Of a DNA stretch of 64,000 bases, positions 1 through 64,000 are shown one piece after another. The DNA comes from Leeuwenhoekiella parthenopeia (GTDB lineage Bacteria > Bacteroidota > Bacteroidia > Flavobacteriales > Flavobacteriaceae): assembly GCF_020782115.1 (NCBI RefSeq), contig NZ_JAJGMW010000024.1:1-64000 (forward strand). The letters are read 5' to 3'. The notes below the pieces were generated by a model. That model was not told the DNA's origin, searched no databases, and saw nothing but the letters and a program-made list of their open reading frames with translations. The position numbers were made by a program, and so were the translations under genes. Position 1 is the first letter of the stretch; each line of letters starts with the position of its first letter.

Positions 1-178
1 ATCTATACCAACAATTAAAAACGTATTTTAGTTATTACAATACAAAAAGAAGGCATCAGGGAATAGAAAACGAAATACCGCTGGTAAAGTATTTAAACAA
101 ACAACAAAAAGCAGCTTAGTCAATATAACCGGAACTTAATTTAAGCTGAAAACTGCCCTACAAATGGGGGGATGCTCA
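1..178 (+). mobile_element. Right end of an IS3-family insertion sequence (partial)
   Basis: The block contains the last codons of a DDE transposase followed by about 60 bp of non-coding DNA that ends in ATGGGGGGATGCTCA. Read from the outside this end is TGAGCATCCCCCCAT, which resembles IS3-family terminal inverted repeats (TGA start followed by a C-rich run). The outer boundary is placed at 178 because hsdS coding sequence begins directly after it and the hsdS stop codon (TGA, 176-178) is the first triplet of the repeat. The rest of the element lies left of the window, so the left repeat and target duplication cannot be checked. Confidence 0.72.
3..119 (+). CDS. IS3-family transposase, C-terminal fragment (integrase core end)
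   Basis: An open frame enters from the left edge and stops with TAG at 117-119, giving 38 residues. It contains the stretch YFSYYNTKRRHQGI followed by IPLVKYL. This is the usual end of IS3-family OrfB proteins, where an aromatic YYN-K-RPH-type motif follows the last catalytic Glu of the DDE integrase core and precedes a short P-x-x-Y/F-L tail. The catalytic residues themselves are outside the window. The frame is on the opposite strand to the hsdS gene that the element interrupts. The fragment is short, so the family call rests on this motif plus the adjacent terminal repeat. Confidence 0.7.
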   Translation, partial: LYQQLKTYFSYYNTKRRHQGIENEIPLVKYLNKQQKAA

Positions 179-1583
179 TAAAACCAAGTCATTAATTTCT
201 TTTTGCTTTTTCTCGTTATTTAAAAGTGGCACTTGAATTCCGCTAACGTTCTTATCGTCAATCATATCAACTACTGAACCGTAAGTTTCTCGTTTGATAA
301 GGATTTGGCCATAGTCAGAATTAAAGAAACAAAATAAATAGCCTGCAATATCATTTGACTTTGCTATGACTTTTATAATATTTTGACTTACTGCCCAACC
401 ATTCCAATGTTTTGGCACAATTTGAACTTTTCCGATTGTACCTCTGTCTGAAATTAGAACATAATTTTCAAATACTTCTAATTCTTTTTTGATTCTTGCA
501 GCGTGAACGCTTGTTGATAAAAATTTCTCAACTTTTGGATTTAATTGCGTTATATCTCTACCGCCAAGAAATGGCACTCCATTTTCTCGGTCAACGTAGG
601 TTCTCTTGAATACCCCTGCAAGAATTACATCTTTTGAAAGCTCTCCAATGGTGGCTATTTTTTTTGCATTACGCTTAATTTCTTGCTCTACCAACTGAAC
701 AATTGGAATATGGTAAGAACCATCTAGACGGAATCTCAAATTACTTAATTTTGTAGTATAATTTTGTAGTATAATTTCGTAGTTCTACTGAATTATCAAA
801 ATATTTCGTTTGCAATTCTTCAATTGGTTTAAGTTGAAGTTCTTCGTACAGAATTGATTCCGCTTTATCAATTAACTCATTTGATTCATCCCTTAAATCA
901 TAAGATTCAATTACAAGTTCGTGAATCGTTTTTTTTAGGCTTTCAGGTGCATTCGGAATAATTATATTTTGTAAATGCTCAGGTTCAATATGTTTAATTA
1001 CCGCACCATAATTATTAGATTGAAGTATTAGTTGGCCAGTTTCAGTTTGAAAATATGAATAGATATAGCCCGTATCATATTTACCCTTGCCTGTAAGTCT
1101 TAGAAGATCATGACTAAAAATCTGATTATGTAACTTATTCCCAGCAATACCAATCTTCCCAATAGTACCGGAAACAGTCATCAAAAGCATTCCTTTTTTT
1201 ATTTTTAAGCTTTCTAGATTTGTTTCAGTTTTAGCTGATATATATTTTGAAGGTTTAGGATATACATCAGTAATGGAGGAGGGTTGATAGAAGGGAATTT
1301 CTTTACGGTCAACATAAATTCTTTTAAATCGCGGTCGATGATAAGCAGTTTCAACAAGACCATTTTTAGACCAAAGATTTATGACTCCGTATTTATTTTT
1401 ACTAATTCTTTCCTTAGCTACCTTCGCCCCAAGATTAAAGGCATTAGCCTCTAAACGCAATTTATTGTTCAAAATATCTGATAGGGAAACAGAGGTGTAG
1501 TTGAGTTCGTTTGGTAAATAGGTATAGTCTATTTCATTTTCAACTTCTTGAAACTTATATGCTAAATTATTTTTATCTACCAC
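176..1583 (-). pseudogene. hsdS: Specificity subunit of a restriction-modification system, frameshifted and 3'-truncated
   Basis: Two reading pieces, 1583-741 and 739-176, make up one specificity (S) subunit with two target-recognition domains. Each domain opens with an equivalent motif (KLRLEANAFN in the first, RFRLDGSYH in the second) and closes with a similar P-x-x-(13)-ELV or NDLVL helix start. The frame breaks inside a 13-bp tandem duplication at 746-777. Removing one copy joins both halves into one 465-codon frame reading TTKLSNLRFRLDG across the junction. The 3' end is cut by an IS3 element whose terminal TGA acts as stop, so the distal conserved helix is missing. The piece after the frameshift has only a TTG as possible start and is probably not translated alone. 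The gene overlaps the upstream methyltransferase by 7 bp, as is usual in such operons. Confidence 0.82.
746..777 (-). repeat. 13-bp tandem repeat (about 2.5 copies) inside hsdS
   Basis: Bases 746-777 repeat with a perfect period of 13 (unit on the coding strand AAATTATACTACA). Because 13 is not a multiple of three, copy number sets the frame. One copy gives an uninterrupted hsdS, the two full copies present here shift the frame into TAA at 741-743, and four copies would also restore it with no internal stop. The tract sits in the linker between the two recognition domains, where added residues are likely to be tolerated. Confidence 0.9.
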
Positions 1584-3601
1584 GCTATACCTTGATTAAT
1601 TTTCCACTTAGAAAAAATCTCTGCCACGTGAATAGTCTGGTCATTCACAATCTTTTCTTGCGTCACTTCTTTCCGAGCAATTAAATTACCATTGGCATCC
1701 TTTTCTCTTACTAGCTCCTCAACCTCAATCATTATGATATTACCTTTTTCATCTCGCTTAAAAATTTTGCCACCTCTCTTATCGTGACCGATATGGTCTA
1801 TCATAGTCATGAATATGTCGTAATCAATAATTTCCCTTGACTTTTCTTCGTCAGTAATTTCTTCCTTTGTTTTCTTTTGCAAAAATAGAATTGAGCATTG
1901 AGTACCGTTTCTTGGCTGGAATGCGTCTGCATGTAAATCAATACTTGCAATTATTTTAGTGTTTTTTATTAACCAGTAACGTATGTATTCAAGTCCTGGT
2001 GCCCCTAAAATTGAATCAGGTAAAACAATCGCAGTACGGCCTCCTTCTCTTAAAAGCTGAATAATACGCTCAATAAATAATTGCTCAGGTGGAACACTTG
2101 ATTGAAGCCGGTCTGTTTTATACCAATTTCCGTTTTTGTCTTTGTTCCATATATAAGCAATTTCAAACTGTTCAAGAATTTGCTGGTCTTTAATTGGGAT
2201 TTTAGACCCAAATGGGGGATTGGTCAATATAATATCAAAATGAGCTAAACTTTTATGATTACGAATTTCACTTGCCGAAATACCTAAGGCTTTAGCCAGT
2301 TTCTTCTTTGTTTCTTCCTCCCATTCTTGTGGTGGCAAAAGTGAATTAAGCTGGAGAATATTTCCACTTCCATCATTATTCATTACCATATTCATTTTAG
2401 TAGCTTTTACCAAGTCTGGATTTATATCGAAGCCAAAATAATTTTCAGCAGCGATTTCAGATATTTTGTCGTTAAATGCCTTTCTTACATCAGCATTCCA
2501 GCCTTCCTCCTCTCCATATTGGCCTTCCATCCTTTCCAAAAGGGAATCAATTACAGATGTCATTGCAGTTACTACAAACCCACCAGTACCACAACTACTA
2601 TCCAAAACCCGTTCTGTCTCCTTAGGATTAATCATGGCGACTGCCATTTTCATTACATTTCTAGGTGTGAAAAATTCCCCTCTGTCACCTCTCAAATTAG
2701 CCCCTACAATTTCCTCGTAGGCTTTCCCTTTTATATCAATATTAGTTGTTAAGAGTGCATATTTCTGAAGTTCAGCTACCAGATAAGTAACCGTTCTAGG
2801 CGCAAGTTTTATTTCATCATTTTTATCAAAAATTTGTCCGTGGCGTTTTTTTACTTCTTCAAATATTTTGGAAATACGTTTATAAACGCTTGCTTGCCCG
2901 TCTTTATAATTACGCTCTTTTGAAGTCGTGAAAAATTCTATGGGTTCCAGTAAATTTCTTTCGTCATGGATTTTACAGAAGATTATTTTTAAAAACTCAA
3001 AAAACGCTGGTTGCTTCTGCAATCCTTCATTCACATAAATAATATTATGACAAGTTTTAAAAGTAAATAACAAGTTATCTTCATATGCCTTAATTAAGGT
3101 ATTTCTGTTCGGTCTTTCGTGTTCATCAGTGGTGCCGTCAGCTGAAGGTATGTCATTGAATTCTTCATAAACATATTTACCCTGTTCATTTCTAACCCTA
3201 CGCCATACCTCTTTATGCATACCGTTTGTCCACATACCCCATTCACAATTCCCGCAAGCCGCCATATACGACTTCATCTGCTCAACCCCGTTATTTCTAT
3301 CTGAAGGCTTAACAGATTCCTTTTTACATTCGATTACTAACCAAATGTTATCTTGGTCTTTCATGTCCTCATCTGAAGACCCTTCAGGAAAAATGACGAT
3401 ATCAGCTCTTTTTTTTCCTGAACCCATCTGAACTCCATACTCAATTTTGATTTGCTCCTTTGAGTATTTATGTTCATTAATCAATCTTTTTTCAACGGTC
3501 TGCCTAACATATTCTTCAGGCGTGTCGACTCGAATAGTGCCATCGATATAATCACGAAGTTTTCCTTCTGGAATTGAAATAATAACCTTGGCTTCTATCA
3601 T
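1577..3601 (-). CDS. hsdM: Adenine DNA methyltransferase with N-terminal HsdR-type nuclease-like domain (modification or fused RM subunit)
   Basis: The 674-residue protein has two parts. Residues 1-130 resemble the N-terminal domain of type I restriction subunits, with a candidate PD-(D/E)XK nuclease signature (D67 in RADIVIF, then E91 and K93 in LVIECKK). Residues 290-650 form an N6-adenine methyltransferase of the HsdM type: GEFFTPR near 308-314, AdoMet-binding motif DSSCGTGGF at 334-342 and catalytic NPPF at 461-464. It would methylate adenine in a sequence chosen by the S subunit encoded just downstream (7-bp overlap). A nuclease-methylase polypeptide with a separate S subunit is the layout of BcgI-like type IIB enzymes, so this may be a self-contained restriction-modification subunit rather than a plain HsdM. 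No separate hsdR is visible, although one could lie beyond the IS to the left. Its S subunit is broken, so activity is doubtful. Confidence 0.85.
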   Translation of the reverse strand: MIEAKVIISIPEGKLRDYIDGTIRVDTPEEYVRQTVEKRLINEHKYSKEQIKIEYGVQMGSGKKRADIVIFPEGSSDEDMKDQDNIWLVIECKKESVKPSDRNNGVEQMKSYMAACGNCEWGMWTNGMHKEVWRRVRNEQGKYVYEEFNDIPSADGTTDEHERPNRNTLIKAYEDNLLFTFKTCHNIIYVNEGLQKQPAFFEFLKIIFCKIHDERNLLEPIEFFTTSKERNYKDGQASVYKRISKIFEEVKKRHGQIFDKNDEIKLAPRTVTYLVAELQKYALLTTNIDIKGKAYEEIVGANLRGDRGEFFTPRNVMKMAVAMINPKETERVLDSSCGTGGFVVTAMTSVIDSLLERMEGQYGEEEGWNADVRKAFNDKISEIAAENYFGFDINPDLVKATKMNMVMNNDGSGNILQLNSLLPPQEWEEETKKKLAKALGISASEIRNHKSLAHFDIILTNPPFGSKIPIKDQQILEQFEIAYIWNKDKNGNWYKTDRLQSSVPPEQLFIERIIQLLREGGRTAIVLPDSILGAPGLEYIRYWLIKNTKIIASIDLHADAFQPRNGTQCSILFLQKKTKEEITDEEKSREIIDYDIFMTMIDHIGHDKRGGKIFKRDEKGNIIMIEVEELVREKDANGNLIARKEVTQEKIVNDQTIHVAEIFSKWKINQGIAW

Positions 3602-3638
3602 AGAATATTTGATTAACTTTTGATGAACTGAATTTATC

Positions 3639-3692
3639 TTATTTATTGCTGAAATGCAATAAATAAATAATTAGTGACACAAGCAGTGACAC
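3639..3692 (-). promoter_or_regulatory. Candidate operator region upstream of the restriction-modification operon
   Basis: An 11-bp perfect inverted repeat (TTATTTATTGC, 6-nt spacer, GCAATAAATAA) lies at 3639-3666, about 40 bp upstream of the hsdM start. A direct repeat AGTGACAC-AAGC-AGTGACAC follows at 3673-3692. The positions suit regulator binding around the promoter, but no regulator gene is visible and no clear TAnnTTTG box was found here. The function is inferred. Confidence 0.4.
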
Positions 3693-3705
3693 ATATAAAA
3701 ATTAA

Positions 3706-3744
3706 AAAACCGTAATTAACTGAACTACAATTAATTACGGTTTT
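3706..3744 (-). terminator. Intrinsic terminator after tRNA-Arg
   Basis: A 14-bp perfect inverted repeat, AAAACCGTAATTAA at 3706-3719 and TTAATTACGGTTTT at 3731-3744, starts a few bases after the tRNA 3' end on the minus strand and is followed by a T run on that strand. The arms are symmetrical enough to stop transcription from both sides. Confidence 0.8.
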
Positions 3745-3747
3745 AAA

Positions 3748-3824
3748 TGGTGACCCCGGAGGGATTCAAACCCCCAACCCTCAGAGCCGAAATCTGATGC
3801 GCTATTCAGTTGCGCCACGGAGCC
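3748..3824 (-). tRNA. tRNA-Arg, anticodon UCG, with encoded CCA
   Basis: The 77-nt minus-strand sequence folds as a full cloverleaf. The acceptor stem GGCTCCG pairs with CGGGGTC (two G-U pairs). The D-arm has GCGC/GCGC. The anticodon stem TCAGA/TCTGA encloses the 7-nt loop TTTCGGC, which places TCG at positions 34-36. The T-arm has GGG-TTTGAAT-CCC. The discriminator A and the CCA end are encoded. The gene borders the accessory restriction-modification region on its 3' side, a common arrangement for islands integrated at tRNA genes. Confidence 0.93.
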
Positions 3825-3880
3825 CTTTTCAGTTTTAAATTCAGGACTGATACCTGTTTCTGTTTTGGTCAGACAAAAAT

Positions 3881-4330
3881 CTAACCCAATTTCTTTTTCA
3901 CGATACCCGAAATGGTCTTACCATCTGCACGACCGGCAAGTTCCTGTGAAGCCAGTCCCATCACTTTACCCATATCCTGCATACCCGAAGCGCCTGTTTT
4001 CTCAATAATTGAAGCTACTACCTTTTCAATTTCTTCCTCGCTCATTTGCTCGGGTAAAAATTGCTCAATTACCTCAGCCTGTGCAAGCTCTTCCTGAGCC
4101 ATTTCATCACGCCCCTGCTCCTGATAAATCGCAGCACTATCCTTGCGTTGCTTCACCAGTTTCTGAAGCATTTTAACCTCTTCTTCCTGAGTTAATTCTC
4201 CCGAAGCACCACTCTCTGTTTGAGCAGTTAAAATAGCAGACTTGATTGCACGAAGTGAAGCCAAAGCATTTTGATCTTTAGCCTTCATCGCTGCTTTCAT
4301 AGCCGTCATTACTTCGGTCTGTAAACTCAT
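3881..4330 (-). CDS. yqeY: GatB/YqeY domain protein
   Basis: The 149-residue protein matches the YqeY family over its full length: an N-terminal helical part (MSLQTEVMTAMKAAMKAKD), the conserved LRAIKSAI segment, then the helical C-terminal domain shared with GatB (QFLPEQMSEEEIEKVVASII, MGKVMG, GRADGKTISGIVKKKL). YqeY proteins resemble the tRNA-binding tail of amidotransferase subunit GatB; their precise role is not settled. The gene is the last of the minus-strand division cluster, 175 bp after ftsZ, and a terminator hairpin lies between, so it probably has its own promoter. It ends about 56 bp before tRNA-Arg. Length and start are normal for the family. Confidence 0.88.
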   Translation of the reverse strand: MSLQTEVMTAMKAAMKAKDQNALASLRAIKSAILTAQTESGASGELTQEEEVKMLQKLVKQRKDSAAIYQEQGRDEMAQEELAQAEVIEQFLPEQMSEEEIEKVVASIIEKTGASGMQDMGKVMGLASQELAGRADGKTISGIVKKKLG

Positions 4331-4455
4331 CCTGCATTCATTTTTCGGATTGCGAATATACTTATTTTTGACGGTTCCCCCATTTTTTATTCAAAAAATA
4401 AGCCCAAACTATCTTGAACCAAACCGGGGGAAGTGATATCCCCTGGCAATACATA

Positions 4456-4482
4456 TAAAAGCCGGTAACTTACGCTACCGGC
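4456..4482 (-). terminator. Intrinsic terminator of the division cluster after ftsZ
   Basis: On the minus strand GCCGGTAGCGTAAGTTACCGGC forms a hairpin of about 9 bp (arms at 4461-4469 and 4474-4482) followed by TTTTAT. It lies 24 bp beyond the ftsZ stop codon. Confidence 0.75.
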
Positions 4483-4505
4483 CCTTTCACATCGGTTTTT
4501 ACTAA

Positions 4506-6536
4506 CTAATCGACATTATCGTGTAAGAATGAATTGTTTTTACGCAACTGCATCTCTTCATTTTCATCTGTACTGACTGAAGTTCTGGATAACGAGCTCT
4601 TAGCTGATGGATTTTCGTCAAGACTAACACCCATACGCTTGTAAGCGGGCTGCTTTTCAATCTCATCAATGCGAGACTGATTGTTTCTGAATTTGTAATT
4701 AAACTCCTTCATCATACGTCTGCGTTCAGCCGCACGCTCGGTTAGCAATTGAGATATTGGTGTATTGGTAGGATCTTCATCGCCTTCAGGTACATTCTCT
4801 TCAGGCTTTATCTTTGACTCAACACGTTTTACTTCAATAGCTTCTTCTCGTGTAATTTTAGGTTCGGCAGGTTTAGCCTGTACGGGTTTTGCATTATTTA
4901 AATGCTCCTCAATCTCCATATAATCATCCAGACTGTAACGCTTTTCTCCGTGCTCATTCACTTCGGTAACCGAAACAATCTCAATAGGACTGTTTACTTC
5001 TATTTCACTGATGTCATCGTCAAGTGTATAAACGATTTCCTTTGGCTTTTCGGTAACCTGTGGTTTTTTAGGTTCCTCTTCATTTAAAGGAAGGTCAAAA
5101 GAAAGCGTAAACTGCTCTTCATCTTTCAATTTTGAAACCGGATTTTGCTTTGGTTTAGGCTCTTCGACGCTGACAATTTTGAAATTAAAATCATCGTCTT
5201 CCTCTTCTTCAAAGATTTCGTTTTGAGCCGTATAGTCAATAACCTCCTCGTAAACTACCTGTATATCACGAATCAAATCTGTTGTAGGGATCAGATCCAT
5301 AGCCTTCTTAGGAGCCTCATTTTGGGTTTTGTTTACCATCAAATCCATAGGATCATCGGTATCATCAAGTGTATGTACTATAGGCTTTTTAACTTCCTTT
5401 TTAGGCTCTTCTAAAGCATCCTGACTTTTGGCAGAAGCTGAAAAATCAAGTGTTCTGCCGGTACTCTTTGGGGAAAGATCGTGCTGGGCACGCTGCTCAT
5501 CCTCAAGGGTATGAATAATTTTCTTCGTTTCGGTATTTACGATTTCGTTTTGCTGTTCTACGTTAAACCCCGTTGCGATAATCGTTACCGAAATCGCATC
5601 TCCCAGGCTTTCTTCTTCACCCACACCCATAATGATGTTTGCACTGTGACCGGCCTCATCCTGAATGTGATCATTGATTTCCCCAATTTCATCAATGGTA
5701 ATTTCTTCGGTACCCGAAACGATAAGCAACAACACGTTTTTAGCACCGGTGATTTTATTATCGTTTAATAACGGGGAGTCAAGTGCTTTTCTAATGGCGT
5801 CCTGAGCACGACTACCACCACTTGCACTGGCACTACCCATAATGGCAGTCCCGCTGTTACTTAATACGGTTTTTGCATCACGAAGGTCAATGTTTTGGGT
5901 ATAGTGATGCGTAATAACTTCTGCAATACCTCTGGAAGCTGTAGCAAGAACTTCATCAGCCTTGCTAAAACCGGCTTTAAAGCCCAGATTACCGTAAACC
6001 TCGCGCAGCTTGTTGTTGTTAATTACAATAAGCGAATCTACGTGAGAACGTAAACGCTCTACTCCAAGCTGAGCCTGCTCGTTTCGCATTTTACCTTCAA
6101 ACTGAAACGGAATGGTGACAATACCCACGGTAAGCACATCCATCTCTTTGGCCATTTTTGCAATTACCGGAGCCGCACCTGTACCGGTACCCCCACCCAT
6201 ACCGGCAGTGATAAATACCATTTTGGTGTTAGTTCCAAGCATTTGCTTTACTTCCTCAAGGCTTTCAATAGCGGCCTGCTCACCTACTTCAGGATTGGCA
6301 CCAGCGCCAAGACCTTCTGTGAGGCTCACGCCAAGTTGTATGCGTATGGGCACCGGACTATTTTCAAGAGCCTGTGCATCTGTATTGCAGACCACAAAGT
6401 CAACTCCTTTAATACCCTGACTAAACATATGGTTAATAGCATTGCTACCGCCTCCGCCTACGCCAATTACCTTGATCACGTTGCTTTGATTTTTGGGTAA
6501 ATCAAACGAAATGTTTTCAAAATCTGTGTTGCTCAT
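4506..6536 (-). CDS. ftsZ: Cell division protein FtsZ (long C-terminal extension)
   Basis: Tubulin-like GTPase that polymerises into the division ring. The globular domain covers residues 1-330, with VIGVGGGGSNAI near 23-34, the tubulin signature GGGTGTG at 114-120 and the T7-loop region around GFSKADEVL near 210. The protein is 676 residues, far longer than the usual 380-400. The extra ~340 residues form an acidic, low-complexity linker rich in Glu, Lys and Pro, then a conserved tail with RMMKEFNYKFRNNQSRIDEIEKQPAYKRMG. Such extensions are known in Flavobacteriia. The gene is last in the dcw order, 89 bp after ftsA, and is closed by a terminator. Confidence 0.98.
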   Translation of the reverse strand: MSNTDFENISFDLPKNQSNVIKVIGVGGGGSNAINHMFSQGIKGVDFVVCNTDAQALENSPVPIRIQLGVSLTEGLGAGANPEVGEQAAIESLEEVKQMLGTNTKMVFITAGMGGGTGTGAAPVIAKMAKEMDVLTVGIVTIPFQFEGKMRNEQAQLGVERLRSHVDSLIVINNNKLREVYGNLGFKAGFSKADEVLATASRGIAEVITHHYTQNIDLRDAKTVLSNSGTAIMGSASASGGSRAQDAIRKALDSPLLNDNKITGAKNVLLLIVSGTEEITIDEIGEINDHIQDEAGHSANIIMGVGEEESLGDAISVTIIATGFNVEQQNEIVNTETKKIIHTLEDEQRAQHDLSPKSTGRTLDFSASAKSQDALEEPKKEVKKPIVHTLDDTDDPMDLMVNKTQNEAPKKAMDLIPTTDLIRDIQVVYEEVIDYTAQNEIFEEEEDDDFNFKIVSVEEPKPKQNPVSKLKDEEQFTLSFDLPLNEEEPKKPQVTEKPKEIVYTLDDDISEIEVNSPIEIVSVTEVNEHGEKRYSLDDYMEIEEHLNNAKPVQAKPAEPKITREEAIEVKRVESKIKPEENVPEGDEDPTNTPISQLLTERAAERRRMMKEFNYKFRNNQSRIDEIEKQPAYKRMGVSLDENPSAKSSLSRTSVSTDENEEMQLRKNNSFLHDNVD

Positions 6537-6625
6537 AATATATTCGTTTTACCGGTTTCTGTTGTTTTCTTTTTCATTGCTAAAGCAAACGGGTATGCAA
6601 GCTTTAGTTGGTTGTTGTCAATTTT

Positions 6626-7972
6626 TTATTCTGCGTTATCTAAAAAGTCTTTAAACTTTTCGGCCCAGCTATCAAAAATGCTTTTGCGCACCTTTTTCTC
6701 CCTGGGCTCCTGAAGTTGGGGCTCTTCAATATCTTCTTCATTTTGCGGCTGCGGCTGTACCGGCTCTTCCTCTACGACTGCCGTATCCTGTTGTTGTACC
6801 ACCACATCCTTGCGGTGCTCCAGACTGTTCATCACCAGACCTACAGCTGTTGCGTATAAGGGGCTGGTCGTCTCTGCATCACTATCGCCGGCGAGGTGCT
6901 CGTTGGGATAACCTATGCGGGTGTCCATACCGGTGATGTATTCTACCAGTTGCTTCAGGTGTTTGAGTTGTGAGCCGCCACCGGTAAGCACGATACCTGC
7001 AATAAGTTTTTTCTTTTGCTCCTCGTGTCCGTAATTTTTTATTTCGAGATACACCTGCTCAATGATCTCCACCACGCGCGCGTGAATGATTTTTGAAAGG
7101 TTTTTAAGCGTAATCTCTTTAGGTTCCCTTCCGCGTAAACCGGGGATGGAAACAATCTCATTATCTTTATTTTCTCCCGGCCAGGCAGAGCCAAATTTGA
7201 TCTTCAATAATTCAGCCTGCTTTTCAATAATGCTGCAACCTTCTTTTATATCTTCGGTGATCACGTTACCGCCAAAAGGAATAACCGCAGTATGCCGAAT
7301 GATTCCATCTTTAAAAATGGCGAGATCTGTTGTACCACCACCTATATCTATGAGGGCAACACCGGCTTCTTTTTCTTCCTGACTCAACACCGCGTTAGCC
7401 GAAGCTAATGGCTCCAGGGTAATTTTATCGAGGTTAAGCCCGGCACTCTTTACACAGCGCCCAATATTGCGGATGCTGCTTACCTGACCTACCACAACGT
7501 GGAAATTAGCCTCCAGTCTGCCACCGTACATCCCTATAGGCTGGGTGATCTCGGCCTGGCCGTCCACTTTATACTCCTGAGGAAGCACATGTATAATCTC
7601 TTCCCCCGGAAGCATCACCAGCTTATGTACCTGATTGCACAGGGTATCAATATCTCTGGGCCCTATTACTTCATCTGCATCAGGGCGGGTAATGTAATCG
7701 CTATGCTGCAGGCTACGTATGTGCTGACCTGCGATACCCACCACTACATCTTCAATCTTCATCCCGGAAACACTTTCTGCTTCCTGTACCGCCTGCTGTA
7801 TAGACTGTATGGTCTGGGTAATGTTATTTACCACACCACGGTGAACACCAAGACTCTTAGACTTACCAATGCCCAGAATTTCCAGCTTATGATAATCATT
7901 ATAACGACCTATCATCGCCACAATCTTAGTGGTACCAATATCGAGTCCTACTGCTATGTCTTTCTGCTCCAT
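6626..7972 (-). CDS. ftsA: Cell division protein FtsA
   Basis: Actin-like ATPase that tethers FtsZ filaments to the inner membrane. The 448 residues show the expected phosphate-binding segments: VGLDIGTTKIVAMIG at the N-terminus, ALIDIGGGTTDLAIF near 205 and IVLTGGGSQLKHL near 325. A hydrophilic linker rich in Gln and Glu (about 385-425) leads to a C-terminal amphipathic helix, SIFDSWAEKFKDFLD, the probable membrane-binding element. It sits between ftsQ (3-bp gap upstream) and ftsZ, the canonical dcw position, and is likely cotranscribed with both. Confidence 0.97.
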   Translation of the reverse strand: MEQKDIAVGLDIGTTKIVAMIGRYNDYHKLEILGIGKSKSLGVHRGVVNNITQTIQSIQQAVQEAESVSGMKIEDVVVGIAGQHIRSLQHSDYITRPDADEVIGPRDIDTLCNQVHKLVMLPGEEIIHVLPQEYKVDGQAEITQPIGMYGGRLEANFHVVVGQVSSIRNIGRCVKSAGLNLDKITLEPLASANAVLSQEEKEAGVALIDIGGGTTDLAIFKDGIIRHTAVIPFGGNVITEDIKEGCSIIEKQAELLKIKFGSAWPGENKDNEIVSIPGLRGREPKEITLKNLSKIIHARVVEIIEQVYLEIKNYGHEEQKKKLIAGIVLTGGGSQLKHLKQLVEYITGMDTRIGYPNEHLAGDSDAETTSPLYATAVGLVMNSLEHRKDVVVQQQDTAVVEEEPVQPQPQNEEDIEEPQLQEPREKKVRKSIFDSWAEKFKDFLDNAE

Positions 7973-7975
7973 AAC

Positions 7976-8692
7976 TTATTTTTTTGTCCCTATAACCTGA
8001 CCTCTGTAACGCAGATCTACGGTTTTATACTTCTCGAGACTGTTATCTTTGATGGCTTTCTGGTAAAAAGCCTTATAATTGGCAAACTTAGACTGCAAGC
8101 CGCTAACCTTTCCCAAATTGATCTTATAGTCTAGCACGCGAGGTGTTAAAATATAGTCTCCACGGGCATCTCTGGTAATCCCAACTACCTGCTTGTTGAG
8201 CAGTGCGTCGTTATGCAAAAAGCTTAATAACGGATACACTTCTTCAATCTGTTTGCGATCCAGACCAGAAATGAGCGGTACGCGGGCAGCATAATTAGAA
8301 GACAAAGGCATCGCTGCCCCGGTTTCATCTATGTAATACGGTTCCTGAGCCTGCACACGCGCAAGGGGCTTTCGCTGTTTTACAGTAGCTCCTACCACAC
8401 CATCAAGGGTGAGGTAAACATCTGCATCAGAAATCATTGCGTGCGCGTCGAGTTTCTGCTCTAAGTTTCTCAAATCTAGAATTTCTTTAGCCTGTCCCTC
8501 AAGGGGTTTCTCATTTTGTATCAACAATTTATCAACCGTTTCTTCGGTGATAAACAGGTTTGCTCCCGTTTCAAAATGCACCTCTACACGCTCCACCTTA
8601 CGCGCGGCATTTCGCTTGTGCGAAAAAGCCACCAGAAACAGTGTTACAAACACCAAAACACCCATCCTTATGTAAAACCAATTGATCTTCAT
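7976..8692 (-). CDS. ftsQ: Cell division protein FtsQ
   Basis: Bitopic divisome protein that links FtsL/FtsB and recruits later division proteins. The 238 residues consist of a short cytoplasmic start, one transmembrane helix (about 7-24, IRMGVLVFVTLFLVAFSH), a POTRA-like region (about 35-105, with KVERVEVHFETGANLFITEETVD) and a periplasmic beta domain containing GDYILTPRVLDYKINLG. The sequence is divergent, as FtsQ usually is, so the call also relies on position: it overlaps murC by 4 bp (8689-8692) and lies 3 bp before ftsA. Confidence 0.92.
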   Translation of the reverse strand: MKINWFYIRMGVLVFVTLFLVAFSHKRNAARKVERVEVHFETGANLFITEETVDKLLIQNEKPLEGQAKEILDLRNLEQKLDAHAMISDADVYLTLDGVVGATVKQRKPLARVQAQEPYYIDETGAAMPLSSNYAARVPLISGLDRKQIEEVYPLLSFLHNDALLNKQVVGITRDARGDYILTPRVLDYKINLGKVSGLQSKFANYKAFYQKAIKDNSLEKYKTVDLRYRGQVIGTKK

Positions 8693-10038
8693 AAGCTTAG
8701 ACTTTTAGTAAGTTTTAAAATTTCTTCACCTATATCACCGGCACCCATCATCACTTTTACCGAAGCCTTTGAAGCTTCCAGTTTTTCCCGAAGCTCCTGT
8801 TTTGCAACCAACTCCTTACGCGGAGTGGTAATCAAATCCAGTAATTTTTGAGAATTCACCCCATCAATAGGTTCTTCCCGTGCCGGATAAATATCGAGTA
8901 ACAAGAGCTCGTCAAACTGCGACAAACTGGCTGCGAAATCTTCCATAAAATCGCGGGTTCGGCTGTACAGATGCGGCTGAAAAACAGCGAGCACCCGTTT
9001 GTCTGGATACATCTCGCGTACCGCGCTGTGCACGGCATCTATTTCTGTAGGATGGTGCGCATAGTCGTCTATGAGCACTTCGGTCTCTGTTTTAATTCTA
9101 TAGGTAAATCTGCGGTTAACCCCTTTAAAGGCGAATAGTGCTTTGGCGAGCTTGTCGGCAGGGCAGCCGTATCGTAAAGCCATCGCCAAAGCGGTTATCG
9201 CATTAGACAAATTATGTCTACCAGGCAGGTTAAGCACTAAGTCTTCAATAAGGCCAGCGGGATGTTTTAAATCAAACTGGTAAGCCCCGTTTTCTATTCT
9301 AATTTTTAAAGCGGTATAAGCTGAATCATCTTCAACACCTACCGTTATTCCGTCTAATGGGAGTCCGTTTTTGACAAACAACACGCCGTCTTCTTTCACC
9401 TGCGCGGCAAAATCGCGGAAACTTTGCTGTAAGCTTTCAGCATCCCCGTAAATATCCAGATGATCTGCATCCATCGAGGTGATGGCTGCGATATTGGGAT
9501 ACAACTGCATAAACGAGCGGTCAAACTCATCAGCCTCGACCACCACGATATCTTCACCCTGCTGAATGAGGTTGCTCTGGTAATTTTCGGCTATGCCTCC
9601 TAAAAATGCAGTAACCGGCAAATCACAGGCAGCCATAAGATGCCCCAGCATCGCACTGGTTGTGGTTTTACCGTGAGTCCCTGCGACAGCCAGACAAAAC
9701 TTTTCGCGGGTTAAAAAGCCTAATACCGCTGCGCGTTTCTGAATATCAAATCCTTGTTGTACAAAATACTTATAGCCTTTATGCGCTTTAGGAACCGCAG
9801 GCGTATAAACCACCAGCGTGGTTTCTTTATCTTTAAATGCCGAAGGAATTGCTTCCTCTGAATCTTCAAACGAAATGGCAATACCCAATGCTTCCAAAGC
9901 ATCTGTAATGCCCGAAGGGGTCTTGTCATACCCCGCAACAGCTTTACCGGCCGCCTTAAAATAGCGTGCCAGCGCACTCATCCCAATTCCGCCAATGCCG
10001 ATGAAATAAAAGTGTGATATGTTATCGAGGTTCTTCAA
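8689..10038 (-). CDS. murC: UDP-N-acetylmuramate--L-alanine ligase MurC
   Basis: Cytoplasmic ATP-dependent ligase that adds L-Ala to UDP-MurNAc, the first step of the stem peptide. The 449-residue protein has the N-terminal Rossmann motif FIGIGGIGMSALA (12-24), the Mur ligase P-loop GTHGKTTTSA (120-129), EADEFDRSF in the central domain and YAHHPTEID in the C-terminal domain. It lies 8 bp after murG and overlaps ftsQ by 4 bp, so translation of the three is probably coupled. Confidence 0.97.
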   Translation of the reverse strand: MKNLDNISHFYFIGIGGIGMSALARYFKAAGKAVAGYDKTPSGITDALEALGIAISFEDSEEAIPSAFKDKETTLVVYTPAVPKAHKGYKYFVQQGFDIQKRAAVLGFLTREKFCLAVAGTHGKTTTSAMLGHLMAACDLPVTAFLGGIAENYQSNLIQQGEDIVVVEADEFDRSFMQLYPNIAAITSMDADHLDIYGDAESLQQSFRDFAAQVKEDGVLFVKNGLPLDGITVGVEDDSAYTALKIRIENGAYQFDLKHPAGLIEDLVLNLPGRHNLSNAITALAMALRYGCPADKLAKALFAFKGVNRRFTYRIKTETEVLIDDYAHHPTEIDAVHSAVREMYPDKRVLAVFQPHLYSRTRDFMEDFAASLSQFDELLLLDIYPAREEPIDGVNSQKLLDLITTPRKELVAKQELREKLEASKASVKVMMGAGDIGEEILKLTKSLSL

Positions 10039-10046
10039 TTCGTTCT

Positions 10047-11159
10047 CTATTCCAGGTCTTGTTTACTCAGTTTCAGCAGGCTTTCTACTTCACGTACAAT
10101 ACGCTGTGTTGCCAGTGGCAAAGCCAACTTTTTAATATTTGCACCCAATTCATTTTGACGGTTTTGGTCGTCAATCAGTTTTTTAAACTCCGGTTCAAAA
10201 TGCGTTTCGAGTTCACCTTCCCTGAGCAATACCGCTGCATTTTTGGCAACTATGGCTTCTGCATTTTTAGTCTGATGATCTTCGGCCACATTGGGTGACG
10301 GGATAAAAATCACCGGCTTACCTACCAGCGCCAATTCAGAAACCGAACCCGCGCCAGCCCTGCTGATGATTACATCTGCCGCCGCATAGGCCAGATTCAT
10401 CGTATCTATAAACGCCAGCACCTGAACGTGCTCTTTAGCATTATGCACCTTATATTCCTCATAATACAACTGCCCGCATTGCCAGATTACCTGCAAGTCC
10501 TGATCGAGAATAAATTGCAATTCACGATCGATTAAGCGATTTATAGCTCTTGCGCCCAGACTTCCACCCAGAATAAGCAAGGTTTTTTTATTGGGATCCA
10601 GATTGAATTTTGCAAGTCCTGCCTCGCGATTTTCTTCGGTTTTTAGCAAATCGAGACGTACCGGATTGCCGGTCTTTACGATTTTCTCTTCCGGAAAAAA
10701 CTGCTGCATGCCATCATAGGCCACGCAGATTTTCTGCACTTTTTTAGACAAAAGTTTATTCGTAATCCCTGCAAAACTATTCTGCTCCTGAATCAGGGCC
10801 GGCACGTGATAACGGGTCGCCATTTCCAGCAAAGGTCCGCTGGCAAAACCGCCAGTACCTATCACCACATCAGGCTTAAATTTTTTAATGATACGCGCCG
10901 ATTTAAACAGGCTGCTGATCAACTTAAACGGAAACATCAGATTTGACCAGGTAAGCTTCCGCTGAATTCCTGCAATCCACAAACCTTTGATTTTATAACC
11001 GGCCTGAGGTACTTTTTGCATCTCCATACGATCCTGCGAACCCACAAAAAGGAATTCCGCCTGCGGATACTTTGCTTTTAAAGCATCTGCAATCGCAATC
11101 GCCGGGTAAATATGTCCCCCGGTTCCGCCGCCAGATAATATGAATTTATGAGTCTTCAA
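10047..11159 (-). CDS. murG: UDP-GlcNAc:lipid I GlcNAc transferase MurG
   Basis: Peripheral inner-membrane glycosyltransferase that converts lipid I to lipid II. The 370 residues carry [14 protein letters not shown] at 10-23 (acceptor-side glycine loop), [11 protein letters not shown] near 100, [11 protein letters not shown] in the donor domain and the UDP-GlcNAc pocket [13 protein letters not shown] near 265. The start matches the family, with the glycine loop about 10 residues in. A 250-bp repeat-rich stretch separates it from ftsW, an unusually wide gap for this cluster. Confidence 0.97.
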
Positions 11160-11171
11160 TTCGTTGTTTTG

Positions 11172-11409
<238 letters not shown>

Positions 11410-11410
<1 letters not shown>

Positions 11411-12612
11411 TAAATCGTTTCGCTCAAAATATCAAGCGGATTCATTTCTTCTTCCTCTTTTATTCTGGCTTCTTCACGTTTCACACTGATACTCAACACC
11501 ACACCGATCGCCAGACAGGTCATCCAGATCGAGGTTCCTCCACTACTTACGAGCGGCAGGGTTTGTCCCGTCACCGGAAACAATTCTACCGCCACCGCCA
11601 TATTGATCAGCGCCTGAAAAACAATTGGCAGACCTACGCCAATTGCAGCCAGTTTGCCAAAAACCGTCGTGGCTTTGTTGGCTATCACCAGAATGCGAAA
11701 CAGCAATAACAAATACATCAACAGAAGCGTAAGTCCACCAATAAGACCAAATTCTTCCACCACAATCGCATAGATAAAATCTGATGAGGACTGAGGCAAA
11801 AAGTTTTTCTGCACGCTCTTACCAGGCCCAACGCCAACGAGTCCACCTGTGGCTATGGCAATTTTTGCACGTTCGATCTGATAATCGCCTTCCCCGTCTT
11901 CTTCCCCGGTGAAATTTTCAATACGACTCATCCAGGTATCTACCCGGTTGGGAAATACCCCTGGAAATGCCTTCGCACTGAGGATAAATAACGTAAGTGT
12001 GAGCAGCCCTGCTGCCACGATGATTCCAATATACTTTAAGGGATACCCCCCCATAAACACCAGAGTCAGTACCATTACGAAAATGATCGCGGCTGTTGAA
12101 AAGTTGGCCGGTAAAATCAGGCCTAAAACCACAGCAACCGGCACCCAAAGCGGTAAAATGCTTTCTTTAAACGTGATGGTTTTGTCCTTAATACGCGACA
12201 GGTAACGGGCAATATAAATCATCAGCACCACCGAAGCCAAAGTAGAAGTCTGAAACGTAATGCCTACAAACGGGATCTTAATCCATCTACTGGCATTGGC
12301 CCCGTCAATAGTTGTACCCTGAACCAGAGTGATCAACAACAACACCAAAACAATGGGAATACCAATTATAGAAAGACCTTTGAAATAATTAGAAGGCACT
12401 TTATGCACCCCATAAATAATGGCAAAGCCCAATACCAAATGCATAAAATGCTTAACCAAAAACGGAAAAGTATCACCATTCCCGTAAAGGTAAGCCAGGT
12501 TACTGCTCGCACTAAACACCGGTAAAAAGGAAAACAAAGCCAAAAAGGCGGTTATCGCCCAGATCGCCCGATCTCCTTTTAGGGTTGAAAATATGTTTTT
12601 AGTACTGCTCAC
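11410..12612 (-). CDS. ftsW: Lipid II polymerase / division protein FtsW
   Basis: SEDS-family integral membrane glycosyltransferase that polymerises lipid II at the septum together with FtsI. The 400 residues contain about ten hydrophobic segments, family signatures such as DGANASRWI near 105-113 and the C-terminal PVTGQTLPLVSSGGTS near 340-355, and the loop NRVDTWMSRIENF. The position between murD and murG fits FtsW rather than RodA. The gene is framed on both sides by near-identical repeat blocks. The stop codon shares its last bases with a TATTTCG array. Confidence 0.96.
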
Positions 12613-12617
12613 GGTTT

Positions 12618-12789
<172 letters not shown>

Positions 12790-12791
12790 TT

Positions 12792-14123
12792 TTAAAGATT
12801 CCTAACGGCATCTTTAAACTGACGGCCGCGGTCTTCGTAGTTTTCAAAAAGGTCGAAACTTGCACAGGCAGGTGATAACAATACAGCATCTCCTTTTTCG
12901 CTGAGCTTATACGCGATTTTTACCGCTTCAGACATAAACTGGGTTTCCACAATAGTTTCAACCATATTTCCAAAAGCCTGCAACAGCTTACTGTTATCCT
13001 TCCCAAGGCAAATGATCGCCTTTACTTTTTCATTAACTAACGGAAACAAATCTTTGTAATCATTGCCTTTATCAACACCTCCTACAATCCATACTGTAGG
13101 GGAACTCATACTATCCAAAGCATAAAAAGTAGCATTGACGTTAGTGGCTTTAGAATCGTTGATGTACGATACATGATTTATTTTAAGCACGTGCTCCAGG
13201 CGGTGTTCTGCACCCTGAAATCCTTCTAAAGACTCCCGGATGGTCGCTTTACGTATGCTTAAAAGTTTTGCCGCAGTAGCTGCTGCCATTACGTTTTTGG
13301 TGTTGTGCTGGCCTTTGATCGCCATTGATTTTGTTGACATCGTCATGCTTGTATCGTCAGTTATAATTGTTATTTCGTCCTGAGCATAAAATGCTCCCTG
13401 TTTTACTGTTGTTGAAATTGAAAAAGGCATCAACCTGGCCTTTACCGGATGCTGCTCGAGCCAATCTGTGACTACCGGATCGTCTGCATCGTAAATGAGG
13501 TAATCGTTCTCCGTTTGATTTTCCGCTATGCGGAATTTTGAGCGGATGTAATTCTCAAACTTATATTCATATCTATCCAAATGATCTGGAGTGATGTTGG
13601 TCAGAATCGCGATATGCGGCGCAAAATCTACAATCCCGTCCAGCTGAAAACTACTGATCTCCAAAGCGTAATAATCCTGATCATCAAACGCTACCCAGCG
13701 TGCAAAGCTGTCTCCAATGTTGCCCGCCGCGACACTTTTAAACCCGGCCTGTTTGAGAATCTGAGCCATCATCAGGGTCGTGGTAGTTTTACCATTGCTT
13801 CCGGTGATGCCTATTAATGTGGCATTGGTATATCTGGAGGCGAACTCAATCTCTGATATAACCGGTATTCCTGCTGCAACCAACTTCTGAACTAGTGGTG
13901 CTTTATCGGGAATTCCCGGACTCTTCATCACCAGGTCTGCGTTCAGGATTTTGGCTTCGGTATGACCGCCATCTTCCCATTCAATCTCATAATTTTTAAG
14001 AACGTCCCGGTATTTGGTTTTGATCGTTCCGAAATCGGAAACAAAAACCGCATACCCCTGCTTTTTACCCAAAATCGCGGTTCCCACTCCGCTTTCTCCA
14101 CCACCCAGTATTACTAGTCTCAT
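12792..14123 (-). CDS. murD: UDP-MurNAc-L-Ala--D-glutamate ligase MurD
   Basis: Cytoplasmic Mur ligase adding D-Glu to UDP-MurNAc-L-Ala. The 443 residues include the N-terminal Rossmann-like LGGGESGVG (6-14), the P-loop GSNGKTTTT (108-116), NITPDHLDRY near 190, and INDSKATN and VGGVDKGND near 300-340 in the C-terminal domain. It lies between mraY (126-bp gap upstream) and ftsW, the usual dcw position. Those 126 bp hold low-complexity sequence that loosely recalls the nearby heptamer blocks, but no clear site. Confidence 0.97.
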   Translation of the reverse strand: MRLVILGGGESGVGTAILGKKQGYAVFVSDFGTIKTKYRDVLKNYEIEWEDGGHTEAKILNADLVMKSPGIPDKAPLVQKLVAAGIPVISEIEFASRYTNATLIGITGSNGKTTTTLMMAQILKQAGFKSVAAGNIGDSFARWVAFDDQDYYALEISSFQLDGIVDFAPHIAILTNITPDHLDRYEYKFENYIRSKFRIAENQTENDYLIYDADDPVVTDWLEQHPVKARLMPFSISTTVKQGAFYAQDEITIITDDTSMTMSTKSMAIKGQHNTKNVMAAATAAKLLSIRKATIRESLEGFQGAEHRLEHVLKINHVSYINDSKATNVNATFYALDSMSSPTVWIVGGVDKGNDYKDLFPLVNEKVKAIICLGKDNSKLLQAFGNMVETIVETQFMSEAVKIAYKLSEKGDAVLLSPACASFDLFENYEDRGRQFKDAVRNL

Positions 14124-14249
14124 AAGAAATACGAAGTTTGAAGTATGAGGTAAGAAGTGAATGGTAAGAGGTTTTGAAGCTCTTTACACCCACATCCATC
14201 TTTAAATATTTTATTACCCCCTTTAACCATTAACTTTTAATTTTAAACA

Positions 14250-15479
14250 TCAGCGCACTTTAAGCGTTACAATAGTGATAATCGCCAGTAAAATGCCGAT
14301 AATCCAAAACCGGGTCACGATTTTACTTTCGTGAATTCCCTTTTTCTGGTAATGATGGTGTAGCGGTGACATCAGGAAGATTCGCCGCCCTTCACCCGTT
14401 TTGCTTTTGGTATATTTAAACCAACTTACCTGCAGCATCACAGACAGGGTTTCCATAAAAAAGATTCCACATAAAATGGGAATGAGTAATTCTTTCCGAA
14501 TGGCAATCGCGATTACCGCGATGATTCCACCAATAGTCAAACTACCGGTATCACCCATAAAGACCTGTGCGGGATAGGTATTGTACCACAGAAACCCAAT
14601 TAGCGCTCCCACAAAAGCAGTGATAAATATTACCATCTCGCCCGAATTAGGGATATACATCACATCGAGGTAATCACTGAAAATGATGTTACCCGAAACC
14701 CAGGCAAATATGCCCAGTGTTAATACGATTATTGCCGAGGAACCTGCCGCAAGACCGTCAATCCCATCCGTTAGATTAGCCCCGTTTGATACCGCGGTTA
14801 CGATAAAAATCACAATGGGTATAAAGAGCAACCACGCATATTTCACATAATCATCACCCAACCAGCTTACCAAAATGCTGTAGTCGATCTCGTTATCTTT
14901 CACAAACGGAATGGTGGTCGTTAAGGCCTTTTCTTCCTGTGCTATCTCGCGTTCCTGTGTTTCAACGGCTTCAGTAAGGGTATCTGATCCCGTATTTTCT
15001 TCCTTAACGGTTATCCCGGGATGGAAAAACATCGTTGCCCCCACAATGATCCCCAGTCCTACCTGACCGAAAATCTTAAATTTTCCCTGTAAACCCTCTT
15101 TATTCTTTTTTCTGATTTTCAGGAAATCATCCATAAAACCTATAGCTCCCATCCACAGCGTCGTGATGATAAGCAGGATGACATATATATTTTCAAGTTT
15201 TGCCAACAGAAAAACCGGAACCAAAGTCGCCAGAATAATAATCACTCCACCCATTGTAGGTGTACCAGCCTTCTCCACCTGACCTTCAAGACCCAGATCA
15301 CGAATCGACTCACCCAGCTGTTTTTTCTGTAAATACAAAATGATACGCTTACCCCAAATGGTCGAAATCGCCAGAGACATAATGATCGCGACAGCTGCCC
15401 TGAAGGTGATAAAGCCAAAAAGACTCGCTCCCGGAAAGTTATATGCGCGCTCTAAATATTCAAATAGGTAATACAGCAT
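14250..15479 (-). CDS. mraY: Phospho-MurNAc-pentapeptide transferase MraY
   Basis: Integral membrane enzyme that forms lipid I from UDP-MurNAc-pentapeptide and undecaprenyl phosphate. The 409 residues hold about ten membrane segments and the family motifs: TMGGVIII near 74, FMDDFLKI near 114 (acidic pair), [10 protein letters not shown] near 235, and MGDTGSL and the MSPLHHHY histidine loop in the C-terminal half. An acidic loop of about 50 residues (around 155-200, with [17 protein letters not shown]) makes it longer than enterobacterial MraY (360); such insertions are common in Bacteroidota. It lies 32 bp downstream of murE. Confidence 0.97.
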
Positions 15480-15511
15480 CTGGTTTTTATTGGTTACGTT
15501 TTGGTTTTAGG

Positions 15512-16975
15512 TTATTTATTCAGTTGGGTTAACAATTCACTTACTATCTTAAAATCATCAAAGTCTGTACGCACCCCATTAATTTCCTGATAGGTTTCGT
15601 GCCCTTTTCCGGCAATCAGGATGATGTCGTTTTCTTCGGCCATCTGGCAGGCAGTTTTGATCGCCTGTTTCCGTGAGGTGATAGACAGGGTTTTCTTATA
15701 ATCAACCGGTTCTACTCCTTTTTCGATCTCTTCAATAATCGCTTCGGGATTTTCGGTACGCGGGTTATCGCTGGTGAAAATGACCTGAGTACTTAAAGCT
15801 GCTGCAATTCTGCCCATTTTAGGACGCTTGGTGCGATCCCGATCTCCGCCACAGCCAACCACCGTAATGAGCTTTTCATTTTTGGTGCGGATATCATTGA
15901 TCGTCTCGAGTACATTTTTAAGTGCATCGGGCGTATGCGCATAATCAACTATAGCCGTGATTTTTTTGGGCGAAATCAAATACTGAAAGCGTCCGCTTAC
16001 GCTAGTAAGCTCAGACAAATACTGAAGCGCCTCAAGCTGGGTTAAGCCAAGTAACTCTGCCGCAGCATAAATTGCCAAAACATTATACGCGTTAAATGAG
16101 CCTATCAATTTTACCCAAACTTCCTGATCATTGATTTTAAGCAACAAGCCGCTAAGCTGATTTTCTAAAATCTGTGCGCGGTAATCTGCAAAGGACTTCA
16201 GCGCATAAGTGACTTTTTTAGCTTTGGTGTTTTGCAACATCACCTGCCCGTTGCGATCGTCTAGGTTTGAGAGGGCAAAGGCAGACTTTGGCAGGTTGTC
16301 AAAAAAAGATTTTTTCACGTCGCGATACTCGGCGAAACTTGCGTGATAATCCAGATGATCGTGCGTGAGATTGCTAAAAATTCCACCGGCGAACTGCAAA
16401 CCTTCAGAGCGCTTCTGGTGAATGCCGTGAGAGCTTACTTCCATAAAGCAATACTCCACACCGGCTTCGTTCATCTCGGCCAGATACTTATTTATCGTAA
16501 GGGAGTCTGGCGTGGTATGCGTTGCAGGATACTCGTGTTCGGCTACCAAAACTTTCACGGTTGAAAGCAAACCGGTTTTAAAACCAGCTTTGGTAAACAA
16601 TTGATAAAGCAGCGTTGCAATCGTGGTTTTACCGTTAGTCCCGGTTATACCTACAAGTTTTAAATTAGCCGAAGGATTCCCGTAGTAGTTGGAAGCCATA
16701 ATAGCCAATGCCTGAGCCGTATCTGAAGTTTGTACATAGGTCACCCCATTTACAAAATCATCCGGAAGCTCTTCGCAAATAACCGCAATCGCACCCTGAT
16801 CAACTGCCTTTTTGATAAAGGCATGACCATCGCTTTGGGTTCCGCGAAGCGCTACAAACACATCATTAAGCCCCACTTTACGGGAGTCAAAATGAATTGC
16901 ATTTACAGGCACCCCGGGATTACCGGTTACCGACTCTAAGGTTACTTTAAATAATATGTCTTTTAATACGATCAC
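15512..16975 (-). CDS. murE: UDP-MurNAc-tripeptide synthetase MurE (meso-diaminopimelate type)
   Basis: Mur ligase that adds the third amino acid of the stem peptide. The 487 residues contain the N-terminal substrate domain (FDSRKV), the P-loop GTNGKTT (112-118), the central SSHGIHQKR near 181-189 and the C-terminal DNPR at 403-406. DNPR marks enzymes that use meso-diaminopimelate, whereas lysine-adding enzymes carry another motif. This indicates an A1gamma peptidoglycan, as expected for Gram-negative Bacteroidota. The gene overlaps ftsI by 4 bp. No murF follows it. Confidence 0.97.
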   Translation of the reverse strand: MIVLKDILFKVTLESVTGNPGVPVNAIHFDSRKVGLNDVFVALRGTQSDGHAFIKKAVDQGAIAVICEELPDDFVNGVTYVQTSDTAQALAIMASNYYGNPSANLKLVGITGTNGKTTIATLLYQLFTKAGFKTGLLSTVKVLVAEHEYPATHTTPDSLTINKYLAEMNEAGVEYCFMEVSSHGIHQKRSEGLQFAGGIFSNLTHDHLDYHASFAEYRDVKKSFFDNLPKSAFALSNLDDRNGQVMLQNTKAKKVTYALKSFADYRAQILENQLSGLLLKINDQEVWVKLIGSFNAYNVLAIYAAAELLGLTQLEALQYLSELTSVSGRFQYLISPKKITAIVDYAHTPDALKNVLETINDIRTKNEKLITVVGCGGDRDRTKRPKMGRIAAALSTQVIFTSDNPRTENPEAIIEEIEKGVEPVDYKKTLSITSRKQAIKTACQMAEENDIILIAGKGHETYQEINGVRTDFDDFKIVSELLTQLNK

Positions 16976-18963
16976 GACAGTTCGAGAACTACTTTTTGAT
17001 TCTTAGCTATTTTTTTTCCAGCCTGCAGGGATTGGTTTTTAACCTTACCAATTCCGTTAAACTCCACTTTGAGACCCAGGTTTTCTAAAAGCGCCACGGC
17101 ATCCATAGCGGGCATACCTTTTACATTGGGCATGGTCACATCTGCTTTCTGCGCTTTTGTATAATAGGTTTCAAAATCCTTATCTACTCTGGGAACGTTT
17201 GCCGAAGCCAGTTGTACCTCATCTACCAAAGGTGTATCGCTGTAAATCTTTTGAGCGATCTTTCGGAAAACCGGCGCAGCAACCACATTACCGTAGTAGC
17301 CTAATTTCTTATTGGGTTTATGAATCACCACGATGCACGAATACTTCGGGTTTTCTGCCGGAAAGTAGCCTGCAAACGAACTGATGTACTTCCCTTCTTC
17401 TAACCAGTATTCGGTTTGACAGGTTCCGGTTTTACCGGCCATCGAAAATTCTTTGGAATAAATATTTTGTGCTGTACCGCGCTCCACCACGTGCAGCATC
17501 ATATCTTTTACTTTATCAATTGTGGTTTGTGAGCAAATCGCCGGATTGATCACTTCTTTTTCAAATTTCTCTACGGAAACATCCCACTTTTTAATCTCTT
17601 TGATAAACCTGGGTTTCACCATCTCTCCATCATTTGCAATGGCATTGTAAAAGGTCAAGGTTTGCAAGGGCGTAAGGGAAACTCCATATCCAAAAGCCAT
17701 CCACGGAAGAGTGGTACCGTACCAGTTCTTATCACCGGGATACGGGAAACGCGGGCTACCTTCTCCCTTGATTTCAAGTCCCAGTTTATCGTTAAGTCCC
17801 ATATTGTACAGCCGCTTTAAAAAGCGTTTGGGATCATCTTTATAATGCTCATTGATCATTTTGGCGAAAGCCGTATTGGACGAAAGCTCGAAAGCCCGGG
17901 CAGCCGAGATCTTACCGTAACCTCCCCAGTGCGAGTCATACACGGTGCGATTGTAAAACCGAACCCTTCCGTTTTCGGTATCTACCACGGTACTGCTGTC
18001 AATCACCCGATCTTCGAGGGCCGCTACCATAGCCATAAGCTTAAAGGTTGAGCCCGGCTCAGCCGACTCATAAACCGCATAGTTTCGATCCTCATAATAG
18101 TTTCCATCTTCGGTACGACCTAAATTGGAAATGGCTTTTACTTCTCCGGTTTTGGTTTCCATCACCACCACACAGCCATGATCGGCCTCAAATTTTTCCA
18201 GCGAAGCTAAAAGCGCATGATGCGCAATATCCTGAATATTGACATCGATGGTTGAAATCACGTCAAAACCATCCTGCGGCTCTACAATATTATCGTCACC
18301 CAAAGGTTTCCACTGGCCTTTGGCAATACGTTGTTTTAGCCTGCGGCCTTCCTTTCCGCGCAAATAGGGGCCGTAAGCTCCTTCAAGACCGGCCTCACTG
18401 TAACGCCCGTATTCGGTAAGACGGTCATAACCTATGGTTCGCTCTGCGATTTGATCAAGCGGATGCTCGCGTACGGTACGCTGTTCGGTGATAATACCAC
18501 CCTTGTAAGGCCCTTTATTGAAAAGGGGAAGTTTTTTAATCGCCAGATATTTAGAATACCCCAGATTGCGGGCCAGTAATAAATAGCGGTTTTTGTTTTG
18601 GCGTGCGCGACGCAGTTCGCTTACATAATGCGAAGCAGGCTTACCCAATTGCTCAGAAAGTCCCTGCGCAAGCGCCTGAACGTTTTCTTCAAAATCCTCT
18701 TCCTTAGGAGCCAGCGCATCAAAGCGAATGGTGTACTTGGGCACCGATGTAGCCAATAAACTCCCATCGCCGGCGTACAGATTACCGCGATTTGCAGGTA
18801 TGGTAAACATACGCTCGGTACGCGCCTCAGCAAGAGCCTTGTATTTATCCCCTTCAGCCAGCTGAATATTGCAAAGTTTAAACGCAACGAGCAGGGCGAA
18901 GAGAAACATACCTCCTGCCACTAAATACATCCGGTTCAATATGTTCTTTTCACTGGTTGCCAT
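16972..18963 (-). CDS. ftsI: Septal peptidoglycan transpeptidase FtsI (PBP3) with one PASTA domain
   Basis: Penicillin-binding transpeptidase that cross-links septal peptidoglycan. The 663 residues comprise one transmembrane helix (about 11-30), a dimerisation/pedestal domain, and the transpeptidase domain with STFK (305-308, nucleophile Ser305), SSN (361-363) and KTGT (511-514). A C-terminal PASTA domain spans about 606-663 (VTMPNVKGMPAMDAVALLE). A PASTA domain on FtsI is usual in Bacteroidota but absent from the E. coli protein. It lies 7 bp downstream of ftsL and overlaps murE by 4 bp. Confidence 0.97.
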   Translation of the reverse strand: MATSEKNILNRMYLVAGGMFLFALLVAFKLCNIQLAEGDKYKALAEARTERMFTIPANRGNLYAGDGSLLATSVPKYTIRFDALAPKEEDFEENVQALAQGLSEQLGKPASHYVSELRRARQNKNRYLLLARNLGYSKYLAIKKLPLFNKGPYKGGIITEQRTVREHPLDQIAERTIGYDRLTEYGRYSEAGLEGAYGPYLRGKEGRRLKQRIAKGQWKPLGDDNIVEPQDGFDVISTIDVNIQDIAHHALLASLEKFEADHGCVVVMETKTGEVKAISNLGRTEDGNYYEDRNYAVYESAEPGSTFKLMAMVAALEDRVIDSSTVVDTENGRVRFYNRTVYDSHWGGYGKISAARAFELSSNTAFAKMINEHYKDDPKRFLKRLYNMGLNDKLGLEIKGEGSPRFPYPGDKNWYGTTLPWMAFGYGVSLTPLQTLTFYNAIANDGEMVKPRFIKEIKKWDVSVEKFEKEVINPAICSQTTIDKVKDMMLHVVERGTAQNIYSKEFSMAGKTGTCQTEYWLEEGKYISSFAGYFPAENPKYSCIVVIHKPNKKLGYYGNVVAAPVFRKIAQKIYSDTPLVDEVQLASANVPRVDKDFETYYTKAQKADVTMPNVKGMPAMDAVALLENLGLKVEFNGIGKVKNQSLQAGKKIAKNQKVVLELS

Positions 18964-18970
18964 GCTGAAC

Positions 18971-19288
18971 TTACGGGGTTTCTACTACTTTTATTTTTTT
19001 GGGCGGCGTTAAAGAGGGCGCCAGACCCATATTTTCTACTTTTCGGGTGACGACACTTTCCATTTTAAGCCGGCGTGCCTCAAGCCGGGTATCTACAAAC
19101 TCGCTGTGTAATTCTTTAACCTCAGCATTAAGTTGTGCGATATAGTGCACTTTCTTATCTGCCCGGTGTGAACTGCCAATCATAATGATGGCCAAAAATG
19201 ACAGAAACAGGATCATGCGCCAGTTCTTCATAGCGTCATCGCTAAAAAGAAACTTACCTTTAAGTATGTTATAAATACCTTCTTTCAA
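18971..19288 (-). CDS. ftsL: FtsL-like cell division protein
   Basis: A small bitopic protein of 105 residues with one predicted membrane helix (about 24-41, WRMILFLSFLAIIMIGSS). A coiled-coil region rich in charged residues and Leu follows (about 48-90, AQLNAEVKELHSEFVDTRLE), and the tail is short and Pro/Lys-rich. It corresponds in size, topology and position (between rsmH and ftsI) to FtsL, the bitopic partner of FtsB and FtsQ that activates FtsWI. Sequence conservation is low, so the call rests mainly on topology and synteny. Confidence 0.88.
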   Translation of the reverse strand: MKEGIYNILKGKFLFSDDAMKNWRMILFLSFLAIIMIGSSHRADKKVHYIAQLNAEVKELHSEFVDTRLEARRLKMESVVTRKVENMGLAPSLTPPKKIKVVETP

Positions 19289-19294
19289 CTGCTG

Positions 19295-20191
19295 TTAGAT
19301 CTTTTCTGCCACACGCAGCTTGGCACTGCGCGCACGGTTATTCTTTTTAATTTCTTCTCGTGACGGAACAATGAGTCCGCCAACCTTTTTAAACGGGACG
19401 CTAAAGTTCCCAAACATGTCTTTCTCAGGCTCTCCCTCAAATAAGCCGTTGCGCATATAGCGCTTTACCAGCCGGTCTTCGAGCGAGTGATACGAGATGA
19501 GACTGAGCCTGCCTCCCGGCTTGAGCAAATCTTCCGTTTGCTGTAAAAACTCTTTCAACACCTCTAGCTCCTGATTTACCTCGATGCGAATCGCCTGATA
19601 AATCTGAGCCAGTATCTTATGTTCACGGCCACGAGGCAAAAAGCTCTGTAGCGCTTCTTTTAAATCTTCGGTAGTATCTATGCTTTTCTCTTTACGCACA
19701 GACACCAGCGTTCGGGCAATCTTGGGCGCGTTGCGTAACTCACCGTACTGCAACAGTACCCGGCTCAACTCCCCTTCCTCATACTCATTAACCACCTGAT
19801 GCGCAGAAAGTCTCGCTTTCTGGTTCATCCGCATATCGAGCTTTGCATCAAAACGGGTTGAAAATCCGCGTTCTGCCATATCAAACTGATGTGACGAAAC
19901 CCCAAAATCTCCCAAAATACCATCAACCTGAGCTGCGCCGTAAAACCTTAAAAAGCGTTTCGCAAAGCGAAAGTTTTCCGGAATTAGGGTAAACCGCTCA
20001 TCGTCAATCGCGTTTGCCAAAGCATCCTGATCCTGATCAAAAGCAAACAATTTTGCGGAAGCATCCAGGCGTTTTAAAATTTCCCTTGAATGCCCACCGC
20101 CACCAAAAGTGACATCCACATAGATCCCACCGGGTTTAATAGCTAAACCGTCAACACTTTCGTGCAGCAGTACGGGATCATGATAGTCCAT
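19295..20191 (-). CDS. rsmH: 16S rRNA (cytosine1402-N4)-methyltransferase RsmH
   Basis: AdoMet-dependent methyltransferase (formerly MraW) that N4-methylates C1402 of 16S rRNA in the decoding region. The 298 residues show MDYHDPVLLHESVDGL at the start, the AdoMet loop DVTFGGGGHSREIL near 27-40, DGILGDFGVSSHQ near 94-106, and SYHSLEDRLVK and NNRARSAKLR near the C-terminus. It overlaps mraZ by 14 bp, which argues for translational coupling, and is followed after 6 bp by ftsL. Confidence 0.97.
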   Translation of the reverse strand: MDYHDPVLLHESVDGLAIKPGGIYVDVTFGGGGHSREILKRLDASAKLFAFDQDQDALANAIDDERFTLIPENFRFAKRFLRFYGAAQVDGILGDFGVSSHQFDMAERGFSTRFDAKLDMRMNQKARLSAHQVVNEYEEGELSRVLLQYGELRNAPKIARTLVSVRKEKSIDTTEDLKEALQSFLPRGREHKILAQIYQAIRIEVNQELEVLKEFLQQTEDLLKPGGRLSLISYHSLEDRLVKRYMRNGLFEGEPEKDMFGNFSVPFKKVGGLIVPSREEIKKNNRARSAKLRVAEKI

Positions 20192-20651
20192 CTGGTATGC
20201 TGTTTTGATCGCCCATTACTTCTTCTGCCAGGGAAGCAAAATCCCCGTCTTCATTACTCACCGCAGCCTCGTAGGCTACCAGGTCCCATATTTCAATGAT
20301 GTTTCCTCCCGAGGTCAACACGATATCCTTGTTTATTGATGCAAAGGCAATCAGATCTTTTGGGATAAGCAACCTTCCGGAAGCATCTGCCTCAACCACC
20401 TTCACTCCTGCGGTAAACCGACGTATGAACTCGACGTTTTTCTTCACAAAACGATTGAGACCATTCAGCTTTTGCATCATTACCTGCCATTCAGACATAG
20501 GCCACAACTCCAGGCACGAATTAAAAACCGATCGCTTTACCACAAAACCTTCCTGCAACTCTTTTGCAAGCTGTTTTTTCAACGCAGCCGGCATCATGAG
20601 CCTTCCTTTGGCGTCAACTTTACACTCGTATGTCCCTATCAGGCTGAGCAC
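20178..20651 (-). CDS. mraZ: Transcriptional regulator MraZ
   Basis: DNA-binding regulator at the head of the dcw cluster. The 157 residues contain two SpoVT/AbrB-like repeats, one with CKVDAKGRLMMPAALKKQL (11-29) and one with VEADASGRLLIPKDL near 87-101. MraZ proteins form ring-like multimers and bind three or four TGGGN-type repeats spaced by 5 bp upstream of their own gene. A matching set of three boxes lies at 20701-20724. The start codon is GTG (20651), which gives the usual LIGTYECK beginning. The gene overlaps rsmH by 14 bp. Confidence 0.95.
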   Translation of the reverse strand: MLSLIGTYECKVDAKGRLMMPAALKKQLAKELQEGFVVKRSVFNSCLELWPMSEWQVMMQKLNGLNRFVKKNVEFIRRFTAGVKVVEADASGRLLIPKDLIAFASINKDIVLTSGGNIIEIWDLVAYEAAVSNEDGDFASLAEEVMGDQNSIPDGLS

Positions 20652-20681
20652 GAATACAGTAGGTTTTAGGTATTATAACTT

Positions 20682-20724
20682 CAAATATATAGAATTTATT
20701 ACCACATTTTCCCACTTTCTACCA
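20682..20724 (-). promoter_or_regulatory. mraZ promoter with three MraZ-type operator boxes
   Basis: On the minus strand a TATATTTG box (20682-20689) fits the Bacteroidota -7 consensus TAnnTTTG. Upstream of it three boxes, TGGT, TGGG and TGGT, start exactly 10 bp apart (their complements lie at 20721-20724, 20711-20714 and 20701-20704). This matches the known MraZ operator pattern of TGGGN repeats with 5-nt spacers and suggests autorepression of the dcw cluster. The boxes overlap the expected -33 region. Confidence 0.75.
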
Positions 20725-20848
20725 CTTTGTTGATAAATCACTCCACTTGTTTATTTTTTTAATCCAAATTGAAGCCCTAGAAGCTTGTCTTCAAACCAGT
20801 TGTTCTTTAATACGCTTAGACCACACCAAGGCGTTTGTATTTTTCGAT

Positions 20849-20877
20849 TTTGTTTTTGGGCTAAATGTCTATATTTG
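20849..20877 (+). promoter_or_regulatory. Promoter of the alpha/beta hydrolase gene
   Basis: TTTG at 20849-20852 and TATATTTG at 20870-20877 are separated by 17 bp and match the Bacteroidota sigma-A consensus (TTTG, then TAnnTTTG). Transcription would begin near 20884, so the coding start is the ATG at 20902 and not an upstream codon in the same open frame. Confidence 0.75.
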
Positions 20878-20901
20878 TCACAAAGCGTCTCGCCACCAAT
20901 T

Positions 20902-21666
20902 ATGAAGCACCAATTAAAAAAAGAGGGAAAATTCACCTACATCGAGGCAGGCGAAGGCACCCCTATCGTAGTTCTTCACGGGCTTATGGGTGGTCTCAGC
21001 AACTTTGACGCGGTAACCGATTATTTTTCGGAAAAGGGTTATAAAATTGTCATCCCCGAGTTGCCCCTGTATTCTATGCCGCTCATTAAAACCGGCGTAA
21101 AAACCTTTGCCAAGTACCTTAACGATTTTATCAAGCTCAAAAAGTTTGAGAAAGTGATCTTGCTGGGAAACTCCCTTGGAGGCCATATAGGTTTATACCA
21201 TACCAAACTGTATCCTGATGTAATGCAGGCTCTGGTCATTACCGGAAGCTCCGGCCTTTATGAGAGCGCTATGGGTGAAAGCTACCCGAAACGTGGAGAT
21301 TATGAGTACATCAAGAAGAAGGCTGAAGATGTGTTTTACGATCCTGCTGTAGCGACCAAAGAAATCGTTGATGAAGTTTACGAAACGGTAAATGACCGTA
21401 ATAAACTCATCAAAACCCTGGCGATAGCCAAAAGCGCTATACGACACAATATGGCACAGGATTTACCGCATATGAAAACGCCTACCTGCATCATTTGGGG
21501 GCGGAATGATAATGTGACCCCGCCCGAAGTAGCAGAAGATTTTAATAAGCTGTTGCCCGATTCTGACCTTTATTGGATCGATAAATGTGGCCACGCCGCC
21601 ATGATGGAACGCCCCGAAGAATTCAACGGTATTTTAGCCGAGTGGCTAAAAAAACGAAACTTCTAA
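20902..21666 (+). CDS. Alpha/beta-fold hydrolase
   Basis: A 254-residue cytoplasmic hydrolase of the alpha/beta superfamily. The oxyanion region is VVLHGLMGG (22-31), the nucleophile elbow is GNSLGGH with Ser91, the acid is in WGRNDNVTPPE, and the catalytic His is in CGHAAMMERPEEF near the C-terminus. These assign the fold and catalytic mechanism but not the substrate. The ATG at 20902 is used because a strong promoter ends at 20877. The gene is followed after 12 bp by engB on the same strand, a neighbour pairing that suggests one transcript. Confidence 0.88.
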   Translation: MKHQLKKEGKFTYIEAGEGTPIVVLHGLMGGLSNFDAVTDYFSEKGYKIVIPELPLYSMPLIKTGVKTFAKYLNDFIKLKKFEKVILLGNSLGGHIGLYHTKLYPDVMQALVITGSSGLYESAMGESYPKRGDYEYIKKKAEDVFYDPAVATKEIVDEVYETVNDRNKLIKTLAIAKSAIRHNMAQDLPHMKTPTCIIWGRNDNVTPPEVAEDFNKLLPDSDLYWIDKCGHAAMMERPEEFNGILAEWLKKRNF

Positions 21667-21678
21667 AACCAAGCTGTT

Positions 21679-22293
21679 ATGTCTATTAAAACTGCTGAAT
21701 TTCTGGTAAGTAATTCTAATGTGGCTAAATGCCCTAAAAATAACCTGCCCGAATATGCATTTATAGGACGGTCAAACGTAGGAAAGTCTAGCCTGATCAA
21801 TATGCTTACCGATCGCAAAAACCTGGCTAAGACTTCAGGAAGGCCGGGGAAGACGCAGCTTATCAACCACTTTATCATCAACCAATCATGGTATCTGGTA
21901 GATTTACCCGGATATGGGTATGCGCGGGTCTCCAAAAAAGTAAAAAAGGAGTTTCAGAAATTTATCACCCAGTATTTTGAGGAGCGGGAGCAACTCGTTT
22001 CGGCCTTCGTACTTATAGATTGCAGGCACGAGCCGCAGCCTATTGACAAAGAATTTATGCAGTATCTTGGAGAGAAGCAGATTCCGTTTTCGATTATTTT
22101 CACCAAAGCCGATAAACTGAAGCCTAAAGCCCTGGAACGCAATATTGAGAATTATAAACAGGAGTTACTGGCCGGCGCCTGGGCCGAAATGCCCAATTAT
22201 TTTGTGAGCAGCGCTACAAACACCACCGGCAAAGACGAGATCATCAATTATATTGAGCAGATAAATCTACAGCTTAAGGAATCTTCGATTTAG
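21679..22293 (+). CDS. engB: Ribosome biogenesis GTP-binding protein EngB (YihA/YsxC)
   Basis: GTPase needed for late 50S subunit assembly. The 204 residues show all G motifs: G1 GRSNVGKSS (near 30-38), G2 TSGRPGKTQ, G3 DLPGYGYA, G4 FTKADK and G5 SSATNTTGKDE near the C-terminus. The protein length is typical. The gene follows the hydrolase by 12 bp. Its 3' end overlaps a convergent minus-strand gene by 20 bp (22274-22293). Confidence 0.96.
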   Translation: MSIKTAEFLVSNSNVAKCPKNNLPEYAFIGRSNVGKSSLINMLTDRKNLAKTSGRPGKTQLINHFIINQSWYLVDLPGYGYARVSKKVKKEFQKFITQYFEEREQLVSAFVLIDCRHEPQPIDKEFMQYLGEKQIPFSIIFTKADKLKPKALERNIENYKQELLAGAWAEMPNYFVSSATNTTGKDEIINYIEQINLQLKESSI

Positions 22294-22636
22294 CTTTAAT
22301 CAATTCAATTAGAGCTACATCATCTTTAAGTGTTTGAATTTCGCTTTGCGAAATAAACTCAGTCAGCCCATCATCCTTCTGCTCCAGAATTACCGGAAGC
22401 TTAAACGCGAGAGCTTCGTTTCCAAACTCGTTCTGAAATTCATCTTTGTGATAGACGCTGATTTCGAAATCGCTTTGATTCAGAAATTGTTTCCAGCGCC
22501 TGTGCATGGTAAGGTTTCCGTGGGTCAACTTGCATAAATCGCAGGCATAAGTAGCCGGACTTACGATTTTATGCAGACTATCTAAAGCAGCTTGTACCCC
22601 ACCCGAACGGGCATTATAGACCAGCAGGAGTTTCAC
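22274..22636 (-). CDS. Conserved hypothetical protein downstream of gldC
   Basis: A 120-residue protein that I do not recognise by name. It begins MKLLLVYNARSGG, which resembles a beta strand and glycine loop, and contains CDLCKLTHGN near 33-42, a CxxC pair followed by His that could bind metal or form a disulfide. The rest is a mix of charged and hydrophobic segments without membrane helices or signal peptide. It starts 3 bp after gldC on the same strand, so it is probably cotranscribed with gldB and gldC, though nothing here shows a gliding role. It overlaps the end of engB on the other strand by 20 bp. Confidence 0.7.
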   Translation of the reverse strand: MKLLLVYNARSGGVQAALDSLHKIVSPATYACDLCKLTHGNLTMHRRWKQFLNQSDFEISVYHKDEFQNEFGNEALAFKLPVILEQKDDGLTEFISQSEIQTLKDDVALIELIKAKSKIP

Positions 22637-22639
22637 TCC

Positions 22640-22963
22640 TTATTTTTTAAGCTCGAGTTTTTCGGCAAAATAATCACAGAAATCCATCATCGTAGCCGCC
22701 ATTTTATCATCATCTGTGGCACGCTTAAAAGTTTGCGCCATACTCACCAGGGTTTGATGAAAAAACACTTTCATCTCATCTACGGGCATATCTTTGGTCC
22801 ACAAATCAATGCGTGCTGCTTCCTGCTTTTTATGATCCCACAAGGCCAGCATCAGAGCCTTTGCAGCTTCGTTTTTTACGCCACCATCAGGAGCATCCCA
22901 GCTTATTTTTTCAGGAACACGGTTGGAATCTAATTCTACGCTGAGTTTTATTTCGGTTTTCAT
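22640..22963 (-). CDS. gldC: Gliding motility protein GldC
   Basis: A 107-residue cytoplasmic protein matching GldC in length and sequence (KISWDAPDG, KALMLALWDHKKQEAARIDLW, FFHQTLVSMAQTF). In Flavobacterium johnsoniae GldC is an accessory protein of gliding. It shows no signal peptide and no recognised catalytic motif. It follows gldB by 3 bp on the same strand, the conserved gldB-gldC pair of Flavobacteriia, and is translated from an ATG at 22963. Confidence 0.9.
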   Translation of the reverse strand: MKTEIKLSVELDSNRVPEKISWDAPDGGVKNEAAKALMLALWDHKKQEAARIDLWTKDMPVDEMKVFFHQTLVSMAQTFKRATDDDKMAATMMDFCDYFAEKLELKK

Positions 22964-22966
22964 AAT

Positions 22967-23944
22967 TTATCTACGGGGTTTGTAATTTGCTTCTTTAAAA
23001 ATCTCGTCTGCAGATTTAGCGGGTAGCATCTGCAAAGGTATGTTATTGCGATCCATATAAGCCTTCACGATCTGCCAGCCGATGTAGCGACCCAGTCGTG
23101 GCGGACTGTCGTTATCAAATTCCAGATAGAATTTTGAAAACGGAGCCGGGTTGATGAACCGGCTCAATAATTTGCTATCGGTATCAAACAGCAATTTGTT
23201 TTCCACAAAATAGGTCCAGATATCGGTCTCGTTTGCCATCGCCCAGTCATACTGCTCGGGGGTGTAGTCTATGATTTCGTTTTTATCCTTCAGGGTGAGC
23301 AACCGCTCCATCAGGTAAAGCCTTTTTCCGTGGTAAATCATTTCATCCAAAAACCGGCGATTGCCTTCCCGCTTCACCCATTTGACTGCAAAGGCATTGG
23401 CCACATCAACGTCTATTTGTTCCTTTCTGAAATTCTGCGCGTAAAATTTCTGAATTCCGGTATAAAAATGATGATCGGGACCCAGATAATTATCAAGACC
23501 TATAATAAGCAAACTGTCGGTTAAAATTACGGGAGTACGAAAAGACACATCTGAAGTAACGGTCACCACTTCCGGAATTGGGGTTTTAGGGTAATAAAAC
23601 GCAATGTGCTTAAAGAGGTTTTCGAGCGCGAGCGTTTCGGCATCAAAATCAGGGAATGCTTTTGCAACCTCGGTATTGAGTTCGAGTTGAATAGTGTCTT
23701 TTATCTTTTCCTGCCAAAAACCCTCGGGATAATTTCCGGGAAATAAATACGGATATTCCTGTATCAAATCGGGGAGCGATGCAGAATCAACCTGAGCAAA
23801 AGCCCTGTCAAAACGATCAACAGAAAGGCTCACAGAAATTTCTGAAATTTCGTCGGGTATTTTTACATCATTCTCACAACCAAGCATCAGGATTAGAAAA
23901 ACCCCTAAAAATATGCTAAAAACGCTGAGTCCTCCGTTTTTCAA
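22967..23944 (-). CDS. gldB: Gliding motility lipoprotein GldB
   Basis: GldB is a membrane lipoprotein required for gliding, and its gene pairs with gldC as here. A TTG at 23944 is preferred as start: it yields a classic lipoprotein signal (MKNGGLSVFSIFLGVFLILMLGC) with the lipobox LMLGC, giving 325 residues. The longer open frame up to 23998 starts on a TTG that lies inside a good TAnnTTTG promoter box and would place 18 extra residues before the signal. The mature part includes SVDRFDRAF, PYLFPG and FAVKWVKREGNRRFLDEMIYHGKRLY, typical of the family. It is divergent from nadE. Confidence 0.88.
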   Translation of the reverse strand: MKNGGLSVFSIFLGVFLILMLGCENDVKIPDEISEISVSLSVDRFDRAFAQVDSASLPDLIQEYPYLFPGNYPEGFWQEKIKDTIQLELNTEVAKAFPDFDAETLALENLFKHIAFYYPKTPIPEVVTVTSDVSFRTPVILTDSLLIIGLDNYLGPDHHFYTGIQKFYAQNFRKEQIDVDVANAFAVKWVKREGNRRFLDEMIYHGKRLYLMERLLTLKDKNEIIDYTPEQYDWAMANETDIWTYFVENKLLFDTDSKLLSRFINPAPFSKFYLEFDNDSPPRLGRYIGWQIVKAYMDRNNIPLQMLPAKSADEIFKEANYKPRR

Positions 23945-23995
23945 GCTGTTTAACCTGTATAATTTTAGTAAATTCACACTTATAAAATTGCGCCG

Positions 23996-24003
23996 CAAAG
24001 GTA
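23996..24003 (-). promoter_or_regulatory. Promoter -7 box of gldB-gldC
   Basis: The minus strand reads TACCTTTG, a perfect TAnnTTTG, in the narrow gap between gldB and the divergent nadE. It would start transcription near 23990, about 45 nt before the preferred TTG start of gldB. A TTTG further upstream is closer than the normal spacing, so the -33 element is uncertain. Confidence 0.55.
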
Positions 24004-24032
24004 GTATTTACAAACCACAAATCCCGTCACCC

Positions 24033-24827
24033 ATGCAAACTGAAAAAGTCATCGATCACATTGTAGATTGGTTAAAAACCTATGCCACAAACGCAAACAT
24101 CAGCGGTTTTGTTGTAGGCATCAGCGGAGGAATAGATAGTGCCACCACTTCAACCCTTTGTGCAAAAACCGGTCTGCGCGTCTTATGTGTCGAAATGCCC
24201 ATACACCAGCCAGCCAGCCACGTTACCCGTGCTCAGGAGCATATCGCGCAGCTTAAACAGCGCTTTGCCAATGTGTCTGATGTACGCGTAAATCTTACCG
24301 AGACGTTTGAGACTCTGAAATCTGCATTACCCCTTGCTCCTGAAAGCAATGATCTTTTTCTGTCTCTTGCAAATACCCGGGCACGCCTGCGTATGAGTAC
24401 GCTCTATTATTTTGCCGGCCTTCATAAGTATCTGGTAGCCGGTACAGGTAATAAAGTAGAAGATTTTGGGGTTGGGTTTTACACCAAGTACGGTGACGGC
24501 GGAGTTGACCTCAGCCCGATCGCAGATCTGATGAAAAGCGAAGTTTACAAAATTGCTGCAGCTTTGGGTGTTCCCGAAAGCATACAGCAGGCAAAACCAA
24601 CAGACGGACTTTGGGGAGATGACCGAAGCGATGAAGATCAAATTGGAGCCACTTATGACGATCTGGAATGGGCGATGCTTCAGGATGAAAAAGGAAAGAC
24701 TGCAGCCGACTTTGAAGGGCATAAGCGCAGTGTTTTTGAAATCTATAAACGCTTCAACACGGCAAACAAACACAAGATGGACCCGATACCGGTTTGTGTT
24801 ATTCCCGATAATTTGAAGGAATTATGA
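24033..24827 (+). CDS. nadE: NH3-dependent NAD+ synthetase NadE
   Basis: Final enzyme of NAD biosynthesis, amidating deamido-NAD with ammonia and ATP. The 264 residues lack the glutaminase domain and begin with MQTEKVIDHIVDWL. They carry the PP-loop ATP motif GISGGIDSA (28-36), LANTRARLRMSTLYYFA near 110-125 and GTGNKVEDFGVGFYTKYGDGGVDLSPI, the nicotinate-site region. The ATG at 24033 matches the family length; the open frame continues upstream but that part overlaps the gldB promoter. The gene is divergent from gldB and is followed by an orphan response regulator. Confidence 0.95.
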   Translation: MQTEKVIDHIVDWLKTYATNANISGFVVGISGGIDSATTSTLCAKTGLRVLCVEMPIHQPASHVTRAQEHIAQLKQRFANVSDVRVNLTETFETLKSALPLAPESNDLFLSLANTRARLRMSTLYYFAGLHKYLVAGTGNKVEDFGVGFYTKYGDGGVDLSPIADLMKSEVYKIAAALGVPESIQQAKPTDGLWGDDRSDEDQIGATYDDLEWAMLQDEKGKTAADFEGHKRSVFEIYKRFNTANKHKMDPIPVCVIPDNLKEL

Positions 24828-24864
24828 CTTTTATCCTGTAAATTTATTCGTACAGCGAAAAGGA

Positions 24865-24895
24865 TTTGCAGATTGAAAGCTTCAGCCTATTTTTG
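24865..24895 (+). promoter_or_regulatory. Promoter of the response regulator gene
   Basis: TTTG (24865-24868), a 19-bp spacer and TATTTTTG (24888-24895) fit the Bacteroidota consensus. A start near 24902 leaves a leader of about 20 nt. An ATG at 24910 opens a short frame that ends in TGA overlapping the regulator's ATG, possibly affecting initiation. Confidence 0.6.
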
Positions 24896-24920
24896 ATCGC
24901 AGACCCATGATAAAGTCCCT

Positions 24921-25559
24921 ATGATTACAATTACTATAGCAGATCATCATCCTATAATTATTGATGGTCTCTCTCATATTTTAAGAGAAACTCCTCACGA
25001 AATCATCGATACCATCGTAGAGGAAAAAAACCTGATTCCGTCTCTGGAAGAACAGGTTCCTGACCTGGTTATTATGGAAATCGACATGCCTAATCTGCAA
25101 GGACTTTCTGCCATTAAAGAATTGCGCAAGCTTTTTCCCGGAATCAAGATTATGGTGCTCAGTATTCATCCCGAGGAAATGTATGCACTGAGCGCGATTA
25201 AGGCCGGAGCGATGGGATATGTCTGCAAGACTGCAGATTCTGAAGTTGTCCTGAAGGCACTTTCTCAGGTAGCTCGCGGAGGGATTTACCTCAACAATTC
25301 GCTGGTGGAGATGTTATCAAACACAGATCCTTCCAAAAATAATTCGTTGGCTTACCGGTATAAGAAGCTTTCTACCCGGGAAACCGAAGTACTCAATATG
25401 CTTTCTGCAGGAAAACGAAACAAAGACATTGCCGAAACTCTGGATATCAATGAGAAGACCGTAAGTACGTATAAAACCCGTTTGCTCAAAAAACTGGATG
25501 CAGGCAGTCTTGCCGAATTAATTCAACAGGCGCGTTTGTTACAGACTTCAGACCTTTAG
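24921..25559 (+). CDS. Orphan response regulator with LuxR-type HTH and non-canonical receiver
   Basis: The 212 residues have the NarL/FixJ layout: a receiver domain (1-120) and a LuxR-type helix-turn-helix (about 148-195, STRETEVLNMLSAGKRNKDIAETL). In the receiver the phosphate-accepting Asp is replaced by Glu53 (LVIMEIDMP where LMDIxMP is usual), and the second acidic residue of the pocket is His9 (IADHHP for IADDHP). Ser81 and Lys103 are kept. Glu at this site often mimics phosphorylation, so the protein may be active without a kinase; no kinase gene is adjacent. The 3' end overlaps dnaG by 4 bp on the opposite strand. Confidence 0.88.
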   Translation: MITITIADHHPIIIDGLSHILRETPHEIIDTIVEEKNLIPSLEEQVPDLVIMEIDMPNLQGLSAIKELRKLFPGIKIMVLSIHPEEMYALSAIKAGAMGYVCKTADSEVVLKALSQVARGGIYLNNSLVEMLSNTDPSKNNSLAYRYKKLSTRETEVLNMLSAGKRNKDIAETLDINEKTVSTYKTRLLKKLDAGSLAELIQQARLLQTSDL

Positions 25560-27517
25560 ATCACCCGGTTAAGTCGCTGGGCGATTAATTTATTGAGCTC
25601 CTGGTAATCCTTGATTTCCATCAGGATTTCGCGTGCAGATTCATTTTGTTCTCTAATCGATTCTGCAAGCTCTTCGATTTTACGCGTGATATAAAAACGA
25701 CGCAGGTACAAAATGGTTTGAGACACCATTTGAGGAATGGTCTGGCTCTTAAGCTTAACGTAGATCTCCTGTGAATCCCAACGGTGTAAACTGTACTTTT
25801 CTTCTTCTAAAACAATATCTGAGATTAGCGCACCCTCTTCAGCATCAACACTGTTTATAAACTGATCTATTTTAAAACTTTCCTGTTGCTGCATCAGGGC
25901 TTCAATGAGTTTCTTATAAAGCACCCTAAACCGTTCGTTAGCAAACTCGGTCTCATCTTCCTGGAGGTCGAGATAAATTTTTTCGTACACATCCAGATCC
26001 AGTACTACTGCTTCCTCAACCAAATCACCATCTTCAGTCTCATTAACGACAACATCCTCAAATGAAACTTTTCGGTTTCCGTAAAGGAGTAAAAGCTCAA
26101 TCAGTTTGCGTTCTAAAACAAACTGCCGGTCAATTTTTTCGACCTGCTGGTCTTTCTGCACCACCTGCATTTCGCCCTTATTGGGCCTCGCCTGCTCTTT
26201 AGCTTCCTCTTTTTTACCCGCATTGCGCATCTGAGCCAGGGTATTGAAAAGCACCGCCTCGTTGATGTCCATAATACGGGCACATTCCTGAACGTAGATT
26301 TCACGCTTAATAACATCAGGGATTTTAGAGATACTTTCAACCATATCTCTGACGAGCGCGGCTTTTTTTATAGGATCTCCTGCGGCTTCTTCGACGAGTA
26401 AGGAAGCCTTATACTGAATAAAATCTTTAGCGTTTTCTTTGAGAAAATCTTCTACTTCGGTTAAGGTATGCTTACGCGAAAAACTGTCGGGATCTTCCCC
26501 TTCAGGGAAACTGCACACCTTCACATTCATGCCCTGCTCCAGAATCAGATCAATTCCCCGAAGCGAAGCCCGCTGTCCTGCAGCATCCCCATCAAAAAGG
26601 ACCGTAATATTTGGCGTCAGCCTGTTGATAAGTCGTATTTGCTCTGGTGTAAGCGCGGTACCCGAAGAAGACACCACATTTTCAATACCCAGCTGATGCA
26701 TCTGGATCACATCGGTATAGCCTTCAACCAGATAGCAATTGTCTTCTTTGGCGATAGCCTGCTTGGCGTAGTAAATCCCGTAAAGCACCTTAGACTTGTG
26801 GTAAATCTCACTTTCGGGACTGTTCAAATATTTTGCAGCCTTTTTATCATTAGTGAGGATACGACCACCAAAACCTAAAACCCTTCCGCTTAGCGAATGT
26901 ATAGGAAACATAACACGCCCCTTAAAACGGTCAAATTGCTTTTCCTCTTTTACGATGCTAAGCCCGGTTTTCTCTAAAAACTCCAGTTTATAGCCTTTGC
27001 GCAGCGCTTCACTGGTAAAGGCCTCCCATTCATCGGGAGAATACCCCAACTGAAATTTTTCTATGGTTTCATCAGTAAAACCGCGTTCTTTAAAATAGCT
27101 GAGTCCAATAGCCTTTCCCTGTTCGGTTTTTAGTAAGGTTCTGTGAAACCAGTCGCGGGCAAATTCAGACACCACATACATACTCTCGCGCTCGCCGGCG
27201 AGCTCCTTCTGCTCATCAGTTTGCTCGGTTTCTTCTACCTCGATATTGTATTTTTTAGCCAGGTACTTTATGGCTTCGGGATAGGTAAAATGCTCATGCT
27301 CCATTAAAAATGCCACGGCATTGCCTCCTTTTCCGCTTGAAAAATCTTTCCAGATCTGCTTTACCGGAGAAACCATAAAGCTTGGTGAGCGCTCGTCTGT
27401 AAACGGACTCAAACCTTTAAAATTAGAACCCGACTTCTTTAATTGCACAAAATCACCTATCACCTCCTCTACACGGGCAGTCTCAAATACATTGTCTATG
27501 GTGGTTTTTGAAATCAA
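25556..27517 (-). CDS. dnaG: DNA primase DnaG (zinc ligands lost)
   Basis: Synthesises RNA primers for replication. The 653 residues show the N-terminal primase fold, the TOPRIM core (VEGYTDVIQMHQLG near 265 and LFDGDAAGQRA near 310) and a helical C-terminal helicase-interaction domain. In the N-terminal zinc-ribbon region all four ligands are substituted: Ser37 and Thr40 in GLSPFTDE replace CPFH, and Asp58 and Ser61 in KDFSSGKGG replace CFGC. I recall this as usual for Flavobacteriia, and surrounding residues are kept, so the fold probably persists without zinc. The start is a TTG (27517), giving the family-typical MISK beginning. Confidence 0.95.
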   Translation of the reverse strand: MISKTTIDNVFETARVEEVIGDFVQLKKSGSNFKGLSPFTDERSPSFMVSPVKQIWKDFSSGKGGNAVAFLMEHEHFTYPEAIKYLAKKYNIEVEETEQTDEQKELAGERESMYVVSEFARDWFHRTLLKTEQGKAIGLSYFKERGFTDETIEKFQLGYSPDEWEAFTSEALRKGYKLEFLEKTGLSIVKEEKQFDRFKGRVMFPIHSLSGRVLGFGGRILTNDKKAAKYLNSPESEIYHKSKVLYGIYYAKQAIAKEDNCYLVEGYTDVIQMHQLGIENVVSSSGTALTPEQIRLINRLTPNITVLFDGDAAGQRASLRGIDLILEQGMNVKVCSFPEGEDPDSFSRKHTLTEVEDFLKENAKDFIQYKASLLVEEAAGDPIKKAALVRDMVESISKIPDVIKREIYVQECARIMDINEAVLFNTLAQMRNAGKKEEAKEQARPNKGEMQVVQKDQQVEKIDRQFVLERKLIELLLLYGNRKVSFEDVVVNETEDGDLVEEAVVLDLDVYEKIYLDLQEDETEFANERFRVLYKKLIEALMQQQESFKIDQFINSVDAEEGALISDIVLEEEKYSLHRWDSQEIYVKLKSQTIPQMVSQTILYLRRFYITRKIEELAESIREQNESAREILMEIKDYQELNKLIAQRLNRVI

Positions 27518-27586
27518 TTCTGAGGTTAGTTGTTATCGGTTAATTGTTAATTGGAGTTTGCTTTCTGCTAAAGATAAAACAGGCTG

Positions 27587-27594
27587 CAAATTTA
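27587..27594 (-). promoter_or_regulatory. Promoter -7 box of dnaG
   Basis: TAAATTTG on the minus strand fits TAnnTTTG, 70 bp upstream of the TTG start of dnaG. No clear TTG was found at the -33 position. Confidence 0.5.
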
Positions 27595-27700
27595 CTACAT
27601 TAAAAAATCCTGCACGATCAGGAACCCTGCTGAAAGATTATTTTCTAAACTTACGCAACCAATATCTAAAAACGCGATCTGAATAATAAACCAACACATT

Positions 27701-28087
27701 ATGAAAAAATTAAAATTAATCGCGTTTTCGGTATTTGTAGCTATGCTAAGTTCTTGTGACCCTGATCAAGAATCGACACAGGAGCAAGACCTCGCATATC
27801 TCAATCAGCTGCTTTCTGAAATTGAAGTTTTGGCAAACAGCAAAGACTGCACTGATGCTGCGGAGTGGGATTTTACAGGTATCGGCACTAAATCCTGCGG
27901 GGGATATGTCGGATTTATCGCTTACCACAAAGACATTGACAGCGAACTCTTATTCCAAAAAATTGAAGAGCATATAGAGGCTCAAACCATCTACAACCAA
28001 AAATGGGGGATTGCCAGTGACTGTGCCATAACTGTTGAACCTACCGGAGTGGTTTGCGAAGAAGGTAAGGCGGTTTTAACGTATTGA
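27701..28087 (+). CDS. Small lipoprotein of unknown function
   Basis: A 128-residue protein with a lipoprotein signal (KKLKLIAFSVFVAMLSSCD, lipobox LSSC, Cys19). The short mature domain contains four further Cys residues (in KDCTD, TKSCGGYVGF, ASDCAI and VVCEEG), which could form two disulfides outside the cytoplasm. The CGGYVGFIAYHKDID segment resembles small Bacteroidota lipoproteins often linked to protease-inhibitor-like or immunity roles, but I do not recognise a named family. It stands alone between dnaG and an outer membrane protein gene and ends in a bidirectional terminator. Confidence 0.75.
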   Translation: MKKLKLIAFSVFVAMLSSCDPDQESTQEQDLAYLNQLLSEIEVLANSKDCTDAAEWDFTGIGTKSCGGYVGFIAYHKDIDSELLFQKIEEHIEAQTIYNQKWGIASDCAITVEPTGVVCEEGKAVLTY

Positions 28088-28117
28088 AGCATCACACCTA
28101 TGCTGCTTTAAAAAAAC

Positions 28118-28158
28118 TAAAGCTTTAGCAACTTCTAGGGAAATTGCTAAAGCTTTTT
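28118..28158. terminator. Bidirectional terminator between convergent genes
   Basis: AAAGCTTTAGCAA (28119-28131) pairs with TTGCTAAAGCTTT (about 28144-28156), a 13-bp stem with A and T runs outside. It serves the lipoprotein gene on the plus strand and the outer membrane protein gene on the minus strand. Confidence 0.8.
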
Positions 28159-28193
28159 TACATTACCCCTTCGGGGTCAAGAGAGATAAGGGC

Positions 28194-29228
28194 TTAGTCC
28201 ATATCAAAACGCAGACCTACAGAAAAATTGCGCTCTTCAATAGGATTGTCTTTAAATATGGGATTCAGGTCATACTTGACATACAGCGCCGTATCTCCAA
28301 AGGCCAGATAACCACTTACGCCGTAAATGAAATTGTTGGTGTTGAAATTCTGCTTGAATTTATCTTTACGCTCATCTCCGTTTTCTTCATACTTCAGTTT
28401 TTGGATGGTCAACAAATTGAAACCGGCATAACCTCCCAAACCCAATTTAAACTGATTTTTGGTTGAATACCTGATGTAATTGTCTCCGGTACGCTTGGTT
28501 GAAGGTCCGATCTCAAAATGCACCGGAAAAACCAGATGATCCATTCTGAATTTTGATTTATCAAGATTAATAGGATAGGTTTCCAAAACCGTCTGCTCGC
28601 CATCTTCTACAAAATACTGATTATCATCGAGCTTTAAGCCGTTAAACATAAAACTGAAACCGTATTTCAATCTCAAAAAATTGGTGTTATCAAACACGCG
28701 GGTTTTCCACGCGATGCCCAGTTCAAAAAAGCGACTGCCTCCTATTTTATAAGGCGAATCATTTAGCGAACGTCCCTCGCTAAGCGCGTTATTGAAGCCG
28801 ATACCCAAAACCAGGTCTGATGTGGTACGGCGATCGTAAACCACCTCTTCTTTATCACTGCCCAGTCTTAGTTTTTCGTTTCCAATAAAAATCCCAAAAA
28901 CCGAATCGTCTTCAATGGAATCCTCGTTACGCTCCAGCAAGTCGATCTTGCTTTCGATGATCGCAAGCTTGTCTTCGATATTTCGGGCGTGTTTGGTCGC
29001 TGCCTCCTTTTTCAAAAGATCAGCCTCTTCTTTGCTGATTTCTCCATTTTCAAAACGCTTGTTAATAGCAAGCACTTCAATTTTCAAAGCCTGTTTCTCA
29101 TCGATAACCACCTGTTCTTTCTGGGCATTTAATTGCTCGATGGTTTCTGCAGTGGTCTCGCTCTGAGCCTGCATTTCAGGGGTCGCAAATCCCATAACTG
29201 CGATAAAAAGTAAAATTAAAGTTCTCAT
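28194..29228 (-). CDS. Outer membrane beta-barrel protein with N-terminal coiled coil
   Basis: A 344-residue exported protein. It has a signal peptide (MRTLILLFIAVMGFATPEMQAQ), then a strongly charged helical segment (about 25-105, rich in Glu, Lys and Leu) likely to form a coiled coil. A beta-rich C-terminal part (about 120-344) alternates polar and aromatic residues and ends in NFSVGLRFDMD, a barrel-like last strand. It probably sits in the outer membrane; a ligand cannot be named. It lies downstream of a sigma factor and an anti-sigma-like gene on the same strand, so it may be a target or partner of that system. Confidence 0.72.
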   Translation of the reverse strand: MRTLILLFIAVMGFATPEMQAQSETTAETIEQLNAQKEQVVIDEKQALKIEVLAINKRFENGEISKEEADLLKKEAATKHARNIEDKLAIIESKIDLLERNEDSIEDDSVFGIFIGNEKLRLGSDKEEVVYDRRTTSDLVLGIGFNNALSEGRSLNDSPYKIGGSRFFELGIAWKTRVFDNTNFLRLKYGFSFMFNGLKLDDNQYFVEDGEQTVLETYPINLDKSKFRMDHLVFPVHFEIGPSTKRTGDNYIRYSTKNQFKLGLGGYAGFNLLTIQKLKYEENGDERKDKFKQNFNTNNFIYGVSGYLAFGDTALYVKYDLNPIFKDNPIEERNFSVGLRFDMD

Positions 29229-29310
29229 AATGTTTGGTTTAGTTTCAGGTCACCTCCCTCCGCCCCAAAGGCGGAGAGCAGCTTCCCAAAGATTGATGAA
29301 TGAATGTTTG

Positions 29311-30048
29311 TTAATTGTTGCGCGAAGCCACAGCCTCCCGTGCTTTTAGAAACCCCTCTTTTAGTGCTTCAAAAACACGGTCTTTAAAGGAAGGATCCAA
29401 TTCTTCTTCGACCTCGTAGAGCAGTGCCTCAGCATTTACTGTATTGCGGTCCTTAGCCAGTAGTTGTTCAGAAATGATATCGCGTTGTGCATCGCGCAGC
29501 AGTCTATCAATTTCGGCATCAGAATAGGCTACGCCTGCGTTTTGCTGCTCGGTAACCGTAGTTAAAAGCTTCTCAACCTCAGCATCTATTTTTTGCTGCA
29601 CAGGCTCCTGTAATAGCTGATTTCCTGTTTCCTGAACCGCGACAGACGCCGTTTTGCCTGCAGTAGTTTGAGCAGGAACCGGTTTTACGGTTTCCGGTTT
29701 TTGCCGTTCTTTTTCTGCGGAAACTACCGGGGTCGTCTCTTCAAATTGCTCCTGTTGGGGCTGAAACAACTCCTGCTGAGAACGGGTTTCTATCTTTTGC
29801 TCTTCAACCGGGGCGTCTACAACCGGGTTTTGGTTTACTTCAGGAGTTATAAACAGAAACTTTCCGGCCAGGATTAATATTCCTATAAAACCTGCGGCCA
29901 CTAACCAAACGGTGTATCCCTTTTTAGTTTTCCGCTTTGCGGAAGTATCCAAACCCTGCTCAATGCGTTCCCAGGCTGAAGCCGAAGGTTTAAGTTCGCG
30001 CTGCTCCAGTTTTTCTCTAATATTTTCTTCAAATTTTACCGGTGCCAT
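29311..30048 (-). CDS. Membrane protein paired with an ECF sigma factor (anti-sigma-like)
   Basis: The 245 residues start with a cytoplasmic segment (KFEENIREKLEQRELKPSASAWERIEQGLD) found in Bacteroidota proteins next to ECF sigma genes. One membrane helix follows (about 48-68, WLVAAGFIGILILAGKFLF), then a low-complexity periplasmic region rich in Gln, Glu, Pro and Val. It overlaps the sigma factor gene by 20 bp, so the two are translationally coupled. By position and topology it is likely to restrain the sigma factor or transmit an envelope signal. No catalytic motif is visible. Confidence 0.7.
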   Translation of the reverse strand: MAPVKFEENIREKLEQRELKPSASAWERIEQGLDTSAKRKTKKGYTVWLVAAGFIGILILAGKFLFITPEVNQNPVVDAPVEEQKIETRSQQELFQPQQEQFEETTPVVSAEKERQKPETVKPVPAQTTAGKTASVAVQETGNQLLQEPVQQKIDAEVEKLLTTVTEQQNAGVAYSDAEIDRLLRDAQRDIISEQLLAKDRNTVNAEALLYEVEEELDPSFKDRVFEALKEGFLKAREAVASRNN

Positions 30049-30598
30049 AGCTGTAGGTATTAAATTCTTTTAATTTTTGCTGAAGCAGTTTGCGTGCCTT
30101 AAACAACTGACTTTTTGAGGTGCTTTCAGAAATATCAAGCTTCTGCGCAATTTCCTGATGCTTGTAGCCTTCTACCGCATACATCACAAAAACGGCACGG
30201 TAACCTTCGGGTAGCGCATCTATCAACGCCTGAATTTCCGCTACTTCCAGATTGCTGTCCTGCGGACTGTAGGTAGGATCATCACCTTCCTGCTCATAAT
30301 CTGTAAACTGCATTTTGATTGTCTTGCGCAGATACGAAATAGACTCGTTAACCATAGTGCGACGCACCCAACCCTCAAAACTACCCTCATCGCGAAAGGA
30401 ATCCAGATTCTGAAAAACCTTTAAAAAGCCGTTACACATAGCTTCTTCGGCTTGCATGAGATCACTAAGATATCTTCGGCACACGCTCAGCATTTTTGGT
30501 GCATGAATTTCATACAGTCTTCGCTGGGCCTCGCGATGCCCGCCTGCCGCTTTTTTAATGAGCTGCTTTTCGTTATTGAAAAATGTAATGACTTTCAC
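30029..30598 (-). CDS. ECF-type RNA polymerase sigma factor
   Basis: A 189-residue sigma-70 family protein. Region 2 is at about 25-95 (RLYEIHAPKMLSVCRRYLSDLMQAEEAMCNGFLKVF and GSFEGWVRRTMVNE). Region 4 is near 130-180 (ALPEGYRAVFVMYAVEGYKHQEIAQKLDISESTSKSQLFKARKLL) with the HTH that reads the -35 element. Region 3 is missing, as in ECF sigmas. It overlaps the downstream membrane partner by 20 bp. The 332 bp upstream show no TAnnTTTG box, so the gene may be autoregulated or read from an alternative promoter. Confidence 0.93.
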   Translation of the reverse strand: MKVITFFNNEKQLIKKAAGGHREAQRRLYEIHAPKMLSVCRRYLSDLMQAEEAMCNGFLKVFQNLDSFRDEGSFEGWVRRTMVNESISYLRKTIKMQFTDYEQEGDDPTYSPQDSNLEVAEIQALIDALPEGYRAVFVMYAVEGYKHQEIAQKLDISESTSKSQLFKARKLLQQKLKEFNTYSYGTGKI

Positions 30599-30930
30599 AA
30601 AACCTTTAAACTGCCTGGTTCGACTCTTTATTAAGTCAGACTGAAATTCTTAAAACCGCTTTCTTAAGCAAACGGCCTTATCAAAACTGCCTTCATTTAT
30701 AGAGACGCAGAAAATTGAGAAATGGTTGCCTGAGGTTTGAAAATAATTTGAAAAAATTTTAAATAAATTGATATACAGCTATTTATGTTTTAAAAAATTA
30801 AAAAAACATACTGAACCAAAACCAATCTGGCTATGATCAGGTCTGCGTGATTCGTATCAATTCTAAAAACAGGCTTCACAAACCCTTACTTCAAAGGAAG
30901 GACTTACGAGACGAATTGTTTTCAAAAAAT
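30599..30930. other. 332-bp non-coding gap
   Basis: The gap lies between the polyprenyl synthase 3' end and the ECF sigma factor 5' end. It is AT-rich in the middle. I found no convincing open frame, RNA fold, TAnnTTTG box or strong terminator. It presumably holds the sigma factor promoter. Confidence 0.6.
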
Positions 30931-31908
30931 CTATTTCTCACGCTCGATGACGTAATTCACCATCAGAATAAGCGATTCTTTATAGGGGGAGTTGGGGTAT
31001 TTCTTGAGCAGGTTTAGAGCTTCCTGCTGAAGGGCTTTCATCTTGGTGACTGCATAATCTAAACCACCAATTTCTTTCACATAAGCGATAACTTCATTTA
31101 CCCGGGTTTTATCCTTATTGTGATTCTTAACCGAATTGATGAGCCATTTGCGCTTTTCGGGGGTGCTGTTATTTACCGCATAAATAAGCGGAAGCGTCAT
31201 TTTCTGCTCTTTGATATCGATACCCGTAGGTTTACCGATGCGCTGCGTTCCGTAATCAAAAAGGTCATCTTTAATCTGAAAAGCCAGGCCGATGAGTTCG
31301 CCGAACTTGCGCATATTCTCTACATCCTTTTTGCCGGCGTGAACCGCGCAGGCGCCCATAGCGCAACAGGCGGCGATTAAAGTTGCCGTTTTCTGGCGAA
31401 TGATCTCGAAGTAGATTTCTTCGGTAATATCGAGTTTGCGGGCTTTTTCGATTTGCAGGAGTTCGCCCTCACTCATCTCGCGTACCGCTACGGAAATAAT
31501 TTGGAGCAAATCAAAATCTTCATTATCAATGGAAAGTAATAATCCTTTAGAAAGCAGAAAATCGCCAACCAGAACCGCAATCTTATTCTTCCAAAGGGCA
31601 TTTAGACTGAAAAATCCGCGGCGACGATAGCTGTCATCAACCACATCATCGTGTACAAGCGTCGCGGTATGTATCAATTCTATAACCGAAGCACCACGAT
31701 ACGTACGGTCGTTAAGACGCTCGTCACCCAGCATTTTGGCCACCAGAAATACAAACATGGGCCGCATTTGCTTCCCTTTTCGGTTTACAATAAAGTGCGT
31801 GATGCGGTTAAGCAGGGGTACTTTTGATTTCATCGAAAGCGAAAACTTTTGTTCAAAAAGTTCCATTTCGTGCGCAATAGGCTGCTTAATTTGTTCGACT
31901 ACTTTCAA
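30931..31908 (-). CDS. Trans-type polyprenyl diphosphate synthase
   Basis: Chain-elongating prenyltransferase that condenses IPP with allylic diphosphates, probably making the menaquinone side chain. The 325 residues contain the first Asp-rich motif DDVVD (87-91, in LVHDDVVDDSYRRRG), GKQMRP near 45-50 for IPP binding, and the second motif DDLFDY (near 214) followed by GKPTGIDIKEQKMTLP. The product length cannot be read reliably from these motifs. The gene lies 33 bp downstream of rlmN on the same strand. Confidence 0.93.
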   Translation of the reverse strand: MKVVEQIKQPIAHEMELFEQKFSLSMKSKVPLLNRITHFIVNRKGKQMRPMFVFLVAKMLGDERLNDRTYRGASVIELIHTATLVHDDVVDDSYRRRGFFSLNALWKNKIAVLVGDFLLSKGLLLSIDNEDFDLLQIISVAVREMSEGELLQIEKARKLDITEEIYFEIIRQKTATLIAACCAMGACAVHAGKKDVENMRKFGELIGLAFQIKDDLFDYGTQRIGKPTGIDIKEQKMTLPLIYAVNNSTPEKRKWLINSVKNHNKDKTRVNEVIAYVKEIGGLDYAVTKMKALQQEALNLLKKYPNSPYKESLILMVNYVIEREK

Positions 31909-31941
31909 TTCCTATTTCTATTATTATTTTAATTGCTTTTA

Positions 31942-32985
31942 CTAACCATTTTTATTAGCAAGCTGCCCACAGGCGGCGTCAATATCTTTTCCTCTGGAGC
32001 GACGTACCGTAACCGTAATACCACGGTCTTCAAGCTTTGCCACATAGCGATTAATCGCCTCGGGATCTGCCTGCTGAAACTGCCCATCGTCAATAGGGTT
32101 ATATTCAATCAAATTTACTTTACTCGGTACTGCAAGACAAAAATCAATCAGGGCTTCAATATCCTTATCCTGATCATTGATACCCCGCCAAACCACATAC
32201 TCATACGTAATGCGCTTTTTAGTCTTCATATACCAATACTGAAGCGCTTCTTTGAGTTCGTGCAAAGGCATTTGCTCGTTAAACGGCATAATATCGGTAC
32301 GCACTTCGTCTAATGCAGAATGCAACGAGACGGCAAGCTTGAATTTCACCCCGTCATCAGCCATTTTTTTGATGATCTTAGGTACTCCCGAAGTGGAAAC
32401 GGTAATACGCTTGGGCGACATATTCAGTCCGTCTGGCGCTGTGATTTTTTCGATAGAGGCCACCACGTTTTTATAATTCATCAAGGGCTCGCCCATACCC
32501 ATAAACACAATGTTTGAAAGCGGACGGTTGTGATACAAACGGCTTTGCTGATCTATTGCCACTACCTGATCGAAGATTTCGTCAGGATTTAAATTACGCA
32601 TACGTTTTAAACGTGCTGTGGCACAAAATTTACAATTGAGACTGCAGCCCACCTGAGAAGATACGCAGGCGGTTGTACGTGAAGCGGTAGGAATCAAAAC
32701 CGATTCTACAGTAAGACCGTCGTGCAATTTAACCGCATTTTTGATGGTGCCGTCATTGCTGCGTTGCATCTGGTCTACCTTGATGTGGTTGATCACAAAA
32801 TGGGTGTCGAGAAAGCTTCGGGTTTCTTTAGACAGATTGGTCATATCATCAAAGGAATGTGCACCTTTAGTCCACAACCACTCGTAAACCTGATTGCCGC
32901 GAAATGCCTTTTCGCCCTGCTCCACAAAAAAATCACGCAATTCCTCGCGTGTTAATGCCCGTATATCTTTCTTGCTGTCTTTCAC
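31942..32985 (-). CDS. rlmN: Dual-specificity RNA methyltransferase RlmN
   Basis: Radical AdoMet enzyme that C2-methylates adenosine 2503 of 23S rRNA and A37 of some tRNAs. The 347 residues show the CxxxCxxC cluster (Cys114, Cys118, Cys121 in GCSLNCKFCATA), the conserved YEWLWTKGAHSFDDMTNLSK N-terminal segment, GMGEPLMNY, and the C-terminal TVRRSRGKDIDAACGQL, whose Cys is the methyl-carrying catalytic residue. It is transcribed together with the downstream prenyltransferase (33-bp gap). Confidence 0.97.
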   Translation of the reverse strand: MKDSKKDIRALTREELRDFFVEQGEKAFRGNQVYEWLWTKGAHSFDDMTNLSKETRSFLDTHFVINHIKVDQMQRSNDGTIKNAVKLHDGLTVESVLIPTASRTTACVSSQVGCSLNCKFCATARLKRMRNLNPDEIFDQVVAIDQQSRLYHNRPLSNIVFMGMGEPLMNYKNVVASIEKITAPDGLNMSPKRITVSTSGVPKIIKKMADDGVKFKLAVSLHSALDEVRTDIMPFNEQMPLHELKEALQYWYMKTKKRITYEYVVWRGINDQDKDIEALIDFCLAVPSKVNLIEYNPIDDGQFQQADPEAINRYVAKLEDRGITVTVRRSRGKDIDAACGQLANKNG

Positions 32986-33105
32986 GCTGCAAAGTTACCA
33001 ATTAAGAGGCTGTTAGCTTAAATTCATTTCAAACTTTTAGCAATAAACCATCTCGGGACAAACTCACAAGGCATCCCAAGTAAAAAAAGCCTTGATTTTA
33101 AAGCA

Positions 33106-33123
33106 TCCCGATAGCAATCGGGA
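33106..33123. repeat. Short palindrome TCCCGAT-AGCA-ATCGGGA
   Basis: A perfect 7-bp inverted repeat with a 4-nt loop lies in the 220-bp gap between rlmN and queA. No T run follows, so it is not a good terminator. It resembles dispersed palindromes seen between genes in Bacteroidota genomes, but only one copy is in this window. Confidence 0.5.
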
Positions 33124-33152
33124 CTGAACATTATACCCTTTGGCAGAGCCAA

Positions 33153-33188
33153 AAAAAAATCCCCGATACAGCGTACCGGGGATTTTTA
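33153..33188 (-). terminator. Terminator of the mazG-aroA-queA unit
   Basis: AAAATCCCC and GGGGATTTT flank a further partly paired stem (GATAC/GTACC), giving a strong hairpin with A and T runs on the two sides. It lies directly beyond the queA stop codon. Confidence 0.85.
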
Positions 33189-33205
33189 TAAAACTATCAG
33201 TTTAA

Positions 33206-34255
33206 TTAGATGATGAGCATTGCATCACCATAGCTGTAAAACTTGTATTTCTCTTTAACGGCAAGCTCGTAAGCCTCTTTCATAAAATCGTGACCTGCAA
33301 AAGCAGAAACCATCATCATAAGCGTAGACTTAGGCGTATGGAAATTGGTAATCATACAGTTTGCAATGCTGAAGTCGTAAGGAGGAAAAATAAACTTATT
33401 TGTCCAGCCGCTAAACTCGTTAAGTGTGTGGTTTGAACTTACCGCACTCTCCAAAGCACGCATAACTGTGGTACCAACAGCACAAACTCTTCGGTTTTCC
33501 TGAATCGCCTTATTGATAACCTGAGTTGCAGGTTTCTGTATAAAAGCTTCTTCACTGTCCATTTTATGTTTGGAAAGGTCTTCAACCTCAACCGGGCTAA
33601 AAGTTCCCAGACCTACGTGAAGGGTTACTTCGGCGAAGTTGATTCCTTTAATTTCAAGGCGTTTTAGCAAGTGTTTGCTAAAGTGTAAACCGGCAGTTGG
33701 CGCGGCTACAGCCCCTTCTTCTTTTGCGAAGATAGTTTGATAACGCTCTGCATCTTCCGGCTCTACCTCACGCTTGATGTATTTAGGAAGCGGGGTCTCA
33801 CCCAGCTCAGTCAATTTATTTCTGAATTCCTGATACGAACCGTCATAGAGGAAACGCAGCGTTCTACCGCGGCTGGTGGTGTTGTCGATTACCTCAGCAA
33901 CCAAACTCTCATCATCCCCGAAATACAGCTTGTTCCCGATACGTATTTTACGGGCAGGATCTACTAAAACATCCCAAAGACGGGTTTCAGAATTCAATTC
34001 GCGCAGTAAGAAAACCTCGATGCGGGCACCGGTTTTTTCTTTATTACCGTAAAGACGAGCGGGAAAAACCTTGGTATTATTGAGCACCATTACATCTTCG
34101 GGCTCAAAATAATCGATAAGGTCTTTAAATAACTTATGTTCTATTGTTTTGGTTTTGCGGTTAAGAACCATTAAGCGGGCTTCATCCCTGTTTTCTGCAG
34201 GATATTCAGCCAGCAATTCTTTTGGCAAATCAAAGTTGAAATTTGAAAGTTTCAT
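33206..34255 (-). CDS. queA: tRNA preQ1(34) S-adenosylmethionine ribosyltransferase-isomerase QueA
   Basis: Transfers and isomerises the ribosyl part of AdoMet onto preQ1 in tRNA, giving epoxyqueuosine. The 349 residues begin [28 protein letters not shown] and contain [46 protein letters not shown], and [21 protein letters not shown], shown here as family signatures. The ATG at 34255 is chosen over an ATG 14 codons upstream because all homologues I know start at this KLSxFxF segment. It is last in a unit with aroA and the MazG-like gene. Confidence 0.96.
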
Positions 34256-34402
34256 TCCCATGAGCGGTCTTTTTAAGGTATTTAAAATAGCGTGCAAATA
34301 TACAACCTCAGGGTAGGGGTTGTCAAGTAAAACAGCGTTTAATTTGTGACGCAGTGACTTATGCCTGAAGCAGCAGGTATTCTAAGGCTTTAGGTGAAAA
34401 AA

Positions 34403-35626
34403 TCAGCGCTCGTTTATTTCAAAACCAAGGGATTTCAGATCATCCCAATAATCGGGATAGGATTTATTTACGACCTCGGCATCTTCAAAAGCAATAGGAA
34501 CACGCAATGCCATAGGCGCAAAAGCCATCGCCATGCGATGATCCTGATAGGTTTTGATGGTAACATCTGCCTGGTAATTTGTTCCCGGTTTCAGGTGTAA
34601 GGAGTCGTTAGACACGCTAATTTCAGCGCCCAGCTTGGTAAGTTCAGCCTTTAAAGCTTCAAGCCGGTCGGTTTCTTTTATTTTGAGGGTATGAAGACCG
34701 GTTAAATCACAACCTATTCCCAGGCCGTAGCAGGTAACAGCGATTGTTTGCGCAATGTCAGGACTGTTTGCCAGGTCGAAAGCAACACGTTTCGATTTGG
34801 GCTCCTGTATTTTTTTCAGAAGGATTTCAGTATCCAGATAGGTAGTTTCCACGCCCAGTTCCGTATAGATTTCGGCCAGTGCCGAATCACCCTGTAAACT
34901 GTTTTTCTTGTAGCTTGACAATTTCAGCGCTGCTGAATCACAAAGTGCTGCAAGACTGTAATAATAGGAAGCGCTGCTCCAGTCAGACTCCACCACCATT
35001 TCGCTTACATCTACCGAAGATACCGGTTTGACGGTAATGATTTGGCCTTCAAAAGTACTGTCAATTCCCAATTGGGTGAGTAAAGACCGGGTCATTTCAA
35101 TGTAAGGCACCGAAGTGATTTTCCCAATAAGTTCAATTTCAATTCCATTAGGCAGAGAGGCTCCCACCATCATCAAAGCCGAAATGTACTGGCTGCTCAC
35201 ATTAGCCTCAAGAGCCACTTTATTTTGCTCCAGCTTTTTACCTTTAATCAAAAGAGGCGCGAAACCCTCATTCTTAAGATAGGTAATATCTGCACCCAGA
35301 CTGTTGAGGGCGTTAACCAAAAGACCTATGGGTCGCTCCTGCATGCGGCTGCTCCCGGTGAGAATGGTTTCGCGACCTTCATAAGCCGCAAAATAAGCAG
35401 TTAAAAAGCGCATTGCAGTACCAGCATGGTGTATGTCTACCGTTTTTTCTGTAGATGCCAGCGCCTGCTGCATCATATCACTGTCTTCGCTATTAGACAG
35501 ATTTTTTATTTCAAAATTGCCAAAGAGCGCCTGTAATAGTAAAAGTCGGTTGCTTTCGCTTTTAGAGCCGGTAATACGTACGGTTCCGTTAAGGTTGGGC
35601 TGTTTTTGCTGAAGTTTTAGAATCAA
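34403..35626 (-). CDS. aroA: 5-enolpyruvylshikimate-3-phosphate synthase AroA
   Basis: Sixth enzyme of the shikimate pathway, transferring enolpyruvate from PEP to shikimate-3-phosphate. The 407 residues include the N-terminal GSKSESNRLLLLQALF (near 19-34), HHAGTAMRFLTAYFA for the PEP-binding LxNAGTAxR motif (here HAGTAMR), SSQYISALM, and KETDRLEALKAELTKLGA and DHRMAMAFA in the C-terminal domain. The glycine in the AGT motif is present. The gene is separate from the aromatic operon at 44-48 kb and lies 23 bp after the MazG-like gene. Confidence 0.95.
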   Translation of the reverse strand: MILKLQQKQPNLNGTVRITGSKSESNRLLLLQALFGNFEIKNLSNSEDSDMMQQALASTEKTVDIHHAGTAMRFLTAYFAAYEGRETILTGSSRMQERPIGLLVNALNSLGADITYLKNEGFAPLLIKGKKLEQNKVALEANVSSQYISALMMVGASLPNGIEIELIGKITSVPYIEMTRSLLTQLGIDSTFEGQIITVKPVSSVDVSEMVVESDWSSASYYYSLAALCDSAALKLSSYKKNSLQGDSALAEIYTELGVETTYLDTEILLKKIQEPKSKRVAFDLANSPDIAQTIAVTCYGLGIGCDLTGLHTLKIKETDRLEALKAELTKLGAEISVSNDSLHLKPGTNYQADVTIKTYQDHRMAMAFAPMALRVPIAFEDAEVVNKSYPDYWDDLKSLGFEINER

Positions 35627-35649
35627 AATGCAGTATTAAAACGTGGTTG

Positions 35650-35976
35650 TTATTTCAGTTTTGTATTGGAGTGATGCCTGTCGTGATCCCTTTTGGTTTT
35701 AAGATCCAGTTTTTTATCGAAGGCTTCCTGAAGGTTTATTCCGGTCTGGTTGGCCAGGCAAAGCACTACAAAAAGCACATCGGCGAGTTCTTCCCCCAGA
35801 TCTTTGCTTTTATCGCTTTCCTTTTCGCTTTGCTCCCCATAACGACGTGCGATAATGCGGGCGACCTCCCCTACCTCTTCGGTAAGCTGAGCCATATTGG
35901 TAAGTTCATTGAAATAGCGTACTCCGTGTGCTTTGATCCAGTCATCAACGGCTTTCTGAGCGTGGTCAATCTTCAT
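35650..35976 (-). CDS. MazG-like nucleotide pyrophosphohydrolase
   Basis: A 108-residue all-alpha NTP pyrophosphohydrolase. The metal-binding signature is LTEEVGEVARIIARRYGE (about 30-47) followed by LGEELADVLFVVLCLANQ (about 66-83), the EExxE and ExxD pairs of the MazG fold. Members hydrolyse non-canonical or excess nucleoside triphosphates to monophosphates. It is a single-domain form, shorter than E. coli MazG. It heads the aroA-queA unit. Confidence 0.88.
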   Translation of the reverse strand: MKIDHAQKAVDDWIKAHGVRYFNELTNMAQLTEEVGEVARIIARRYGEQSEKESDKSKDLGEELADVLFVVLCLANQTGINLQEAFDKKLDLKTKRDHDRHHSNTKLK

Positions 35977-36067
35977 AAAACAGGAATCTTAATTTAGGTG
36001 TGCTAAATTAAAGCAAAGCGCCTAACTATCCCATATTAAGGTTGTCAAATACTGAAATCTTTGAGCT

Positions 36068-38083
36068 TTAGACCTTTTCTAAGACCACTTTCTCATTCTC
36101 TTTATCTACCCGGAGTTTGTAAAACTCTTTAAGAGACTCGTAGTATTCCACCGGAATGACGTGCTTTTTCAGCTTAAACCGCATCATAACCTGCAGCATC
36201 CCATTATTTTCGGCTATTGAATAAAAGAACGTACCGGAATCATCGGGCAAACCCAAATTAGTACTCTCAGGCAGGGAAGAAACTTTATAGCCCTTGGGCA
36301 ACTGCATATTTATGGTGATGTCTTTTGAAAATGGATAGTCAAAGGAAATAGGAAACTGACGGCTATCTGATTTAAACGGATTTTCTGATAAGCGCAAAAA
36401 CCCAAGCGGACTCACAAAAATCTTATTTCCTACCCGATCTACACCACGCTCAACCTTAAAATTGAATGACCTAACGATAGGTGCTTCAAATGCATCAACC
36501 CCTTCAAGATCGTAATTGAGTATTTCACTAACAGCGTATTTTTCCTGCTCCTCCTCTTCCCATTCTGACTTATCGTGCGAAAAGTAATTGTGCCTAAAAT
36601 TAAGAGCCTCAAGACTGCTCAATCGCTCTTTATAATCGCCTTCAATTATACCTTCTTCGGAAATAGAAGCCTTTAAAAATATGGTTGAAGCAGGCGCTAT
36701 GTTTTCAAATAAATCAATTTCCTGCGAAACACCCTGAAAACTAACCATTCTTCCCGTCCAGTTATACACTCTGTTAGGAAGTATGTCTGGACTGCTCATT
36801 TTATCTGTTGCATCAAGGAGAATGACTTTGCCTTTGTTTCTCACTCCCGCAATCACATAATTATAACCCTCCAAAGTAGGATATAATGGAATGCCGTATT
36901 GCTTTGAACTTAACAAAACCGGGTATACCTCGAGACCACACTCCTTAAGTAACGCAATGAGGGTTAAATTGATTTCGGCCACACTTCCAGAGCCTCTTTC
37001 ATATGCTTCATCAAGTTCATCTTCAGCATATTTAGTATACTCGCCGTCCCAGGTCATTCGGGTTTTGATGTGATCTAGAATAAAATCGATCTTCTCGGCA
37101 TCGCTCAATTGCTTTTGAAAAATCATCTCTTTCACGTCTTTTAAGAAACGGGTTCGCTCGAGGCGCTCTCCAAAACGGGAATCTTTAAAAATCGTGCGGG
37201 CTACCTCATCCCAGGTTGTTGCATATTCTTTTTTATTTCCTCTGGTAAATTCGGTAGAAACCAACTCATAGATTACGCTCATTCGGTAACTGCGCGGGTT
37301 GGTCACATAAATCTCTTCTTTAAGAGCAGGCACATCTTCTTTTTCGTAAACGGCAACAAGCTCTGAAAACGACAATCGTGCGCTACGGGAGTTTTGAGTA
37401 TTAGTGCCGTAACTATCTTTCATATTGTACGTTACACCCAGAGTGCGCTTTTCAATTTTCTCCTCCGGCTGTACATTAAAATACCCTCTGCGTATTCTTC
37501 TAAAAGTAAATGCTCCGGGAGTTCTTATGGTAGCGTGATAAGCGACAACCGGTATATCTTCCTGAAAAATAAGATCATCTACCTTTTAAAAAGGAGAAAC
37601 CGTCTTGTAACCCCATTCTACGACCGATCCCACCTTGGCATCGGGCATGGTAAAGGCCGTTTCATCAAAGTGTTCAGAAACCTCACGCTCAAATATTGCC
37701 GATTTTTCCAACTCTTTCGAATCAATCTTACCATTCTCCAGATTATAGGTATTTCCCCAGACTCCGGTGACAAATTCTTTACTTTCGTCGCGTTTGTAAG
37801 AAGATATCTTTTTGGTGGCATAATCTAATCCGGCTTTATTCAGAATTTTGATACGTTCGGTAAATTCATTGATTATGAGGAAACCATCTTTATCTGTATA
37901 ATCAAAATAGGTCTCTCTGTGTTTATTTAAATAAATTGCCGGTGCAGCCGAATCCTTTGCATATAGGGTCATTTTCAACTGATCTTCGGTCACCTTATCT
38001 AAAGGATTTTTTTGAGCGAAACCTTCAATCGAAAACAATACTCCAAAGCACACTACTGCGGTGTAAAACTTATACCAATTCAA
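36068..38083 (-). pseudogene. Third DUF3857/transglutaminase-like gene, interrupted by an in-frame TAA
   Basis: One 672-codon frame runs from 38083 to 36068 and is broken by a TAA at codon 166 (37586-37588). Translation resumes in the same frame and aligns with the paralogue upstream: KTVSPF-stop-KVDDLIFQEDIP against KFFSPYLSDVDEIRFQEDIP. The stop takes the place of a Leu (TTA to TAA is one change). It has a signal peptide (to about residue 23), a DUF3857-like part, and a transglutaminase-like part in which the catalytic Cys is Val (GSVAEINLTL) and the His is Tyr (GYNYVIAGV). The enzyme function was thus gone before the nonsense change. No frameshift is visible elsewhere. Confidence 0.82.
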
Positions 38084-38088
38084 ATCTT

Positions 38089-40104
38089 CTATATTTTAGC
38101 TAAAACAACTTTTTCATTCTCTTTAGAAACCACCATCGCATAAAACTCCTTAAGCCCCTGATACAAATCTGGTGTGATTATAGAGCTGTTAATTACCATT
38201 TCTGTGGAAATCTGAATAGTATTGTTAGTGTTTGAAATGAGGTATTTAAACGAGCCCAAATCATCTCCAAAAGTAAAAATCCCGTTCTCCGGAAGGCTTT
38301 CAACAGTATAGCCTTTGGGCAAATTAATGGTGATAATATACCGGTCTTTCCAGGGATAACCAAAATCTACCGGATGCCGCCTTTGCTCAGACTTAAAGGG
38401 AGTCTCCTGACTGGCTAAATGCAGTAACGGACTGATAAATACTTTATCGCCTACGCGCTCTACCCCATCTGCCATTTCAAAATCATAACTTATTTGTACC
38501 GGCTCGTATGGATTCTCCAGATTTTCTATTTGAATTTGGTTGAGTTCAATACCCGAATACCTCCGCTCATAGGCTTCAAGCTGCTCCTGCTCATCTTTAC
38601 CCCCAAAGTTTTTGCGGTGACGCAAACCATAGTGACCTGTAAATTGACTTCTCACTTTGGTATTCAATGCAAAATTTTCATCAATTTCAGCATTAACCAT
38701 TGTGTTTTCCTGAGCATGACTCCCGGGATTTAGACTTACCCAGTCTGAAGTACCGTCTTCACGTATAAGCCTGCCATTCCAGTTCAATAAAGCCTCTTCA
38801 AGCAAATTAACGGCCCCAATCTTGTTTGTAGCATCCATCAATAAAACAGTGCCCTCTATAACCACCCCTGCGATGACATGGTTAAACCCGTTGCGGGTGG
38901 GAAAAATAGGGATCCCATTATCGCGGGTGCTCAAAATAACCGGATTTGCATCAAGCCCGGCATAACGCAGCATATTAACTAAAGTTAAATTGATGTCTGC
39001 ACTGTTTCCGGAGCCTTTTTTATATGCGTTTTTAGCACCTTCATCGGCATATATACCTAAATACCCATTCCAGGTCATTCTGCGTTTGGCATACTCAAAA
39101 ATGCGAACAACCTTTTCTTTAGGATCGCTTACGCCTTACAAAATCTCATCTAAATCATCATCAAAATAACGATCGCTTTTAAGCTGACCACCAAAACCCT
39201 CAGAATCATAAATGGTTTTACAAACAGCTTCCCAACTACTGGTTCTGGTTTCTATAGGCTCATTAGGAAACTTGGTGTACGACAGTTCAAAGCTAACAGC
39301 AGCTCTGTAGTTGTCTATATTAGAGGAGAAGGCTTCTTCCCGCATCGCAGGCACATCCTGCACCTTGACGGAATAAGTCTTATTCATCAAATCGATACTT
39401 TGGGATTGCAAAGTCCCTCTGCTTCCTCCCCGTAACCCGGCATTATAGGCACCTACCCGGGAAGTAAAATTTATCTTATCTGCCTTATTGGTTTCCTGTA
39501 TATCTAAAGGAAATAAACCTTTTCGATGCAATTGAAAAACCAACCACTCCGGACTTTCAAAGGTTAGTTCTGCCTTGTTTACCGGGATGTCTTCCTGAAA
39601 TCTTATCTCATCAACATCGCTAAGATAGGGAGAGAAAAATTTATACCTGAATTCAACGATGCAACCGGGTTGTAAATTGGGCATTGTAAATTTTTCGACA
39701 TTAAAATTTTTACTTCGCTCTTCTTTAAAAATACCGTCATTATCTAATTTATACTCTTCGATCTTCCCATTCTCAAGAGTGTAGGTAACCGCCTTTAAGT
39801 TAGATACGTTTTCATCTTTGGTTCCGCCTACAAAAACGGGAATTACGTGGGTTCCCCAGTCAAAACCGTCTTTGTTATAAATTTTAATACGCTGAAAAAT
39901 TTCGGTTGTAAGAGTAAAACCGTCATTAGGCGAATATTCAATATGTGAATATTGCTCTTTATAAAGTATTGCTGCATTTGCCGCAGAATCTTTAGGATGT
40001 ACCTGTTCCTGTAATTCTTCTTCAGAAACTTTACCAAATCTGAAATCCTGACCGTAGCTTAATGCACTTCCCAAGAGAAATGCGTAGAGTATTAGTTTAT
40101 GCAT
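38089..40104 (-). pseudogene. Second DUF3857/transglutaminase-like gene, interrupted by an in-frame TAA
   Basis: A second 672-codon frame, with the same length as its neighbour, has a TAA at codon 323 (39136-39138): DEIL-stop-GVSDPKEKVV, then RRMTWNGYLG in frame. In the downstream paralogue the aligned residue is Gln, so CAA to TAA is the simplest origin. A signal peptide (MHKLILYAFLLGSALSYG) and DUF3857-like domain precede the stop. The transglutaminase-like domain follows it, where the catalytic Cys is Ser (GNSADINLTL) while the His is kept (GFNHVIAGV). It starts 3 bp after the intact first gene and ends 5 bp before the third. Genuine pseudogenisation is likelier than readthrough. Confidence 0.82.
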
Positions 40105-40107
40105 AAC

Positions 40108-42015
40108 TTAAATTTTCTCGATAAATAACTTTTGATTATCCTCGCGTACTACATTCTTGTAGAATTCCCGATACTTTTCGTAAGCTTCAACGGCATAACT
40201 CCCTTCGTTTAATTTGAAGGTACGCTTGTAGCTTACCGTATTTTCATTTACCTGTATTTCGGTTTGATAGCTTCCAAATTCTTCCTCCAGGAGTGCGGGC
40301 TCGGCAATTGCGCCAAGCTTGTACCCTTCGGGTATTTTAAAGCTAAGCTCGTGCTGACGGATAAAGCCTCGGAGGATAACGAAATCTGATTTACGGTCTG
40401 TATAACGGGGAGGAATCATGTCGTTAGACCATGAAAAGGGATTTATTTTCGCCAGATAATCCTCGCCTATTTTGGAAGCGTAATTGCGGGCATTTAGTTT
40501 TAACTCCTCTTCATAAACCACGCGGTCGCGATCATTTACAAGTTTAATATCTGAAACGCTCAGACTTTTTAACCCGGAAAAATTCTCGTAGTAATAATCA
40601 CTAAGATCTTTCTGATCTTTATTTTCCAGACCCATTTTTGAGGAATAGAAAATTCCTTTAGAAGTTTCGGTATACGTGCCGGTAAGGTTTCCCTCGGCAT
40701 CCAGTTCAATCTGAGCAACAATCTTCCCTATATTATCCTCCTGATTGTATTTCGTTGTTCGTGCAAGTTTGCCACCTTCCTCCGTAAGCAGCAAAACATC
40801 CCGATCGTCTGTGAAGGTACCCATATAAGCAAAGGGCGTTTCCTGACTGGTACATTCTAAAAATTTAATTTCATCACCCAACTGCACCCCCAGGATGGCA
40901 TGATTTCCCTGAATGGCAACAACATCTGTATCTAAAGACTGTTTATCCTCGTCAGCATAAAGCAATGTGTAATAGGATTTAACACCTGCAACATTGAGCA
41001 GGCTTTGAAGATAATTACTTAAGGCCTTACAATCGCCGTAACTCAATCTGTGCACGTCTGATGCTTTCATAGGTTTCCAGCCGCCTATTTCAACCTGAAT
41101 ACTTATATAACGTACTTTGTCCTGTAGGTATTGATATAATGCCCTTGCCTTTGCTTCATCGTCTGGTAAGTCTTTCACCAAATTTTGTACCTCCTGAATA
41201 GTTGCTGCATCCAGCTCCTGAGTATCCTTAATTAAATCATCATATACCCATTTTCCAAATGCCTCCCAGGTACCACCCACCCCGGGTACACCTTTGAGAT
41301 AAAACTTATCGAAATAGGCTTTTACCCGTGGAAATCGCTTTTCAAACGCCGGAGATTTATACTCATAAGATACCGGCTTTATGTCACGTGCGACCCACAC
41401 AGTCTGCTCGGGCGTTTCAGTATATTCAATATCGTAACCCTCAAAATTGGTCGCCTTAAAGTGCAGGCTGTCTTCGGGTTTATGTATGATTGTAAATTTA
41501 GAAAACTGCGTGCCGCTGTCATATTGAGAAACCGGCATCCATGATCTTACAAAAGCCGTGGTTTCTGAAGCCGTTTCTGAAGAAAACCGAATGGTAAAAG
41601 GATAGCGTGTTGGAGTATAGTCAAGAGCCAGAACACGATTATCCTCGTAAAGACTAATCTCACTTACCGCACTATAATCCTTAAAATCACGCTTTTTTAT
41701 TTTTTCAGTCTCATTACCTATAAGATCATAGATAATGGCTTCAACATGGGTAACCTTTGAGTTATTATCATAACCTACACCTGCTTGCACATCCCGCAAA
41801 CCAGCTTTATTATAAACGGTTACAATACGGTCAATAGTCGTTTTTAATTTTCCTTCATCAGAAAAATCAAGGGTAATATCTTCATACCGCAATACACTAT
41901 CTGCCCCCTCTGAAAGTGCAGGATCTACACTTAAGGCGGAAAAATCTTCTTGGTATTGACTAAATGTTAGTAGGGGGGTAACAAGTAGAATAAAAGCTAA
42001 CGTTCTAATCATCAT
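40108..42015 (-). CDS. DUF3857 domain protein with transglutaminase-like domain (intact paralogue)
   Basis: A 635-residue exported protein. It has a signal peptide (MMIRTLAFILLVTPLLTFSQ), an N-terminal DUF3857 domain (about 55-220), a transglutaminase-like domain (about 270-390) with candidate nucleophile Cys329 (RLSYGDCKALSNYL) and His372 (GNHAILGV), and a beta-rich C-terminal domain. Family members are common in Bacteroidota as periplasmic or envelope proteins and lack an established substrate. It heads a three-gene tandem array in which only this copy keeps Cys and His and has no stop. dtd lies 36 bp upstream on the same strand. Confidence 0.85.
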   Translation of the reverse strand: MMIRTLAFILLVTPLLTFSQYQEDFSALSVDPALSEGADSVLRYEDITLDFSDEGKLKTTIDRIVTVYNKAGLRDVQAGVGYDNNSKVTHVEAIIYDLIGNETEKIKKRDFKDYSAVSEISLYEDNRVLALDYTPTRYPFTIRFSSETASETTAFVRSWMPVSQYDSGTQFSKFTIIHKPEDSLHFKATNFEGYDIEYTETPEQTVWVARDIKPVSYEYKSPAFEKRFPRVKAYFDKFYLKGVPGVGGTWEAFGKWVYDDLIKDTQELDAATIQEVQNLVKDLPDDEAKARALYQYLQDKVRYISIQVEIGGWKPMKASDVHRLSYGDCKALSNYLQSLLNVAGVKSYYTLLYADEDKQSLDTDVVAIQGNHAILGVQLGDEIKFLECTSQETPFAYMGTFTDDRDVLLLTEEGGKLARTTKYNQEDNIGKIVAQIELDAEGNLTGTYTETSKGIFYSSKMGLENKDQKDLSDYYYENFSGLKSLSVSDIKLVNDRDRVVYEEELKLNARNYASKIGEDYLAKINPFSWSNDMIPPRYTDRKSDFVILRGFIRQHELSFKIPEGYKLGAIAEPALLEEEFGSYQTEIQVNENTVSYKRTFKLNEGSYAVEAYEKYREFYKNVVREDNQKLFIEKI

Positions 42016-42051
42016 AAGAAAGTTGCCAATATACTAAAATATTGTTAAAAA

Positions 42052-42504
42052 CTATTCTTTATTTTTTGAATCGATAAAAATAGTCACCGGTCCGTCATTT
42101 ATAAGAGCTACTTTCATATCTGCTCCAAAGACTCCCGTTTTCACCTGTTTATGCAATTTTTTGGAGAGTTCACTGTGAAATTTTTCATAGAGCGGGATGG
42201 CCACATCAGGCTTGGCAGCCCTTATAAATGAGGGCCTGTTTCCCTTTTTGGTAGAAGCGAAAAGGGTAAACTGACTTATAAGTAAAATAGCTCCTTCCTG
42301 ATCCTGAATACTCTCATTCATCAATCCTTCGGCATCGCCAAAAACACGTAAGCCGCAAATTTTAGAGCTGAGCCATTCTATATCTGCATCGGTATCTTCG
42401 GGCTCAACCCCAAGCAATACCACAAAACCTTTACCAATCGTGCCGGTAATCACATTGTCTATAGTAACCGAAGCTTCACTAACGCGTTGTATGATTGCTC
42501 GCAT
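42052..42504 (-). CDS. dtd: D-aminoacyl-tRNA deacylase Dtd
   Basis: Removes D-amino acids from mischarged tRNAs. The 150 residues begin MRAIIQRVSEASVTID and carry the catalytic segments SQFTLFASTKKGNRPSF (near 78-94) and the C-terminal DGPVTIFID with the GP motif used for substrate chirality discrimination. Length and start are standard. It lies 12 bp after rsgA on the same strand. Confidence 0.95.
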   Translation of the reverse strand: MRAIIQRVSEASVTIDNVITGTIGKGFVVLLGVEPEDTDADIEWLSSKICGLRVFGDAEGLMNESIQDQEGAILLISQFTLFASTKKGNRPSFIRAAKPDVAIPLYEKFHSELSKKLHKQVKTGVFGADMKVALINDGPVTIFIDSKNKE

Positions 42505-42516
42505 GAATTTTTGGTT

Positions 42517-43470
42517 TTATTGATTTTGATCGTAGTTGGTTCTGCGGTAGTTTTCATCGTCTCCTTCCAGAATTTGGCGGTAACTTTGATATCTGGACCA
42601 GTACAATTTATCTTCTTCGAGGGCAGCCTTTATAGCGCAATGCGGTTCTTCGAGATGCAGGCAATTATTGAATTTACACTGATCTTTCAGCTCAAAAAAT
42701 TCGGGAAAATAGTCTCCCACCTCCTCTTTTTCCATATCAACCACTCCAAAACCTTTGATTCCGGGGGTGTCGATAATACGGGCGCCAAAATCAAGGTCAA
42801 ACATTTCGGCAAAGGTGGTTGTATGCTGCCCCTGCATATGCTGATCGCTGATCGCTTTGGTTTTTAAATCGAGCGCAGGCTCAATGGCATTTACCAATGT
42901 GGATTTCCCTACCCCGCTGTGGCCTGAGAATATACTGGTCTTACCCTGCATCAGAGCCTTTACTTCTTCTATATTTTTGCCTGTTTTAGCCGAAATACCA
43001 ATACACGTGTACCCGATATCCCGATACAGTTCTGCCAGAAATTTTACCTCGCCAAACTCCTCATCACTCAACGCGTCTACCTTATTAAACAGAAGCACCG
43101 CTTCAATATGATAAGCCTCGCAAGTGACTAGAAATCGGTCTATAAAAGCCGTAAATGTAGGTGGATTGTTTAGCGTGATGACCAAAAAACACAAATCAAC
43201 ATTTGCTGCAATGATGTGCGTTTGCTTTGAAAGGTTAACCGATTTACGAATGATATAATTATCCCGATTCTCAATATCTTTTATGACACCTGTTACGGCA
43301 TCACCGGTTTGCTCGAGCTCAAAAACTACACGATCGCCTACCGCGACAGGATTGGTACTTTTAATACCCTGTATTCTGAAGCGCCCTTTAATACGGCAAT
43401 CGTAGAACGTGCCATCTTCTGCCTTAACGCTGTACCAGCTTCCTGTTGATTTGTAAACGGTTCCTTTCAA
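42517..43470 (-). CDS. rsgA: Ribosome small subunit-dependent GTPase RsgA
   Basis: Circularly permuted GTPase that checks 30S subunit maturation. The 317 residues have an N-terminal OB-fold (MKGTVYKSTGSWYSVKA), a permuted G domain with LLFNKVDALS (G4) before GHSGVGKSTLVNAI (G1, near 181) and DTPGIKGFG (G3), and a C-terminal zinc motif of Cys and His residues in CKFNNCLHLEEPHC. It is followed after 12 bp by dtd. Confidence 0.97.
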   Translation of the reverse strand: MKGTVYKSTGSWYSVKAEDGTFYDCRIKGRFRIQGIKSTNPVAVGDRVVFELEQTGDAVTGVIKDIENRDNYIIRKSVNLSKQTHIIAANVDLCFLVITLNNPPTFTAFIDRFLVTCEAYHIEAVLLFNKVDALSDEEFGEVKFLAELYRDIGYTCIGISAKTGKNIEEVKALMQGKTSIFSGHSGVGKSTLVNAIEPALDLKTKAISDQHMQGQHTTTFAEMFDLDFGARIIDTPGIKGFGVVDMEKEEVGDYFPEFFELKDQCKFNNCLHLEEPHCAIKAALEEDKLYWSRYQSYRQILEGDDENYRRTNYDQNQ

Positions 43471-43488
43471 ATGGTATTTTTACTATTT

Positions 43489-43496
43489 TAGTTTTG
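43489..43496 (+). promoter_or_regulatory. Promoter -7 box of the 43550 gene
   Basis: TAGTTTTG fits TAnnTTTG and lies 54 bp upstream of the ATG. The -33 element is not clear. It is in the divergent gap with rsgA. Confidence 0.45.
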
Positions 43497-43549
43497 TAAA
43501 ACTACTTTATTTTAGACGAATCAAATTCCTTAAACCTTAAATTCCTATT

Positions 43550-44014
43550 ATGAAAAAAACTACGTTTTTGTTTCTGCTGTTTGCAAGCTTAAATCTGAGC
43601 CTTTTTGCACAGGTTTTTGAATATCAAACGGTAACCGTAATTGAATCTATTATTCCCAATGGTCTGGGAAGATCCCGAATGATCTCTACCCTTGAAAGTC
43701 GGGATTATAAAGAATTTACTTCAGAACGTTCTGAAGAAGATGATTCCAGAAACAAGTCAGACCGAAGCGAGATTCGTCTTAAGAACTTTGAGGAAACCAA
43801 ACTTTTAAACTTCTTCAATATCGGAGGTATTCGTTTTCAAAATATTGCAGCAAACGATGCAGTTGTTACTTCCAAAATTAACACCATGGCCGAAGAAGGC
43901 TGGGAACTGGCCTTTGTTAATAGCGGAGTTGAAAGCTATGGAGGCGAAGGGGATGAGAATGGCATCTATGTAACCCGCTATATTTTTAAACGGGTTAAGC
44001 AGGTTCAAGAGTAA
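43550..44014 (+). CDS. Exported protein of unknown function
   Basis: A 154-residue protein with a signal peptide (MKKTTFLFLLFASLNLSLFA, cleavage after Ala near 20) and a small mature domain. A charged central part (TSERSEEDDSRNKSDRSE) is followed by INTMAEEGWELAFVNSGVESYG and YVTRYIFKR. The WELAFVNSG-(loop)-YIFKR arrangement resembles small DUF4177-like beta folds, but no function is known to me. It is probably periplasmic. It stands alone, divergent from rsgA, and ends at a bidirectional terminator. Confidence 0.75.
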   Translation: MKKTTFLFLLFASLNLSLFAQVFEYQTVTVIESIIPNGLGRSRMISTLESRDYKEFTSERSEEDDSRNKSDRSEIRLKNFEETKLLNFFNIGGIRFQNIAANDAVVTSKINTMAEEGWELAFVNSGVESYGGEGDENGIYVTRYIFKRVKQVQE

Positions 44015-44015
44015 A

Positions 44016-44050
44016 AAAAAATAGGCTGCCGGGAAACGGCAGCCTATTTT
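44016..44050. terminator. Bidirectional terminator
   Basis: A 15-bp stem (AAAAATAGGCTGCCG / CGGCAGCCTATTTTT) with a 5-nt loop and A and T runs outside. It separates the plus-strand gene ending at 44014 from the minus-strand aromatic operon ending at 44071. Confidence 0.9.
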
Positions 44051-44070
44051 TTTGTTTTAAGCTCAAGATC

Positions 44071-45162
44071 TTAAGCTTCCTCCATTCTGGAGATTTTTTT
44101 CTGGTGGTTAATCGATTCCTGGTGAATCGCTTTAAACACACGCAAAATAAACTCTTCGCTCAAATTGTGTTGCTCTCCTTCAAGAATCATCGCCCCAAGA
44201 ATTTCATTCCAGCGTTTAGACTGAAGAATAGCTACGTTGTTTTGGGTTTTTAACTCTCCGATCGCGTCTGCGATTTTCATACGCTTTCCCAGATTTTCAA
44301 TCAACTGATGGTCGATAACATCAATTTGGGTACGCAGGGTATTCAATTTATTATTAAACTCTGCAGCAGTACCTTCCTCTTTACGGATTTTCAGATCTTT
44401 CATAATCTGAACCAAAGTAGAAGGGGTGATTTGCTGCTTGGCATCACTCCAAGCGTTGTCCGGATCATAGTGGGTTTCTACCATGATCCCGTCATAATTT
44501 AAATCAAGACCGGTTTGGCACAAATCAAAAATAATGTCACGACGTCCTGCAATATGTGAAGGATCTAAGATCAAAGGCAGATCAGGGAATTTATTCTGAA
44601 GATCTACAGCCAACTGCCACTCCGGATTGTTGCGGTATTTAGTTTTCTCATAGGTAGAGAAACCTCTGTGAATCACACCCAGGTTTTTAACATCCTGCGC
44701 GTAAAAACGCTCGACTGCACCTAACCATAAGGCCAAGTCAGGATTTACCGGGTTTTTGATAAGTACCACTTTATCAGTTCCTTTTAAAGCTTCAGCAATT
44801 TCCTGAATGTTGAATGGAGAAACCGTGGTACGCGCACCAATCCACAAAATATCAACATCGTGTTTAAGGGCAAGTTCTACGTGATTGGGGTTTGCAACCT
44901 CGGTAGTGGTAAGCATTCCGGTCTCTTCTTTGGCTTTCTGCATCCACTTCAGACCTAAAGCACCTACTCCTTCAAACATTCCCGGGCGGGTACGTGGTTT
45001 CCAGATACCTGCTCTAAAAACAGTTGCATCGGTATCTTTGAGTTCGTGAGCAATTTTAAGTACCTGCTCTTCGGTTTCTGCGCTACATGGACCAGCTATT
45101 ACAAGCGGGTGGTCCAGATTGAAAGCGTCTAACCAGTTTCTAAGTTCTTTCTTATTTTCCAT
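44071..45162 (-). CDS. Bifunctional DAHP synthase (KDO8PS-like) / chorismate mutase
   Basis: Fusion of the first shikimate-pathway enzyme with the enzyme at the branch to Phe and Tyr. Residues ~1-260 are a KDO8P-synthase-like (AroA beta type) DAHP synthase with GPCSAE near 23-28, RAGIWKPRTRPGMFEG, VLIKNPVNPD, IHRGFSTYEKTKYRN and DPSHIAGRRD. Residues ~270-360 form an AroQ-type helical chorismate mutase (NTLRTQIDVIDHQLIENLGKRM). In such fusions the mutase domain often also senses aromatic end products. The ATG at 45162 is preferred over one 3 codons upstream. It is last in the leader-controlled aromatic operon, 28 bp after tyrA. Confidence 0.94.
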   Translation of the reverse strand: MENKKELRNWLDAFNLDHPLVIAGPCSAETEEQVLKIAHELKDTDATVFRAGIWKPRTRPGMFEGVGALGLKWMQKAKEETGMLTTTEVANPNHVELALKHDVDILWIGARTTVSPFNIQEIAEALKGTDKVVLIKNPVNPDLALWLGAVERFYAQDVKNLGVIHRGFSTYEKTKYRNNPEWQLAVDLQNKFPDLPLILDPSHIAGRRDIIFDLCQTGLDLNYDGIMVETHYDPDNAWSDAKQQITPSTLVQIMKDLKIRKEEGTAAEFNNKLNTLRTQIDVIDHQLIENLGKRMKIADAIGELKTQNNVAILQSKRWNEILGAMILEGEQHNLSEEFILRVFKAIHQESINHQKKISRMEEA

Positions 45163-45190
45163 ATTCAACAAATTTACAGCTTTAAGCCAA

Positions 45191-46051
45191 TTACGACAAT
45201 CCTTTAAGTATTGATTTTATGTGGTTTGTATTGTGCATCTCGTTATAAACCTCCTCGTAATCCCCTGCTTCGAGCACGTTTTTGAAATGCGTTAAATTAG
45301 TTATGTATTCAGATAAGCTTTCGAGTACGTTAGCTTTATTTTCTTTAAAAATAGGAGTCCAGGTGGCAGGATTACTTTTTGCCAGACGCACGGTTGAAGC
45401 AAAACCACTGCCGGCCATATCAAAAATATCCTTCTCATTTTTCTCCTTTTCGATGACCGTCTTACCCAGCATAAAACTGCTGATGTGCGACAAATGCGAG
45501 ACGTATGCGATGTGCTTATCGTGCGAATGCGGATTCATATAGCGGATTTTCATTTCTAAAGCTTCAAAAATCTGCAAGGCTTTATCCAGCAAATCGTGAC
45601 GTGTTTTTTCTACTTCGCAAAGTATCATCGTCTTGTTTTTAAACAGATGCTCAATCGCTGCCGAAGGCCCCGAAAACTCCGTTCCTGCGATAGGATGTGC
45701 TGCCAAAAACTGATCGCGTCGTGGATGCTCCTTTACGGCATCGCACACACTGCCTTTTGTGGAACCCACATCTATAACCAGCGCATCTTCTTTTAACGCA
45801 TCGAGAATGGGCGGCAAAAACAGATTTGCCTGATCAACAGGTATTGCCAATATAACCAGATCTGCCTGATTAATGGCCTCAAATCGTGACGAATGATCGA
45901 TAACGCCCAGGCCAATAGCTTCATCCAGGTGATCTTCATTGCTATCTACACCATACAGCACAGATTCGGGCAAAATGCGTTTAAGATCGCGGGACAGGGA
46001 ACCTCCTATAAGGCCTATTCCAAGTATGTGTATGTTTTTAAATTCGTTCAC
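45191..46051 (-). CDS. tyrA: Prephenate dehydrogenase TyrA
   Basis: NAD(P)-dependent enzyme that converts prephenate to 4-hydroxyphenylpyruvate in Tyr synthesis. The 286 residues show the dinucleotide loop LGIGLIGGSL (10-19), DVGSTKGSV near 92-100, and FLAAHPIAGTEFSGP near 113-127, whose His is catalytic. Also present is HDKHIAYVSHLSHISSF, an all-helical dimerisation region. No ACT domain is visible, so control may be mainly at the operon leader. It starts 1 bp after the aminotransferase stop codon. Confidence 0.95.
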   Translation of the reverse strand: MNEFKNIHILGIGLIGGSLSRDLKRILPESVLYGVDSNEDHLDEAIGLGVIDHSSRFEAINQADLVILAIPVDQANLFLPPILDALKEDALVIDVGSTKGSVCDAVKEHPRRDQFLAAHPIAGTEFSGPSAAIEHLFKNKTMILCEVEKTRHDLLDKALQIFEALEMKIRYMNPHSHDKHIAYVSHLSHISSFMLGKTVIEKEKNEKDIFDMAGSGFASTVRLAKSNPATWTPIFKENKANVLESLSEYITNLTHFKNVLEAGDYEEVYNEMHNTNHIKSILKGLS

Positions 46052-46052
46052 C

Positions 46053-47204
46053 TTATTTAAATCTGCTAATGGCTTCCTTAATTTTTTCTTCAGTTACGCA
46101 AAGCGAAAAGCGTATGTAACCGGCACCTTGTGATCCAAAAATAGTCCCCGGGGTAATGAAAACACTTTTATTGATCAAAATATCATCGATAAAGGCTTCG
46201 GCATCCCCTGCTCCTTCAGGCAATTTGGCCCAAATAAACATACCCGCTGTATCCTTATCATAGCTGCAACCCAGGATTTCTGCAAACTGCCACATCAACT
46301 CCCGCCGGCTTGTATAAACCTCGTTCAACGATTGAAACCACTCTTTTCCTTCCTTTAAAACAGCAGCAGCTCCTTTTTGAATGCCATAAAACATACCGCT
46401 ATCCATATTGCTTTTAACCGTAAGCACCGTGTTTATGTATTCCGGGGCGCCCAGCAACATACCCACGCGCCAGCCAGACATATTGAAGGTTTTGCTCAGG
46501 GAGTTAAGCTCAATAGCGACTTCTTTAGCACCTTTGACTGCCAGAATACTTTGTGGATTTTCGTTTAAAATGAAACTGTAGGGATTATCATTCACCAAAA
46601 GAATCTGGTTTGCTTTCGCGAAAGCGATCAGTTTTTCAAAATCTGCCTTCGAGGCCTTGGCTCCGGTGGGCATATGCGGGTAGTTGACCCACATTAATTT
46701 CACTTTACTTAAATCTCTTAGAGAAAGCGACTCAAAATCGGGCATCCAGTTGTGCGCTGCGTCCAGATCATAATAAACCGGCTCTGCCTCTACCAAATGG
46801 GTTACAGAGGTGTAGGTTGGATAACCGGGATTGGGAATCAACACCTCATCCCCGGGGTTTAAAAAGGCCATGCTGATGTGCATAATACCCTCTTTTGAAC
46901 CCATTAGTGGGAGAATTTCGGTCTCTGCATCCAGATCAACATGATATTGTTGTTTATAAAAATCTGACATCGCCGCAGTAAGCTCGGGCAGACCTTTATA
47001 GCTTTGGTATTGATGAGCCGGACCGTCAACCAGAGCCTTCGTTAACGCGTCTATCACGTGCGGAGGCGGTGGCAAATCTGGGCTTCCAATACCCATATTG
47101 ATAATGGGTTTGCCCTGTGCTGCCAGTGCCCGCACTTCTTTCAGCTTTCGCGAAAAGTAGTATTCTGCAGTTTGATTTAACCGGTTTGCCGATTCTATAA
47201 TCAT
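46053..47204 (-). CDS. PLP-dependent class I/II aminotransferase
   Basis: A 383-residue fold-type I aminotransferase. It has the N-terminal MGIGSPDLPPPPHV, PNPGYPTY near 140, VNYPHMPTGA and NDNPYSFILNE in the PLP site, and the Schiff-base lysine in LNSLSKTFNMSGWRVG (about residue 236-240). Its place between pheA and tyrA and its start overlapping pheA by 4 bp suggest transamination of phenylpyruvate, 4-hydroxyphenylpyruvate or prephenate. Substrate is inferred from the operon only. Confidence 0.9.
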   Translation of the reverse strand: MIIESANRLNQTAEYYFSRKLKEVRALAAQGKPIINMGIGSPDLPPPPHVIDALTKALVDGPAHQYQSYKGLPELTAAMSDFYKQQYHVDLDAETEILPLMGSKEGIMHISMAFLNPGDEVLIPNPGYPTYTSVTHLVEAEPVYYDLDAAHNWMPDFESLSLRDLSKVKLMWVNYPHMPTGAKASKADFEKLIAFAKANQILLVNDNPYSFILNENPQSILAVKGAKEVAIELNSLSKTFNMSGWRVGMLLGAPEYINTVLTVKSNMDSGMFYGIQKGAAAVLKEGKEWFQSLNEVYTSRRELMWQFAEILGCSYDKDTAGMFIWAKLPEGAGDAEAFIDDILINKSVFITPGTIFGSQGAGYIRFSLCVTEEKIKEAISRFK

Positions 47205-48025
47205 GATTTTCGGTTTTTATATTCCCCAAGCACTTTAAACTCCTGTGCCATAATCTCTAATAGTTTTTTAGCCTTTTCAAAATCTTCATAACGCTCAAAG
47301 GTAACATCAACAAAAAAGGCGTATTTCCAGGGTGTTTCAATTACCGGTAAAGACTGAATCTTCGTTAGGTTTAACCGGCAATCGCTCATCACATTGAGCA
47401 CTGCCGCAAGGCTTCCCCGCTTGTGGTCTGTGAGGAATTTTACCGATGCCTTATCGGGTACATCAGCCTCGGTGCGTCCGTTTGTATTTAGAATAAAAAA
47501 ACGCGTCGAGTTTGCCTTTATGGTTTGTATATCTTCTGCCAGCAACTCGAGACCGTAAATCTGTGCAGCTGTTTTACTGGCAATCGCTCCTACCCCCCGG
47601 GTTTTAGCATCTGCAATACGCATAGCTGCCGCAGCCGTATCATCCTGTTCCACCAGCCTGATGTGTTCATGATTCTGAAAGAAATCATGGCACTGCAACA
47701 AAGCCATCGGATGAGACCAGACTTCTTTAAGGTCTGAAAGCTTTTGCCCCGGCAAAGCCATTAAATTCTGACTGATTTCCAGATAACGCTCTCCCTCGAT
47801 ATTCAGGTTGTTTTTGTCAATTAAAGCATAATTGGGAATGATGCTTCCGGCGATCGAATTTTCAATAGCCATCACCGCATCTGTTGCAGTCTCTTTAAGC
47901 AAACTGCCCACCACATCCTGAAAACTGCCGCAAGCCACTACTTCGACCGCTTCACCAAAAAAGTCCTGTGCCACTTTGTGGTGAAAAGACCCCCGTATTC
48001 CCTGTATGGCTACTTTATGTTTCAA
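47201..48025 (-). CDS. pheA: Prephenate dehydratase PheA with ACT domain
   Basis: Converts prephenate to phenylpyruvate in Phe synthesis. The 274 residues begin KHKVAIQGIRGSFHHKVAQ and have MAIENSIAGSI (near 70), DDTAAAAMRIADAKTRGVGAIASKTAA and TRFFILN, ending in an ACT domain (KASVKFLTDHKRGSLAAVL, ETPWKYAFFVDV) that usually binds Phe. The TTG at 48025 is preferred as start. The open frame extends to 48073, but that codon lies in the T run of the leader terminator and adds only Lys-rich residues. It is the first structural gene after a Phe/Tyr-rich leader. Confidence 0.9.
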   Translation of the reverse strand: MKHKVAIQGIRGSFHHKVAQDFFGEAVEVVACGSFQDVVGSLLKETATDAVMAIENSIAGSIIPNYALIDKNNLNIEGERYLEISQNLMALPGQKLSDLKEVWSHPMALLQCHDFFQNHEHIRLVEQDDTAAAAMRIADAKTRGVGAIASKTAAQIYGLELLAEDIQTIKANSTRFFILNTNGRTEADVPDKASVKFLTDHKRGSLAAVLNVMSDCRLNLTKIQSLPVIETPWKYAFFVDVTFERYEDFEKAKKLLEIMAQEFKVLGEYKNRKS

Positions 48026-48071
48026 TGCGTTGCTGCTGTTTTTTTTTATTTTTAATCTTTTTTTTTTCGGC

Positions 48072-48144
48072 AAAAAAAAATCCCGATTTATTAAATCGGG
48101 ACCTAAGTGCTTTATGTACTATAAGTTACTTTATAGCGGTCCCG
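48072..48144 (-). promoter_or_regulatory. Attenuator of the aromatic operon: terminator and competing antiterminator
   Basis: On the minus strand TCCCGATTTA (48101-48092) pairs with TAAATCGGGA (48090-48081), followed by nine T: an intrinsic terminator 47 nt before the pheA start. Its 5' arm also belongs to GGTCCCG (48103-48097), which is fully complementary to CGGGACC (48144-48138) inside the last codons of the upstream leader frame. The two helices exclude each other. A ribosome stalled on aromatic codons leaves CGGGACC free and prevents termination, while one that reaches the stop codon covers it. Confidence 0.82.
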
Positions 48145-48202
48145 TCTCTCTCCAGAAGAAAAAGAAGTAATAGCGATTAAAGAAGTAACCTAGATTGATC
48201 AT
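48131..48202 (-). CDS. Aromatic-rich leader peptide of the pheA operon
   Basis: A 23-codon frame with ATG at 48202 and TAA at 48131. Residues 5-17 are GYFFNRYYFFFFW: six Phe, three Tyr and one Trp in 13 positions, a composition that chance hardly gives and that matches the logic of a pheL/trpL-type control peptide. The coding end overlaps one arm of the antiterminator, and the terminator begins 30 nt after the stop codon. It precedes pheA, the aminotransferase, tyrA and DAHP synthase/chorismate mutase, whose products make exactly these amino acids. Translation is inferred. A weak promoter-like TACTTTAG lies at 48222-48229. Confidence 0.85.
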   Translation of the reverse strand: MINLGYFFNRYYFFFFWRETGPL

Positions 48203-48229
48203 TATCTTGATTTTTACGCTGCTAAAGTA

Positions 48230-48467
48230 CTTAAATATTTAAGAACGCCTAGAAGAATGGGCAACTTTTACACATATCCAAATAAAACTTTACTTTTATT
48301 AAATGAACTTTAATGAGGCATCCGTATTTGTGAGATTTGTTAGAAATTTCATTATTCAACAACGTTTTCGTACAGATTGTATTTATTCTGCCTGCTAATT
48401 TTATGTTTTAATATAGAAGAGGCTGCAGTCTAATTGAGTAATTTTAGCTTTAAGCATAATTACAGCT
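48230..48467. other. Divergent non-coding gap between the leader and gldA
   Basis: This AT-rich stretch carries the promoters of the aromatic operon (minus) and gldA (plus). The best -7 candidate for the operon is TACTTTAG just to the left, one mismatch from TAnnTTTG. No consensus box was found for gldA. No other open frame or RNA fold is apparent. Confidence 0.5.
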
Positions 48468-49364
48468 ATGTCTATACGGGTTAAAGATATTTCAAAGAAA
48501 TTTGGTGAGCAGAAGGCTCTTGACACAGTAAATTTCGAAATTCAAAAGGGAGAAATCACCGGTTTTCTGGGACCCAACGGAGCCGGAAAAAGCACGTTGA
48601 TGAAAATACTCACCACTCTGCTTAAACCTACTTCGGGGGAAGCTTCGGTGATCGATTTTTCTACAGAAAACGCTCCACGTAGCGTACAGCAACATGTGGG
48701 CTATCTGGCCGAAAACAACCCGCTCTATCCCGAAATGTATGTGCGGGAGTACCTAAAACTCATGGCCAATTTGAGTAAAGCACCTGCAAAACGTGTTGAT
48801 GAGGTCATAGAAATGACCAGACTCAGCCCTGAAGTTTCAAAAAAAATAAAGCAACTCAGCAAAGGCTACAAACAGCGCGTGGGTCTTGCAGCCGCCCTCT
48901 TACACGATCCCGAGGTGCTTATTCTTGATGAACCCACAACAGGACTAGACCCCAATCAGCTTCGTGAAATAAGACAGCTCATACGCAGTTTGGGAAAAGA
49001 CAAAACCGTGTTGCTTTCTACCCATATAATGCAGGAAGTAGAAGCGATGTGCGACCGGGTAATCATCATCAACAAAGGTAAAATTGTCGCAGATCGCAGA
49101 CTTAAAGAGCTTACCGAAGCTACAGACCAACTTATTGAAGTAGAATTTGATTACCGGGTTGAAGAGGTAGCGCTTCAAAAATTACCTCATGTAAAGCAGA
49201 CCAAAAACACCAGGGGTTTTGTTTATGAAATCACTTTTGAAACCACAAAAGACATGCGGCCTGCGCTTTTTGACTTTGCCCACGATAACGGTCTCAAAAC
49301 CCTGCAACTCAACCGAAAAAATCAAACCCTAGAGCAATTATTTCACGAGCTTACCAGCAATTAA
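48468..49364 (+). CDS. gldA: Gliding motility ABC transporter ATP-binding subunit GldA
   Basis: ATPase of the GldA-GldF-GldG ABC transporter known from F. johnsoniae gliding. The 298 residues show Walker A GPNGAGKST (near 36-44), the Q-loop, signature LSKGYKQRVGLAAALLHDP and Walker B VLILDEPTTGLDP, then the H-loop STHIMQEVE. A C-terminal extension (about 215-298) includes VIIINKGKIVADRRLKELTE and is typical of this subfamily. gldF and gldG are not adjacent, and the following gene is a phosphatase-family protein. The full-length similarity to GldA rather than a generic subunit is judged from memory. Confidence 0.85.
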   Translation: MSIRVKDISKKFGEQKALDTVNFEIQKGEITGFLGPNGAGKSTLMKILTTLLKPTSGEASVIDFSTENAPRSVQQHVGYLAENNPLYPEMYVREYLKLMANLSKAPAKRVDEVIEMTRLSPEVSKKIKQLSKGYKQRVGLAAALLHDPEVLILDEPTTGLDPNQLREIRQLIRSLGKDKTVLLSTHIMQEVEAMCDRVIIINKGKIVADRRLKELTEATDQLIEVEFDYRVEEVALQKLPHVKQTKNTRGFVYEITFETTKDMRPALFDFAHDNGLKTLQLNRKNQTLEQLFHELTSN

Positions 49365-49371
49365 CAAGCCT

Positions 49372-50427
49372 ATGATTCTCTATAGTTTTGCAGTCTTTTT
49401 GATCGTCATTGCCCTATTGCCTTTAACTCGGGGTACTCATTGGATCGTAAGAGGCTGGGATTTTATTCGTGTTCAAACCTCTTTTCTGCAAATTCTCACC
49501 ATCCTGCTTATAATAATTTTAGAATTTCCCGAGGAATCCTGGGAATACACAACATTAATAAGCCTTATTGCTGCATTTATATTTCAGGTATTTGTGGTTT
49601 TCCCGTACTCCAAATATTATCCTTTAAGCCAGGCAAAGCCGAAAAATGCCGAATCTTTAAAACAAATAAGTTTAATAAGCAGCAATGTCTTACAAACAAA
49701 CCGGGACTATGATAAACTTATCAGGGAAATTCAGGATAAAGATCCCGATCTCTTTCTGGTTATGGAAACCGACAGCCAGTGGGAAGAGGCCCTGCAGCTT
49801 TTTGAAGCAGACTATCCACACGTAGTAAGGGTACCTCTCGATAATTTATACGGTATGCACCTGTACAGCAAGCTCGAACTTTCTGAAACGCAGGTAAATT
49901 ACCTGGTCGAAAAAGACGTACCCTCTATTTTCACCAAAGTACATTATGGTGGCTTTAAGCCGCTACATCTCATTTGTGTACATCCCGCCCCTCCGAGCCC
50001 CACGGAAAACGAAACCAGCGAGGAACGCGATGCCGAATTATTAATAGTAGGTAAAGCAGTGCGCGAACTTGACGATGACGCTCAGGTTATTGTTTGCGGA
50101 GACCTTAATGATGTGGTCTGGTCGCGCGTGAGTAAATTGTTTGCCCGAATCACCGGGTTGATTGATCCTCGTATAGGCCGGGGTCTCTTCCCCACTTTTC
50201 ATGCCGATTACTGGTATCTGAGGTTTCCTATTGACCACCTGTTTCATTCCAAAAATATTACCGTTGATAATATGAACCGTTTAGGGCATATTGGCTCAGA
50301 TCACTTCCCGATGTACTTTACCTTTTGGCTTGAAGAGTTCAAAAAAACTGAAAAACCCGAAATAGATCAGGAAACTGAAGAAGAAGTTGAGGAACGCATT
50401 GAGGAGGGTATTGAACGTGCCGAATGA
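49372..50427 (+). CDS. Membrane-anchored endonuclease/exonuclease/phosphatase family protein
   Basis: A 351-residue protein with three hydrophobic segments in the first 80 residues (ILYSFAVFLIVIALLPLT, FLQILTILLIIILEF, TTLISLIAAFIFQVFVVF) and an EEP domain (about 98-330). The latter has SSNVLQTNRDYDKL, LFLVMETD (metal-binding Glu), VCGDLNDVVWS (catalytic Asp/Asn) and HIGSDHFPMYF with the catalytic His. A short Glu-rich tail ends the protein. The substrate, whether nucleic acid, phospholipid or phosphoester, is unknown. It follows gldA by 7 bp and is probably cotranscribed. Confidence 0.85.
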   Translation: MILYSFAVFLIVIALLPLTRGTHWIVRGWDFIRVQTSFLQILTILLIIILEFPEESWEYTTLISLIAAFIFQVFVVFPYSKYYPLSQAKPKNAESLKQISLISSNVLQTNRDYDKLIREIQDKDPDLFLVMETDSQWEEALQLFEADYPHVVRVPLDNLYGMHLYSKLELSETQVNYLVEKDVPSIFTKVHYGGFKPLHLICVHPAPPSPTENETSEERDAELLIVGKAVRELDDDAQVIVCGDLNDVVWSRVSKLFARITGLIDPRIGRGLFPTFHADYWYLRFPIDHLFHSKNITVDNMNRLGHIGSDHFPMYFTFWLEEFKKTEKPEIDQETEEEVEERIEEGIERAE

Positions 50428-50500
50428 TTTTAAAAAAAGCTAAAATATTTACGAAGACCTTGTAAATAGTGGCTTTACATAAATTCTCACTTATACTATA

Positions 50501-50651
50501 AAAAGAAAGCCTCCTTGCGGAGGCTTATTTGCCAGAATTAAGTGTCCATTGCTGAACTAGTCCCTAAACCCAATCTGACATTTTCTTAGGGGCCACCCTG
50601 GCTAACACTTCAAAACCAAAATTTAAAGATCTGGTGGCCTCTTAATCTTTC
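50501..50651 (-). ncRNA. Candidate small non-coding RNA (possibly 6S-like)
   Basis: A stand-alone minus-strand transcript is predicted. It has a perfect TATATTTG promoter box at 50658-50665, about 150 nt of non-coding sequence, and a strong terminator (AAGCCTCC/GGAGGCTT then a T run). Internal pairing includes a near-terminal helix (AGATTAAG at 50648-50641 with CTTAATTCT at 50542-50534), GGCCACC/GGTGGCC (50639-50633 with 50597-50591) and CCCTAA/TTAGGG (50591-50586 with 50567-50562). No open frame of interest exists. A long rod with an inner bubble would suit 6S RNA; a comparison with the Rfam 6S-Flavo family would decide it. Confidence 0.62.
50507..50526. terminator. Terminator of the candidate small RNA and of the 49372 gene
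   Basis: AAGCCTCC-TTGC-GGAGGCTT forms an 8-bp stem with a tetraloop. On the minus strand it is followed by TCTTTTT. On the plus strand it is preceded by AAAAAG and followed by ATTTG, so it may act both ways. Confidence 0.85.
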
Positions 50652-50657
50652 GTGCTA

Positions 50658-50665
50658 CAAATATA
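50658..50665 (-). promoter_or_regulatory. Promoter -7 box of the candidate small RNA
   Basis: TATATTTG matches TAnnTTTG exactly. A TTTTTG lies 24 bp further upstream, slightly beyond the normal spacing. The surrounding 60 bp are very AT-rich. Confidence 0.65.
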
Positions 50666-50754
50666 CTAAACTATTTTCAGTTATATTTTCAAAAATAATA
50701 TATTTTTTACAAAAATTACTTGTATTAATCTACGAAGCCTTTTAATGGCTGTGA

Positions 50755-51438
50755 TTATTGAAATCCGCAGGTTTCTTTAAAAAGATAAATGAGTTCATAA
50801 TCATCTGCTATCACCAATTCCTCATCAGTAGCAATGAGCCTTACATTAAGAGGATAAGCGATTCCCAAAGATTGAATAGCGGCGTATTGAGCAGCAAAAT
50901 ATTTCTGTGCTTCGATCGCTGAACCAAAATCTACAGGATTGGTATTGACCAGAAGCGTCAGCGGATAGATCACTTCAAAGCAGCTTCCGGCTTCTGTAAT
51001 CACATCGGTATAGGTAATTGCCTCATAACCGCAATCCTGCACAACCTGCATAAAGCCAGCTTCATCAGTTATCAAAACCTCCTGACCCGAATCACGTTTC
51101 ACAATGCGGAATGGATAAGCAATTGAAGTAATATGCCGCTCCAGGGTTTCCGACAAAATAACTTCAAGCAACCGATCGTAATTTTCGACCACGATAGTTT
51201 CACCCGTGTTATAACCTAAAGAAACAGGATAAACAATCTGAAAACACAACGCATTGAGTCGGTTTTTTGTGCGGGCAGCTTTTTCTTCGGCACTTTCTGA
51301 AATCCTCTCCAGAGTTATACGCAGGGCTGTGCTCGTTTCAAAAGTAGCTTCAGGAAAAGTTTCTGATTGAGATACGGGTTCGACCGCACAGGCGGTTACT
51401 AAAAATGTTACCAGTATTAATAACGGATTCAAACGCAT
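50755..51438 (-). CDS. Lipoprotein with two tandem copies of one domain
   Basis: The preferred ATG at 51438 gives 227 residues starting MRLNPLLILVTFLVTACA, a lipoprotein signal with lipobox LVTAC. A longer frame to 51465 starts inside the promoter. The mature part has two homologous halves. The first runs from CFQIVYPVSLGYNTGE to VVQDCGY. The second runs from CFEVIYPLTLLVNTNP to FKETCGF. Each opens with CFxxxYP, contains IAYPxxxR and ends with a CG(Y/F). I know this arrangement only from hypothetical Bacteroidota lipoproteins. The cysteines may form disulfides. Confidence 0.72.
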   Translation of the reverse strand: MRLNPLLILVTFLVTACAVEPVSQSETFPEATFETSTALRITLERISESAEEKAARTKNRLNALCFQIVYPVSLGYNTGETIVVENYDRLLEVILSETLERHITSIAYPFRIVKRDSGQEVLITDEAGFMQVVQDCGYEAITYTDVITEAGSCFEVIYPLTLLVNTNPVDFGSAIEAQKYFAAQYAAIQSLGIAYPLNVRLIATDEELVIADDYELIYLFKETCGFQ

Positions 51439-51462
51439 TTTGAGTTGTATTGAAGATGAACT

Positions 51463-51470
51463 CAAATATA
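51463..51470 (-). promoter_or_regulatory. Promoter -7 box of the duplicated-domain lipoprotein gene
   Basis: TATATTTG on the minus strand, with an expected start near 51456. This excludes the ATG at 51465 and supports the ATG at 51438. Confidence 0.55.
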
Positions 51471-51519
51471 CACTATTAAGTCTTTAATCGACTAATAAAA
51501 CACATTAGCCGATTTACCT

Positions 51520-52785
51520 CTACAACTCTGAAGGTTTTTCTGATTTTGTACTTAGACCAAATTTCTCGATTACCTTCCCAACGGTAAGGCCCTGTACAAT
51601 TATGGAGAATACCACTATGATATAGGTTATTATAAGAAATAAATCCCGGTGCATTTCCTGAGTCAGACTTAAAGCCAGGGCGATTGAAATCCCCCCGCGC
51701 AAGCCGCCCCAGGTCATAATTTCATTTGTTCGGGGCACAAAGTCGAGCTTTTTGGCAAAGTAAGATATAGGCAGTAGCAAAGCGATATAACGACAGGCCA
51801 GCACCACCGGAATGGCTATAAGTCCTGCAACAACCGCATCAAATTCAAAAGTTAAAATGAGTAACTCCATCCCAATGAGCACAAACAGAATGGTGTTGAG
51901 CAAAATATCGAGAAGTTCCCAAAACTTGTCTACATAAGTCTCGGTAAGATGCGACATCGTATTTTTTCGGGAGGTATCGTTACCTACCAGCAGGCCTGCC
52001 GTTACCATAGCCAGCGGGGCCGATGTATGCAACTTTTGAGCAATAACAGTACCCCCCATAACTGCTGCAAGTGTTATGATTACCTCAATATCATAATCGT
52101 CTATACTTTTGAGCAGTTTATACGTGATATAGCCCAAAATCAAGCCCAACAAAATCCCTCCAAAAACTTCAATCCCAAATAACTTGATCACATCTAAAGC
52201 CGTAACGGGCTCTGCTGAGCCTGCTATCCGAAACAAGGTCAAAAAAATTACAACTCCTACCCCATCATTGAAAAGCGATTCCCCTACAATTTTGGTCTCG
52301 AGTTGCTTGGGCGCTCCGGCCTTTTTTAAAATGCCCAAAACAGCGATTGGGTCTGTAGGCGAAATAAGTGCCCCAAAAAGAAGGCAATAGATAAAATCTA
52401 CCGGAATCCCCAAAAGTACCAGTATGAGATATAATGCCCCTCCCACTAAAAACGTGGAAGTCAGCACGCCTATGGTAGCAAAAGCCAAAACAGGCCCCCT
52501 TTGCACCTTGAGCTGCTCAAAATTGGTGTGCAAAGCACCTGCAAAGAGCAAAAAACTCAACATCCCGTCGAGCAGGACTTTTTCAAAATTTATACTTGTA
52601 ATGAGCTCTCTTTCGGCCTCAAGCAAGGCATCGTTAAAATGACTTAAACCTACTGCTCCCAGAGTAAAAAGAAGCGTTATGACCATTAAACCTATGGTAT
52701 TTGGCAATTTTAAAAAACGTACGTTGACGTAGCCAAATAGTGCCGAAAGCACAATTAAAATAGTACAGATGAGGTAAAAGTCCAT
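51520..52785 (-). CDS. CPA1-type Na+/H+ antiporter
   Basis: A 421-residue inner-membrane protein with about 12 hydrophobic segments, exchanging sodium (or another cation) for protons. Family marks include [11 protein letters not shown] near 78-88, [16 protein letters not shown] near 140-155, [15 protein letters not shown] near 168-182 with the ion-binding Asp, and [16 protein letters not shown] near 375-390. It lacks the long cytoplasmic tail of some bacterial NhaP types. It lies 15 bp downstream of the VOC gene on the same strand. Confidence 0.92.
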
Positions 52786-52800
52786 AAAACTGCCGGTTTT

Positions 52801-53253
52801 TTATAAGGTATTCGTATTCACTTCTATCCAGTATCCATCGGGATCTTTCAGGTATATCTGACGCACTCCATCCGGCCGGGTGTTAGTAGTACCGGCTTCT
52901 CCGGGCCAATTTTCAAAAGGGATTTTCTTCTGTTTAAGAAACTCCATAAAAGCGTCTAAATCATTAACGTTAAGAGCCAGATGCACGCCTTTATGCGGAG
53001 TGAATTCTTCACTGCTTTCGATCAAATGAATTTGGACCTTATTATCCAGCTCAAACCATCTGAACTTCGGTCCAAGACCTGCGTTATCAATCTCCTTCAA
53101 TCCCAAAATTTCGCTGTAAAAAGCAGCTGCACTATCGAGGTCTTTAACTAAAAGTGCGTCATGATCTTTGGTAAAGGTAAATTGCTGCGCATGTGCTGTC
53201 TGCATAACTAAAAGTATTACTGCCGTATTGAATATAATTTTTAAGGCGTTCAT
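52801..53253 (-). CDS. Exported VOC (glyoxalase/dioxygenase fold) protein
   Basis: The 150 residues begin with a signal peptide (MNALKIIFNTAVILLVMQTAHAQ), followed by one VOC domain of two beta-alpha-beta-beta-beta units. It shows DLDSAAAFYSEILGLKEID, KVQIHLIES, GVHLALNVNDLDAFMEFLKQK and KDPDGYWIEVNTNTL, with candidate metal ligands in HLI and WIEVN. Most VOC enzymes are cytoplasmic, so export is unusual. The substrate is unknown. It starts directly after the glucosidase gene (1-bp gap) and may be cotranscribed with it. Confidence 0.85.
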   Translation of the reverse strand: MNALKIIFNTAVILLVMQTAHAQQFTFTKDHDALLVKDLDSAAAFYSEILGLKEIDNAGLGPKFRWFELDNKVQIHLIESSEEFTPHKGVHLALNVNDLDAFMEFLKQKKIPFENWPGEAGTTNTRPDGVRQIYLKDPDGYWIEVNTNTL

Positions 53254-53254
53254 A

Positions 53255-55891
53255 TTAATAAATTTCGTGAATCATATTGGCGATTAAGGCAGTCCATCCG
53301 GTTTGATGCGAAGCTCCCAATCCCCTGCCGGTGTCTCCGTGAAAATACTCATAGAAAAGTATCAGATCTTTAAAGTGTGGATCTTTATACATTTTTTGAT
53401 AATTCTCATTTACCGGTCTGTTTCCGTCCTCATCCTGTTGAAAAAGAGTTAACAGACGCTTCATCAGGTCGTTGCGAATATCATTAAGACCCATAATCTT
53501 TCCGCTTCCTTTAGGATATTCCACCTCGAGACTCTTGCCGTAATAATCTCTAAACTCTTTGATGGCCGTGATAAACAGATAATTAAAAGGTAACCATACC
53601 GGGCCGCGCCAGTTTGAATTACCCCCAAACATAGATGATTCAGACTCTGCAGGCTCATACTTGATCTCGTAATTTGTCCCGTCTATGTCTATTCTGTAAA
53701 CCTTTTCGTGCACTTTAGAAAGTGACCTCAGCCCGTGCTTGCTTAAAAACTCCTTTTCATCAAAAACAGCATTGAGCATAATCTTCACCCGCTCTTTGGG
53801 AACCAAAGCCAACAGCAAATCTGAATCTTCAGAATATTCCTGAATCACAGGATACTTCAAATTCTCTTTACGGTATTTTCTAAACCAGTTTATACTGTAT
53901 TTAAAGTTAGGCAGTCTGTCTAAAGTCGTTTTACTTATGTGCAGCACGGCTACCAAAGACATCAAGCCCACGATAGACCGTACTTTTATAGGCTGAAAGT
54001 TTCCGTTTTCAAAAACCAGCTTGTCGTAAAAGAATCCCTCTTTTTCATCCCAGGTACCTTCATACTCCTCATTGAGCTGGTTGAGCGCTTCTGCAATAAA
54101 AATAAAATGCCCAAAGAACTTGGTCGCCATTTCTTCATAGGAAGGATCAACCAATGCGATCTTGATCGCGATCTCGAGCATATTGAGGCAATAAAGCGCC
54201 ATCCAGGAAGTTCCGTCAACCTGCTCCAGAGTTGCATTACCCGGGATTCCGCTGCTTCGGTCAAAAACCCCGATATTATCAAGACCTAAAAAGCCTCCCT
54301 GAAATACGTTGTTTTGCCTCTTGTCCTCCTGATTAACCCACCAGGTGAAATTGAGCGACAGCTTGTTGAAAATGCGTTTGAGGAAATCAATATCCTCATA
54401 GCCGGTGCTGTCCCGTTCTATCTTATAAATCTGAAGTGCTGCAAAAGCCTGAGTAGGCGGATTAACATCACTAAAATTCCACTCGTAAGCCGGGATCTGC
54501 CCATTAGGAGCCATATACCATTCCTTGGTGAATAGCAGTAATTGTTTTTTGGCAAACTCGTGGTCTATGTAGGCCATCGTGATGCAGTGAAAGGCACTGT
54601 CCCAGGCGGCATACCAGGGATATTCCCACTTGTCGGGCATCAGATGAATGTCGTGATTTCTCAGGGTTTTCCAGTTGTGATTGCGACCGCTGGTGCGACT
54701 TTGCGGCGGTGTTGATACTTTAGGATCACCTTTAAGCCACTGCTCTACCTCGTAATTGTAATATTGTTTGGTCCAAAGTAAACCTGCAAAGGCCTGCCGC
54801 TGAATTGCCTTAGCTTCGGGATCTTTAATAGCGTTGATACCTTCATAAAAATCCAGGCACTCCTGGAATCGTGTATCAAAGGTGTCATCAAAGTCTTCAT
54901 TAAAGGCTGCCTCAAGCTCTTCTTTTGAGAGTCTTAATTTAAAAACCACCGTTTCTCCCGCAGGCACATCACGCTGATAGTGCGGGGCAAACTTCGTTCC
55001 TTCGGTTTTCTTTTTGGCCAGCTTATAGTCTGCCTTGATTACCGTATCATGGAAAAAATCTTTTTTGTAAGGATGATCATTGGGCTGCCCGTAAAGTCGC
55101 TGATCGTTGGTTTCATTTTCGGTAAACAGAAAATGCTCGGGTTGCTCAAAGTAGAAATTGTATTCTCCGGTATAGGGATGATTAATGTGTACCGAAGGCG
55201 TTTTGCTCTTTTTATTTTGTGTTATCTGGGGTTTAAAGGGCATATCCCGAATGCTCCAGAAATTACGAATCCACAATGTGGGTAGCACGTGCAGCTTAGC
55301 ACTTTTTGAGTTTCGGTTGGTAACCGAAATACGGATGCAAATATCATCGGGACCTGCTTTTGCATATTCGGTTACAACATCAAAATATTCATTTTTATCA
55401 AAAAGACCGGTATCCAGTAGTTCATATTCCTGTTGCTTTCGATCTCTGCTTCGGTTTTTTGAAACCATTTCATCATAAGGAAAAGCATTCTGCGGGTATT
55501 TGTACAAATGCTTCATGTACGAATGCGTAGGGGTATTTTCCAGATAATAATACAGCTCCTTTACATCTTCACCATGATTCCCTTCGGGCCCGGTAAGTCC
55601 AAACAAGCGCTCTTTTAAGATATTGTCTTTACCATTCCATAGAGCGAGGCCAAAGCACACGTTACAGTACCGGTCTGTAAAACCGGCAAGACCGTCTTCT
55701 CCCCAGCGATACATTCTGCTTCGGGCGTGATCGTGAGGAAAATACCCCCAGGCATCTCCGTTTACACTATAGTCTTCGCGTACGGTTCCCCATTGGCGCT
55801 CACTCAGGTAAGGACCCCAGTGTAACCAGTCTTCTTCCTGTGCATAATGCGCGTCAAGGCGTTTTTGTTCTTGAGTATTTTTTTTAACCAT
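53255..55891 (-). CDS. GH63-like alpha-glucosidase / glucosylhydrolase (MGH1-type)
   Basis: An 878-residue protein without a signal peptide. It belongs to the (alpha/alpha)6-barrel glycosidases related to GH63 and the mannosylglycerate hydrolase type. The N-terminal part includes EDWLHWGPYLSERQWGTVREDYS and GDAWGYFPHDHARSRMYRWGEDG, conserved segments with candidate acidic residues. The barrel contains KWEYPWYAAWDSAFHC near 420, MAPNGQIPAYEWNFSDVNPP, and GNSNWRGPVWLPFNYL and HGDTGRGLGASHQTGWTALIA near the end. It would hydrolyse an alpha-glucosyl linkage in the cytoplasm. The exact sugar is open. It overlaps the SDR gene by 8 bp. Confidence 0.88.
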   Translation of the reverse strand: MVKKNTQEQKRLDAHYAQEEDWLHWGPYLSERQWGTVREDYSVNGDAWGYFPHDHARSRMYRWGEDGLAGFTDRYCNVCFGLALWNGKDNILKERLFGLTGPEGNHGEDVKELYYYLENTPTHSYMKHLYKYPQNAFPYDEMVSKNRSRDRKQQEYELLDTGLFDKNEYFDVVTEYAKAGPDDICIRISVTNRNSKSAKLHVLPTLWIRNFWSIRDMPFKPQITQNKKSKTPSVHINHPYTGEYNFYFEQPEHFLFTENETNDQRLYGQPNDHPYKKDFFHDTVIKADYKLAKKKTEGTKFAPHYQRDVPAGETVVFKLRLSKEELEAAFNEDFDDTFDTRFQECLDFYEGINAIKDPEAKAIQRQAFAGLLWTKQYYNYEVEQWLKGDPKVSTPPQSRTSGRNHNWKTLRNHDIHLMPDKWEYPWYAAWDSAFHCITMAYIDHEFAKKQLLLFTKEWYMAPNGQIPAYEWNFSDVNPPTQAFAALQIYKIERDSTGYEDIDFLKRIFNKLSLNFTWWVNQEDKRQNNVFQGGFLGLDNIGVFDRSSGIPGNATLEQVDGTSWMALYCLNMLEIAIKIALVDPSYEEMATKFFGHFIFIAEALNQLNEEYEGTWDEKEGFFYDKLVFENGNFQPIKVRSIVGLMSLVAVLHISKTTLDRLPNFKYSINWFRKYRKENLKYPVIQEYSEDSDLLLALVPKERVKIMLNAVFDEKEFLSKHGLRSLSKVHEKVYRIDIDGTNYEIKYEPAESESSMFGGNSNWRGPVWLPFNYLFITAIKEFRDYYGKSLEVEYPKGSGKIMGLNDIRNDLMKRLLTLFQQDEDGNRPVNENYQKMYKDPHFKDLILFYEYFHGDTGRGLGASHQTGWTALIANMIHEIY

Positions 55892-56702
55892 TTGTAGTAA
55901 ATCCGGGATAACAGGTCATACCTCCGTCAACAAAGAGGGTCGTACCATTAATATATTCTGATTCGTCTGATGCCAGCCACGCAGCCGCACTGCCTATATC
56001 TTCGGGAACACCGATGCGTTTGTAGGGAATGAGTTCATTTAATTTATTAAGTGCTTCCTGAGTTTCCCAGGCATCGCGATTGATATCGGTTTTAATGGCT
56101 CCCGGCGCTATGCTGTTACAACGCACTTTAAGTGGTGCATATTCCTGACAGATACTTTCCATCAACATAACCAGCGCGCCTTTGGAAGCGGCATAATTGG
56201 TATGCCCTGCCCAAGGAATGATCTGATGCACAGAGCTCATATGAATAATTTTCCCTAAAGATTTTGAAACACCCTCACGCATGCCTCTGCGCATAAATTC
56301 GCGCAACGCCTCACGGGCACACAGGAACTGGCCGGTTAGATTGACATCAATAACCAACTGCCAGTCTTTTAGACTCATCTCATGAAGCGGGGCGTCCCGT
56401 TGCAAACCCGAATTGGCTACCAAGATATCTACGGTCCCAAATTTTTCAATAGTTTGCTTAAACATGGCCTGCACCTGATCTTCCTTACTCACGTCGCATT
56501 TAATAACAAGAGCCTCACCACAGGTATTGTCCTTATTGATTTGGGCTGCGACTTCCCGCGCCTCCTTTTCTGAAGAATTGTAGTTTACCACTACATTGGC
56601 ACCATCTCTTCCCAGTGCAAGGGCAACGGCTGCCCCTATACCGGTGCTGGAGCCGGTTACTATTGCGGTCTGACCTTTTAAACGTTCGTTGGGTTTTTGC
56701 AT
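55884..56702 (-). CDS. Short-chain dehydrogenase, glucose 1-dehydrogenase-like
   Basis: A 272-residue classical SDR: TGSSTGIGAAVALALG (16-31, NAD(P) loop), NSGLQRDAPLHEMSL near 96, the catalytic Ser in MSSVHQIIPWAGHTNYAASKGAL (Tyr-x3-Lys, near 165-178), and PGAIKTDINRDAW. It resembles Bacillus-type glucose 1-dehydrogenases (WAGHTNYAASKGA is typical). Combined with the overlapping glucosidase gene, it suggests oxidation of the released glucose to gluconolactone. The cofactor and substrate are inferred from family and context. Confidence 0.87.
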   Translation of the reverse strand: MQKPNERLKGQTAIVTGSSTGIGAAVALALGRDGANVVVNYNSSEKEAREVAAQINKDNTCGEALVIKCDVSKEDQVQAMFKQTIEKFGTVDILVANSGLQRDAPLHEMSLKDWQLVIDVNLTGQFLCAREALREFMRRGMREGVSKSLGKIIHMSSVHQIIPWAGHTNYAASKGALVMLMESICQEYAPLKVRCNSIAPGAIKTDINRDAWETQEALNKLNELIPYKRIGVPEDIGSAAAWLASDESEYINGTTLFVDGGMTCYPGFTTNG

Positions 56703-56895
56703 ATATTTTTAGTTTACTAAACTTACAAATCTTCTAAATTAAACTATTACTCATAGGTTAAGCCCGGTATTAACGTATTTTATAATGACACAAACACGAA
56801 ATTTGATAACCTTTCAGCAGATTAACATCTGGTTATCAAATCCTGAAAAAAATACTGCTTAACTGCTAAAAATGCAAGCTCTGAGCCGGCATTTG

Positions 56896-59800
56896 TTAAA
56901 GAAGTTTATGAATTGAAGTGGTAAACTCAGACGGAAGCTTTCCAAACTGCTCTTTAAATATCTTGCGAAAATACTTGGGATTATTAAAGCCCACTGCCGA
57001 AGCTGCTTCAGAAACGCTATAGCCTTCCTCACGCATAAGCTGGCTCGCCTTATTTACTTTAATGCTGCGCACATAGCTATTGATGTTCTCTCCGGTAAGG
57101 ACGGTAATTTTCTTATAGAGCGAAGTTCTGCTCATCCCCAGTTCGCGGGTGAGCTTGAGAATAATAGAACCTTCAGAATCTTTAAACTTTAATACTGCCT
57201 TTTCAAAATCTGCCAAGAAAACCTTCTCCTTGTCAAGCACGCGGGTCTCTGTAGAACTAAGCTCCTGAGTATCTCCCAGACCTTTAAAATAAGTTTGCAG
57301 CAGCATTCTGCTATCGAGCAGATTTCGCACACGCGCCTTGATCAATTCCGGCTCAAAGGGTTTTGTAAGATAGTCGTCTGCACCTTCTTTATAACCGGTT
57401 ACCTTAACGGCAGTATCTGCCTTGGCAGACAACATGATGATAGGAATGTGGGACGTCTCTTTAGCAGATTTGAGTTCGTGACACAAATCTATCCCATCTT
57501 TTACCGGCATCATGACATCGGTAATAATAAGATCTGGCGAAAATTTACCGGCCATGCCAATTCCTATTTCGCCATTTTCAGCGTGTATTAAATCATATTT
57601 TTCACTCAAAATAGCATCTAAGAGTTCCAGAATATCCGGATTATCTTCAACCAGCAAAATGAGTTCGCGCTCTTTATCCCCATTTAAAATAGCCTTCTTA
57701 TCATAGGTCTTAGTCTCATAACTACGCATATATACGGCAGAAGACTTTCCTGCTTTAGTCCCGGAAGCGAACGGCTCTGTGGCGTATTTAATTTTATCGG
57801 AAGGTATTTGTGATAAATCAAAAGGTATTTCTATGACAAAAGTACTTCCCTCACCCGGCCGACTGTTCACCCGAAGACTACCGTTATGAAGTTCTGCAAA
57901 ACGTCTGGATAAAGACAGCCCAATGCCCGAACCATTGCGTTTTACCGAGCTGTTTGAATGGTAGAACCAGTTAAAAATATGATCAAATTCTTCCGGCAAT
58001 ATGCCTACTCCCGAATCTTCTACCGATAGGCTGTAGGCCTTTTCGTCTGCGGTGAGTTTAATCCTGATTCGGCCCTTTTCTAAGGTGTATTTTAGCGCAT
58101 TACTCATCAGATTATTAAAGATAATCTGCAGCTTGTCTATATCGTTTGTGACGCTTAGATGAGAAAGATCAGACTCAAAACGCAGATCTATTTCCTTAAC
58201 CTCGGCAGCATTGGCGTGCAGGTTTATCCATTCATCCAAAACCGGAATCAAATCATAGGTTTGTACATAAAGAATACTTAGCCCTTCTTCGGTTTTTCTA
58301 AAATCAAGCAACCGGTTTATAGAAGCCAGAAGCTCAGACGCATTTTTCCTGATGAGATCTACCCGCGCATTATGCCGTGTGGTTTTAAGCTCCTGGGCCA
58401 GAATTTCAAGCGGAGCCAGAATCAGGGTCAGCGGGGTTTTCAGCTCGTGAGAAAATCCAGAATAAAACCGCATACGCTCTTCGTTAAAGTCATGCTCCAA
58501 CTGGCGTTGTCGTTTTTCGAAGAGCAGGGAGTTTTTGAGCTTTAAGCGTTCGGAATAGTATTTAAACCCGAGATAAATAAGAACAACCGCTAAAACAAAA
58601 TACAGCAGATAGGCCGGCATCGTAAGCCAAAAAGGCGGTGTAATGGTCAAAGGTAACTCGCGGGTGGTTGCTGCTCCAGATTGCTCAACGGCTTTAATTA
58701 TAAGTTTATACTTTCCTGAAGGCAGGTTTGTAAAATTGATGTGACCGTTAGTTCCCAGTTCAACCCAGGTGTTGCTGTACCCTTCAAGCAAATACGAGTA
58801 TCTCACGTCCTGTGAAAACGGATATTTTAAAAGCGCAAAATCTATTGAAAATAACTTCTCTCGGTAGGTAAGCTTCAGGAGATCAAGTGCATTGAGGCTT
58901 TTCGGTAAGAGTGCAGCTTCGGCTTCAGGCTGTATTGCCACCCGTTCATTATTCACACTTAATCCTTTAAAAACTATACCGTATTGTTTGTCTTCGCCGT
59001 ACAGATTTTCGGGCTTGAAAATATTTAAACCTTTATTCCCCCCAAACCATAAATTTCTGCGTTCATCCAAAAGTGCAGTACCTATGTTAAACTCACTTTT
59101 TTGGATTGCCCGGGGATTTAAGAGATTAGAAACCGTATTGGTTTTAAGATTATACGCGCTTAATCCATTATTTGTGCTTAACCACACTTCATCCTCGTCA
59201 TATCTTACAATACTGTTTACCGTGGTATTAGGCAGGCCATCTTCTTCATTGATTATGTCAAAATCAGCAGTGCGGGTATTGAAACGGATGAGCCCACCAA
59301 AACGGCTGCCCGCCAGGAGTTCTTCATCATTAATTAAAATAAGTGAAAAGAAAATATCTGACGGAAGTCCTTTAAGCCGCTGTGAATTAAAATCTGAATA
59401 CTGCCGGGTAACCGGATTGTATTTTAGAATACCATCCCCATAGGTTGCCATCCAGAAATTGCCGCGACTGTCCTGAGCTATAGCCCGAATATCCCGTTTA
59501 CCCAACAATTCGACATAGTCAAAAGTATCATTGACTTCATCGTATTTATAAAGACCGCCCCGGTTTGTACCTACCCAAATGGTTTTCTGATCATCTTCAA
59601 AAATGGCACGCACATCATTACCGGCAGCCTGACTTTCCTGAAGATAATGCGACCAGATCCCATTTTTCATTTTATTGAGTCCACCCTTGTAGGTACCCGC
59701 CCAAAGTCGCCCCTTTGAATCTTCAAGAAGAGCCAGCACATAGTCGTTACTAAGGCCAGACTGATCCCGGCTTGAGGCAAAAGGAGTTATTTTTCCGGTT

Positions 59801-61002
59801 GCAGCGTGATACAAATCAATACCACCGCCATCTGTTCCAATATAGACATTGCCTTCGCGGCTGTTTGCTAAAGAAGCGATACGGTCGTGACTTAGCAGTC
59901 CCCGCACCGATGATTCTTCATTTATAAGCTTAATAGGTTCCCCTTTGGGATTTACAAAATTGAGTCCGTTACTGGTGCCAATCCACATATTACCTCCCCG
60001 GTCTAATTTAAGAGCCGAAACGGTACGGTTAAAAACACTGCTTCCGTCTTTGCGCGGTAAAAAACGGGTAAGCTGTATTTCACCTTTTCCTTCAACGAAA
60101 GACTTCATGTTTAAGATATTGAGCCCTCCATTGCGGGTACCAATCCACATTCTGCCCTGATTGTCTTCGGCAAAACATAAAATCTCTTCATCGCTGAGCG
60201 CGTCTTCAGAACCGGCACCCAGCGAATTAATCACACAATCCCTGCGAAGCACAAAAAGACCGTTTTGTGAACCAATCCACAGATTTTGACCGGCATCGAG
60301 ATGAAGGGCCTGTACGCCGGGTTGCTCCTCATTTTCAGGAAGCTGTTCAAAATAAATTCGGCTTACTGTTTTAGATTTGAGATCAATACGATTAAGGCCT
60401 TTGCGATAGGTTCCCACCCAAAGAATCGAATCTCCCTGAAGCAGCATACTGGACACTTCGTTATAACTCAAGGAAGCTTTGTTTTTGGGTTCATGCCTGT
60501 ATGCGGCAAGCTCACGATAGTTAGCATCAAATACGCGAACACCTGCATGGGTATAGCCCACATAATAATTACCGTTTGCACCCTTTTTTACCGCACGTAC
60601 ATTATCTGAAGGAAGATCAAAAGCAGCAATCTTCGTAAAAGCATCTGTTTTGCCGGAATACAGATCTAAGCCTTCATCTGTTAAAACCAAAAGGTCACCG
60701 TTCTGCTCATAATTAATATGATCTACATAATTATTATAAAGACTTAGGGTGTCTGTACTGCGATGTCTGTAAATTTTAAATGAACTACCATCGTAGCGAT
60801 TAAGGCCGTCGATGGTTCCTACCCAGATAAACCCCGAAGCATCCTGCTCAATACTGTTAATGTAACTGTTTGAAATACCGCTTGATAGATCAAAATTATA
60901 AAAGGTGAGTTGCTCATCAATATTTTCAACCGGCTTACAACGCACTTGACCATTAAGCGTGTAACCACAAAAAATCAGAAGAACTAAGGGAATTAACTTC
61001 AT
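56896..61002 (-). CDS. Hybrid two-component system sensor-regulator (HTCS)
   Basis: From the ATG at 61002 the protein has 1368 residues. It consists of a signal peptide (MKLIPLVLLIFCGYTLNG), about 14 propeller repeats of the reg_prop type (motifs such as GxIWVGTxxGL and GxLWAGTYKGGL), a Y_Y_Y domain, one membrane helix (about 795-815), HisKA with His852 (FSHELKTPL), HATPase (NNLMSNALKYT, GSGIGLSLS), a receiver with Asp1162 (LIITDVMMP) and a C-terminal AraC-type HTH. It senses a ligand in the periplasm and activates a neighbouring polysaccharide locus in one polypeptide. It is divergent from the SusC gene 224 bp away. Confidence 0.97.
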   Translation of the reverse strand: MKLIPLVLLIFCGYTLNGQVRCKPVENIDEQLTFYNFDLSSGISNSYINSIEQDASGFIWVGTIDGLNRYDGSSFKIYRHRSTDTLSLYNNYVDHINYEQNGDLLVLTDEGLDLYSGKTDAFTKIAAFDLPSDNVRAVKKGANGNYYVGYTHAGVRVFDANYRELAAYRHEPKNKASLSYNEVSSMLLQGDSILWVGTYRKGLNRIDLKSKTVSRIYFEQLPENEEQPGVQALHLDAGQNLWIGSQNGLFVLRRDCVINSLGAGSEDALSDEEILCFAEDNQGRMWIGTRNGGLNILNMKSFVEGKGEIQLTRFLPRKDGSSVFNRTVSALKLDRGGNMWIGTSNGLNFVNPKGEPIKLINEESSVRGLLSHDRIASLANSREGNVYIGTDGGGIDLYHAATGKITPFASSRDQSGLSNDYVLALLEDSKGRLWAGTYKGGLNKMKNGIWSHYLQESQAAGNDVRAIFEDDQKTIWVGTNRGGLYKYDEVNDTFDYVELLGKRDIRAIAQDSRGNFWMATYGDGILKYNPVTRQYSDFNSQRLKGLPSDIFFSLILINDEELLAGSRFGGLIRFNTRTADFDIINEEDGLPNTTVNSIVRYDEDEVWLSTNNGLSAYNLKTNTVSNLLNPRAIQKSEFNIGTALLDERRNLWFGGNKGLNIFKPENLYGEDKQYGIVFKGLSVNNERVAIQPEAEAALLPKSLNALDLLKLTYREKLFSIDFALLKYPFSQDVRYSYLLEGYSNTWVELGTNGHINFTNLPSGKYKLIIKAVEQSGAATTRELPLTITPPFWLTMPAYLLYFVLAVVLIYLGFKYYSERLKLKNSLLFEKRQRQLEHDFNEERMRFYSGFSHELKTPLTLILAPLEILAQELKTTRHNARVDLIRKNASELLASINRLLDFRKTEEGLSILYVQTYDLIPVLDEWINLHANAAEVKEIDLRFESDLSHLSVTNDIDKLQIIFNNLMSNALKYTLEKGRIRIKLTADEKAYSLSVEDSGVGILPEEFDHIFNWFYHSNSSVKRNGSGIGLSLSRRFAELHNGSLRVNSRPGEGSTFVIEIPFDLSQIPSDKIKYATEPFASGTKAGKSSAVYMRSYETKTYDKKAILNGDKERELILLVEDNPDILELLDAILSEKYDLIHAENGEIGIGMAGKFSPDLIITDVMMPVKDGIDLCHELKSAKETSHIPIIMLSAKADTAVKVTGYKEGADDYLTKPFEPELIKARVRNLLDSRMLLQTYFKGLGDTQELSSTETRVLDKEKVFLADFEKAVLKFKDSEGSIILKLTRELGMSRTSLYKKITVLTGENINSYVRSIKVNKASQLMREEGYSVSEAASAVGFNNPKYFRKIFKEQFGKLPSEFTTSIHKLL

Positions 61003-61083
61003 AAACTTTAAGAGGGGTTTAACAATTATCAAATTTACAATTTCGGGCTTTAAAACTTGTTACATCACTAAAATTAAGGGTTT

Positions 61084-61132
61084 ATTATTCACAATTGCCA
61101 TTTTGTACCCCTTAAAATGACAGTGCCCCCCT
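61084..61132. promoter_or_regulatory. Candidate HTCS binding site upstream of the SusC gene
   Basis: The divergent gap holds GTACCCCTT and GTGCCCCCCTT, whose TT ends lie 20 bp apart, two helical turns, a layout suiting two AraC-type HTH domains. It lies about 120 bp before the SusC start. No TAnnTTTG box is found for the SusC gene, consistent with activator-dependent expression. Binding is inferred. Confidence 0.4.
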
Positions 61133-61225
61133 TTATTTAACATAAAATTGTTAGAAAATTGTAACGTCAACGAAAACGATTACGTGAAGAAATTGACACA
61201 ATAAAAACAACTAAAACACGAATGT

Positions 61226-64000
61226 ATGACTAATTATTATTTGACTAAAAAGGCCGCTGTTCTCTACAGCATGCTGCTTTTTCTGTTTTCCTGGAGCATA
61301 ACTGCACAGGAAAAACAAATAACGGGTGTAGTAACAGACATGAACAATACACCCTTACCCGGTGTGAGTGTTCTCGTTAAAGGCACCTCTACCGGTACTG
61401 TTACCGGTTTTGACGGCGATTTCAGCATCACGGCATCTGCCGCTGATGTACTGGTTTTCTCGTATGTAGGATTTACAGAGCAGGAAATCACTGTTGGAAC
61501 TAAAAATACGATCAACGTTAAAATGCAGGAAAACGTTGCAGAACTCAACGAAGTCGTTTTAGTAGGTTATGGCCAAAAGTCTAAAACTACCCTTACAGGA
61601 TCTGTTTCAACCGTAAAAGGAGAAGAATTGGTTAAAAGTCCGCAGCCTAACCTGTCCAACTCGTTTGCCGGTAGGTTATCTGGGGTTGTAGCCAACAACA
61701 GATCTGGTGAACCGGGAGCTGATGGCGCGACCATCCGCATTCGCGGGATCAGCACCACAGGCGACAACAATCCTCTGGTAGTAATAGATGGTATCCCAAA
61801 CCGATTGGGAGGTCTGGAGCGTCTTAACCCAAACGACGTAGAAAACATCACCGTACTTAAAGATGCTTCTGCTGCAATTTATGGGGCTCAGGCTGCAAAC
61901 GGGGTTATTTTAATAACTACCAAACGCGGTAAAATGGGTAAACCCAGCTTTAGCGTAACAGCAAACCAGGGATTTTCAACACCGGCGAACTTACCAAAAT
62001 TAGCCGACTCGCCTACCTACGCTACTATTCTTAATGAAATCAACTTCTACCGAAACCCAAGCGGTGGTATGAATCAGATCTACAGTCAGGAAGAAATTGC
62101 CTTATTTGCTAACGGAAGTGACCCTGACAACTACCCAAATACCAGCTGGACCGATGAAGCAATCAGCGACTGGTCGCTACAGGACAACGAAAATGTTTCT
62201 ATACGAGGGGGTGGTGAAAATTTCAGATATTTTACCTCTTTAGGCCGTACCAATCAGGATGGTATTTACAAAGATGGAATCAACAATTACAAGCAGGTAA
62301 ACCTGCGAGCCAACCTGGATGTTGATGTGACTTCAAACCTCACCCTGGGCGTAGACCTCAACTACCGCAAGGAAGATCGTATATTCCCAACACGTAGTGC
62401 GGGAGATATTTTTAGAGCGATCTACAGAACCTATCCTACAATCCCTGCCCGTTATTCTAACGGTTTGCCTTCTGCAGGTGTTGAACAGGGACAGAACCCC
62501 ATTATTATTCCTACCGGAATTCCGGGAACTGATGTACAGCCTACAACGGTATTGAACTCAACCCTTACGTTAGACTATAAATTACCCATTGAAGGTCTGT
62601 CTATAAAAGGTTTTTATTCTGAAGACCGAAGCTTTGCAGCCCGTAAACGCTTTGCAATTCCCTTTACGGTCTATCAGATCGACAATAGCACAAACCCGCC
62701 TTCATTTAATGAAGTAACCGCAGGCCCAGATTCCCGTACACCCGAATTATTACAGGCTCAGGACAACAACCAGCTCCAAACGGCAAACATACGCCTTAAC
62801 TTTGAGCGCAGTTTTGGACTGCACCACATCAATTCGTTTATCGCTTATGAGCAGCAGGAAAGTGACCGCAGCTATTTTGATGCGTTCCGCAGTGGGTTTA
62901 TCTCAGCCGAAATTCCTGAGTTTAATCTGGGTGGTGGTGAACCGGAGCAAAGTACTAACAGCGGTTTTAGCCAGCGTTTTACCCGTCGTAACTACTTTAG
63001 CCGTATTTCTTATGATTATGACCAAAAATATTTGGCAGAAGTACAGGCCAGATACGATGGTTCTTCCCGATTTGCAGACGGAAACCGCTATGGCTTTTTC
63101 CCAAGTATTTCTGCAGGTTGGAGAATTTCAGCAGAAGAGTGGTTTAAATCTGAAGATGTAAAAAACCTAAAAGTTAAAGCCTCTTACGGTTTATTAGGTA
63201 ATGACCGAATCAATCCGTTTCAATACTTAAATACCTTCGCATTACGTCCTACAGATTTTGTAGATCCAAACGGCACTCCATTACCTATTTTTATCATCAA
63301 CCAGCTTGCAAACCCCGGAATCACCTGGGAAACTGCCCGAAAACTGGATATTGGTGTAAGTGCAGACCTGTTTGACAGCTTCAGTATTGAGCTTGATTAC
63401 TTTCACGAAGTGCGTAGCGATTTGTTAACTGCTCGTAGCGGGTCCTTACCTTTAGTTTCAGGTATCGTTAATGAGGTGGGGCTGGATGCAATCATTCCGC
63501 AGGAAAATATAGGTGAAGTGAAAAACCGTGGTTTTGAAGCCGTGTTGGGCTATGATAAAACATGGGGTGAGTTTAACTTTTTTGCCGATGCAAATTTCAC
63601 CTTCAATAAAAATGAAGTTGTCTTCTTAGACGACCCACAGGGTATCCCGGATTATCAGTTATCAAAAGGAAAACCCCTTGGTTCAGAACTACTTTACGAA
63701 GCAATTGGTATCTTTAGAACTCAGGAAGATTTAGACAATAACGTAACGCTTCCCGGGCAGCAATTAGGAGACCTCATCTACCGCGATGTGGATGGCGACG
63801 GTGAAATTACACAGTTAGACCGTGTACGTCAGGAATTGACTAATGTTCCGCAAATTGTTTACGGTTTAACTCTGGGAGCTAATTATAAAAACTTTGATTT
63901 GACCGTCTTATGGCAAGGTCAGGCGCGTTCGGTGCAGTATGTAGCTCCGGAGTCTGGAGAGGTAGGAAACTTCTTCAGCAGCTGGGCAGACAACCGCTGG
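61226..64000 (+). CDS. SusC/RagA-type TonB-dependent receptor (partial, runs off the window)
   Basis: The frame is open for 925 codons from the ATG at 61226 to the window end. A signal peptide (MTNYYLTKKAAVLYSMLLFLFSWSITAQ) is followed by a carboxypeptidase-like domain (ITGVVTDMNNTPLPGVSVLVKG, FSYVGFTEQE), a TonB-box-like NEVVLVGYGQ, a plug domain (RIRGISTTG, LVVIDGIP, VLKDASAAIYGAQAANGVI) and barrel strands (RYDGSSRFADGNRYGFFPSISAGWRIS). It imports oligosaccharides across the outer membrane with a SusD lipoprotein, expected immediately downstream but outside this window. The neighbouring HTCS marks a polysaccharide utilisation locus. Confidence 0.95.
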   Translation, partial: MTNYYLTKKAAVLYSMLLFLFSWSITAQEKQITGVVTDMNNTPLPGVSVLVKGTSTGTVTGFDGDFSITASAADVLVFSYVGFTEQEITVGTKNTINVKMQENVAELNEVVLVGYGQKSKTTLTGSVSTVKGEELVKSPQPNLSNSFAGRLSGVVANNRSGEPGADGATIRIRGISTTGDNNPLVVIDGIPNRLGGLERLNPNDVENITVLKDASAAIYGAQAANGVILITTKRGKMGKPSFSVTANQGFSTPANLPKLADSPTYATILNEINFYRNPSGGMNQIYSQEEIALFANGSDPDNYPNTSWTDEAISDWSLQDNENVSIRGGGENFRYFTSLGRTNQDGIYKDGINNYKQVNLRANLDVDVTSNLTLGVDLNYRKEDRIFPTRSAGDIFRAIYRTYPTIPARYSNGLPSAGVEQGQNPIIIPTGIPGTDVQPTTVLNSTLTLDYKLPIEGLSIKGFYSEDRSFAARKRFAIPFTVYQIDNSTNPPSFNEVTAGPDSRTPELLQAQDNNQLQTANIRLNFERSFGLHHINSFIAYEQQESDRSYFDAFRSGFISAEIPEFNLGGGEPEQSTNSGFSQRFTRRNYFSRISYDYDQKYLAEVQARYDGSSRFADGNRYGFFPSISAGWRISAEEWFKSEDVKNLKVKASYGLLGNDRINPFQYLNTFALRPTDFVDPNGTPLPIFIINQLANPGITWETARKLDIGVSADLFDSFSIELDYFHEVRSDLLTARSGSLPLVSGIVNEVGLDAIIPQENIGEVKNRGFEAVLGYDKTWGEFNFFADANFTFNKNEVVFLDDPQGIPDYQLSKGKPLGSELLYEAIGIFRTQEDLDNNVTLPGQQLGDLIYRDVDGDGEITQLDRVRQELTNVPQIVYGLTLGANYKNFDLTVLWQGQARSVQYVAPESGEVGNFFSSWADNRW

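Follow-up and report, generated by a model that had tools for sequence, protein, structure and literature searches.

Our results suggest, with a probability of about 90%, that the region immediately upstream of pheA in Leeuwenhoekiella parthenopeia works as a ribosome-mediated transcription attenuator of the classical type, placed before a Phe/Tyr operon. It lies in the window, the whole stretch of 64,000 nucleotides that was analysed (assembly GCF_020782115.1, contig NZ_JAJGMW010000024.1). This reading is based on an aromatic-rich leader frame, on three stems that exclude one another and co-vary, and on the operon that follows; promoter activity, translation, ribosome stalling and a response to Phe and Tyr are what we infer for the working element. 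The leader and its RNA switch would then probably allow protein synthesis itself to sense a shortage of these two amino acids.

The leader frame is located on the minus strand between pheA and gldA (positions 48131-48202). Its 23 codons run from an ATG at 48202-48200 to a TAA at 48133-48131 and encode the 23-residue peptide MINLGYFFNRYYFFFFWRETGPL, in which the segment GYFFNRYYFFFFW, carrying the putative Phe/Tyr regulatory codons, has 10 aromatic residues (F/Y/W) out of 13, as the initial annotation had described. The two strands of the window together contain 563 ATG frames with a length of 8-45 codons, and this is the only one reaching at least 8 aromatic residues in 13. In pairwise comparisons of the 13 leaders of the genus, where pairs are not independent, the YYFFFF block has 80 synonymous versus 24 non-synonymous codon differences, and the last 15 leader codons show 237 synonymous versus 187 non-synonymous differences. 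Upstream, a predicted -7 box, TACTTTAG (48222-48229, minus strand), which we take to resemble the -7 consensus of the phylum, is probably the promoter from which the leader is transcribed, with a putative start site. In 116 of 235 leaders, the motif TANTTT[AG]G occurs no more than 110 nt before the aromatic run; for control segments located 330-220 nt upstream, the number is 5 of 230. The leader ATG is preceded by adenines at -3, -6, -12 and -13, positions favouring initiation in F. johnsoniae according to PMC6847099, which also describes mRNAs of the phylum Bacteroidota as being without Shine-Dalgarno sequences. Judged from the sequence, the promoter-like box, the synonymous bias and the adenine context indirectly point to a leader that may be transcribed and translated.

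Between the leader and pheA there is an intrinsic terminator with a run of nine T (strands 3:4; 48072-48101, minus strand; hairpin -10.5 kcal/mol), composed of a 5' arm at 48101-48093, a loop at 48092-48090, a 3' arm at 48089-48081 and the T run at 48080-48072. The antiterminator pairs strand 2, CGGGACC (48138-48144, minus strand), inside the leader frame, with strand 3, GGTCCCG (48097-48103, minus strand), in seven perfect pairs that overlap the terminator 5' arm. The terminator and this 7-bp antiterminator had both been recognized in the initial annotation. It had also correctly placed the upstream strand before the leader stop codon, but at 5-13 nt; counted from the first base of this codon, the distance is 5-11 nt. 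Inside the antiterminator loop, a nested hairpin, CTATAA...TTATAG (48118-48137, minus strand), appears in the window fold when strand 1 is masked (-15.9 kcal/mol), and may strengthen the antiterminator in this model. The genes 3' of the leader, all on the minus strand, are pheA, encoding prephenate dehydratase (47204-48025, start taken as the TTG at 48025; PF00800, E 2e-54), a class I/II aminotransferase (46053-47204; PF00155), tyrA, encoding prephenate dehydrogenase (45191-46051; NF006307 above its cut-off, and PF02153), and a DAHP synthase-chorismate mutase fusion (44071-45165; PF00793 and PF01817). The earlier proposal of a downstream operon for Phe and Tyr is right, the fourth gene being the fusion. 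PheA shares 95% identity with its counterpart in Leeuwenhoekiella nanhaiensis (L070). On the other side, gldA, encoding a gliding-motility ABC transporter ATP-binding subunit (48468-49364, plus strand), is divergent, and therefore the terminator can serve the leader transcript only.

A third stem, 1:2, can be considered as a protector or pause hairpin including strand 2 (48129-48182, minus strand; fragment fold -13.0 kcal/mol). In its inner part the Phe codons pair with the segment immediately before strand 2, and in its outer part mid-leader codons pair with strand 2 itself; the apical P1 hairpin (48145-48165, minus strand) is 9 bp long in the window. When fragments stop short of strand 3, the upstream pairing of strand 2 averages 0.72 and exceeds 0.5 in 62 of 67 leaders; in the window its probability is 0.29, the basal part of 1:2 being weak there. 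When strand 3 is included in unmasked folds of the 67 leaders, pairing 2:3 averages 0.61 and pairing 1:2 averages 0.25. Masking strand 1 in the folds, as a stalled ribosome would do, raises the mean 2:3 pairing from 0.61 to 0.94, with a gain above 0.3 in 25 of the 67.

From these elements, the following mechanism can be proposed. RNA polymerase would start a little upstream of the leader, whose frame a ribosome would then begin to translate with no Shine-Dalgarno sequence. Under a shortage of charged tRNA-Phe or tRNA-Tyr, this ribosome would stall at the Phe/Tyr codons of strand 1, keeping stem 1:2 open, so that strands 2 and 3 would pair and transcription would enter pheA. When both charged tRNAs are plentiful, the ribosome would reach the stop codon and cover strand 2, strands 3 and 4 would form the terminator and transcription would end before pheA. 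On a transcript free of ribosomes, 1:2 could form first, and the folds on average would favour 2:3 once strand 3 has emerged. In the window, folding as far as strand 3 already gives the antiterminator a probability of 0.99 with no ribosome. The termination expected of an untranslated leader is thus not seen in the equilibrium folds, neither in the window nor in the means of the 67 leaders. Stem 1:2 as the cause of such termination was considered and is not borne out on average by the folds; in these models, the order in which the stems fold may decide whether an untranslated leader terminates.

Leaders of the same style with other regulatory codons were also found. In G033, the leader MTNNNTWWSNSKFYLKR (Thr-Trp-Trp) precedes a DAHP synthase-chorismate mutase gene (L385:69-122), and neither a PheA match (E <= 1e-20) nor a tyrA match was found in this genome; in this single case, the regulatory codons have apparently been switched to Trp-Trp. 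The genome of L. parthenopeia itself carries a His leader, MKATSLHHHHFYLRAQAR, upstream of hisG (C3; L301), after which comes a terminator-like hairpin with a short run of T, and a Trp leader, MKNRIANTWWWISQL, upstream of trpE (C21; L302), also followed by a terminator-like hairpin. Considering the hisG and trpE loci returned among 49 and 56 positive genomes, a short frame with HHH was found at most 600 nt upstream of hisG in 27 of 30 family loci (missing in L346, L350 and L367), and one with WWW within the same distance of trpE in 26 of 29 (missing in L318, L338 and L343). We also looked in this genome for an Ile/Leu/Val leader upstream of ilvD, but saw none close to it. A lower share of Tyr was sought in leaders of genomes without tyrA, where the six operons concerned are too few to claim a trend; they have 2-3 Tyr in their best 13 residues, the family means being 3.2 Tyr and 5.2 Phe, and a sub-cut-off PF02153 match remains in two of the six presumed tyrA-less genomes (G060 and G076).

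These codon changes bear on the idea of an arrest peptide, for which TnaC is the model. Its sequence would stall the ribosome in the exit tunnel upon binding of a ligand, for example a free aromatic amino acid, and the stall would set the RNA fold. A hydrophobic, aromatic peptide coupled to an RNA switch would suit it. Nevertheless, what is conserved is composition rather than a fixed sequence, the order and number of F and Y varying widely between clades, and G033 has Trp-Trp in place of the aromatic run. Therefore, we regard an arrest peptide as very unlikely.

A structured 5' element with a terminator and an antiterminator could also be a ligand- or protein-binding riboswitch or a T-box acting on the terminator, the short frame being incidental. 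A search of the window against Rfam returned no family at the gathering threshold. At a relaxed threshold, the best of 14 window matches was anti-hemB (22.5 bits versus a cut-off of 49.5; E 0.0028), and Trp_leader (RF00513) scored 12.5 bits versus a cut-off of 41. An Rfam search of 14 relatives gave matches in L094 only, none of them at its leader. This locus has two Flavo-1 (RF01705) matches, at 2000-2081 and 8147-8225, and its leader is just upstream of pheA at 6001. The lack of an Rfam family at the gathering threshold, together with the three alternating stems, which account for the structure, and the excess of synonymous differences in the YYFFFF block, makes a riboswitch or T-box highly improbable. 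If the attenuator works as proposed, it would provide an RNA element to which no Rfam family corresponded here, and also a route to annotating short leader genes.

In support of the attenuator, the alternative stems 1:2, 2:3 and 3:4 all co-vary. For the terminator, RNAalifold recovers the hairpin unaided from 71 non-redundant sequences, obtained from the 224 of 235 leaders in which the helix had 6 bp or more and the spacing was normal, with both-sided changes in six of its seven pairs. The antiterminator was analysed in 69 non-redundant leaders, with no helix filter, by swapping partners between species: the own pairing scores 17.7 versus 13.9 for swapped partners (sd 0.31; z 12.3), a value reached in 0 of 20000 permutations, and the controls are flat (upstream segment, z -0.5, 69 leaders; reversed arm, z -1.1, 67 leaders). 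The own arm is the best or tied-best partner in 13 of the 69 leaders and in the top tenth in 46, and in nine leaders more than 30% of foreign arms outscore it. The basal, outer pairing of 1:2 also co-varies (z -7.8; controls 0.2, -0.5 and 0.2; 67 leaders). For P1, own versus swapped partners give z -8.3 in 67 leaders, but its reversed controls also depart from zero (z -2.9 and -2.3), and part of this signal is therefore relatedness or composition. All these permutation tests keep shared ancestry in, and the helix positions for the 67-leader tests and the 71-sequence set were chosen by best complementarity; the per-position pair table rests on helices picked in this way and is illustrative only. 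A fixed-column count of the 2:3 helix (MAFFT alignment A2) was dropped in favour of the partner permutation because CGAGAC clades sit one column off CGGGAC clades.

The letters of the helices differ across the 235 leaders, in which the terminator arm cores are TCTCG (90), TCCCG (76), TCCTG (53) and, in 16 leaders, rarer types. The tails of the leaders pair better with their own terminator-core type. Similarly, in the distant locus L268, GAGCGGTC pairs with GACCGCTC, the three-way complementarity being kept in different letters. The tails also bear on the possibility that the peptide is a small protein acting in trans, with the terminator secondary, as suggested by the role beyond its own operon that PMC7298713 reports for peTrpL of Sinorhizobium meliloti. 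However, the C-terminal part of the leaders follows the antiterminator strand and not a conserved peptide (RETGPL, SKIGIAM, NETLYV), and there is very little chance, in our opinion, that the peptide acts in trans.

The leader is widespread upstream of pheA. PheA was detected in 178 of 199 family genomes (E <= 1e-20), and upstream DNA was examined for 150 of them (28 were left out), with at least 250 nt in 149. A frame with at least 7 aromatic residues in 13 is found in 144 of these 149 genomes, and one with at least 8 in 139; the five loci below 7/13 are L166, L218, L254, L257 and L261 (scores of 5, 6, 3, 3 and 6). In the genus, all 13 genomes have a frame with at least 8/13. Among 80 named family loci, 78 have the leader frame, L129 scoring 6 and L149 having 162 nt only. 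These loci comprise 976,298 bases and 10,244 ATG frames of 8-45 codons, of which 79 reach at least 8/13, and 74 of these 79 are located at most 400 nt upstream of pheA. A terminator under a strict rule follows 42 of the 79, and all 42 are upstream of pheA. No frame with at least 7/13 was found in 59 regions of 600 nt upstream of trpE or hisG in the family. The aromatic-rich leader frame in the window is not due to chance: AT-rich DNA readily yields Phe/Tyr codons, and 16 of 345 random 600-nt stretches of the named family loci reach 7/13 (one reaches 8/13), but the idea of a chance short frame beside the ordinary terminator of a neighbouring gene is contradicted by the conservation, the co-variation, the divergent neighbour and the location of the 8/13 frames, and its probability is negligible. 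The initial annotation had reasoned from the logic of pheA and trp attenuation and had proposed looking upstream of pheA in the family for an aromatic frame and a terminator with covarying stems. Both are found there, and the logic holds up in the 144/149 conservation of the frame, the both-sided terminator changes and the co-variation of the antiterminator.

Outside the family but within the order, 8 of the 19 loci examined reach 7/13; by family, the numbers are 3/3 in f2, 1/1 in f3, 1/1 in f13, 2/3 in f9 and 1/5 in f15, whose remaining loci score 5. The leader frame is absent from the four loci of f16, which has 600-kb genomes, and from f5 and f12, each represented by one locus. Elsewhere in the class, outside this order, with a PheA match in 34 sampled genomes and 33 loci examined, 17 of the 33 pheA loci reach 7/13, and 15 of these 17 have a strong hairpin and a T-rich run 22-39 nt past the stop. 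The terminators of L292 and L295, in this class sample, were not counted, as their hairpins are weak (-3.0 and -2.0 kcal/mol). With a covariance model built on the strand 2-4 region, matches were obtained in 110 of 120 family genomes (E <= 0.05), a number in which part of the weak matches are due to chance and for which the training sequences come mostly from the same family. A second match is found in the genome of L. parthenopeia itself (E 0.015). For 16 match sites among the matches listed, 11 precede a PheA-like frame, as judged from translation. Of the others, L385 is the site before the DAHP synthase-chorismate mutase gene, L386 and L388 have leaders at contig ends, and L389 and L390 contain no leader. 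In L391-L393, L397, L398 and L400, the leader is followed by a shortened operon of PheA-like and DAHP synthase-like frames, with no aminotransferase or tyrA found between them, and the genomes of L392, L393, L398 and L400 yielded no tyrA domain.

Such a distribution might reflect one homologous Phe/Tyr attenuator retained since early Bacteroidia, with helices rewritten in a compensatory manner and codons tracking the synthesis that remains (Trp-Trp in the case without pheA and tyrA), a scenario that we advance tentatively and place slightly below even odds. If it were true, ribosome-mediated attenuation, considering also the His and Trp leaders, would be the standard way of controlling these pathways in the phylum, and, in a phylum devoid of Shine-Dalgarno sequences, this would imply a close coupling of transcription and translation. 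If the attenuator works as proposed, many members of Bacteroidia would control their aromatic operon via ribosomes on a mixed Phe/Tyr leader. As attenuation needs RNA polymerase and ribosome in step, the element would be a natural reporter of transcription-translation coupling in Bacteroidota.

The attenuators of E. coli, Phe_leader among them, consist of a leader, exclusive stems and a terminator, and each leader has one regulatory amino acid. The element in the window resembles the enterobacterial pheA and trp attenuators in its short leader rich in regulatory residues, its three exclusive stems and its terminator before the operon. In contrast to those single-amino-acid leaders, it mixes Phe and Tyr codons, and initiation in a phylum lacking Shine-Dalgarno sequences further sets it apart. 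Earlier predictions by the groups of Gelfand and Lyubetsky have reportedly appeared in subscription journals. The trp operons of Actinobacteria likewise have a leader peptide, an antiterminator and a terminator in PMC1262725, where, unlike what we see here, no conserved RNA structures were observed upstream of the Phe or Tyr operons of Actinobacteria. The closest case is a structured 5' element upstream of pheA in F. psychrophilum, of the same family. PMC9723704 reports clues of leader-peptide attenuation upstream of amino acid operons in this species, and conserved 5' elements with no Rfam match upstream of pheA and hisG. For the pheA element, its section 19 contains neither the sequence of a leader nor a model of the stems nor co-variation, and ties no leader peptide to pheA by name. 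Among the titles and abstract openings listed in literature searches, no account fuller than this one was found. Therefore, attenuation of pheA in flavobacteria was already partly anticipated, and calling it little described, as in the initial annotation, is fair, yet it is not undescribed given this mention in PMC9723704. That annotation had missed this mention, as well as the co-varying 1:2 stem, the occurrence in other orders and the His and Trp leaders. Beyond the F. psychrophilum study, our analysis adds the leader, the stems, the spread outside the family and the case of Leeuwenhoekiella.
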